From a virus, in the IMG/VR virus record IMGVR_UViG_3300024518_003528, positions 1 through 38,302 of that record: a DNA stretch of 38,302 bases. One strand, 5' to 3'. Both the position numbers and the translations under genes were made by a program. Every line of letters begins with the position of its first letter. The stretch's first letter is position 1. This document shows positions 1 to 38,302 of the stretch, piece by piece. The notes beneath the pieces are model-generated. The model searched no databases. It worked only from the letters and a program-made list of their open reading frames with translations, and was not told where the DNA came from.

Positions 1-112
1 TGCAGGGTGGGTTTGTTATGTTCCTAACATAGCCGGTTGAGTTTACCGATGGAATGATACGTTCCAAAACTCAGTGCTAACTTGCACGTGCCGTGATACG
101 GAAACGTAAAGG
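1..112. other. Hairpin-dense noncoding stretch, possible structured RNA
   Basis: This stretch is visibly richer in G and C than the genes around it and holds no convincing reading frame. Three potential helices follow each other. TATGTT (17-22) pairs with AACATA (26-31). TGAGTTT (38-44) pairs with AAACTCA (67-73) and encloses GGAA (51-54) with TTCC (62-65). ACGT (86-89) with ACGT (104-107) encloses CCGT (91-94) with ACGG (98-101). It could be part of a structured RNA running off the left edge, or the 3' end of the minus-strand transcript. No known RNA family was recognised, and the strand is undetermined. Confidence 0.3.
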
Positions 113-114
113 GG

Positions 115-270
115 CTACACAAGACATTTAGTGGAGAATACGAGAACGGCAAACACCTTCTTATTTGGTGATACTAGATCTTCTAAAAAAGACTGAAACA
201 CAGGTAACTGTAAATTAGGTTGGTGTACAAGGACAGCGGGATGAACTCCGTTGCACGTTATATTGTTCAT
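115..270 (-). CDS. Doubtful 51-residue ORF downstream of the minus-strand membrane gene
   Basis: The ORF opens with MNNITCNGVH at 270, one base after the TAA of the membrane-protein gene, as expected for a translationally linked pair. A longer version starting at 339 would lie inside the upstream gene and is less likely. There is no recognisable domain. Its codons are rich in G/C-ending triplets, unlike the rest of the window. The same DNA read on the plus strand has small hairpins, such as ACAG-GTAA-CTGT at 200-211, so it may instead belong to the noncoding element at the left edge. Function unknown. Confidence 0.2.
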   Translation of the reverse strand: MNNITCNGVHPAVLVHQPNLQLPVFQSFLEDLVSPNKKVFAVLVFSTKCLV

Positions 271-271
271 T

Positions 272-649
272 TTAATTTTTTGAAGTTTTGTGTAATATCT
301 CAAGCCATCGATGTACAGCATTAACGATTGGGTCAACAAAAACTTGAATAAGAATATAACTATGAAATATACTAATCACTTTATCAACACACAACGTCAT
401 ACTTACAGAATTTTCCCAAGCAAACGGAATAAATCTTAACACTTCCATTAATGCTAAAAAACCTCCAGCTAACCACACGCCACGAGAAATTCCCTTTTTA
501 CGTACAGGACTGAACCGTTGTACTATCCAACTCATATTTTTTGAATAGTATAGACCGTAACATATAATAATATGTAACAACATATATTCATAATTGAGTG
601 TTGCAAACCACTCAACGATTGTGTCAGTTAGTATCTCCGGGTCTACCAT
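272..649 (-). CDS. Small integral membrane protein, unknown function
   Basis: This 125-residue protein is the only convincing minus-strand gene. Hydrophobic stretches at about residues 20-36, 55-76 and 85-105 suggest two or three membrane passes, with a basic loop (RFSPVRKKG) after the first. Codon choice is AT-rich and resembles the plus-strand genes. The start at 649 is the first ATG of the frame and follows a purine-rich AAGGAAG. It is transcribed away from the ligase block, so the 116-nt gap before position 766 must hold its promoter, but no clear element is seen there on the minus strand. A role in host takeover, exclusion or lysis is conceivable, but nothing in the sequence decides this. 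Confidence 0.7.
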   Translation of the reverse strand: MVDPEILTDTIVEWFATLNYEYMLLHIIICYGLYYSKNMSWIVQRFSPVRKKGISRGVWLAGGFLALMEVLRFIPFAWENSVSMTLCVDKVISIFHSYILIQVFVDPIVNAVHRWLEILHKTSKN

Positions 650-691
650 AGTTCTTCCTTGTATATAATTATAAAAATAAGTGAGAAAAAA

Positions 692-723
692 TTTGGATTT
701 GTGGTTTTTTTGTTGTACTTTTA
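692..723 (+). promoter_or_regulatory. Bacteroidetes-type promoter ahead of the 766-8315 block
   Basis: TTTG at 692-695 is followed after 20 nt by TACTTTTA at 716-723, close to the Bacteroidetes housekeeping consensus TTTG-N19/20-TAnnTTTG. The spacer ends in TTTGTTG, a feature shared with the two other candidates at 8307 and 33419. It lies 43 nt before the first plus-strand gene, where an early promoter would be expected. Confidence 0.55.
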
Positions 724-734
724 CTAAGTAAAAG
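718..734. repeat. Perfect inverted repeat overlapping the -7 element
   Basis: CTTTTAC (718-724) and GTAAAAG (728-734) form a perfect 7-bp inverted repeat with a 3-nt centre, TAA. It overlaps the -7 box and probable start site of the candidate promoter. It could be an operator or a 5' hairpin of the transcript. No matching regulator can be identified. Confidence 0.45.
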
Positions 735-765
735 GAAATAAGATTAACAGTTAATAATAAGAGTT

Positions 766-1233
766 ATGAAAAAAGAAGAGTATTTTGGGATTGTTAAAGA
801 AATAACAACGGCTTTAAAAGCTAAAGGATTTAATTATGTACGAGTGTTTAGTGAGGCACGTCCTACTATGAAAGGGTACAAGACTAAAGTTTGGGATTGT
901 AAAAATAATACTAAAGTTGCTAAATACATTAATAAAAACTTTGGTGATAAAGTGGTAGCTACGGCATATAAAACTAACAATGAATGGTGTAATACAGCTA
1001 ACGTTGAAATAGTTCCAATTAATAAAGTTACGTATCCACACAAAGAATATCGTAATTACATTATGGAAAATGGTGGTGGTGGTATTCCACATTATTATGA
1101 TACTAAGGGATTTAAAGTTTACAAGAAAATGAAAAAAGATTTAGGAGTTACTACTATTGAGGTAAAAGAAATGATTCGAGTACAAGAACTAGGTAATAAA
1201 ATAAACACGTTAGTAAAGAAAATAAACGGGTAA
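766..1233 (+). CDS. Hypothetical protein, first gene of the early block
   Basis: This 155-residue, lysine-rich soluble protein was not recognised. It has no signal peptide or membrane segment. A glycine run in ENGGGGIPHYYDTKGFKVY sits near the middle, and the last 40 residues look helical and basic. The start follows an A/T-rich leader (aataagagttATG) without a Shine-Dalgarno sequence. It is the first gene after the 692-723 promoter and ends 13 nt before DNA ligase, so it is probably co-transcribed with it. Being first in an early operon is typical of host-takeover or DNA-metabolism accessory proteins, but that is inference. Confidence 0.75.
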   Translation: MKKEEYFGIVKEITTALKAKGFNYVRVFSEARPTMKGYKTKVWDCKNNTKVAKYINKNFGDKVVATAYKTNNEWCNTANVEIVPINKVTYPHKEYRNYIMENGGGGIPHYYDTKGFKVYKKMKKDLGVTTIEVKEMIRVQELGNKINTLVKKING

Positions 1234-1246
1234 ATAAGATATATAT

Positions 1247-2542
1247 ATGAAACAAGATTTTAAAAAACTTCAGTCTTACGTAGACGAGATGAAAGCTACT
1301 TCAAGTGGTAACGACAAGAAAGTTATTATTGAAAAGTATTTGAAGAACGAGTTCGTTGCTAAGGCAATGATTTACGAGAACAGTCCTTTTATGCAGTTCA
1401 ATGTTACAAGTAAAAGTATATCGAAGAATCCATCACTGATGGGTCCGGATAATAATTACACAGATGTTTTCAGTTTACTAAACGACCTAAATGAACGAAA
1501 CATTACAGGTCATAGTGCTATTGCAGTAGTAAACAAGTTTTGTTTTGAAAACTTATTGTATAAAGAGTTAATCCTTAATTTAATTGACAAGGATTTAAAA
1601 ACGAGAGCAGGAGCTAGTTTAATTAACAAAGTTAAACCTGGACACGTTCCTACATTCGACGTTGCACTTGCCACTAAGTACGAACCTGAGTTCTGTGATT
1701 TTGTAAATGAAACTTGGTATGCGTCACGAAAGTTAGACGGTCTTCGTTGTATTGTTATTGTCGATGAATACGGAAAAGCCAAAGCCTATACACGTAAGGG
1801 AAAGGAATTTACAACACTTGGTAAAGTACTTGAGGACATTGAAAAAATTGGAGTTACTGATACAGTATTTGACGGTGAACTTTGTATTGTAGATAAAAAT
1901 GGAAATGAGGATTTTACATCAATACAAAAGTTATACAAGAAAAAAGACTTTACAATTTCAAATCCAAAGTATATTATTTTTGATACACTTACAATGGATG
2001 AGTTTAATAGTAAAACATCCGTTACTACACTACAAGAAAGATTGGATTACTTGGAAAGTATGATTACAGTAAATGAATACAATACAATCGATATACTTAC
2101 ACAAGAAATTGTCCGTAACGAAGACGACTTTGTTAAATGGCAAAAGAAAGCCAAAGACGGTAATTGGGAAGGTTTTATGATTCGTAAAGACGTTGAGTAC
2201 AAAGGAAAACGAAGTAAAGATTTACTGAAAGTTAAAAAGTTTCATGATGCGGAGTTTACTGTTAAGGAAACTACTTCCGATATATTCAGAACAATACAAG
2301 AAGGAAAGGAAGTTGAAGAACTTGTTATGTCCAATGTACGTATTGAATATAAAGGTCATCCGGTTGATGTTGGTAGTGGATTTAGTTTGGATGAAAGACG
2401 TAAGTTCCACAAGAATCCATCTTTGATTATTGGACAGGAAATCACAGTACAATGGTTCGAGGAAACAACAAACGACCAAGGAACGGTAAGTTTAAGATTC
2501 CCAACTTTTAAAGCCCTTTATGAGGGTGGTAGAGATTGTTAA
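1247..2542 (+). CDS. lig: ATP-dependent DNA ligase
   Basis: The enzyme seals nicks in duplex DNA during phage replication and repair, using ATP through a lysyl-AMP intermediate. Motif I is SRKLDGLRC, with the expected adenylated lysine at residue 162 (KxDG). Further nucleotidyltransferase motifs are FDGELC (about 208-213), EGFMIRKD (about 310) and the basic motif V region KDLLKVKKF (about 326-334). An OB-fold-like C-terminal part ends near WFEETTN. At 431 residues it is slightly shorter than T4 gp30 (487) and has the same order: an N-terminal DNA-binding part, the nucleotidyltransferase core, then the OB domain. It sits in the promoter-proximal early block. Confidence 0.95.
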   Translation: MKQDFKKLQSYVDEMKATSSGNDKKVIIEKYLKNEFVAKAMIYENSPFMQFNVTSKSISKNPSLMGPDNNYTDVFSLLNDLNERNITGHSAIAVVNKFCFENLLYKELILNLIDKDLKTRAGASLINKVKPGHVPTFDVALATKYEPEFCDFVNETWYASRKLDGLRCIVIVDEYGKAKAYTRKGKEFTTLGKVLEDIEKIGVTDTVFDGELCIVDKNGNEDFTSIQKLYKKKDFTISNPKYIIFDTLTMDEFNSKTSVTTLQERLDYLESMITVNEYNTIDILTQEIVRNEDDFVKWQKKAKDGNWEGFMIRKDVEYKGKRSKDLLKVKKFHDAEFTVKETTSDIFRTIQEGKEVEELVMSNVRIEYKGHPVDVGSGFSLDERRKFHKNPSLIIGQEITVQWFEETTNDQGTVSLRFPTFKALYEGGRDC

Positions 2543-2561
2543 AAAACTTCAAATCATAATT

Positions 2562-2945
2562 ATGAAAGTAGGACAAAAGGTACAAGCCAAAATAAAGAAC
2601 CGGTGGGTAAACGTAGTTGTTAAGAAGATTAATAAAACTAATATACGAGTTACTCAATCAAATAGTAAGGACATCTCATTGATACATAAATTAGTACGTA
2701 CAAAACCTGTTGTTAAAAAGACTGTAAAGAAACCGGTAACAAAGAGTACTAAGCCAATTGGTAAACCCCGTAAGACCGTACCAAAAGTGGACACACCTGT
2801 GGTTAAAGTGGTTAGACCTGGAACAAAGAAGAATCCTTGGATACCACTAGCTGACTTACGTAGTCACAACTTAATATCCAACTTGGATTACGAAACAAAA
2901 GTTAAATTTGAATCAATAATTTTATCATTAATAAAAGATATGTAA
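2562..2945 (+). CDS. Basic hypothetical protein with a small beta-rich N-terminus
   Basis: The frame is open from 2520, but the start at 2562 (MKVGQKVQAKI, 127 residues) is preferred. It follows the ligase stop by 19 nt, whereas the upstream ATG would overlap the ligase end. The first 45 residues (KVGQKVQAKIKNRWVNVVVK) look like a small SH3-like barrel. Next comes a lysine/proline/threonine-rich linker (about 55-95), which is probably disordered, and a short C-terminal segment with NPWIPLADLRSHNLI. The high basic charge and flexible linker suggest a nucleic-acid-binding accessory protein. Its position next to ligase fits, but the family was not recognised. Confidence 0.75.
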   Translation: MKVGQKVQAKIKNRWVNVVVKKINKTNIRVTQSNSKDISLIHKLVRTKPVVKKTVKKPVTKSTKPIGKPRKTVPKVDTPVVKVVRPGTKKNPWIPLADLRSHNLISNLDYETKVKFESIILSLIKDM

Positions 2946-2946
2946 T

Positions 2947-3201
2947 ATGAAAAAATACTTAATAGGAATAGTAACATTATGCACATTGTTAACAAGTTGT
3001 GGAAACAGAACTTCCGTAGTTTTGAACACAATAGATTATGAAGTGATTGAAGTATGTAACTCTCCAAGAAATGGATTTGGAACTGTACTTGGACTCGATG
3101 TTATTGTTCGAATGGATTCAACACTATACTTTGGTTGGACAGATACAGATACTACATTAATAAGAATATATAGTAAATTAAATAATATCAAAAGAAAATA
3201 G
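2947..3201 (+). CDS. Small putative lipoprotein
   Basis: This 84-residue protein opens with a lipoprotein signal peptide: MKKY, a hydrophobic core, then LLTSC with the lipid-accepting cysteine at residue 18. The mature part is about 66 residues, probably beta-rich, and would be anchored in the envelope. The gene begins one base after the preceding stop. Known phage lipoproteins include spanins, adsorption blockers such as T5 Llp, and superinfection-exclusion factors. Its place in the early block favours exclusion over lysis, but this is inference, as no family match was seen. Confidence 0.75.
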   Translation: MKKYLIGIVTLCTLLTSCGNRTSVVLNTIDYEVIEVCNSPRNGFGTVLGLDVIVRMDSTLYFGWTDTDTTLIRIYSKLNNIKRK

Positions 3202-3203
3202 AT

Positions 3204-3404
3204 ATGAAAATAGTAGAACAAGCAAAATCAGAATTTGAATTACAAGAGTTAATTCATACAGCAGAAACACAAGAACAGTTTGACAGAGTACACACTTTGT
3301 TGAAACAGTTCCTAACACAGACAAATGACTTTATTAAGTTTGATGAATTGTGGAAGGATTACAATTATAAAGCACTTTCATTATTAACTTGCCAAATACA
3401 ATAA
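3204..3404 (+). CDS. Small hypothetical helical protein
   Basis: This 66-residue acidic protein is predicted mostly helical by composition (QAKSEFELQELIHTAETQEQ). It has no membrane segment and no recognised family. It starts two bases after the lipoprotein stop and ends one base before the next start, so it is part of the same polycistronic run. Function unknown. Confidence 0.65.
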   Translation: MKIVEQAKSEFELQELIHTAETQEQFDRVHTLLKQFLTQTNDFIKFDELWKDYNYKALSLLTCQIQ

Positions 3405-3405
3405 G

Positions 3406-3687
3406 ATGACAGAACAAGATTTAATAGATTTAGGATTTGAAAGGTTTACTGAAACCCCTGAGAATGGTGGATTTCATTACTACACATTAGGTGAGTTTAT
3501 AAGCAACGACAATGAAATTGCTAGTGAAACTGATTGGATAGTAACCCTATACGGAGAACTATATGATTATCACTTTAAAGAGATAGATGAATTATCTATT
3601 CTAGTTAATTTGCTGGAAAAGAATAAATCAGAATCAGGATTTGATATTAACAGTTTAGCCCCTTACCCGTACAAAGAAAATAAATAA
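3406..3687 (+). CDS. Small acidic hypothetical protein
   Basis: This 93-residue acidic protein begins MTEQDLIDLGFERF and has a WIVTLYGELYDYHF strand-rich stretch in the middle. The pattern of an N-terminal DLGFxRF followed by aromatic beta strands resembles small orphan proteins common in phages and plasmids of Bacteroidetes, but no function is known to me. Packed one base after the previous gene. Confidence 0.65.
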   Translation: MTEQDLIDLGFERFTETPENGGFHYYTLGEFISNDNEIASETDWIVTLYGELYDYHFKEIDELSILVNLLEKNKSESGFDINSLAPYPYKENK

Positions 3688-3689
3688 TT

Positions 3690-3869
3690 ATGATAAACAC
3701 AATAACAGAAGTAATGACAACATTGTTTGAAATTGGAATATTTCTTTCAGTGCAATTTATGATTGCAAGAATAGGATTATACTACTATGAAAAATATACT
3801 AAACATAAAAACAAACGAGGAGTTCCAAACATACCAAGGAATATTTATCGGGGACCACGTAATAAATAG
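3690..3869 (+). CDS. Short single-pass membrane protein overlapping the next gene
   Basis: This 59-residue ORF begins MINTITEVMTTLFEIGIFLS, starts two bases after the preceding stop, and fills an otherwise empty 99-nt gap. One hydrophobic helix spans about residues 11-32, followed by a basic tail (EKYTKHKNKRG), which predicts the C-terminus in the cytoplasm. Its last 83 nt overlap, in another frame, the start of the gene at 3787. The spacing and clear membrane helix support a real gene. The long overlap is unusual here and lowers confidence. Function unknown. Confidence 0.5.
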   Translation: MINTITEVMTTLFEIGIFLSVQFMIARIGLYYYEKYTKHKNKRGVPNIPRNIYRGPRNK

Positions 3870-4122
3870 TGGTGACGCTTGTATTGATTGGATTGACATT
3901 CAGCTTTACTGTAATCAAAATAAAATCGAACCTGAGATAGACGGTTCCGTCTGGTACTTTTTATTGTTAAATGGTTATTGGGAAAGTTACACAATAGGTG
4001 ATTTACATTTTGTGGTACCTAGTAAATTAAACAAAGAACATTTAAGAGTATCTCATATACAAGACTACTATAATCAAATAAAAAAAGAACAAGAAAATAA
4101 TCCATTTAAAAATTTCGTATGA
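3787..4122 (+). CDS. Hypothetical protein
   Basis: This 111-residue soluble protein is rich in aromatic residues (GSVWYFLLLNGYWESYTIGD). No motif was recognised. The start overlaps the short membrane ORF by 83 nt. Internal starts are possible, but M1 gives the longest frame with an acceptable A-rich leader. The end overlaps the next start by 4 nt (ATGA), pointing to translational coupling. Function unknown. Confidence 0.65.
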   Translation: MKNILNIKTNEEFQTYQGIFIGDHVINSGDACIDWIDIQLYCNQNKIEPEIDGSVWYFLLLNGYWESYTIGDLHFVVPSKLNKEHLRVSHIQDYYNQIKKEQENNPFKNFV

Positions 4123-4451
4123 AAAAGAAAAGAGAATTAAAAACTGAAACACTACAAAAGAAAACGTATAAAAGATTTCCAAATGCTAAAGCAGTAACTG
4201 ATGAGTATGGTTTATGGTACATAGTTGATCAAGACGGAGAAGATACATTTGAAGAATTTCTAATACCACATTGTAATACAGAACGGGAAGCTTGGGAACA
4301 AGGACACTTGACTACACGCACAATACAGAACTTCAATAGGTCACATCCATTAAAATCATTAGACGGTGGCTTTAGTAAAGTGGAAGACAGTGACAAGGAA
4401 GCTAAGGCAAGTCGAATTAATAAACGAAAAAGAAATTCCAGAAAATTATAA
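4119..4451 (+). CDS. Hypothetical protein with basic termini
   Basis: This 110-residue protein has strongly basic ends (MKKKRELKTETLQKK and NKRKRNSRKL) and an acidic middle. The core NAKAVTDEYGLWYIVDQDGE looks like a small antiparallel beta unit. It is coupled to the previous gene by an ATGA overlap. The charge pattern is compatible with nucleic-acid or protein binding, but no family was recognised. Confidence 0.65.
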   Translation: MKKKRELKTETLQKKTYKRFPNAKAVTDEYGLWYIVDQDGEDTFEEFLIPHCNTEREAWEQGHLTTRTIQNFNRSHPLKSLDGGFSKVEDSDKEAKASRINKRKRNSRKL

Positions 4452-4497
4452 CGATTTTTTATTTTCTTCAATAGTTATTAGTATAAAAAAAAGTTAT

Positions 4498-5454
4498 ATG
4501 TTTAAAAAGTTATTTAAAAAAGATAACTCAATTGAAGAAAATAAAATTGAGAATCTGGAAACTACATCCACACAACAAATTCAAGACCAACCAACTGACG
4601 AATCGTATCTAGAAGAGGAACACGATAGAGTACAAACGTACGAAGTTCCCGACAATGATAGTGATGAAGTAATATCTGAACCTATTCAAGATGATGACTT
4701 CAATGCTGAATTCGATTTACCTGATGTAGGTATGGTTGACGATATTGACGAAGACGCTTTACGGGCTGAACTAGAGCAATCCATTAAAGACGAATTAATG
4801 AGCGAAGATAATATAGAAGCCGTTAATCAATTAGCTGACGACTTTGAACAAGCAATTGGAATTACAGAAGCTGAATGGGAATCTACTTACAACAATCCTG
4901 AACTATTAGGATATGAAGATCGTAAGCAACAAGCACTAGTATTTGGTAATGTACTTCCAGAAGAGTTTGATGTTTATAATGATACGGTACTTGATGTAGG
5001 TTGTGGAGTTGGTGACCTTTGGGCTTACTGTAATGAAGTATTAGAATGTGATGAACCTTATTATTCAGGTATTGATTCTAATACTACAATGATTGACTTA
5101 GCTAAAGAAAAGTTTAAAGATTATAAAAGTTTATTTACAGTTGATAATATAGATACACATACTTCAGATACTAAATACGATTGGGTTGTAGCTATGTCAG
5201 CATTTAATATGAAAGTTAAAGATGTTGATATGAACAAATATATTAAAACTGTGATTAATAAAATGTATGATCTATCTAACAAAGGTATTGCAATTAACTT
5301 GATGCACTCATTTCCGGAAGGAGAAGATTGGAGTGATGAATTTCACTTATATAATTCTTCAGAAATCTTTAAATGGGTTATTGATAATTTCTATAATGTT
5401 AAAACTCATAGAAATTATATAGACAGAGATTTTATTTTGTACATCTACAAATAA
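4498..5454 (+). CDS. Class I SAM-dependent methyltransferase-like protein
   Basis: The C-terminal half is a Rossmann-type methyltransferase. Motif I is LDVGCGVGDLW at about residues 163-173, followed by the acidic strand end SGIDSN (about 191-196), which would bind the ribose of SAM, and DWVVAMSAFNM (about 238-248), a motif IV-like position. Residues 1-150 are very acidic and probably disordered. The substrate is not apparent: there is no NPPY/DPPY signature of DNA adenine or cytosine-N4 enzymes. The frame stays open upstream to 4366, but starting at MFKKLFKKDN (4498) avoids overlapping the previous gene and gives 318 residues. Possible roles are DNA or protein modification against host defence, or small-molecule methylation. 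Confidence 0.75.
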   Translation: MFKKLFKKDNSIEENKIENLETTSTQQIQDQPTDESYLEEEHDRVQTYEVPDNDSDEVISEPIQDDDFNAEFDLPDVGMVDDIDEDALRAELEQSIKDELMSEDNIEAVNQLADDFEQAIGITEAEWESTYNNPELLGYEDRKQQALVFGNVLPEEFDVYNDTVLDVGCGVGDLWAYCNEVLECDEPYYSGIDSNTTMIDLAKEKFKDYKSLFTVDNIDTHTSDTKYDWVVAMSAFNMKVKDVDMNKYIKTVINKMYDLSNKGIAINLMHSFPEGEDWSDEFHLYNSSEIFKWVIDNFYNVKTHRNYIDRDFILYIYK

Positions 5455-5491
5455 ATTAAATAAAAACAAAACTTAAATTTAAAAAAATATT

Positions 5492-5770
5492 ATGAGTGTA
5501 AATATGAATGCCGCAGTACCTACTAGTCACAGAAAAAAAGAGTACGGAAAAAATTATTATAAAATTGACTTTGATATTTCAGATACGTTAACCGAACAGG
5601 CGTACGAAAAACAATGGGAAAAAGGAGCAGTACGACCGGTTGTTGGTACAATCGAACTAGGAAATAGTAAGGTTCCTGTTACATTAAAGGAACTAGAAAA
5701 ACTTAGAGCAACAGTTAATGAAGCAATTGGCGTAACCGAAATGTCTTATAGATTAGGTAGACTTCGTTAA
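5492..5770 (+). CDS. Hypothetical protein
   Basis: This 92-residue protein has a lysine-rich N-terminus and a regular helix-strand pattern. The segment VGTIELGNSKVPVTLKELEK could be a beta hairpin followed by a helix. A 37-nt A/T-rich leader separates it from the methyltransferase gene, and it ends one base before the next start. No family was recognised. Confidence 0.65.
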   Translation: MSVNMNAAVPTSHRKKEYGKNYYKIDFDISDTLTEQAYEKQWEKGAVRPVVGTIELGNSKVPVTLKELEKLRATVNEAIGVTEMSYRLGRLR

Positions 5771-5771
5771 G

Positions 5772-5969
5772 ATGGAAGCAACAAATATAATTTATCTGTT
5801 AACCGGATTTTCGGTAGGAATGATTCTTACAGCATTCGGGTATCATAAATGGTTCGTTAATTATAACAACACAATTAATGATCTAAAATCTAGACTCAGA
5901 GATAAGAATTTAATTATTAAGTCCTTAACTAATTACTACGAAACCTCTAAGGATGAAACATCGAAATAA
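5772..5969 (+). CDS. Small membrane-anchored coiled-coil protein
   Basis: This 65-residue protein has an N-terminal transmembrane helix (about residues 6-24, IIYLLTGFSVGMILTAFGY) followed by a charged helical tail (NDLKSRLRDKNLIIKSL). This is the single-pass architecture of many small phage inner-membrane proteins such as antiholins or i-spanin-like proteins. There is no outer-membrane partner next to it, so a lysis role is only a possibility. Its last 17 nt overlap the next gene. Confidence 0.65.
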   Translation: MEATNIIYLLTGFSVGMILTAFGYHKWFVNYNNTINDLKSRLRDKNLIIKSLTNYYETSKDETSK

Positions 5970-6315
5970 TGCTTTTGAATCCTTCATAAATAATATTTTA
6001 AGAACACACGAGGGTAACAATAAATTAAGAGCATTGTCCTCAAGTGATAGTTTAAAAGATTCCGTAGATAAGTTTCTATTTGAATCACAACTCAACGCTT
6101 TTTTTATACCAGGTGAACCTGAAGACGAAGTTGTATATCAGGACACTCTAAATCGTTTGTCAAAATTACAACTTGCAATATTTAATCACAAACCTGTAAA
6201 TCAAACTGATTACGATATAATAGGAATGATTATTGTAAAATATTCTGAAAAGAATATTAGGTTATCTAAAGAAATTTTACTATATTTAAACAACTTGTAC
6301 ACACAACACAAATAA
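5953..6315 (+). CDS. Hypothetical helical protein
   Basis: This 120-residue protein is predicted largely helical and has no membrane segment. Its start lies inside the end of the preceding gene (17-nt overlap), and its stop shares one base with the next start (TAATG). This tight coupling suggests stoichiometric co-expression with its neighbours. No family was recognised. Confidence 0.65.
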   Translation: MKHRNNAFESFINNILRTHEGNNKLRALSSSDSLKDSVDKFLFESQLNAFFIPGEPEDEVVYQDTLNRLSKLQLAIFNHKPVNQTDYDIIGMIIVKYSEKNIRLSKEILLYLNNLYTQHK

Positions 6316-6530
6316 TGGGGTTTAATAAACGTTATATATCGATGAGTTCTATGTTAACACAATGGAAAACCCGTTACGATGTAAATGATGTTATTAACTA
6401 TGTTAATAAAGCAGATGTTATAATATTATTAGGCAATAGTACGATATTAAGTAAAATTATAGATATGTGTGCACAGAATGAACAGGAAGAACTAACAAAA
6501 TTATTAAAAAGTTATATTTATAAGAGATGA
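6315..6530 (+). CDS. Small hypothetical protein
   Basis: This 71-residue basic protein is probably helical (RYDVNDVINYVNKADVIILL). Coupled on both sides: a 1-nt overlap with the previous stop and a 4-nt overlap with the next start. Function unknown. Confidence 0.6.
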   Translation: MGFNKRYISMSSMLTQWKTRYDVNDVINYVNKADVIILLGNSTILSKIIDMCAQNEQEELTKLLKSYIYKR

Positions 6531-6712
6531 GAGATGAACTTCAACAATATTTAAACCAAGTACCTGATAAAATTAAAAATGATGTTAACAACATTTTACG
6601 TATAAAAGACAACGAAGAGAGGTGGAAGTTTTTACGTTATTGTTTTCTAGCGTACGCACCAGAATTAATTGATAATCAGTTTGCGTGGAACCTATATAAG
6701 GAAACGGTATGA
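6527..6712 (+). CDS. Small hypothetical protein
   Basis: This 61-residue protein begins MRDELQQYLNQVPDKI and is probably all-helical, with an aromatic C-terminal half. It overlaps both neighbours by 4 nt (ATGA-type junctions), the compact organisation of a polycistronic early unit. No family was recognised. Confidence 0.6.
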   Translation: MRDELQQYLNQVPDKIKNDVNNILRIKDNEERWKFLRYCFLAYAPELIDNQFAWNLYKETV

Positions 6713-7041
6713 TAGATGATATGTTATATCAAGAGTTTTTAAAACTAACAGATAATAAAAAAATAGATTATTTATATACTATACTTGTTGAAAAAGACTT
6801 CGATAAACTAAAGGATAAATACGGTCCTAGAGAAATATCTATTGACCTACACGACAACTATGTAATTATAAAGGCATATTCTCTAAAAGACATAAGAACT
6901 ATTCGAAACAATATGATAATGAGTGGAATGATATTAGTAGATGAAATTGTCGAAAAGAAATTACAGGAAAATAACAAACCAGCCAAACTGATAGTTTCCT
7001 ATTTGTACGAAGGAGAAGTACAACCAATATGTTTAAATTAA
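6709..7041 (+). CDS. Hypothetical protein
   Basis: This 110-residue protein has a helical N-terminal half and a beta-rich C-terminal half (ISIDLHDNYVIIKAYSLKDI, then PAKLIVSYLYEG). It overlaps the upstream gene by 4 nt. The pattern suggests a small globular alpha/beta protein. No function could be assigned. Confidence 0.65.
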   Translation: MIDDMLYQEFLKLTDNKKIDYLYTILVEKDFDKLKDKYGPREISIDLHDNYVIIKAYSLKDIRTIRNNMIMSGMILVDEIVEKKLQENNKPAKLIVSYLYEGEVQPICLN

Positions 7042-7051
7042 AAATAAAATT

Positions 7052-7225
7052 ATGAAATACAAAACACAAATATTAACTAAGATAGATTCAATAGAAAACG
7101 CATTAGATTTCGTTGTAAGAAATTTAAGTTCCCAATCTATATCAGCACAGGAAACAGTTACGACACTAAAGAATCAATTAAAACAATTACAATCCGTTAA
7201 AGACCTTACTGAAGCGGAGTTTTAA
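7052..7225 (+). CDS. Short helical hypothetical protein
   Basis: This 57-residue ORF fills the gap between the genes at 6709 and 7227. It begins MKYKTQILTKIDSIENALDF and contains a heptad-like C-terminal helix (TVTTLKNQLKQLQSVKDL), so a short coiled coil is likely. It starts 10 nt after one stop and ends one base before the start of the membrane/coiled-coil protein, which makes that protein a plausible partner. Confidence 0.6.
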   Translation: MKYKTQILTKIDSIENALDFVVRNLSSQSISAQETVTTLKNQLKQLQSVKDLTEAEF

Positions 7226-7226
7226 A

Positions 7227-8315
7227 ATGAAAACTCTTCTGAGAATATTAGTAGCAATATTTGCACTAGGACTTAGTACATCGGCAGCTTACTTTAGTGT
7301 TCTTGGATTAACAAAGATGTTTGCTGGTGCCGTGTTAGGTACTGCAATTGTTTGTTCTTTTATAGAAGGAAGTAAGTTAATTATAGCTTCCGTATTACAT
7401 CAGTTTAGTAAACAAATTAATTGGCTAATTAAAGGAGTATTAGTAATATTCCTATTTTTGTCTATGGCAATTACTTCAATGGGAGTGTACGGTTATTTAA
7501 CAAACGCATTTCAAGGCACAGCTAATCAGTTAGAACTAGTGGCAGGCCAAACTAAAGTAATAGAAATGAAACGTGGAAGGTTTCAAGAATCACTTGATGG
7601 ATACACAACAGAAAAAACACAAATTGCAAGTTCTATATCAGAACTGTCAAAGGGATTATCCAATAACGTTATTCAGTACAGAGACAGAGAAACAGGTGAA
7701 TTAATTACAACAACTAGTTCCTCTACTAGACGAGCATTAGAACGTCAACTAAATGATTCTAAGTTACAACGTGATAAAATATCAATAAAAATGGAAGCTT
7801 TAACTGATTCTATTACCAAGTTGGATATGCAAGTATTAAACTTAAACAACAATGAAGAACTAGCTAGTGAAATAGGCCCACTAAAGTTTATTACAGGACT
7901 TACAGGGTTGGATATGGATGTTATTGTTAACTTTCTTACTCTTATCTTAGTGTTTATAATTGACCCACTTGCTATTATATTGGTTGTTGTATTTAACAAG
8001 ATAGGGGATGAAGAGAAAGTAATATCTTCTGTACCTGAGGGAATGGAATTTGATAAACCATATCCAATACCTGAAGACAATGAACGACCTAAGGATTTTA
8101 TACAGTTAACACCAGACGATTTAGTTACTCAACCAAAAGAAGACTTAACACAAGAAGCTACAACGTCTAGTGCACTAAGTCGTGCTAAAAATAAATACAA
8201 GGAATGGACTCAAAAGAAAACTTCAACGGAACCTACAATAGATAAAGAATCTACACCTGAAAAAGATTTCTACGGAGAATCAAACAAAAAGAAACGTCCA
8301 AAAAGATTTGGATAA
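7227..8315 (+). CDS. Four-helix membrane protein with long coiled-coil loop
   Basis: This 362-residue protein has three N-terminal membrane segments (about residues 5-27, 31-55, 66-90), then a charged coiled-coil region (about 95-205), then a fourth segment (about 231-254, VNFLTLILVFIIDPLAIILV). The C-terminal 100 residues are hydrophilic, proline- and lysine-rich, and end in KKKRPKRFG. The topology resembles DUF4407-type membrane proteins, although a family match cannot be confirmed here. If the C-terminus is cytoplasmic, the coiled coil would lie in the periplasm. It closes the early block, just before a new promoter that overlaps its last codons. A role in membrane remodelling, exclusion or lysis control is possible. 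Confidence 0.75.
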   Translation: MKTLLRILVAIFALGLSTSAAYFSVLGLTKMFAGAVLGTAIVCSFIEGSKLIIASVLHQFSKQINWLIKGVLVIFLFLSMAITSMGVYGYLTNAFQGTANQLELVAGQTKVIEMKRGRFQESLDGYTTEKTQIASSISELSKGLSNNVIQYRDRETGELITTTSSSTRRALERQLNDSKLQRDKISIKMEALTDSITKLDMQVLNLNNNEELASEIGPLKFITGLTGLDMDVIVNFLTLILVFIIDPLAIILVVVFNKIGDEEKVISSVPEGMEFDKPYPIPEDNERPKDFIQLTPDDLVTQPKEDLTQEATTSSALSRAKNKYKEWTQKKTSTEPTIDKESTPEKDFYGESNKKKRPKRFG

Positions 8316-8338
8316 TTAAAACATTTGTTGTATATTGT
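8307..8338 (+). promoter_or_regulatory. Bacteroidetes-type promoter ahead of 8378
   Basis: TTTG at 8307-8310 and TATATTGT at 8331-8338 are separated by exactly 20 nt, and the spacer ends in TTTGTTG as at 692-715. The upstream element lies inside the last codons of the membrane protein gene. The start at 8378 follows 39 nt downstream. Confidence 0.55.
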
Positions 8339-8377
8339 ATATATAATAAATAAATATTAATCATAAAAGTAAATATT

Positions 8378-8935
8378 ATGGCTAGAATTAATCTTAAAAA
8401 AACTACACACAAAAAAACTAAAGATGTAGTTATCAAATCCGCAAAAGACGGAAACACTTATAAATCTTATGTTGAAGATTATCAACGATATATGATATGT
8501 CAAAATAGTGTTGAAACCGGAGAATACTTTAAAGGACAATTATGTGGTAATTGGACAAAAGTAGCAAACGATACAGTAAAAACATTGTGCTGGAAATGTA
8601 CAGCTCGGTTAGTCCCATTCGAAGAAAAAATTGTTAAAAAATCTGACAAACCTAGAGGTTGGGCCTTTATGAAAGAGTACGTACATAAAGACGGAACGGT
8701 TTATCATAAAGGAAAAGAACAACCAGAATTAAAAGGTACATTACCTATTACTGTTATAAAGAAAAAAGAAAAGGTTAAATTAACTAAGGGCCAAAAGGCT
8801 GAGAAACAACAGAACATTCTTAGACAAATAAATAAACTTAAAAAACAACATAAAAAAGAAACTCGTAAAACTTACGCATCAAAAATAATGTCACAAATTA
8901 AACAATTACAACGTGACCTAAAAAAGGTAAAATGA
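8378..8935 (+). CDS. Basic protein with a possible four-cysteine zinc site
   Basis: This 185-residue protein is very basic. Cysteines at 41, 56, 71 and 74 (the last two as CWKC) could bind zinc. A central segment (KEYVHKDGTVYHKGKEQPEL, about 94-113) is followed by a lysine-rich coiled-coil tail (about 125-185). The central pattern feels familiar from other large marine phages, but I know of no function. It is the first gene after the 8307-8338 promoter and overlaps the lysozyme-like gene by 4 nt. Its position and charge suggest DNA or RNA contact. Confidence 0.75.
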   Translation: MARINLKKTTHKKTKDVVIKSAKDGNTYKSYVEDYQRYMICQNSVETGEYFKGQLCGNWTKVANDTVKTLCWKCTARLVPFEEKIVKKSDKPRGWAFMKEYVHKDGTVYHKGKEQPELKGTLPITVIKKKEKVKLTKGQKAEKQQNILRQINKLKKQHKKETRKTYASKIMSQIKQLQRDLKKVK

Positions 8936-9492
8936 TGGAAAAGTTTATAACTTTCTTAATAATGACGTTTGTACTAGGTACAACGACAACCACTAATCCA
9001 GAAATAGTAACATTCGAAATAGGAGTTCCTATACTAAAAAATAAAATTGAATTAGTAGACGTAGGACCAAATACCAATGATTTTATGAAAGCTATAGCAT
9101 TTAAAGAATCACAAAACATTATTGATACTGTTAACGTATATGGTATGTTAGGTAAATATCAGTTTAGTAGGACAACATTAAATGGACTAGGATATAAAGT
9201 AGTATCAAATGCAACTTTCCTTAGTTCAGAATCATTACAAGATGAAGCAATGTTAGAACTATTAAAACACAACCAAAAGATATTACGTAAACAAATAAAA
9301 AAATATAACGGATTAATGGTAGACAGTATTTTTGTTACAGAGTCAGGTTTACTTGCAGCTGCACATTTAGCAGGACCAAGTAATGTTAAAAAATGGTTAC
9401 GAACAAACGGAAAGAAAACAAGAACAGATGGATTTGGAACAACAATAGAAGATTATATAAATAAATTTGCAAACTATAAAATAGAATTATGA
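8932..9492 (+). CDS. Exported lysozyme/transglycosylase-like protein
   Basis: This 186-residue protein begins with a hydrophobic signal-like segment (about residues 5-18, FITFLIMTFVLGTT). It then has a lytic-transglycosylase-like core: AIAFKESQN with the candidate catalytic Glu59, YGMLGKYQFS (about 70-79), TESGLLAAAHLAG (about 134-146) and a C-terminal FGTTIEDYINKF. Such enzymes cut the peptidoglycan glycan backbone. The signal segment suggests export as an endolysin, either cleaved or signal-anchored. The gp5-like spike in this window has no lysozyme domain, so this may be the main muramidase activity here. Coupled to both neighbours by 4-nt overlaps. Confidence 0.75.
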   Translation: MMEKFITFLIMTFVLGTTTTTNPEIVTFEIGVPILKNKIELVDVGPNTNDFMKAIAFKESQNIIDTVNVYGMLGKYQFSRTTLNGLGYKVVSNATFLSSESLQDEAMLELLKHNQKILRKQIKKYNGLMVDSIFVTESGLLAAAHLAGPSNVKKWLRTNGKKTRTDGFGTTIEDYINKFANYKIEL

Positions 9493-10256
9493 AAGAATTA
9501 ACACCAGAACAGTTACAAGCTAATTGGCAAGAATTCCTAGGTTACATTGAAAAATATATCACAGGTGACAGAAAAGAAAAATTATTAAAGTTTTACAAGG
9601 ATAGAAAAGACCGTTTCTTGTTTATGCCGGCATCAAGTGTAGAACATTATCACTCAGCGTTTGTCGGTGGATATGTAGAACACGTTAACAGAGTAATAAA
9701 AGCATCTATTGAAATTACTGATATGTGGACACGTTACGGTAGTCCGTTGAATTGTACAACGGAAGAAGTTGTGTTTACAGCATTGAATCATGATTTAGGT
9801 AAATACGGTTCAGACGATAATGAATACTATGTTCCTAATCCAAGTGATTGGCACAGAAAGAATCAAGGAAAGATTTATGAATACAATACTGAATTATCAA
9901 GAATGCCTGTTCCGGACAGAAGTATATTATTGTTAGTACAAAACGGTATTGAAATTTCCGAAACAGAATATATTGGAATTAAAACGCATGATGGTATGTA
10001 TGACGACGCAAACAAAGCTTATTTAGTAGGGTATGCTTGGAGTCAAAAACTTAAATCATCATTGTCTTACATTGTACACCAAGCAGATATGATGGCTGCG
10101 AGAGTAGAGTTTGAAGAATGGAGAGATAATTATAGAGACGGAGCAGGTAATAAAGTTAGTAAACCAAAAGTAGCTAAGCAAGTTTCAGGAGCGGAAAAAC
10201 CTTTATCAAATTCAGCTGCTGCTGCTTTTGACGAACTTTTTAAATCAACACAATGA
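9489..10256 (+). CDS. HD-domain phosphohydrolase-like protein
   Basis: This 255-residue protein carries an HD metal-site set. There are histidines in HYHSAFVGGYVEHV (about residues 53-66), the HD pair in NHDLGK (about 99-104), a THDG (about 166-169) and HQADMMA (about 197-203) with a late aspartate. HD enzymes hydrolyse phosphate esters of nucleotides or cyclic nucleotides through bound metal. The last 45 residues are a low-complexity tail. Possible substrates are dNMPs, ppGpp-like alarmones or cyclic defence signals, and the sequence does not discriminate. It lies between the lysozyme-like gene and the late sigma factor. Confidence 0.8.
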   Translation: MKELTPEQLQANWQEFLGYIEKYITGDRKEKLLKFYKDRKDRFLFMPASSVEHYHSAFVGGYVEHVNRVIKASIEITDMWTRYGSPLNCTTEEVVFTALNHDLGKYGSDDNEYYVPNPSDWHRKNQGKIYEYNTELSRMPVPDRSILLLVQNGIEISETEYIGIKTHDGMYDDANKAYLVGYAWSQKLKSSLSYIVHQADMMAARVEFEEWRDNYRDGAGNKVSKPKVAKQVSGAEKPLSNSAAAAFDELFKSTQ

Positions 10257-10561
10257 TAGAAATAATTGGAATAATAGTGATATTGTTATTTTGTGGTGCA
10301 CTTCTAACAATAATCAACTTACTAAAAAAATTAGAAGCTACCGAAGACGTAGTCGATGAAGCAGAAGATTACATTAAAATAATGGAAGAATGGATATCAG
10401 AATTTCAATTAACTGTTAACGATTCATACGAACAAATGGTAGAGTTAGATACTAAAGGAGCGTTTGAATCTGAAGATGAAGTAGGTTCTATATTTAAGGG
10501 ATTACGAGATATAATATATAAATTACATACAATAACAAGTGAAGATGATAAAACCAATTAA
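10253..10561 (+). CDS. Small membrane-anchored acidic protein
   Basis: This 102-residue protein has an N-terminal membrane helix (about residues 3-24) followed by a very acidic helical domain with EDEVGSIFKGLRDIIYKL near its end. Similar small proteins with an ExDDEVG-type motif occur beside late-transcription genes in T4-like marine phages, to my recollection, without known function. It overlaps the HD gene by 4 nt and the sigma-factor gene by 23 nt, indicating close translational coupling. Confidence 0.7.
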   Translation: MIEIIGIIVILLFCGALLTIINLLKKLEATEDVVDEAEDYIKIMEEWISEFQLTVNDSYEQMVELDTKGAFESEDEVGSIFKGLRDIIYKLHTITSEDDKTN

Positions 10562-11330
10562 CCCACAACAAGAAGCAAAAGTAAAAACAGAAGTAAAAGT
10601 ACCAAAAAAACGTGGACGAAAAAGAAAACACAAAAAGTATTTTACTGACATTACGGAAATGGCAATATGTGCATACAACGGATTAGATGAAAACAATAAA
10701 CGTATGAAGGATAAAATATATAATAGATTTATTCATTATCCATTTTACAAGTTAGCGGAAATAGTTTACAACACAGGTCATTATGGTTATATCGATTTAC
10801 CGGCAGAAGATATTAAATATGAACTAATAGCTCATATGATTCAAAAAATTCATATGTATAAATCCGGTAAAGGTAAGGCTTTTAGTTACTTCAACAGAAT
10901 GGTTAAAAACGAACTGATACAACGTAACATTAAAGCATATGCTAAAGTTAAAGTAACAGGTGATATATTAGAAATGGACAGTAGTAGAAACATTATGGTT
11001 GAAGAAACAACTAAAGATATGTTGACTGACCAACAAGAATTTGTGGAAATGTTCATAGAATATGTAGACGATAACTTAGGAACACTATTTAATAACCGTA
11101 GAGATATTTCTATCGCGGATAGTGTATTAGAAATATTTAGGAACAGAAAATTAATTGAGGATTACAACAAGAAAGCTTTATATGTATTAGTTAGAGAACG
11201 TAGTAGATGTGATCAGCAATATGTTACTAAAGTAGTAAACACACTTAAAACGTTATATAATGAAAAGTTCGAACACTTTGTTTCGTCTGGTAAATTAGTA
11301 TCAAATACAATTAATCCGTTTTTTGTATAA
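10539..11330 (+). CDS. 55: Late-transcription sigma factor, gp55-like
   Basis: This 263-residue protein matches the T4 gp55 type of reduced sigma factor, which directs host RNA polymerase to late promoters with the sliding clamp. The sigma region 2-like core is at about residues 94-131: KYELIAHMIQKIHMYKSGKG, then AFSYFNRMVKNELIQRN. The N-terminus has a basic stretch (KKRGRKRKHKK). The protein is longer than T4 gp55 (about 185 residues). A second in-frame ATG two codons in is equally possible as the start. Its targets may be the TATTTAT elements found before structural genes. Confidence 0.85.
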   Translation: MKMIKPINPQQEAKVKTEVKVPKKRGRKRKHKKYFTDITEMAICAYNGLDENNKRMKDKIYNRFIHYPFYKLAEIVYNTGHYGYIDLPAEDIKYELIAHMIQKIHMYKSGKGKAFSYFNRMVKNELIQRNIKAYAKVKVTGDILEMDSSRNIMVEETTKDMLTDQQEFVEMFIEYVDDNLGTLFNNRRDISIADSVLEIFRNRKLIEDYNKKALYVLVRERSRCDQQYVTKVVNTLKTLYNEKFEHFVSSGKLVSNTINPFFV

Positions 11331-11338
11331 TTATTAAT

Positions 11339-11776
11339 ATGGACAGGAACGATGAAATATTTAAAGGTAAATCATTAAACGATATTTTTCAAGACATTTA
11401 TAATAAATCTTCTGAAAAAGATAGACAAATAAAAATGTTGATTGGAGAGTTACGACCACTTATAACTAATATAGGTGACGCAACTGTTATCGTTCCACTT
11501 ATTAAAGAATATATGGAAGTTGCTATACGTAACGATGATGCTATTGTAAAAATGGCAGCTATCGTACAACGTTTAATTGGTAGTACAAACCGAAATGCTG
11601 GTATAGAGGGTGGTTCATTGTTATCCGAAGAAGAGAAAAAACAACTGTTATCTGAACTCGATGAAATTGAAGCCGACGTTCAAGATTCGGCTGCAGAGGA
11701 TATAGTACAACAACAAATTGAAGACGTTAAGAAAAAACTAAAACCACCAACTAAGGAAGAGGACAAAGAGGAATGA
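11339..11776 (+). CDS. Conserved-looking hypothetical protein beside the baseplate hub
   Basis: This 145-residue protein is helical (IFKGKSLNDIFQDIYNKSSE, then ATVIVPLIKEYMEVAIRNDD) with an acidic C-terminal tail (PPTKEEDKEE). Proteins of this pattern recur between late-transcription and baseplate genes in T4-like marine phages, in my recollection, without assigned function. It overlaps the gp5-like gene by 4 nt. It could be a co-activator such as gp33 or a baseplate assembly factor, and neither is demonstrated. Confidence 0.7.
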   Translation: MDRNDEIFKGKSLNDIFQDIYNKSSEKDRQIKMLIGELRPLITNIGDATVIVPLIKEYMEVAIRNDDAIVKMAAIVQRLIGSTNRNAGIEGGSLLSEEEKKQLLSELDEIEADVQDSAAEDIVQQQIEDVKKKLKPPTKEEDKEE

Positions 11777-13005
11777 GGAAAGGTGGACTACTTGCCGCGG
11801 AGGTAGGAGAAGTTTCTTACGTTGACGAGAACACGCAAGGATTGTGGAGTTTAAAATGTCGTATATTAGATGATAAGAACAATACTAATAAAACAAACTT
11901 TCCTATCAGTGCACGTCCATTGGACTCTACATTTAAACAACCTCCTTTACCTGGTGAGATAGTATTGTTAATGCCACAAGCATCTAACCTATCAGCTAGG
12001 TCAGCTACTATTCCTGAATACTATTATTTACAAACACTAAATATACAATCTTCAATTAACAGTAATCGACTTCCAGGTGTAACATCTGTAGAAGCGTCAA
12101 CAAAGGGTAGAAGTACTGATACAAGTAATACCGGTAATGCAACTAATGGTTCATCTGAAGAACCGGAACCCGATTTTAATGAAAGTTCTGAAGTAAGACC
12201 TTTACAAGTATATGAAGGGGATACATTAATTGAAGGTAGGTTTGGACAATCAATTAGATTAAGTAGTACAATTACAGACGGTACTGATAAGTACACGTTA
12301 GGAGAACCACAATGGAAAAAAGGTAATGGTACTCACGGTGACGCTATTACAGTAATCCGAAATGGACAAAAACCTGATGCGGGTTATAGTAATAAACCAG
12401 AAGCAAATAAGTATATAAGAGAGAACATAGATTACGATGCTGGGTCTATTTATATGACTAGTACACAAGAAATTCCAATTACTAAAGCATCCCCGGACAA
12501 TGTAGCTTCTAAATTTCTAGGATTCGAACAAGATACATACAAAGGGGAACAGGTAATAATATCATCCGGAAGACTTGTATTTAATTCACGTGATAAAGAA
12601 ACATTTATATTTTCTGGTGGTGGTATAGGATTGGCAAGTCATATGGGAATATCATTAGACAGTAGTGAAGCTGGAATTAACATCGCTGGTAGTACTATTA
12701 ACTTAGGTAGTGATGCAAGTAATGCAGGAGAACCAGCAGTACTTGGTAACATAGCAAACGAGAGATTGGATGCCATTGTAGACTATGTAATTTCAGTATG
12801 TGCCGAAATTGCTAAGATAGTTGTTCCAACCGGAGTTGGTCCAAGTGGAGTACCTACAAATGCACCATTATTTTCAGGTAAACTAACTGCAGATGGTGAA
12901 AAATTAAAAACAGAACATCCTAAGATTAAATCTAAACTAGTATTCTTATTAAAAGACCCGGATTACAATTCAAGTACCAAACCGTCAGAGCTTAAACCAA
13001 ACTAA
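11773..13005 (+). CDS. 5: Baseplate hub/spike protein, gp5-like OB-fold type
   Basis: This 410-residue protein begins with an OB-fold-like domain (about 1-100; GLWSLKCRILDD, PPLPGEIVLLMPQ). A serine/threonine-rich linker (about 110-140) follows. Next comes the beta-structured region with EGDTLIEGRFGQSIRLSS (about 155-172) and a C-terminal part with repeated strand motifs (SSGRLVFNSRDKETFIFSGG). T4 gp5 makes the needle hub of the baseplate and carries an internal lysozyme domain. No lysozyme signature is visible here, so it is a non-enzymatic spike version. It is coupled to the previous gene by ATGA and ends the transcript before the TATTTAT element at 13022. Confidence 0.8.
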   Translation: MRKGGLLAAEVGEVSYVDENTQGLWSLKCRILDDKNNTNKTNFPISARPLDSTFKQPPLPGEIVLLMPQASNLSARSATIPEYYYLQTLNIQSSINSNRLPGVTSVEASTKGRSTDTSNTGNATNGSSEEPEPDFNESSEVRPLQVYEGDTLIEGRFGQSIRLSSTITDGTDKYTLGEPQWKKGNGTHGDAITVIRNGQKPDAGYSNKPEANKYIRENIDYDAGSIYMTSTQEIPITKASPDNVASKFLGFEQDTYKGEQVIISSGRLVFNSRDKETFIFSGGGIGLASHMGISLDSSEAGINIAGSTINLGSDASNAGEPAVLGNIANERLDAIVDYVISVCAEIAKIVVPTGVGPSGVPTNAPLFSGKLTADGEKLKTEHPKIKSKLVFLLKDPDYNSSTKPSELKPN

Positions 13006-13021
13006 TAATTTCATTTCTTAA

Positions 13022-13028
13022 TATTTAT
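13022..13028 (+). promoter_or_regulatory. Candidate late promoter element TATTTAT
   Basis: TATTTAT lies in the 57-nt gap before the gene at 13063. It is followed by an inverted repeat (ATTACT at 13026-13031, AGTAAT at 13041-13046). The same 7-mer precedes four other structural units (21669, 28313, 31243, 37717). It is the reverse complement of the T4 late core ATAAATA. A chance hit is possible in such AT-rich DNA. Confidence 0.4.
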
Positions 13029-13062
13029 TACTGAACTAATTAGTAATTAAAGAGTAAATATT

Positions 13063-13647
13063 ATGGATGCAAAGACATTAGCAAAAATCGTACAAATCGT
13101 AGTACAAGAAGAAGTTGGAAAGATAGTACGTAAAGAAATGAAGGCAATGAAAAAACAAATTGTTGCAGAAGTACGAAAATCTATTCCAAAAAAACAAGTT
13201 GTAAAAGAAGTTACACCGGTAGTAGATTCTTTGGATGACTTAGTAGGTAACGTTTTACAACAAGAACGTCAACAAAATCCAATACAACAAGAAGTACAAT
13301 CCTTTACTAAAGACCCGGTGTTAAATGGTATATTAAATGAAACAGCTAACTCATACCAAGTTCCAGAGAACGATGAGTATGCTGACTATCCAACTATGGG
13401 TGGACAACAAATGAATAGTAACTCAGCTCCTATGGGTGGAAATCAAAGTGACTTTAGAGCAATGATGGCTGAGAAAATGGGAATGACTTCTACACCACCA
13501 AACGGAACTCCATCCGTACAAGAAATGTTACCTACAACAGACCCCGAAGGACGACCATTAAGAACTCAAAATATACCGGATGCAGTAACAAAAGCTTTAA
13601 CTAGGGACTACACAGAATTAGTCAAAGGAATGAATAAGAAGAAGTAA
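13063..13647 (+). CDS. Hypothetical structural-block protein with coiled coil
   Basis: This 194-residue protein has an N-terminal charged helix (about 1-50; KIVQIVVQEEVGKIVRKEMK), probably a coiled coil. A glutamine-, proline- and methionine-rich region follows, containing two MGG motifs, that looks disordered. The C-terminus is basic (ELVKGMNKKK). It lies directly before gp25 in the baseplate cluster. The shape resembles an assembly scaffold or connector. The start follows agtaaatattATG, nearly identical to the leader of the gene at 8378. Confidence 0.75.
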   Translation: MDAKTLAKIVQIVVQEEVGKIVRKEMKAMKKQIVAEVRKSIPKKQVVKEVTPVVDSLDDLVGNVLQQERQQNPIQQEVQSFTKDPVLNGILNETANSYQVPENDEYADYPTMGGQQMNSNSAPMGGNQSDFRAMMAEKMGMTSTPPNGTPSVQEMLPTTDPEGRPLRTQNIPDAVTKALTRDYTELVKGMNKKK

Positions 13648-13651
13648 TTAA

Positions 13652-14092
13652 ATGGCACGTGCAAGAGAAGAATTTAGATTTGAACCAATTGATACCGAAC
13701 CGGATGTTGCCGTAGGTGTTGCGTTACCCTTTGCTGGAAGAAATCGTGTTTTTCAACAAAACTACACAACAGAAGACCAAGCAATATCAAATTTAAAAAA
13801 TTTAATACTGACACGTAAAGGGGAACGTTATATGCAACCTCAATTTGGTTGGAGTGGTTGGGATTTATTATTTGATAATAGTACACCTGATTTATTAGAA
13901 AAATTAAAAATATCTTTTAAACAGGATGTTGGAGTTTGGTTACCTTATATTATCGTAGACAAAGTAGATTTATCTTCGGAAGAGAATACTATTAGGATAT
14001 CAGTTAATATATTAATTGAACCTAGCTTAGCAAACAAAACAATAACACTTGAGTTGTCATCAACGGGTGGAGTAACAATACAGGAAGGATAA
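13652..14092 (+). CDS. 25: Baseplate wedge protein, gp25-like
   Basis: This 146-residue protein has the gp25/GPW family pattern: AISNLKNLILTRKGERYMQP (about residues 45-64), then FGWSGWDLLFDN, and a C-terminal ISVNILIEPS strand. gp25 sits at the sheath-baseplate junction in contractile tails and works with gp6 and gp53 in the wedge. The length is close to T4 gp25 (132). The gene is followed one base later by the gp6-like gene, the usual order in contractile tails. Confidence 0.9.
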   Translation: MARAREEFRFEPIDTEPDVAVGVALPFAGRNRVFQQNYTTEDQAISNLKNLILTRKGERYMQPQFGWSGWDLLFDNSTPDLLEKLKISFKQDVGVWLPYIIVDKVDLSSEENTIRISVNILIEPSLANKTITLELSSTGGVTIQEG

Positions 14093-14093
14093 T

Positions 14094-15983
14094 ATGGCAA
14101 ATGATATAGTAAAAAAAGACGTCAGCTACATCGGTCGCGATTTTGGAGATTTAAGAAAAAACTTAATTGATTTTTCTAAAAACTATTTCCCGAACACTTA
14201 CAACGATTTTAACGAGTCTTCTCCAGGTATGATGTTTATTGAGATGGCTGCATACGTTGGTGACGTATTAAGTTACTACACAGACCATAACCTAAAAGAA
14301 GGAATGTTAGGACAAGCAAGTGAACTTAAAAATGTTATGGCACTAGCAAGTCAAATGGGATATAAATCTAAAAACACAATAGCTTCATCAGTATTGTTAG
14401 ACGTATTCCAATTAATTCCAGCAACAGGAACAAGTCCAAACATAGTACCGGATTGGAACTATGCTATGATTGTAAATCAAGATATGATTGTTAAAGCGGA
14501 AAAAACACCAGCTGAATTTAGAACAATGGAATCAGTTGACTTTAGTTATTCAAGTAGTTTAAGTCCAACAGAAGTAACCGTTTATTCTGTTAACGAAACA
14601 ACAGGTGCACCTGAATGGTATCTACTTAAAAAACAAGTTAAAGCAACTTCGGGTAAAATTACAACAACAGATTTTACATTTGGTAGTCCAAAAATATATG
14701 ATAAAATAACTATCACTGATAATAATTTAATTGAGATTATTGATGTTGTTGATAGTGATAACAATAAATGGTATGAAGTACCTTACTTAGCACAAGACAC
14801 GATATTTGAATCTGTTAAGAACATAGCAAAAAACGACCCGGAACTTTCGGGATATAGTGATGAAGTACCTTATTTGTTAAAATTAAAGAAAACTGCAAAA
14901 CGTTTTATAGCTAACTTCAAAGACAACAACAGATTGGAATTACAATTTGGGTCGGGTATTAGTGATAACAATGATGAAGAACTTATTCCTAATCCGGATT
15001 TAGTAGGAAGTTCAATATCAGGAAATGATAGGGATATAGATTTAGGACTAGACCCTAGCAACTTTTTATATACTCGTACTTACGGACTAGCTCCGTCGGA
15101 TACAACATTAACTGTAAGATATTCAACCGGAACAGGAGTTGGGGATAATGTAGGACCAAACACATTAACTGATATTATTACATTTTCAGTAAGTTTGGAT
15201 GAAACCGGACTTCCGGCAACATTAGTTTCACAGGTTAAATCTTCAGTAGCTTGTACAAATACTCAACCAGCAAGAGGTGGTGCTAGTAAAGAACAGTTAG
15301 AAGATATACGTAATAATGCATTAGCTAATTTTGCAAGTCAAAATAGAGCAGTAACTAAAGAAGATTATATTGTACGTGCATATAGTTTGCCTCCTAAATT
15401 TGGAAGTATTGGTAAAGCATATATGGTACAGGACGATCAACTATCCGTAAGTGAAGCAGGAGAAACTAGTAGAACAGCAAATCCGTTTGCAATGAACTTG
15501 TATATGTTAGGATATAATAGTTCTGGTAAACTAACAGAATTAAACCCAGCTATAAAAGCAAACTTGAAAGAGTACTTGTCAAGTTACAGAATGTTAACTG
15601 ACGGTATTAATATAAAAGATGCTTATATAATTAACATTGGTATTGAGTTTGAAGTATCTATACAACCTAGTTCAAATGCAAACGAAGTTGTGTTAAAATG
15701 TATAAATAAACTAAAATCATTATTCGATAGTAAGAAATGGCAAATAAACCAACCAATATTATTATCAAAGATTAGAGTAGAACTTGATAGAATTGAAGGT
15801 GTACAAACAGTTAAAGACGTGAAAATAACTAATAAGTTCAACACAGCAGATGGATATTCAGGAAATATATACGACATAGACCAAGCATTAAAAGAGGGCG
15901 TAGTTTATCCTTCACTTGACCCAAGCATATTCGAAATAAAATATTTAGACAAAGACATTAAAGGCCGTACGGTAGCATTATAA
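14094..15983 (+). CDS. 6: Baseplate wedge protein, gp6-like (baseplate J superfamily)
   Basis: This 629-residue protein begins with the conserved gp6 N-terminus: YIGRDFGDLRKNLIDFSKNY, then SPGMMFIEMAAYVGDVLSYY (about residues 44-63). The central part holds the J-like core with ENIRNNAL-like helices: KEQLEDIRNNALANFASQNR, then AVTKEDYIVRAYSLPP. The C-terminal third contains YIINIGIEFEVSIQPS. gp6 dimers form the inner ring of the baseplate that triggers sheath contraction. T4 gp6 has 660 residues, so the length fits. It starts one base after gp25. Confidence 0.9.
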   Translation: MANDIVKKDVSYIGRDFGDLRKNLIDFSKNYFPNTYNDFNESSPGMMFIEMAAYVGDVLSYYTDHNLKEGMLGQASELKNVMALASQMGYKSKNTIASSVLLDVFQLIPATGTSPNIVPDWNYAMIVNQDMIVKAEKTPAEFRTMESVDFSYSSSLSPTEVTVYSVNETTGAPEWYLLKKQVKATSGKITTTDFTFGSPKIYDKITITDNNLIEIIDVVDSDNNKWYEVPYLAQDTIFESVKNIAKNDPELSGYSDEVPYLLKLKKTAKRFIANFKDNNRLELQFGSGISDNNDEELIPNPDLVGSSISGNDRDIDLGLDPSNFLYTRTYGLAPSDTTLTVRYSTGTGVGDNVGPNTLTDIITFSVSLDETGLPATLVSQVKSSVACTNTQPARGGASKEQLEDIRNNALANFASQNRAVTKEDYIVRAYSLPPKFGSIGKAYMVQDDQLSVSEAGETSRTANPFAMNLYMLGYNSSGKLTELNPAIKANLKEYLSSYRMLTDGINIKDAYIINIGIEFEVSIQPSSNANEVVLKCINKLKSLFDSKKWQINQPILLSKIRVELDRIEGVQTVKDVKITNKFNTADGYSGNIYDIDQALKEGVVYPSLDPSIFEIKYLDKDIKGRTVAL

Positions 15984-15999
15984 AGATTAAGGATAACAA

Positions 16000-17085
16000 A
16001 TGATACATAATATATTTTCAGTACAGGATGCTACTATTTACGAAACAACTCTGAATAGTACAATGAATACAGGTCTAGATGAAATTCTAGAAATAGACAA
16101 AACTGTATGTACCGGTAAAGCAAATTACGTTTCTCGTGCTATGTTAAAGTTTGATTTAACGGAATTAAGTGCTAGTATTGTGTCAACCGAAATATCTTCT
16201 GGTTCACGATATTATTTATCTTTAAGTGCAATGGAAGGAACTGAAATTCCTTTAGATTATAATTTATATGTTTATCCTGTTTCACAAAGTTGGAGTATGG
16301 GTACAGGAAGAAGATTTAACACACCAATTACAACTGACGGAGTAAGTTGGGAATACCGTGACAATGTAAACAAATGGATAACCGGAAGTTACTCAGGAAA
16401 TAGTACGGGTAGTTCAGAACTGACAGATGGAGGTGCTGTTTGGTACACAGGTTCCGGATACGAAGCAAGTCAGTCATTTAATTATAGTTCACCTGACACT
16501 CGTATTGATGTTACTGATATTGTAAATAAATGGTTAACAGGAACAATTCCTAATGATGGGTTAATTGTTAAAAGATTAGATAGTGATGAGGCAAGTACAA
16601 CTGAATTTGGTAACTTGAAGTTCTTCAGTCAAGAGTCACATACTATCTATATACCTAAACTTCAAGTTGCTTGGGATAACAGTTCGTTTATTACAGGTAG
16701 TCTATCACCATTAAGTGTAGATAACAAAGTTGTGTACACAAAAGGATTAAAAAAACATATTAAGAAAAATAGTAAAGTGAAAATACGAATTGCCGGAAGG
16801 CCAAAGTATCCACAACAAACATTTGCTACAAGTTCAGCCTATCGAGATACACAATATTTACCAACAACGACGTATTATTCAGTAGAAGATACAGTTACGG
16901 AAGATGTGATAATTCCGTTCGACGATAATTATACCAAAGTAAGTTGTGACGCAAACGGAAACTATTTTGATTTATGGACAACAGGATTTTTACCTAACCG
17001 ATATTACAAGTTTGTTTTTAAAGTCAGTGAAAACGGATATGAGGAGTATTTTGACAACGGGTTTTATTTTAAGGTAGTTAGATAA
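16000..17085 (+). CDS. Baseplate/tail protein with DNRLRE-like beta-sandwich
   Basis: This 361-residue protein has the signature of carbohydrate-binding-like DNRLRE domains. It shows DATIYETTLNSTMNTGLDEI (about residues 9-28), AMLKFDLTEL (about 47-56), a conserved WSMGTGRRF region, and ITDIVNKWL-like DVTDIVNKWLTG (about 170-181). Such folds occur in cell-surface and phage tail proteins. Lying between gp6 and two long coiled-coil proteins, it takes the place of the peripheral wedge genes (gp7/gp8 in T4), though no similarity to them is visible. Its stop overlaps the next start by one base. Confidence 0.75.
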   Translation: MIHNIFSVQDATIYETTLNSTMNTGLDEILEIDKTVCTGKANYVSRAMLKFDLTELSASIVSTEISSGSRYYLSLSAMEGTEIPLDYNLYVYPVSQSWSMGTGRRFNTPITTDGVSWEYRDNVNKWITGSYSGNSTGSSELTDGGAVWYTGSGYEASQSFNYSSPDTRIDVTDIVNKWLTGTIPNDGLIVKRLDSDEASTTEFGNLKFFSQESHTIYIPKLQVAWDNSSFITGSLSPLSVDNKVVYTKGLKKHIKKNSKVKIRIAGRPKYPQQTFATSSAYRDTQYLPTTTYYSVEDTVTEDVIIPFDDNYTKVSCDANGNYFDLWTTGFLPNRYYKFVFKVSENGYEEYFDNGFYFKVVR

Positions 17086-18836
17086 TGGGTAGATTTAAAA
17101 AATTACGTAACAAAGTTAAAAGTAAAGTTAAAAAGGCTACAACTAAAGTTAAATCTAAAGCTGCGAATGTTCAAAAAGTTATAAAACGTTCCGCTGTAAA
17201 AGTTAACAATCAATTACAAGCCAGAAAAGACGATATACAAGATGATTTACGGGACACGATAGACAGTAAACGAAATCTAATAGAAGACCGTATTAGTGAT
17301 GCACTTGATAGGCTTCCCGAAGTATTTGATGAATCGTTTGAAGATTTTAGAGATGAATTTCAAGGAGGACTAAATAAATTAAACCCTAGACGTATAGTTG
17401 ACAAACTTAAAAGTAATATCGAAAGAGATATGCCGGTAAAGTATGAAATTATAAAACCTGATTTCTGTGAAATACTTGATGAAATTGAAAGTGAAACAAT
17501 ACAAAAAATAATCAACAAACTTAAAGTACCTGTTAGTGCGGACAAGATTGCCAACACACTTTCCACAGCTTTGTTAAAAGATTTAGACGAGTTAATTGAA
17601 GAATCCGGAAATGAACTCTTTGAAAATCGTAATGACGAAACCGGATTATTTAGTGATGTTATTGATATAATTGATGAGGGATTAAAAAGAGAACAATTAA
17701 GAGATGACCAACTTCCTAGTAACAAACCGGAAGTTGACCCGGAAGAGTTTGTAATATTAGACCCTAATGATGCAAGACATCAATTAGTACAACCAAACGA
17801 ACAAAATAATTTATACACACCTGGAAAGGAATTAGTATTACCAAGTGGAGAAATATATTCCGGAGATTGGCATACGGATAATATCAACGGAACAATGACA
17901 GCTTTTACCGGAGGTATATATAACAGACAAAGAAAAGAATTAAAATTATTACCTAAGTCCGAAGAATTATTAATGTTGGAACAAGTAGACCTAACTACAA
18001 ATCCATTAGATATAAAAACAACAACGGACCCCATTACAGAACACAATGGTACAGACGGGTCCATTAGTTTAGAGATTAGTGCAGGAAAACCACCATACAC
18101 AATTCGTTGGACAAAAACAGTAAACGAATCTGAAGTAGAAATTCCTCAATACCAAAACAAAGCTTCTTTGATAGATATTACGTCAGGTACTTACACAGCT
18201 TATGTTAGTGATTCTAGTGTAAAAAATGAAGAAATAGATTTACGAATAGACTTGGGTACAACACCAAACCCAGAATCATATAGTAAACTAGTTAACACAA
18301 TATTGTCTAGAAAGACAAAATTTAATATGAATACAAACGGGTGGGAATTTAATGTAGTAGGTTTACCTTATGTAGGAAAATATCACATAGTAGAAGTACC
18401 AGCTGATTTAGTAATAGAAGACCAAGACGTTCCGTTACCAATAAACAAACAAGAGCGTAATGAATTGATGAGAAATTCTGTTATGGTACGTGAACAAATT
18501 TATGATGCTGTTGATGGACTGTATGATAAAATAATAGGAGGTTCGAGTAAACTAGGTGAATTTTTTAAACCAGACGAAGGATTTACAACAAAAGTTCCAA
18601 CCATATTTCCTGTGAGTATTCCTAGAAAATATGATTCACCTGAAGTTATTAAAAATAAAATAAAAGAAAACATTGATTTTATTAAAGATAAACGTGAACA
18701 ACGCAAAGAAACCTTTAACAGTATAAAAGGTAGAATTAGTAAAAAAGGTAAGGATATATCTAGTGGTTCTGGGTTAACTCCGTTTAACAGAAAGAAAAAA
18801 ACTAATAGTACTTCCGGTAGAAGGTTTGGTAGATAG
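17085..18836 (+). CDS. Baseplate-region protein with an SprB-like repeat
   Basis: This 583-residue protein begins with a very basic segment (MGRFKKLRNKVKSKVKKATT), then long helical/coiled-coil stretches to about residue 220. A SGEIYSGDWHTDNINGTMTA motif (about 258-277) follows. An SprB-like Ig-type repeat lies at about 300-392: HNGTDGSISLEISAGKPPYT, then a GTYTAYVSDSS close. SprB repeats are typical of Bacteroidetes surface adhesins. The tail is basic (NRKKKTNSTSGRRFGR). Its start is shared in style with the next gene, suggesting an old duplication of the N-terminal module. Likely a structural protein of the baseplate periphery. Confidence 0.75.
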   Translation: MGRFKKLRNKVKSKVKKATTKVKSKAANVQKVIKRSAVKVNNQLQARKDDIQDDLRDTIDSKRNLIEDRISDALDRLPEVFDESFEDFRDEFQGGLNKLNPRRIVDKLKSNIERDMPVKYEIIKPDFCEILDEIESETIQKIINKLKVPVSADKIANTLSTALLKDLDELIEESGNELFENRNDETGLFSDVIDIIDEGLKREQLRDDQLPSNKPEVDPEEFVILDPNDARHQLVQPNEQNNLYTPGKELVLPSGEIYSGDWHTDNINGTMTAFTGGIYNRQRKELKLLPKSEELLMLEQVDLTTNPLDIKTTTDPITEHNGTDGSISLEISAGKPPYTIRWTKTVNESEVEIPQYQNKASLIDITSGTYTAYVSDSSVKNEEIDLRIDLGTTPNPESYSKLVNTILSRKTKFNMNTNGWEFNVVGLPYVGKYHIVEVPADLVIEDQDVPLPINKQERNELMRNSVMVREQIYDAVDGLYDKIIGGSSKLGEFFKPDEGFTTKVPTIFPVSIPRKYDSPEVIKNKIKENIDFIKDKREQRKETFNSIKGRISKKGKDISSGSGLTPFNRKKKTNSTSGRRFGR

Positions 18837-18838
18837 GT

Positions 18839-21622
18839 ATGGGATTTTTAAAGAAACTAAAAAATAAAGCTAAAACAACTACAAGTAGAGTTGCTGCAGT
18901 ATCTAAAAGTGCCGTTAAGAATGTTAAGGCAAGGTCAAAAGATATTGTATCCAATGCTAGAGAACGGATAAATGATACAGTATCCGCATTAGAAAATCCA
19001 AAAAATATATTAAATGATGTTCGTGATACGGTAACCGATAGTATAGATAAAATAGGCAATGGACTAGATAAACTATCAGCAGGTGCTAAGGACATACGTG
19101 ATAGAAAATTTAATTTTAAATTTCCAACTCCTCTTATTCCTAGACCGTTTGACCCGACTACATTAATACAAGATACAGAACGTGAAGTAACTAGTACAAT
19201 CAAAGAATCTGCCAGCGAAGTTAACGAAACAAACAACGAAAATTTAATAACAATTCTAGAGGAAATAAAAAGTCAAGTAACGGGGCCACTTGCTGAAATA
19301 TCTCCATCCGCAGCATTACAAATTGAAAACGATATTGATGTTGTTAAACAGGTAATTGACAACCTTACAGATATTATATCGTTAGTTATTAATGTACCTA
19401 ATTCGATTAGTAAAAAAGAATTTGTAGACTTAGTTTCCGAAAATACAGAACTACTAACCGAGTCTAGTGAATTTATACTTAACAAAGTAGCGGAGTCAAT
19501 TCCGGAAGGAAACATATTATCAGATATTTTTGATATAATAGAAACTACAAATATAGAACGTGGTACTACCTCAACTAAATTTGTAATAATGATGGGTAAA
19601 GACCCAGCAGAAGAAGAAGCAACTAGGTCATTATTAAGGTCTGAGCTAATTGTTGAAGTTAACCAAATGGAAGACGAACTTGATGTTTTAAAATCAAAAA
19701 CACCTCAACAACTAGTATCCATAAATAATTTAGATGCTGAGATTGACTTTTATACTAATACAATTAATGATTTGAATTCACCTATGGTACTTGATATTAG
19801 TTCTGATATATTTAATTATGTTACAGATTATAATACACAACAACAATTACAGATTGCATTGGATGGTAGTGAAACTGAAATAGTAGAACCAGAATTCATT
19901 AGTGTATCAACTAACATACCAAGAACTAGACAGTTAACATTTGACGTAGTAAATCCAGCACCAACAATGGACGAAACATCGGAAAATAGAATTAATCAAA
20001 AAGTAAGTAAAAGAATTACCAAAACATCAACCCGATTACGTAAGCAGTCCATCAGTCCAAAACCAAAACCAATTAAACAACATAAACAAGAGATGCGTTT
20101 AAATGAAGACGCAATAATAAAACGTATTCTTAATAGAACAAATCTTGATGAAATCTTAACCAAGGAATGGACGGAAAAAAACAACAAAACAGGGTATCCT
20201 GTAATATCACCAGAAACACGTGATAAGGCTCGTATATCCAAATTAGAAGAAGAATTATCAAACGAAGAAACAGATAGGAACATATTAAACGAATTAAATA
20301 AGTCAGTTGATAAATATTTAAAGTTGATGGAAGAATACGATGAACAGGCAAAAAAAGACCCAACTGTTAAAAAACCTATTAATCCGGAAATCACTAGAAA
20401 TTTAGCAGGATATGTACTATCAGACGAAACAATCGAAGAAGCTAAACTTCCTGTTAAATTAGTTGATAGTCATATGCTAAGACGTACAACATTTGAAAAT
20501 TTAGTGGATACAGATTTTACTGAAATTGAATTACCATTTATAGAAGACAATGAAATAGAATTATTGGAAGAGAAAATCTCAAAATTGGAAAACGAAATTA
20601 TTGATTTAGGTAGTGATAAAAAAACGTTAGCAGATACCAAAACAAAACAACGTAAAACGATTACTACTAAAGAATTGGAAATAGAAACACTTAACGAACA
20701 AATGGAATTGTTAAAGAAACGATTCACTACACTTCCATCAGCTGGAACAGTATTTAGTATTCCACCCTTATATGGAGGTAAATCCAAAACTGAATTAGAT
20801 TATTGGATTATAGAAAATGGAGAACGTAGAAGAATTAAAAACTATGCAATGGCACAAGTTATATTAGACAATAACGGAAAAACAATAGAAGATATACAAA
20901 TATTTCCTCCAGCTGTAATACGTACAATAAAACAAGGAACTGATATAGAAATAAACGAAGTGGTAACACATTGGTCAGCTCAACAAGGAATAGAAAAGAA
21001 TTTATATATTATTGACGAGTGTATTGAGGGTGGCAAACTTAAAATCTATCACGGAGAACTACAAGAGGAAGTAAACGAAGATATTACATTTGCAAATGTA
21101 ATTGATTGGATGCGTACGCTTGGAGAAAAAGAAGCACAAATTAACACTTTAATACCATTAGTTGAATATCATGATTATTCAGTGGAGAAACGGTTTTGGT
21201 TAGTTAACTTAGCTTTATTAGAAGTATCCAAACAACTAAACACTAGATTTCAAAAACAGGAAATAGCTAATGCTAAAACAGCTGAAATTAAAAAAGCCAA
21301 CGATATTATTGCACAGGAGAAGGCCGATGCCGAAGCAGCAGAAGCACAAAGATTAGCGGATGAAGAAGCTATTGCGGAAGAAAACCGTCAACAAGAAAAA
21401 GAAGCAAGAATTGGAGCAGCTATTGTAACAGGAGGAGCTTCGTTAGTAGCTGAAGCTGTAGCTAAGGACCCTGTTAAAACAGGACTTGCTATAGCGACAG
21501 GAGGGGCTTCGTTAGTAACTGAAGCTGTTGTAAAAGACATAAAGCAAGGAAAACCACCATCTCCAAAAACCGTAGTTACAGTAGTAAAAGATATTTTTAA
21601 ACGGAAAAAGAAGAAAAAATAA
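18839..21622 (+). CDS. Long coiled-coil structural protein
   Basis: This 927-residue protein begins MGFLKKLKNKAKTTTSRVAA, like the preceding protein. Extended helices run to about residue 560, including an EEKISKLENEIIDLGSDKK coiled coil near 580-640. A globular beta-rich module follows (about 635-790; PSAGTVFSIPPLYGGKSKTE). The C-terminus is an alanine/glutamate-rich helix (EKADAEAAEAQRLADEEA), two copies of TGGASLV(A/T)EAV, and a KRKKKKK tail. Phage tail-fibre connectors have similar designs, but no family was recognised. It follows the SprB-like protein by two bases and is the last gene before the TATTTAT element at 21669. Confidence 0.75.
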   Translation: MGFLKKLKNKAKTTTSRVAAVSKSAVKNVKARSKDIVSNARERINDTVSALENPKNILNDVRDTVTDSIDKIGNGLDKLSAGAKDIRDRKFNFKFPTPLIPRPFDPTTLIQDTEREVTSTIKESASEVNETNNENLITILEEIKSQVTGPLAEISPSAALQIENDIDVVKQVIDNLTDIISLVINVPNSISKKEFVDLVSENTELLTESSEFILNKVAESIPEGNILSDIFDIIETTNIERGTTSTKFVIMMGKDPAEEEATRSLLRSELIVEVNQMEDELDVLKSKTPQQLVSINNLDAEIDFYTNTINDLNSPMVLDISSDIFNYVTDYNTQQQLQIALDGSETEIVEPEFISVSTNIPRTRQLTFDVVNPAPTMDETSENRINQKVSKRITKTSTRLRKQSISPKPKPIKQHKQEMRLNEDAIIKRILNRTNLDEILTKEWTEKNNKTGYPVISPETRDKARISKLEEELSNEETDRNILNELNKSVDKYLKLMEEYDEQAKKDPTVKKPINPEITRNLAGYVLSDETIEEAKLPVKLVDSHMLRRTTFENLVDTDFTEIELPFIEDNEIELLEEKISKLENEIIDLGSDKKTLADTKTKQRKTITTKELEIETLNEQMELLKKRFTTLPSAGTVFSIPPLYGGKSKTELDYWIIENGERRRIKNYAMAQVILDNNGKTIEDIQIFPPAVIRTIKQGTDIEINEVVTHWSAQQGIEKNLYIIDECIEGGKLKIYHGELQEEVNEDITFANVIDWMRTLGEKEAQINTLIPLVEYHDYSVEKRFWLVNLALLEVSKQLNTRFQKQEIANAKTAEIKKANDIIAQEKADAEAAEAQRLADEEAIAEENRQQEKEARIGAAIVTGGASLVAEAVAKDPVKTGLAIATGGASLVTEAVVKDIKQGKPPSPKTVVTVVKDIFKRKKKKK
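21428..21529 (+). repeat. Imperfect 33-nt direct repeat near the 3' end of the gene
   Basis: Two 33-nt copies begin at 21428 and 21497, 69 nt apart, and differ at a few positions. Each encodes TGGASL followed by V(A/T)EAV. The glycine/alanine-rich peptide is hydrophobic, flanked by charged linkers, and could insert in or contact a membrane. Confidence 0.75.
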
Positions 21623-21655
21623 TATTGGTAACTGATTACAATAGATTACGTATTA

Positions 21656-21689
21656 TTTCTTAATCTAATATTTATAATAGATTAAGGAA
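21656..21689 (+). promoter_or_regulatory. Candidate late promoter in a 12-bp inverted repeat
   Basis: TATTTAT (21669-21675) sits in the 10-nt centre of an inverted repeat. CTTAATCTA (21659-21667) faces TAGATTAAG (21678-21686) perfectly. The arms extend by one G-T wobble and two A-T pairs to 21656 and 21689. It lies 25 nt before the start of the 2195-residue gene. It could act as promoter, operator or RNA hairpin. Confidence 0.5.
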
Positions 21690-21699
21690 GATTACTATT

Positions 21700-24600
21700 A
21701 TGCCCATAAAAGATTACAAAAATTCAGACGAGATTCTAAAATCCAAGACGCCAACAACAGGTGAGTGGATTAAAAGTGCTGACAAGTCTTTATTAGAGTT
21801 ACAGTTTGAAACAAAGAACGTTAAATTTGGGGAGAGCAAAACTGACCAAGTTGAATTGCACGTTTACGACCTTGCCGGAAATAAACTTGCTAGTAATCAC
21901 GATGTAGAGGATTGGAAAAAATCAAAACCGGAACTAGACGGTACTACACCGGAACCAAGAGTATTTTTAGACCCACATAAGAATTTACGTGATTTAGGAT
22001 TTAAACGTGGAGAATATAAGTTTGTATATAATCTTATAAGACCATTAGTTAGTAAGTACAATTCACAACAACAAATATTCCTAAAAGAAATTAAGGCCAA
22101 TAAAAAAGAACTAATATTGGCCACTAATATTGTCGAAAACGGAAACAAAGACATAGACGAACAATATGATAAGTTACTTGCTAACATCGATAAATTCTTT
22201 AATATTCAGAAACGTTTTAATGATGTAAAAACAAATTTCGATAGTACACAACTAAAAACTATTACGTCAACTGATAACAAAGCTTTATCCGATAAACTAG
22301 ATAACATTCGTGGTATTACTGATATTACAATAATACAAAAAGATATTGATAGAGATGTTTATTTACAAAAATTAGTAGATGATACTATCAACTTACGTAG
22401 TAATACATTTCAACACCCAGATAACAATATACTAAAAAACTTTAATTCCGACGAAGAATTACTGTATTATTATATACACGAAATGCCAAATGAAAAAATG
22501 GCAAGTCTACGTGAAGAAGTTTATACAACTAAGGTTAATGGTAAAGTTGTTAACGTTCCAACAGGTATTGACAATGAAGTAAACATTACAGTAACGGACA
22601 ACGTAGAACTTATAAAATCTAAAAATGCAGAGTTAAAAGAAATAATAAAGAAATTTCTTACAGACGAAGATTATAAACATTTAACTGACGTTGACAGAGA
22701 TGTTATACGAACACATATAATTAAAGTAAGTAAATTAAGAAAAACTCCGTACGACCAATGGATTGGTGATGGACTTAGTGATAATATTATTAATAAATTA
22801 ACTACAAAAATAACTAGTTTAATAGATATTAATGAAAAGAAAATTGAAGGTCTCGAAATAAAAAAAATAGCTTTAGGTGACGATGAAGCTAGTAATGGTA
22901 AAGCTACTAAAGAGATTGATGAAAATATACAAAAATATAAAAACATTATTCGGGACTTACGTCAAATTGAACAAGCGTATCAAAGTAGATTTACTAATAT
23001 TTCAAATGAAGAGTTGGAAGAACTACTTGAAGAATCTCGTGACGCTATACGTGATAAAATAACAGAAAATACAGTAGAGTTAACCAACGATGACTTTGAA
23101 TACATAGTTCAGCCACAAGATGGATACTTTGAATTTTTTGAACTAAACTTCACTAACAACGTTATTTTAAAAGTTATAAACATAGCCCGTATATCGGATA
23201 ATGAAATAGCAGTTAAGTTATATGACGACATACCTAACACAATAGTTGAAAAACAATTATGTTGGGTACAGAAGTATATAATGCAACCTTACATAGATAA
23301 CATTATATTAATACCCGAATCTGACTCTGGTATTGACAATACTTTACGTGGACCAAACTTTATCATAGAAACCAATGATTTAGACAGTAAAGAAACAGAT
23401 TTCCAAAGTTGGAATGAATTACTAGGTACCAACGCAAACACATCACAACAGGTAATTGATAGTTATTTTAGTGGTAGTGGAATGGGCGATGTTAAATTAA
23501 ACATTAACTATTGTGAATTTGAAAACTTTGTGCACTTTGGTAGTGCTGTTGAACGTGTAAAGAATTTCCATTACAAAATGGAACTCATCGAGTTCTACGA
23601 TGCTAGATTAAATACATTAAATTCAGCTTCACTTAGTGGTTCTGTAGTAACGAACGTAACCGATACGATTACTAAAAGAAATTCTGTTATATCCGGCTTT
23701 GACGATTTTGAAAACTTTCTATACTTTAGTTCAGGTTCTCAAGAGTTAAGTACGTTTACTAGTTGTAGCGTTGACCCTTGGCCAAAAGACGGAGACCCGG
23801 TATCAGCACCACCACTTACTTGGTTAGAAGCTCAACAACAATGGGTAAATACAAATATATTGTGGTCTCAAGGGGCTACAACAACACTATCAGGACCAAA
23901 CGAATTACCATATGAACAGTTATCAACTTCCAATGTTGCGTCAATAACTTGGTATCAAAATACATTAAATTTAGCTTCTGATTACGACAGAGAGAATCCA
24001 CACGCTCTATACAGAACAATACCTGACCACATAAGACAAGATTCGGATAACGACCAATATGAATTGTTTGTTAATATGGTTGCACAACATTTTGATATAA
24101 TGTGGACATACATTAATCAAATGACTGCCGTACATTCACACGAGGAAAATCCTAAAGAAGGTATTTCTGATGATTTAATATATGATGTTGCTAAGTCAAT
24201 GGGGTGGAATTTAGCAAATGGAAACTATGACGCTAAATTATGGGAATATACTTTAGGAACGGATGAATCCGGAGCAACCCAAACGTCAGGAAGCTTTATG
24301 ACATCTAAGTCAAAAGAACAAACTACCAAAGAAATTTGGAGAAGACAACTTAACAACCTACCTTACTTACTAAAAACAAAAGGTACTGAACGTAGTGTTA
24401 GAGCACTAGTTGCTTGTTATGGTGTACCACAAAGTATATTAACAGTACGTGAATATGGTGGACCAAGTAAACAAAACAAAAGACCGACATACAACAAAAC
24501 ACAATTTGATTACGCTGTAAACTTAAACGGAGGTCGTCATATAAAAACGGAATGGGCACCTGTTGCTAGCACAGGTTCTTCATATACATATCCAGATGCG

Positions 24601-27600
24601 TTAACATTAAGATTTAAAACACACTTAGACGACAAGGATGAATTTAATTATGGTGTATATGGAAAACATACTTTATTTCAAGTTGGGTCCGGTAGTGATA
24701 CACAATTCTTTGTAGAATTAGAACCAACTAGTTCTAGAGGACAAGCCAACGTACATTTCTATTTATCCGGAAGTGGTGGGTATGCTACTGCAAGTATATT
24801 AGACGAATGTATATTTGACGATGACTTTACAAGCATATTAATACAACGTAACGTAGAAACAGACAACGACGCAGTTGATAATAATTACAGCTTTTTTGTT
24901 AAGAAACAAAAATGGGGTAAACTAACAATTAACGCTAGTGCAAGTTTACCTTTAGATATTCCTACATCAGGAAGTTATAATGATAGTTGGACAACGTCAG
25001 GAAGTATGTATTTAGGATTAGGTGATAATCCTAGTAATACAACATACTTTACCGGGTCAGCACAAGAATTACGTTATTGGACTGTTCCACTAGACGAAGT
25101 TATATTTAACAACCACGTAACATCTGTAGGTAGTTACAATTCAAATACAGCAACAGGAAGTTTCAACGATTTACAAACTAGATTCAATTTAACCAATAAA
25201 ATTGATATAAGTGCTACAGCTTACATTAGTTCAAGTCACCCAGATCAAACACACCAAACATTTGAAAATGGAGATCAAATGGTTGCTACATTTGAAGGAA
25301 ATTGGACAACTGATAATTGGTATGCGTTTGACGAAACACAATATATTGAAGGACCTAGTTTAGGAGGAAACAATTTATATTCTGATAAAATTAGAATTGA
25401 AGATTCAAGTTTACGTGGTGGACTAAGTCCTAGTGCTAGACAAGAAGTTAGTGCATTTGACAGTGCTCCGTTAGACAGTAAACGTTTAGGTGTTTATTTT
25501 TCACCTCAATCAATTATCAATGACGACATATTTAGACAGATGGGATTCTTTGAAATTGATGATTATATTGGAAGTCCAGCAGATTTTTATAGTCCTAGTT
25601 ATCCCGAACTTAAAGACATATCACAGGAATATTGGAAAAAATACGCCAACAAAAACGATGTAGCAGAATACATTAGATTGTTTAGTGTATATGATTTTAC
25701 AATGTTTCAACAGATAAAACAATTACTTCCAGCACGTTCAAATGCTATTACAGGATTGGTAATTGAACCAAATATATTGGAAAGAAACAAGGTTGTAACT
25801 GCTCCTAGAATAATTAAAAAAGAGTTAGACTACGACGTATTGTTAGATGATAACGACCCTGTTTTAGTTGGGGAAGAAACAACACATAAAGGTGACATTG
25901 AAAAAACTGACGATACATTATCCGGTACTAAAAATGATTATGAAGGTACTGTAGAAGGGTCTGAAGTTGTAATCGAGTCAGAAAAAACAGATTACAAAGC
26001 ATTAATTGACGATTCAATAGTACAACTAGAATCAGAGAAAACAGATTACGTTTCCGTTATTGATATGGAATACGATAATCTTCCTGTGCAAGAAGATAAA
26101 AACGAAACGTTTACAACAGACGCAACTACAAACGAAACAACAACGGTAACAGATTTTGATTATCACAATACAAAAGGCGTAATTGATTTACCAGACGAAG
26201 AAATAATTGAGGGAACTGTTAGTAACGAGGATTCATTGATACAATGGAAAGACTTTAGTAAAGGAACTGTTTACTGTCACGAATATCTATTAATTGACCC
26301 AACAGCACCATATACATCTCCAATAGTAAATACAGGAAATCGTTATCCTCAACAAGTTTCCCAATCCGTGGATGTATCACTTATTGATTGGTCCGATACA
26401 GACAACTTAATTGGTAATACAGGTAATTATACAAATAGTCAACTAGAATTCCCAACAGTCGGTTCAGAGAAACTTATTATTTCAGATTTAGGAATAAATC
26501 TTTCGGAAACCGCTACTATCAAAGGTATCGAAGTTACATTATATAAACAAATAAGACAAATTGGTGGTACTTCTGGCACTATACAAGACGCGGAAGTTAA
26601 ACTCACACTTACAGGTCCAACGGGGTCTGCTGTAGGAGTAGGGAACGATAAGTCTTCTTTAGATAATTGGTCAGAAGCTTCTCCTGAATATACGACATAC
26701 GGAGGACCATCTGATACTTGGGGATTAACACTAACTAGAAATGATATTGTTAGTAGTAGTTTTGGATTAAGTTTACAAGCTACGGGTAGTGGAACAGGTG
26801 GAGATATTACTCAAGCACGAGTACTTACAGCAGGGTTTAAAATCTATTATACAGTAGACACAATTCAATCAACAGGTAGCACACCACCTTGGGAATGTCA
26901 ACCAACTGAAAGTTACATTGGTAATTCCCGAGAATATGGTGATGCTATAATAGACGGATATTGGGTACACGAAGAAACTGATTGGACAATTCCTACAAGT
27001 GGAAGTACGTATAGTAGTAGTGCTACTGATTGGAATATTCCAAGTGGTGGTTTATTTCCTGTCACGTCAAGTGGAACAAACCAAGTTACATATACTTCTG
27101 TATTTAGTAATTATGGATTTAATATAGATGAAGCACCTACATATTTTAATGCACCTTATAATTCTGTTGTTCGTGGATTAGTGACGAGAGTTAATAGACA
27201 AGCCGCTGTTAATGACGGTGATTATGTTGTTGATAAATCCATAACAATCGGAACATCTTTAACCTCACATACAGGTACCAATTTATCTTCTAGTAACTCC
27301 CATAATGATACAACCGAAGATTTTCCAAATACCACAGGTACTAGTGGAAGTATTGGTGAAGCACAATGGGTCAACAATCATAATGTGACCAATAGCCTAC
27401 TTACATTTGCCGCGGCAACTACCTCCTCTCTTGGTGCAGGGGATACTGAATGGTTAGTATCTGGTGGATATGGGTTTGATATTCCGGATCACGCTACTAT
27501 AAACGGCATAGAAGTTTCGTTTCGTCGGACAGCTGAGTATATCGGGTCTACTCATAGTAGAGTTAGTGGGTCCAGGATGAGTTTAACTAAAACATCCGGA

Positions 27601-28287
27601 AGTGTTACTCCATTTGTAGGAACAGTACATTCAAGTAGTGTCGGAAATTTGAATTGGTCAGTAACTGCAGTATTAGATCCTAGGACGTATGTAACAGAAA
27701 CTTTTGGTAGTTCAACTGATACTTGGGGTACAACGTGGATACCTAGTGATATAAACAGTAGTGATTTTGGTACTTATTTTAAATGTTACCTAGAGGCTAC
27801 CACAACAGCGACCGTGAGTGCACTTGTACAATGGTTTAACGTAAAAGTTTACTATACATATTTAGGTTGGGAAACTTCAGCAACGCAAGTCGTGTACGGT
27901 ACAAATAGTGATAAATGGGGTCAATCCTTTACACTAAGTGATATCAACAGTAACAATTTCAATTTCAAAGTACAAGCAACAATTTCTGGAAGTAACACAG
28001 CTACAATTAACAACGTAGAAACAAAAGTATTCTATAGTTATTATGTAACAGGTAGTAACTCACAAGTTCAAGAATATTTACCACTTGGAATTGAAAATCA
28101 TAGATATAATGGTTGTAAGGTAACTAGTCCGGACTTCAACGAACCAAGTAAAGATACGAGTGATAAAGGACCTGTGGTTGAAACAACCGCTGCGAATCCA
28201 AATGGGTTAATACTAAGAAGAAAAACAGCAACACGTGGTAATTTAGAGATTGGAGAGTCTCCAATTAAACTTAGAAACCGGAGTTAA
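21700..28287 (+). CDS. Giant multidomain tail/baseplate protein with LamG-like domain
   Basis: This 2195-residue protein is the largest in the window. Residues 1-110 form a beta-rich start (DQVELHVYDLAGNKLAS). Helical segments follow to about 480. A conserved block is at about 600-640 (VHFGSAVERVKNFHYKMELI). A tail-protein-I-like helix set lies at about 880-920 (IWRRQLNNLPYLLKTKGTER). A concanavalin/LamG-like sandwich is at about 936-1140. An acidic linker with an ESEKTDY repeat follows (about 1425-1450). The C-terminus has two and a half copies of a beta module (from about 1557, 1886 and 2056) sharing ATI(K/N)GIEV and WG(L/T)-type motifs. It probably joins the baseplate to host-receptor-binding parts. 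Confidence 0.8.
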   Translation: MPIKDYKNSDEILKSKTPTTGEWIKSADKSLLELQFETKNVKFGESKTDQVELHVYDLAGNKLASNHDVEDWKKSKPELDGTTPEPRVFLDPHKNLRDLGFKRGEYKFVYNLIRPLVSKYNSQQQIFLKEIKANKKELILATNIVENGNKDIDEQYDKLLANIDKFFNIQKRFNDVKTNFDSTQLKTITSTDNKALSDKLDNIRGITDITIIQKDIDRDVYLQKLVDDTINLRSNTFQHPDNNILKNFNSDEELLYYYIHEMPNEKMASLREEVYTTKVNGKVVNVPTGIDNEVNITVTDNVELIKSKNAELKEIIKKFLTDEDYKHLTDVDRDVIRTHIIKVSKLRKTPYDQWIGDGLSDNIINKLTTKITSLIDINEKKIEGLEIKKIALGDDEASNGKATKEIDENIQKYKNIIRDLRQIEQAYQSRFTNISNEELEELLEESRDAIRDKITENTVELTNDDFEYIVQPQDGYFEFFELNFTNNVILKVINIARISDNEIAVKLYDDIPNTIVEKQLCWVQKYIMQPYIDNIILIPESDSGIDNTLRGPNFIIETNDLDSKETDFQSWNELLGTNANTSQQVIDSYFSGSGMGDVKLNINYCEFENFVHFGSAVERVKNFHYKMELIEFYDARLNTLNSASLSGSVVTNVTDTITKRNSVISGFDDFENFLYFSSGSQELSTFTSCSVDPWPKDGDPVSAPPLTWLEAQQQWVNTNILWSQGATTTLSGPNELPYEQLSTSNVASITWYQNTLNLASDYDRENPHALYRTIPDHIRQDSDNDQYELFVNMVAQHFDIMWTYINQMTAVHSHEENPKEGISDDLIYDVAKSMGWNLANGNYDAKLWEYTLGTDESGATQTSGSFMTSKSKEQTTKEIWRRQLNNLPYLLKTKGTERSVRALVACYGVPQSILTVREYGGPSKQNKRPTYNKTQFDYAVNLNGGRHIKTEWAPVASTGSSYTYPDALTLRFKTHLDDKDEFNYGVYGKHTLFQVGSGSDTQFFVELEPTSSRGQANVHFYLSGSGGYATASILDECIFDDDFTSILIQRNVETDNDAVDNNYSFFVKKQKWGKLTINASASLPLDIPTSGSYNDSWTTSGSMYLGLGDNPSNTTYFTGSAQELRYWTVPLDEVIFNNHVTSVGSYNSNTATGSFNDLQTRFNLTNKIDISATAYISSSHPDQTHQTFENGDQMVATFEGNWTTDNWYAFDETQYIEGPSLGGNNLYSDKIRIEDSSLRGGLSPSARQEVSAFDSAPLDSKRLGVYFSPQSIINDDIFRQMGFFEIDDYIGSPADFYSPSYPELKDISQEYWKKYANKNDVAEYIRLFSVYDFTMFQQIKQLLPARSNAITGLVIEPNILERNKVVTAPRIIKKELDYDVLLDDNDPVLVGEETTHKGDIEKTDDTLSGTKNDYEGTVEGSEVVIESEKTDYKALIDDSIVQLESEKTDYVSVIDMEYDNLPVQEDKNETFTTDATTNETTTVTDFDYHNTKGVIDLPDEEIIEGTVSNEDSLIQWKDFSKGTVYCHEYLLIDPTAPYTSPIVNTGNRYPQQVSQSVDVSLIDWSDTDNLIGNTGNYTNSQLEFPTVGSEKLIISDLGINLSETATIKGIEVTLYKQIRQIGGTSGTIQDAEVKLTLTGPTGSAVGVGNDKSSLDNWSEASPEYTTYGGPSDTWGLTLTRNDIVSSSFGLSLQATGSGTGGDITQARVLTAGFKIYYTVDTIQSTGSTPPWECQPTESYIGNSREYGDAIIDGYWVHEETDWTIPTSGSTYSSSATDWNIPSGGLFPVTSSGTNQVTYTSVFSNYGFNIDEAPTYFNAPYNSVVRGLVTRVNRQAAVNDGDYVVDKSITIGTSLTSHTGTNLSSSNSHNDTTEDFPNTTGTSGSIGEAQWVNNHNVTNSLLTFAAATTSSLGAGDTEWLVSGGYGFDIPDHATINGIEVSFRRTAEYIGSTHSRVSGSRMSLTKTSGSVTPFVGTVHSSSVGNLNWSVTAVLDPRTYVTETFGSSTDTWGTTWIPSDINSSDFGTYFKCYLEATTTATVSALVQWFNVKVYYTYLGWETSATQVVYGTNSDKWGQSFTLSDINSNNFNFKVQATISGSNTATINNVETKVFYSYYVTGSNSQVQEYLPLGIENHRYNGCKVTSPDFNEPSKDTSDKGPVVETTAANPNGLILRRKTATRGNLEIGESPIKLRNRS
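25975..26049 (+). repeat. Two 21-nt direct repeats encoding ESEKTDY
   Basis: Copies at 25975-25995 and 26029-26049 lie exactly 54 nt (18 codons) apart and differ at two positions. Both encode ESEKTDY in the acidic linker of the giant structural protein. A weaker related unit (EKTDDTLSGTKNDYEG) lies upstream, so the linker may have grown by tandem duplication. Confidence 0.7.
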
Positions 28288-28312
28288 TAATATTAAAAAT
28301 AATAAAATCGTA

Positions 28313-28319
28313 TATTTAT
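28313..28319 (+). promoter_or_regulatory. Candidate late promoter element TATTTAT
   Basis: TATTTAT lies 34 nt before the start at 28353. It belongs to an inverted repeat: TTTATT (28315-28320) faces AATAAA (28328-28333). It is in a 65-nt gap between two structural genes. The same element precedes four other structural units in the window. Confidence 0.4.
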
Positions 28320-28352
28320 TAATGAACAATAAATTTTTTAAATAGGAATAAA

Positions 28353-29039
28353 ATGGGATATCTTAATAACACATCAGTCACAATCGATGCAATTCTTACC
28401 AACAAAGGAAGAGAATTGCTAGCAATGGGTAGAGACGAATTTCAAATTACTCAATTTGCATTGTCAGACGACGAAATAGATTATGATTTATGGAATCCAG
28501 CACATACACTCGGAACTGCATACTATGGTTCGGTAATAGAAAACTTACCAATGATAGAAGCTTTACCAGACGAAACACAAATGATGAAATACAAATTGGT
28601 AACACTTCCAAAGAAAACGGCAAGAATTCCAATTATTGAACTAGACTCAAGTGCTATTACATTACGTACAGGTGGACAAACAGCAATCGTTAAACCAAGT
28701 ACACCAACGTTTGAAAATGGTAATGCAACACTAGGTTACACTGCAATTCTGTCAAACAGTGAAGTAGCACAATTAAGAGTTGCTCCAGGTGGTAGAGTTA
28801 ATAGTGGAGTAAGTCCATCAACACCAAGATTTTTAGGAGATAATGATTCTCCACAAAGTATTGCAGTAACGGGAAGAGAATTCCAAATAATTGCCAATAC
28901 ACAAATTAAAGCAAATGCAACGGCAACGTTAACTGTTATTGGAAACGAAACCGGTGGTAGAAAACAAATTACGGTAACGGTACTTAAAGCTCAAAACTTT
29001 CAGAACCAACAAGGTGCCAAACAACGACCAATATTTTAA
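28353..29039 (+). CDS. Conserved phage structural protein, unknown role
   Basis: This 228-residue protein has an N-terminal pattern I associate with a widely shared tail protein of large marine phages: DAILTNKGRELLAMGRDEFQ, then ITQFALSDDEIDYDLWNPAH (about residues 33-52). The C-terminal 90 residues are beta-rich (FQIIANTQIKANATATLTVI) and look Ig-like. No membrane segment or enzyme motif is present. It follows a candidate late promoter and precedes another structural gene by 35 nt, so it is probably a virion component, but its position in the tail is unknown. Confidence 0.75.
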   Translation: MGYLNNTSVTIDAILTNKGRELLAMGRDEFQITQFALSDDEIDYDLWNPAHTLGTAYYGSVIENLPMIEALPDETQMMKYKLVTLPKKTARIPIIELDSSAITLRTGGQTAIVKPSTPTFENGNATLGYTAILSNSEVAQLRVAPGGRVNSGVSPSTPRFLGDNDSPQSIAVTGREFQIIANTQIKANATATLTVIGNETGGRKQITVTVLKAQNFQNQQGAKQRPIF

Positions 29040-29074
29040 TTAGGTAAAATAACAATTAAAGAACAAGAATAACT

Positions 29075-30325
29075 ATGGGACTAAATAGAAGAAGATCAAC
29101 CCCACCTGTACCAAGACAAGCCAACGCATTGGTGGAAGCTGACTTTGCTGCTGCTGTGGAAAGAAGAGCAGAAGATATTGCACAACGTTTACTAAGAGAA
29201 CGTTTAGCAGATTTACGTAGAGTAAATACAGGTAGAGTGTTTACTAAATTTGACACATTAAATGATGTAGTTGCAAATCAAAAGGAAGTAGTAACTCGTG
29301 GTCTATGGACAGGTGATAAAGGAGTTCTTTGGAACTTTTATACATCTTCAGTACAAACATCAACACAAAAAACATACTACTATGAAATATGGAATAGTGG
29401 TTCTTCTGAGTGTGGTGCCGAACCACAATTTTCCGTAACTTGGGGACATAGACTAGGTTCCGGTTCTGATTTTAGTGGAAATGATGCAGACAGTCCATCT
29501 CGAGCAATATACAGTCAATATCGACTATTGTTACTTGAACCAGACGATACTACATTTACATTTGCCAACAACACAAATAGTGATAGTGTATATGTTATCA
29601 ACTTCAATAGAGCAAGACTAAGACAAAAACTTGATCCGGGTAATTGGGAAATTTGGTTAGCTGAACTTACGGGTTCAGGATATTCCAATGCATCATTTAC
29701 AGGTTCGGGAGAACAAGTTGTTGTTTCCGGAACAGGTGCATACGTTAAAATAATAGATGACTCAGGAGATACCAACGAAGAGAAACAAGGAAATGCTGGA
29801 CGTGTTCATAACGTAGTATCAGGTTCAATAACTGACGGAATTTACAAAACAGGAGGAACAGACCCTGTTTATTACGGACTAAGTTATCCTGATATGGGTA
29901 TGATTGTATTAAACGCTGATACGTTAAATGCAAATGTAGGTTTCAATACGTGTACGAGTTCAGATGACAACGGAAACAATGCATTCAAATTATACGCTGC
30001 CATTAGTGGTGGAGGTGTAATTGGAAAAGATAGTGGAGAAGAAGATTCTGGTTTCCTAGCTAGAAACAGCGAAACAGTTACATCAACATTTTACTTCTGT
30101 AGAATTAAAAACGCAGAGTACAACTTTTCAAACAATCCAACATTTGTAACAGGTGGAATTGGAGAGTTCAGTCAACCTCAATTTATTGGTGACCCTAAAG
30201 TTTATGTAGCAACTGTTGGTTTATACAACGATAGACAAGAATTGTTAGCTGTTGCTAAAACAAGTAAACCGATATTGAAATCATTTGTTAATGAGGTCAC
30301 GATGCGGGTAAAACTCGATTTTTAG
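29075..30325 (+). CDS. Structural protein, tail-fibre or baseplate associated
   Basis: This 416-residue protein has a short arginine-rich helical N-terminus (ERRAEDIAQRLLRERLADLR) followed by a beta-rich body full of glycine, serine and threonine. The C-terminal 80 residues form a module with EYNFSNNPTF, PKVYVATVGLYNDRQELLAV and a final strand (VTMRVKLDF). The same module ends the LamG-like protein at 31256, so these are paralogues at the C-terminus. A strong terminator follows 38 nt after the stop. Probably an adsorption-apparatus protein. Confidence 0.75.
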   Translation: MGLNRRRSTPPVPRQANALVEADFAAAVERRAEDIAQRLLRERLADLRRVNTGRVFTKFDTLNDVVANQKEVVTRGLWTGDKGVLWNFYTSSVQTSTQKTYYYEIWNSGSSECGAEPQFSVTWGHRLGSGSDFSGNDADSPSRAIYSQYRLLLLEPDDTTFTFANNTNSDSVYVINFNRARLRQKLDPGNWEIWLAELTGSGYSNASFTGSGEQVVVSGTGAYVKIIDDSGDTNEEKQGNAGRVHNVVSGSITDGIYKTGGTDPVYYGLSYPDMGMIVLNADTLNANVGFNTCTSSDDNGNNAFKLYAAISGGGVIGKDSGEEDSGFLARNSETVTSTFYFCRIKNAEYNFSNNPTFVTGGIGEFSQPQFIGDPKVYVATVGLYNDRQELLAVAKTSKPILKSFVNEVTMRVKLDF

Positions 30326-30362
30326 AGTTAACTATTAGTGTTAAATTAGAACATATAAATTT

Positions 30363-30396
30363 AAAAACCTTATACTTATTTGTATAGGGTTTTTTT
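30363..30396 (+). terminator. Strong intrinsic terminator after 29075-30325
   Basis: The arms 30363-30375 and 30382-30394 form a 13-bp stem with a single G-T wobble around a 6-nt loop (TTATTT). The 3' arm runs into a tract of seven T residues (30390-30396). This is a textbook intrinsic terminator shape. The next base starts the ATG of the homing endonuclease gene. Confidence 0.85.
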
Positions 30397-31197
30397 ATGA
30401 GTAAAATTAAATGTAAGATTTGTAATGAGGAAAAAGGTTCACAAGCCTTTGGTGCTCACGTTAAACGTATTCACAACGTAGAATTTAAAGATTATTTGGA
30501 ACAACATTACGACACAACACCAACAGATTTTCCGAGATACGGTAGATGTGGTGTATGTAACGTATTAACAAAAAAGAATGGTAAAACATATATTGCTTGT
30601 TGTACAGAACATTCGGGTATATTAAAAAGTGAATATTCCAAAGGACGTAAAGCTTGGAATGAAGGACTTACTAAAGATACTAATGAGTCCCTTAATAAAA
30701 TGTCACAAACACGTAAAAAACAAGGTAACTTTAAAGAAGGTTTTAAATTTACAGACGAATCAAAACAGAAAATGTCAACAACTCGGATAACTAAAGGTTT
30801 ATCAAAAGGTAAAAATAATCCTATGTTCGGTAAAACACATACACCAGAAGCAGTCCGTAAAATATTCAATCATCGGAAAATGAATAAACTTGAACAGTTA
30901 GTTGCAGACACATTAGATGCTAATAACATAGAATATTACTTTCAGTTTTTTATTACAGAAAACGATGTATGTAAATCATATGATTTTAAACTAAAAGGTC
31001 AAAACATTATTATAGAAGTCGATGGTGATTTTTGGCACGGAAATCCTAAACAAAACAATCATTGGAAAGACGTTGACAAAGTACAAGACAATGATAAACT
31101 AAAAACTAAATTAGCAGAAGACCGTGGGTTTACTTTATTAAGGTTTTGGGAATCTGACATTAAAAATAATCCAAACATCATATTAGAACATATCTAA
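30397..31197 (+). CDS. Freestanding homing endonuclease, Vsr-like nuclease with NUMOD3
   Basis: This 266-residue protein starts with a C2H2-like finger (C6, C9, H21, H26), then a second cysteine cluster (C51, C54, C68, C69). Two NUMOD3-like DNA-binding motifs follow, the clearer being GKNNPMFGKTHTPEA at 138-152. The C-terminal nuclease domain has IIIEVDGDFWHGNP (about 205-217) and FTLLRFWESDI (about 245-255), the pattern of Vsr/EDxHD homing enzymes such as I-Bth0305I. These cut a phage locus lacking the gene and spread by repair. It is inserted between two structural genes, with terminator-like sequences on both sides. M1 is required to keep the first finger. Confidence 0.85.
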   Translation: MSKIKCKICNEEKGSQAFGAHVKRIHNVEFKDYLEQHYDTTPTDFPRYGRCGVCNVLTKKNGKTYIACCTEHSGILKSEYSKGRKAWNEGLTKDTNESLNKMSQTRKKQGNFKEGFKFTDESKQKMSTTRITKGLSKGKNNPMFGKTHTPEAVRKIFNHRKMNKLEQLVADTLDANNIEYYFQFFITENDVCKSYDFKLKGQNIIIEVDGDFWHGNPKQNNHWKDVDKVQDNDKLKTKLAEDRGFTLLRFWESDIKNNPNIILEHI

Positions 31198-31222
31198 TTC
31201 CTATTAAGGTTTGGGTTTTTTT
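31171..31222 (+). terminator. Possible weak terminator after the homing endonuclease
   Basis: CCAAAC (31171-31176) can pair with GTTTGG (31209-31214). An inner helix ATTAG/CTAAT lies between them, and a run of seven T residues follows (31216-31222). The arms are far apart and part of the structure lies inside the coding sequence, so this is less certain than the terminator at 30363. It ends in GGGTTTTTTT, like that one. Confidence 0.35.
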
Positions 31223-31242
31223 GTATAAATTCAAAAATCAAC

Positions 31243-31249
31243 TATTTAT
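31243..31249 (+). promoter_or_regulatory. Candidate late promoter element TATTTAT
   Basis: TATTTAT lies only 6 nt before the start codon at 31256 (actatttataacagtATG). If it is a -10-like element, the transcript would begin at or inside the gene and be nearly leaderless. It may instead be part of the A/T-rich translation initiation region. The 7-mer also precedes the structural units at 13063, 21700, 28353 and 37748. Confidence 0.3.
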
Positions 31250-31255
31250 AACAGT

Positions 31256-32929
31256 ATGGGACATTCACTAGTATTTAAACATATTCCGCCTGATGATATA
31301 AACTTGACTCCGTTTTATACATTTAAAAAATGGACAAGTACACATACCAACTTCACAAGTAGTTTTGGTATTAAAATTAAACGTGCAATATTAGATGAAG
31401 ATTGGCGTAAAGATCAGTACCCTGATGGATTTGCTACTAATTACCCAAATCCAGATGGTAGTGACCAAAAAACGTTATGGTACAATCTTAATGGTATGTA
31501 TTACAAAGACGGTAAAAGTAATTTGGATATAGAATATTCGGCTTACATATTACGTAACATACACGCTACTGCTAGTTATGTACAAATACCACAACAATAC
31601 ATAGGTGAAGGAATAAAACTAAAGTCAGTCGATATAACAAACGGTAATATTAATCTAAAAGATGATGGATTTGGAAACATATACGATACAGGACTAGACA
31701 CAGGTAGTATGATTGAATCTGATTATCTATTGGGATATTGGGGATTCAACGATAAATTCAAATACAATTCTCAACTATATAACAGGTCAAATGGAACAAT
31801 AAAAAACATTTTACCTTACGATGACTTATCATATATTAACACTGACTTCAATCCAGGTATAACAACAACAGGTGCACAATCAGGTTCATCAGGATTAAAG
31901 GCAACATTAGCGGGTGATGGTTGTATGTACTTAAACGACCCCGAACTATTTAATTTTAAATATGATGAAGACTTTGCAATATCTTTATGGGTTGAATTAC
32001 CTACAAATCAAACACAATTAACAGGTAGTTATAATTCAATAGTAAATAAGAGTGGAGACATATCTACAATATTTATTGACAAAAAAACTGATTTACAGCG
32101 TATTGGTTATACACCATACAATCAAGTAAAATACCCATACGATATTAAAATAGGAAATTCCAACGGAGCTAACAATGGTAAGATTGTTGTAAGTAGATGT
32201 GATGTAAATACTTGTCCGGAAATAGTAAGTAGTACTACACTCACGGGTTCACAGCATCACATATTATTTAATAAACTTGGGGAAACGTTAGAACTTTGGG
32301 TTGACGGTGTATTAGACGGGTCAACAACAGACACAACTGATGGTGGACTAAATAACAACACACACAACAACGCAATACTTACATTGGGAAGTAATGGGTA
32401 TAATAGAGGTGGATTAGTTGGGAGTTTAGATGAGGCAAGAATATACAAAAAAGGGTTAGTAGAAGCAGAAATAAAAAGTTTATCTAACAACGATTATGTA
32501 ACCGGTTCAGCTTATAATACAGCTATTGTAGGTAATGTATTTTACCCACAAGGTACAATGGTAATATCAGACCCTAGACCAAAATATCAAAATGTGTTAT
32601 TGGGTAACGACTTTGACTATACAAGTTCTGTAGACGATAACTTTACACTACAATATAGAAGTACGTTAAAAATGACGGAAAACGAGGTTGTATGTCGTGT
32701 ATCAGCTGGAGAGTTTAATTTTACAAGTAATCCAACAATTAGAGAATATAACGACTTGAATTCAGAATTTACCAAAGACTTTGTGTCCGGAAGTGATTGG
32801 CACCCGTATGTTTCCACTATTGGATTATATGATGAATATGGTAGAATGTTAGCTGTTGGTAAAACAGCACAAGCAACACCATTGTTAGATAATATCGAAA
32901 CAACATTTATAGTTAGATACGACGAATAA
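31256..32929 (+). CDS. Structural protein with LamG/concanavalin-like domain
   Basis: This 557-residue protein has a LamG-like jellyroll at about residues 225-405. It shows DEDFAISLWVELPTNQTQLT, then LGETLELWVDGVLDGST and a final LVGSLDEARIYKKGL strand. These features are usual in LamG-3 domains, which bind glycans or proteins. The last 90 residues (GEFNFTSNPTI, then HPYVSTIGLYDEYGRMLAVG) are homologous to the end of the protein at 29075. The N-terminus (GHSLVFKHIPPDDINLTPFY) is not recognised. It is probably a tail-fibre or adhesin protein that touches the host surface. Confidence 0.8.
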   Translation: MGHSLVFKHIPPDDINLTPFYTFKKWTSTHTNFTSSFGIKIKRAILDEDWRKDQYPDGFATNYPNPDGSDQKTLWYNLNGMYYKDGKSNLDIEYSAYILRNIHATASYVQIPQQYIGEGIKLKSVDITNGNINLKDDGFGNIYDTGLDTGSMIESDYLLGYWGFNDKFKYNSQLYNRSNGTIKNILPYDDLSYINTDFNPGITTTGAQSGSSGLKATLAGDGCMYLNDPELFNFKYDEDFAISLWVELPTNQTQLTGSYNSIVNKSGDISTIFIDKKTDLQRIGYTPYNQVKYPYDIKIGNSNGANNGKIVVSRCDVNTCPEIVSSTTLTGSQHHILFNKLGETLELWVDGVLDGSTTDTTDGGLNNNTHNNAILTLGSNGYNRGGLVGSLDEARIYKKGLVEAEIKSLSNNDYVTGSAYNTAIVGNVFYPQGTMVISDPRPKYQNVLLGNDFDYTSSVDDNFTLQYRSTLKMTENEVVCRVSAGEFNFTSNPTIREYNDLNSEFTKDFVSGSDWHPYVSTIGLYDEYGRMLAVGKTAQATPLLDNIETTFIVRYDE

Positions 32930-32946
32930 AAAATAATAAATAAGTT

Positions 32947-33423
32947 ATGAGTCATTGGATAATGGATGGTAAACCTTTTACAGAGGTACCAGACAAAGCA
33001 TTTGGATTTGTATATCAAATCACAAATACAAAAACAGGTAAGAAATACTTAGGTAGAAAACAATTTACATCTACCCGAAGAAAGCCGTTAACAAAAACAC
33101 AAAAGAAAGCAGGTCGTGTAAAACGAACTGTTATTAAATCAGATTCCGGATGGGGGTCGTACACAGGTAGTAACAAACCATTAAACGAAGATATTAAAAA
33201 TAAAGGTAAAGATATTTTTTTATTTGAAATATTAGTTGTATGTTATACTAGAGGTCAATTGAATTATTGTGAGGAAAATTTACAACATTTATTTCAAGTA
33301 GTGTTCGATGATACCTACTATAATGATTCTGTTGGTTCCGGAAAATGGATGACGGTTAAGTTATCTAGTGACGTGAAAAAAACACTAATAGATATTAGAA
33401 AGAAAATAGACAAATCCCTTTGA
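32947..33423 (+). CDS. GIY-YIG-like nuclease-family protein
   Basis: This 158-residue protein has a degenerate GIY-YIG core: FVYQITN at 21-27 in place of GIY and KKYLGRKQF at about 32-40 in place of YIG. A GSYTGSNKPL loop and a candidate glutamate in NYCEENLQHLF follow. The C-terminus carries YYNDSVGSGKWM. Related freestanding GIY-YIG-like proteins are frequent in T4-like phages and act as homing endonucleases or have unknown roles. There is no extra DNA-binding domain. It lies between a structural gene and an early-type island, which fits a mobile gene. Its stop codon overlaps the next promoter. Confidence 0.75.
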   Translation: MSHWIMDGKPFTEVPDKAFGFVYQITNTKTGKKYLGRKQFTSTRRKPLTKTQKKAGRVKRTVIKSDSGWGSYTGSNKPLNEDIKNKGKDIFLFEILVVCYTRGQLNYCEENLQHLFQVVFDDTYYNDSVGSGKWMTVKLSSDVKKTLIDIRKKIDKSL

Positions 33424-33449
33424 ATATCCAATTAAATGTTGTATATTAT
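33419..33449 (+). promoter_or_regulatory. Bacteroidetes-type promoter ahead of the primase
   Basis: TTTG at 33419-33422 and TATATTAT at 33442-33449 are separated by 19 nt. The spacer ends in AATGTTG, like the TTTGTTG of the promoters at 692 and 8307. The primase starts 5 nt after the last base, so the mRNA leader would be absent or only a few bases. Confidence 0.5.
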
Positions 33450-33454
33450 TAGTT

Positions 33455-34381
33455 ATGAATGTACGAATACTCCAACTAGTAGAAACAATTATAGGACAAG
33501 GTTCTAAAAAAACTGATAGTAATTATGCATTCTATTGTCCGTTCTGTAATCACAGAAAGAAGAAACTTGAGATAAATTTAGAAACAACAGAACAAGGAGA
33601 AAACTTCTGGCATTGTTGGACTTGTGATAGTAAAGGTAAAACATTAATATCATTCTTCCGACGATTAAAGGTTGGACAGAATAAGTTTGAAAAACTTAAC
33701 AAACTGTTAGGTAATACGTTTACAACTAAAAAAGTAACCACGTACATTGACCAAGAATTACCTAAAGAATATGAACCACTATGGATACAGAAAGACCACC
33801 CGGAATGGTTAAACGCAATTAGTTATTTAATACGTGATAGAAAACTGACACGTGAAGATATCCTAAAATATAGAATAGGTTATTGTGCAAATGGGTTATA
33901 TGCACGTAAAATAATAATACCAAGTTACGACGAGAATGGGGAACTAAACTTCTTTACAGGACGTAGTTATTATGATGAAGATTACAAACACAAAAATCCA
34001 AAGTGGAGTAAAGATGTAGTTGGATTTGGATTGTTTGTAAATTGGAAATTACCGATTGTTTTATGTGAAGGTCCTATGGATGCCATAACCATAAAACGTA
34101 ATGCCATTCCATTATTTGGTAAGATTGTACTAGATAAAATAAAACTACAAATTGTAGAACAGAAAGTTAAACAAGTGTACATAGCACTAGATAGTGATGC
34201 TCTTAAAAAGGCGTTAGAAATGGTTGAATACTTTATGAACCACGGAATACAAGTTCATTTGGTAAATATGGACGATAAAGACCCAAATGAAATGGGATTT
34301 GAGAATATAACAAAATTAATTAAAAATACACCACCTATTAACTTCGCTAAACTGATGGAGTTAAAATTATTTGCATTATGA
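33455..34381 (+). CDS. DNA primase, gp61/DnaG-like
   Basis: This 308-residue protein makes RNA primers for lagging-strand synthesis with the replicative helicase. It has an N-terminal zinc ribbon (C28, C31, C54, C57; CPFC and CWTC). The TOPRIM domain carries LCEGPMDA with Glu205, IALDSDA with Asp246 and Asp248, and DKDPNEMG further on, all expected metal-binding positions. The length is close to T4 gp61 (342). It belongs to DNA replication, yet lies among structural genes with its own host-type promoter. Its stop overlaps the next start by 4 nt. Confidence 0.9.
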   Translation: MNVRILQLVETIIGQGSKKTDSNYAFYCPFCNHRKKKLEINLETTEQGENFWHCWTCDSKGKTLISFFRRLKVGQNKFEKLNKLLGNTFTTKKVTTYIDQELPKEYEPLWIQKDHPEWLNAISYLIRDRKLTREDILKYRIGYCANGLYARKIIIPSYDENGELNFFTGRSYYDEDYKHKNPKWSKDVVGFGLFVNWKLPIVLCEGPMDAITIKRNAIPLFGKIVLDKIKLQIVEQKVKQVYIALDSDALKKALEMVEYFMNHGIQVHLVNMDDKDPNEMGFENITKLIKNTPPINFAKLMELKLFAL

Positions 34382-34566
34382 CATATACAGTTAGTACATT
34401 AAATATTGGTAGAATTAAACGAATAAAAAGATTACGACATCAAGTTCATATAGATTTATCTTTATGGGCACATTCTGTTACAACACTATATAAAAAGTTT
34501 CCAATAATAGGATGGATACCATTTAAAACAACAAATCATTTTCACGAAAACGACCCAACAAAATAA
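34378..34566 (+). CDS. Small basic hypothetical protein
   Basis: This 62-residue protein begins MTYTVSTLNIGRIKRIKRLR, is basic, and is rich in tryptophan and phenylalanine near FPIIGWIPFKTTNHF. It is coupled to primase by a 4-nt overlap and ends two bases before the SbcDC-like gene. It may be a small partner of one of them, or unrelated. No family was recognised. Confidence 0.6.
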   Translation: MTYTVSTLNIGRIKRIKRLRHQVHIDLSLWAHSVTTLYKKFPIIGWIPFKTTNHFHENDPTK

Positions 34567-34568
34567 TT

Positions 34569-37500
34569 ATGAAAATAGACATAGGAATTGACAAAATCGA
34601 CCGAGTGTTCCACCTTGCCGATATCCACATAAGAACTTTAAGACGACACAAAGAATACAGACAAGTATTTGAACGTACATATGATTCTATACGTAAACAA
34701 TTAACACCTAATTCAGTGATATATGTTGCTGGAGATTTAGTACATTCTAAATTAGACTTGAGTCCTGAATGTGTTAATATGTTACAAGACTTTTTACGTA
34801 GTTTAGCTGATATATGTCCTACACTTGTTATTGCAGGTAATCATGATTGTAACTTAAATAATACAAGTCGTTTGGATAGTATTACACCTACAATAAATGG
34901 GTTAAATCATAAAAACTTACATTATTTAAAAGATAGTGGAATATATGATATAGCAGGAATTGATTGGGTATTAATGTCTGTTTGGGACTTACCTGAAGAC
35001 TTTATTACATCCGATAAATGTACACAAGATTTCAAAATAGCACTACATCACGGAGCAGTACATAAATCTCAAAACGACATTGGTTATGTAATTACAAACG
35101 AACACGTAACCATTGATAGATTCAAAGGATATGATTTAACATTGTTAGGTGATATTCATAAGAGGCAGTTTTTAGACGAAGGTAAAATCATTCATTATGC
35201 TGGGTCATTAATACAACAAAATCACGGCGAGATATTATCACACGGATATACAGTTTGGAATTTGCCTAGTAAAAAATCTACGTATGTTGAAGTACCTAAT
35301 GATTACGGATATGTTACAATTAATGTAAACAACGGAAAAATAACAGAAACAACAACTATACCACCTAAACCACGTATTCGACTAAAAATTGAAGATACAA
35401 ACGCATCTGATATTAAGAAATTATTATCAATTGTAAAACAGAAATATAAAGTACAAGATGTTTCATTACAACGTATTAATTCAATAAGTTCCGATGAAGG
35501 AGAAGATAAAATTCAGTTAGGGGATATACGAGATACCGAATATCAAAATACACTAATAACTCAATACATTGATAATAAATATCCGGGTACATCAGACGTA
35601 ATATTGGACCATATTAGACACATTAATAGAACCACAAACAGTAAAATTTCACAATCCGAATCTGCTAAAAATATTACGTGGAAACCTAAACTATTTGAAT
35701 TTGAGAATATGTTTAGTTACGGAGAAAACAATAAAGTTGATTTTAGTAATATGCAAGGAACGTATGGACTATTTGCTCCTAACGCTGCGGGTAAATCCGC
35801 TATGTTGGATGCATTAACATATTGTATATTTGACAAGTGTTCACGTAGCACTAAAGGAACCCACGTAATAAATAATAAAAAGTCAGGATACAAATGTAAA
35901 TTTAATTTTGAAATAAAAGGAATTGATTATTTTATAGAACGAGTTGCTAGTAAATCTAAAAATGGAACCGTTAAAGTAATTGTCGATTTTTGGAGAATAA
36001 TAGACGGGCAACGTGAATCGTTGAACGGAGAAGCACGTGATGATACCAACAAAGAAATTCGTAAGTTCTTGGGACAGTACGATGACTTTATATTAACGGC
36101 GTTATCACTCCAAAACAACAATACAGGGTTTATTGATATGAAACAAAGTAGTAGAAAAGATCTACTAAGTAAGTTTCTAGACATTGGAGTATTTGAAGAT
36201 TTATATCAAATAGCTAATGCTGAAATACGTGAAGTTGCAGTACTACTTAAAAAACTAAAGAAAGAAGATTTCAGTACCAAGTTGGCTGAAAATGAAACGG
36301 ATTACAAAACATCTACAAGTGAATTAAAGGTACTTGAAAAGGAAATGCTTAATAAAAACCGTTTCATTGAAACCGTAACCGATGAACATAATAATTTACT
36401 AAAAAGGTTTATTACTCTAACTACAACAGCAACTGACATTGACCAATTAGAGAAAGATATGGCCGTTTTATTGGAAGCTGAAAGTTTATTAACAGATGAG
36501 GGTAAAAGACTGCGTAATGAATTAGAATTGATTAAATCAGAACTTGACCAATTTAAAGAAGCATTACCAACACAAGAACAACAAACTGAAATTAGGACAA
36601 ATTATTCAAAAGTAATACATTGTGACGATTGTATTAAAGACTTACAAGAAGAAATTGATAAACTTGATATTACGATACAACACAACGAAAGTAAGTTAGA
36701 GAAACTTGAAGAACACGAGTATGATCCAAACTGTGAATATTGTGTAAATAACGTTTTTGTACAAGATGCTAAGGATACAGAAGGCGACTTGGTAGTTGAT
36801 AAAGAATCATTGGCTACTTTATATAACCAACAAGAAAAGTTCATTGAGCAAAAAAATAACTTACCTTACGCTGTTACACAATTTGACGGATTAACTGAAT
36901 TAATTGGACTTATTACAAGTAAAGAAACTGAACTAAATAGTACGGAACAAACATTAACATTATTAGTTTCTAAATTAGACAACGTAATAAAAGACGTTAC
37001 AACCAACAAACGTGAACAACAAGAATATAGAGATAATGAGGAAGCTATAAAACATAATGAAAAGTTTCAAGGGATTGTTGACCAAAAGAAACAATTGATG
37101 GAAAATGTGAAAACGGAACGTGCAACACTTAATGGTAGTATAATATCGAAGTCCGGTGAGGTAAAGATTTATGAAAAAACTAAACAAGATATAGTCGACA
37201 AGCTTGAGGAGTTATCACAATTAGAAACACAATACGAAGCATACGAAATATACCTAAAATCGATAAAACGTGATGGCGTACCTTATACATTAATGTCAAC
37301 TGCGTTACCACGTATTGAACAAGAAGTAAATAACATATTAACACAATTAACTGATTTTACTGTTATGTTTCAAACAGATGGTAAAAACATTAATGCTTAC
37401 ATTGTGTACGATGAAAACAACTTTTGGCTACTAGAACTTACAAGTGGAATGGAAAAGTTTATATCAAGTTTAGCTATTAGACACGCATTAACATCAGTTA

Positions 37501-37715
37501 GTAATCTACCACGTCCAAACTTTCTAGCAATAGACGAAGGCTTGGGAAACTTAGATTCTACAATGCTAAACCAAATGTTTTTGATGTTGGATTATTTAAA
37601 GTCACAGTATGAATTTCTTATAATGATCAGTCATATTGATGCAACACGTGATATGGTCGATCACCAAATAAATATTCATAAAGCAAATGGATTTTCTAAC
37701 ATTTCTTATTCTTAA
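34569..37715 (+). CDS. Fused Mre11/SbcD nuclease and Rad50/SbcC ATPase
   Basis: One continuous 1048-residue frame joins two partners that are separate in T4 (gp47 and gp46). The N-terminal metallophosphoesterase has HLADIHIR (D18, H20), AGDLVH (D56), GNHD (90-93), HHGAVH (about 159-164) and LGDIH (about 193-197). The ATPase follows from about 370: Walker A APNAAGKS (403-410), long coiled coils, a hook CEYC (722-725), signature SGMEKF (959-964) and Walker B LAIDEG (D989, E990). A second CxxC, CDDC (685-688), lies 34 residues before the hook. The complex processes DNA ends for recombination-dependent replication and can degrade host DNA. Walker A starts with Ala, not Gly. Confidence 0.9.
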   Translation: MKIDIGIDKIDRVFHLADIHIRTLRRHKEYRQVFERTYDSIRKQLTPNSVIYVAGDLVHSKLDLSPECVNMLQDFLRSLADICPTLVIAGNHDCNLNNTSRLDSITPTINGLNHKNLHYLKDSGIYDIAGIDWVLMSVWDLPEDFITSDKCTQDFKIALHHGAVHKSQNDIGYVITNEHVTIDRFKGYDLTLLGDIHKRQFLDEGKIIHYAGSLIQQNHGEILSHGYTVWNLPSKKSTYVEVPNDYGYVTINVNNGKITETTTIPPKPRIRLKIEDTNASDIKKLLSIVKQKYKVQDVSLQRINSISSDEGEDKIQLGDIRDTEYQNTLITQYIDNKYPGTSDVILDHIRHINRTTNSKISQSESAKNITWKPKLFEFENMFSYGENNKVDFSNMQGTYGLFAPNAAGKSAMLDALTYCIFDKCSRSTKGTHVINNKKSGYKCKFNFEIKGIDYFIERVASKSKNGTVKVIVDFWRIIDGQRESLNGEARDDTNKEIRKFLGQYDDFILTALSLQNNNTGFIDMKQSSRKDLLSKFLDIGVFEDLYQIANAEIREVAVLLKKLKKEDFSTKLAENETDYKTSTSELKVLEKEMLNKNRFIETVTDEHNNLLKRFITLTTTATDIDQLEKDMAVLLEAESLLTDEGKRLRNELELIKSELDQFKEALPTQEQQTEIRTNYSKVIHCDDCIKDLQEEIDKLDITIQHNESKLEKLEEHEYDPNCEYCVNNVFVQDAKDTEGDLVVDKESLATLYNQQEKFIEQKNNLPYAVTQFDGLTELIGLITSKETELNSTEQTLTLLVSKLDNVIKDVTTNKREQQEYRDNEEAIKHNEKFQGIVDQKKQLMENVKTERATLNGSIISKSGEVKIYEKTKQDIVDKLEELSQLETQYEAYEIYLKSIKRDGVPYTLMSTALPRIEQEVNNILTQLTDFTVMFQTDGKNINAYIVYDENNFWLLELTSGMEKFISSLAIRHALTSVSNLPRPNFLAIDEGLGNLDSTMLNQMFLMLDYLKSQYEFLIMISHIDATRDMVDHQINIHKANGFSNISYS

Positions 37716-37716
37716 C

Positions 37717-37735
37717 TATTTATATGTGATAAATA
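37717..37735 (+). promoter_or_regulatory. Candidate late promoter in a TATTTAT inverted repeat
   Basis: TATTTAT (37717-37723) faces its exact complement ATAAATA (37729-37735) around a 5-nt centre (ATGTG). It lies one base after the stop of the SbcDC-like gene and 12 nt before the next start. It is the clearest perfect inverted form of the element. A late sigma of gp55 type would be expected to act on a motif of this kind. Confidence 0.5.
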
Positions 37736-37747
37736 AGGAAACCACAT

Positions 37748-38302
37748 ATGATTCACAAAATAAGAAAGTTTGATGGCTTAAACGAATTACCCGTTTTAAT
37801 TGAAGACGAAACAACGTTATCACCAGATTACTTTGATGTTACATATTTACCAAAAACATTACACGCAGGTAAAAATCTAGTTCGTTTAAAAGCAAACGAT
37901 GAAACTTTAAAAATTGGCAGTGCGTTGTTAATTGAGATACTAGATTTCAATGGTGACCCTATATATTACGAAGTTGCTGATTATCTGTATGAAGATAATT
38001 CACGTATAATTGCATTGTGGATTTACGAGGATACTCCTCCGGGTGAAGCTATCCTTACTATTATGGGTGAAGTGGATGAGTTTGAAGGAAACCCGATTCC
38101 AGACGAATACAAAAATTTACCAAATGTTAGATGGAAAGGTTACTTTACAGTAGACAATACAAAACGAAACGATTCTGAAATTATTTTTACTGACAGTAAT
38201 AAACCTGTACTAACATTAGAAGAAAAGATAAGACCTTATTTAGACAGGAGTTATGAAACAACTCAATTTGTTACACAATCTACAGGAACAATTGATTATG
38301 AA
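37748..38302 (+). CDS. Structural protein, 3'-truncated by the window edge
   Basis: The first 185 residues are visible and no stop occurs before the end of the window. It starts MIHKIRKFDGLNELPVLIED, then has beta-rich segments: HAGKNLVRLKANDETLKIGS, IEILDFNGDPIYYEVADY and ALWIYEDTPPGEAILTIMG (about residues 97-115). This pattern resembles structural proteins next to tail-fibre genes of large marine phages, where the beta units look like a fibronectin- or Ig-type fold. It follows the TATTTAT inverted repeat and continues the late structural block after the replication island. Function unassigned. Confidence 0.75.
   Translation, partial: MIHKIRKFDGLNELPVLIEDETTLSPDYFDVTYLPKTLHAGKNLVRLKANDETLKIGSALLIEILDFNGDPIYYEVADYLYEDNSRIIALWIYEDTPPGEAILTIMGEVDEFEGNPIPDEYKNLPNVRWKGYFTVDNTKRNDSEIIFTDSNKPVLTLEEKIRPYLDRSYETTQFVTQSTGTIDYE

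Follow-up and report, generated by a model that had tools for sequence, protein, structure and literature searches.

The window, a stretch of 38,302 bases taken from an IMG/VR virus record, most probably comes from a large tailed phage with Microcystis phage Mel-JY01 as a relative, and encodes a single-chain Mre11-Rad50 nuclease-ATPase, of the same kind as the giant-virus protein R555, that has a role at phage DNA ends (probability roughly 0.88). The single-chain fusion itself is no discovery, having been known since 2011, when thirteen Mre11/Rad50 single-chain proteins were described from Mimivirus (R555), Bacillus phage 0305phi8-36, plasmids, bacteria and eukaryotes (Yoshida, Claverie and Ogata 2011; PMC3175470). 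In the lineage of the window phage, the fusion is the regular form of the protein, observed in Mel-JY01, in hundreds of IMG/VR contigs and in nearly every relative examined. This lineage is a widespread group of aquatic phages. The parts of the fusion and the features around it are given in Table 1.

Table 1. Positions in the window of the fusion gene, its predicted parts and other features.
Feature	Position	Strand	Basis or remark
ATP-dependent DNA ligase	1247-2542		
Metal-dependent phosphohydrolase-like protein	9489-10256		
Baseplate wedge protein	14094-15983		Farther upstream of the fusion
Probable free-standing homing endonuclease, HNH type	30397-31197		Near the fusion
Probable free-standing homing endonuclease, GIY-YIG type	32947-33423		Near the fusion
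DnaG-type primase, zinc ribbon and TOPRIM	33455-34381	+	Upstream of the fusion
62-aa ORF	34378-34566		Between primase and fusion
Mre11-Rad50 (SbcD-SbcC) single-chain fusion gene	34569-37715	+	ATG start, 1048 aa, no internal stop
Mre11/SbcD phosphoesterase (nuclease) domain, about residues 12-230	34602-35258	+	PF00149, motif conservation, SbcD fold match
Mre11 capping domain, about residues 231-302	35259-35474	+	AlphaFold2 model, 7dog_A match
Predicted helix-loop-helix, residues 323-358	35535-35642	+	Model helices 323-337 and 343-358
Tether between halves, residues 359-370	35643-35678	+	Alignment of relatives
Rad50 N-terminal ATPase lobe, residues 371-560, Walker A 403-410 (APNAAGKS)	35679-36248	+	Pfam, conservation, fold match
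Coiled-coil arms, residues 561-900, zinc hook C722-E-Y-C725 (about 36732-36743)	36249-37268	+	Model, conserved cysteines
Rad50 C-terminal ATPase lobe, residues 901-1048, SGMEKF 959-964, D989-E990, H1022	37269-37712	+	Conservation, fold match
Start of large downstream protein, probably structural	37748-38302	+	Runs past the window end

Both halves of the protein were recognised in profile searches. Pfam placed PF00149 (Metallophos, calcineurin-like phosphoesterase) at residues 12-198 of the 1048-aa fusion (E 4.8e-10), and the SMC_N (E 1.7e-6) and AAA_23 (E 1.3e-5) matches, both slightly under their curated cut-offs, were split over residues 378-1039. The PHROG profile match was to an SbcC-like subunit (E 2.8e-47), while NCBIfam returned SbcC, Rad50 and SbcD, all sub-threshold. 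Residue conservation was then read from an alignment of 84 sequences, comprising the window protein and 83 homologues: 80 from IMG/VR and the proteins of Mel-JY01, of IMG/VR locus L002 and of a 735-kb phage. In the nuclease half, the five phosphoesterase motifs with their metal ligands were all present: DxH (18-20), GDLVH (55-59), GNHD (90-93), HHG (160-162) and GDIH (194-197). D18, H20, D56, G90-N91-H92, H161 and G194-D195-I196-H197 were invariant, and D93 was kept in 83/84 sequences. H59, the histidine of the GDxxH in motif II, was found in 83/84 sequences; D195, which stands at the position of the P. furiosus His206 ligand, was found in 84/84. The same two substitutions are known from R555, in which motif II has His where the third Asp would stand and P. 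furiosus His206 is replaced by Asp; its residues were taken from the published description (PMC3175470).

The Rad50 half was equally well conserved, with N405, G408-K409, S959-G960-M961-E962, D989-E990 and H1022 invariant in the alignment. The coiled coil bears at its tip a CxxC zinc hook (C722-x-x-C725), absent from the original prediction for this locus, and both cysteines of the hook were present in 84/84 sequences. The original prediction had singled out the alanine that replaces the first glycine of Walker A. This residue (A403) is indeed present, yet it is no peculiarity of the window protein, since Ala occupies the position in 82/84 sequences. The signature reads SGME, not SGGE, in 84/84. 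Given these counts, both the Walker A alanine and SGME are traits of the lineage, and because of these two departures the ATPase kinetics may differ. We also considered the alanine as the mark of a dead ATPase; this is unsupported, since the alanine occurs in nearly all relatives and the remaining ATPase residues do not vary.

An AlphaFold2 model of the fusion, built with 59 aligned sequences, had a mean pLDDT of 83.8 and a pTM of 0.46, so that the placement of the two halves, and whether the tether runs within or between chains, is not fixed by the model. In it, the nuclease and its capping domain reach to about residue 302 and are followed by a helix pair, the tether and the Rad50 head with its two helical arms, each roughly 150-175 residues long; the stretch 304-315 was poorly predicted. 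In the PDB, residues 10-302 of the model matched the nuclease and capping domains of S. aureus SbcD (7dog_A; Z 25.5, rmsd 2.9 over 271 residues), and residues 371-1048 matched the E. coli SbcC head (7yzo_D; Z 30.7, rmsd 3.3 over 349 residues). The E. coli SbcD chain 4lu9_C was also matched (Z 24.1). Among predicted viral structures, the top matches were full-length giant-virus fusion proteins (Tupanvirus, 26% identity, E 4e-78; Harvfovirus, Catovirus and others), and the fusions of phages pT24 and PTm1 were likewise found. The helix pair occupies, in the model, the position of Mre11's Rad50-binding element, and would presumably bind Rad50. From this predicted helix-loop-helix to the first Rad50 strand, the segment was 12 residues long in 83/84 sequences and 11 in the remaining one. 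This length fits the Thermotoga complex, where the Mre11 C-terminus and the Rad50 N-terminus are about 28 Angstrom apart, a distance spanned by 9-12 residues (PMC3175470). The domain assignment of the original prediction, with Mre11 tethered to Rad50 in a 1:1 ratio, was thus supported by motifs, profiles, predicted structure and fold matches, and the phosphoesterase and ABC motifs that it listed stand at the residues it gave and are conserved over the 84 aligned sequences.

The genomic position of the fusion was nearly constant. The primase lay upstream in 74 of the 75 loci with room for it, with a gap that was usually 0-9 nt, and the downstream neighbour was identical in type in 71/72 loci with room. 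This primase is homologous to the Herelleviridae primase, near which split sbcD and sbcC genes lie. Because the window also contains a DNA ligase, a phosphohydrolase-like protein and a baseplate wedge protein, its source is likely a large contractile-tailed phage; in Mel-JY01, the matching upstream region encodes a tail lysozyme. The 62-aa ORF between the primase and the fusion was seen in the window alone. It was not found in relatives, and no homology was detected between it and the small ORF at the equivalent place in Mel-JY01.

The same data bear on two other functions that could be proposed for the protein. In the first, the phage would carry it for defence against competitors, as a Lamassu-like or other protein in which a Rad50-like sensor is fused to a nuclease. 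A match to the PADLOC LmuB model (E 3.9e-23) was obtained for the Rad50 half, and Lamassu structures were among the Foldseek matches. However, the best fold matches were SbcC/Rad50 heads, the nuclease is an SbcD-type phosphoesterase with a capping domain and a predicted helix-loop-helix, and the gene occupies a fixed site beside the primase in nearly all relatives, unlike variable defence cargo. When the locus was compared with the Lamassu arrangement of LmuB with an adjacent LmuA effector (and LmuC), the Rad50 half fitted LmuB, and the neighbours were the primase and the probable structural gene. The LmuB match is explained by shared Rad50 ancestry, and we consider a defence function improbable. 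A slightly poorer candidate still is a virion structural or packaging-related ATPase for which the nuclease half serves as a mere scaffold. Such a protein would suit the baseplate wedge protein among the upstream genes and the structural appearance of the downstream neighbour, but the residues of the nuclease metal site are all invariant in the 84 sequences, and the immediate upstream partner is the primase. A single-chain Mre11-Rad50 nuclease-ATPase remains the preferred reading.

The original prediction rested on one unbroken frame, and this was borne out: the window gene has no stop over its 1048 codons, and a single frame without a stop was found in all 83 of the 83 extracted homologues. 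The IMG/VR homologues came from a search with a four-sequence alignment, which returned at least 586 relatives; the best 80 of these were fetched, and their matches to the fusion were near-full-length. A further 56 contigs, obtained in a search from another member, also carried the fusion in a single frame, a few of them truncated by the contig end. Among the relatives, one interrupted copy was seen, in the 484-kb uncultured phage LR756508. Between the window and a 67% relative, codons 300-420 differed at 29, 18 and 51 sites at codon positions 1, 2 and 3, respectively. Since this third-position-biased change, as expected of translated sequence under constraint, runs across the junction, the linker is translated in the frame of the fusion. 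An assembly or sequencing artefact that joined two adjacent genes, or that conceals a stop between residues 330 and 370, as the original prediction had warned, is hardly credible even for a metagenomic contig, and even though T4 and such phages have two genes, because 139 independent relatives, cultured Mel-JY01 among them, have the fusion in one frame, the codon-position bias crosses the junction and the tether length is constant; a hidden stop or a chimeric assembly is thus ruled out in practice. The other circumstance that the original prediction had named as fatal to its novelty, a fusion shared by the whole family, is what the data revealed. The fusion is near-universal in the lineage and, as described below, present in other phages, and one phage was already among the cases of 2011 (PMC3175470).

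The one-chain homologues that the original prediction had proposed to look for in phages fell into two clades. Clade A consists of the window protein, the IMG/VR relatives and cultured Mel-JY01, whose protein (WWT39521.1) is annotated as one CDS and has about 40% identity to that of the window. Members of this clade share with the window 40-67% identity over the full length, the motifs, the upstream primase and the downstream protein. Clade B holds the fusions of the 735-kb phage LR756501, Tenacibaculum phages pT24, PTm1 and PTm5, Sphingomonas phage PAU (gp288) and Chryseobacterium phages MA9V-1 and MA9V-2; the pT24 fusion is PHROG 35725. These are likewise one chain with an equal domain order, but they are 1202-1326 aa long, with a longer coiled coil and different neighbours. 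In pT24, PAU, MA9V-1 and PTm1, motif I of Mre11 reads DxQ, with Gln in place of His, and this substitution may change the metal site. In trees with the split pairs of T4, S-SSM7, two Herelleviridae, a Moorella phage, a T5-like Vibrio phage and E. coli, clades A and B formed one fused clade apart from the split pairs, with an ultrafast bootstrap of 100 in both the concatenation and the Rad50 tree; the Mre11-only tree gave the joint clade a weak 77. Support was 94 for the window group (clade A) and 99 for clade B. The simplest reading of these trees, given their thin sampling of split pairs, is that a single fusion event took place in the common ancestor of clades A and B.

Three further candidates for a one-chain protein were rejected: the matches in phage G (gp375) and in the Moorella phage are Rad50-only genes, and the Listeria 'phage' LM 4-11-1 has two separate genes. 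A collection of cellular genomes gave matches in only eight contigs, all of them from metagenome-assembled genomes and none from an isolate, which is in keeping with a viral gene. A collection of plasmids gave partial Rad50 matches only. Outside preprints and most subscription journals, a literature search found no paper on Mel-JY01.

Compared with the split systems, the window protein combines familiar activities in a different arrangement. T4 gp47/gp46 and Herelleviridae SbcD/SbcC have the equivalent two activities and a zinc hook, and in Herelleviridae a homologous primase lies nearby; these phages, in contrast, have two genes and no fusion, an SEGE signature, and GHxH in place of GDIH. E. 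coli SbcD/SbcC shares the domain folds and the motif set, but it too is encoded by two genes, its coiled coil is much longer, and its identity in structural alignments is about 16-22%. The R555 group is closer in architecture, with an N-terminal Mre11 and a C-terminal Rad50 in one continuous frame, and differs in that R555 is a protein of 1351 aa from a giant virus, whereas that of the window is 1048 aa and lies in a phage genome.

In the report of 2011, aquatic viral fractions were found to be rich in R555-like sequences, and a partial phage origin was argued because primases resembling those of SPO1-type phages were present on the scaffolds (PMC3175470). The window fusion likewise has a primase neighbour. 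A phage source of R555-like fusions was the point left open at that time; full-length genes of this kind are now available from contigs of phages and from one phage in culture, and the primase that stands beside them in nearly every case provides the group with a phage genomic home. A more speculative extension, which we hold to be possible though less likely than not, is that phages of this lineage are the reservoir of the giant-virus R555-type fusion, or the reverse, with one ancient viral fusion event underlying clade A, clade B and the giant-virus proteins. The pair of primase and fusion might then constitute a transferable cassette for DNA-end processing.

Herein, we describe how the window protein may act. 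Two chains would probably assemble, as a homodimer, into the usual M2R2 machine. The Mre11 parts would dimerise, the Rad50 heads would engage on ATP, and the zinc hooks would link the tips of the coiled coils. The machine would then recognise phage DNA ends, hairpins and branched replication intermediates, and nick or resect them with its predicted nuclease and ATPase activities. The product would be 3' single strands for recombination-dependent replication, like that of T4 gp47/gp46, whose resection role in this process is established. Since its Mre11 and Rad50 are tethered by nature in a 1:1 ratio, and its coiled coil is short and bears a zinc hook, the protein also lends itself well to structural studies of this enzyme.

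Several mobile elements were observed in or near the fusion genes. For the two probable homing endonucleases of the window, homologues were found in only 1-2 of the 83 relatives. The fusion of L002 (locus positions 5989-10161) contains an in-frame intein of about 338 aa, with a match to the N-terminal splicing region TIGR01445 (E 4.2e-6), located exactly between GNHD and the next Cys in the Mre11 active site. In LR756508, an ORF for an HNH/TnsA-like endonuclease (locus positions 8692-9609) splits the fusion between GDIHKRQ and GSLIQQN. An Rfam scan of this insertion gave no intron match up to E 1. A group I intron was therefore not assigned, as no known class was recognised, and the element may be either an intron or a disruptive insertion. 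The intein and the LR756508 insertion are both located at conserved nuclease motifs.
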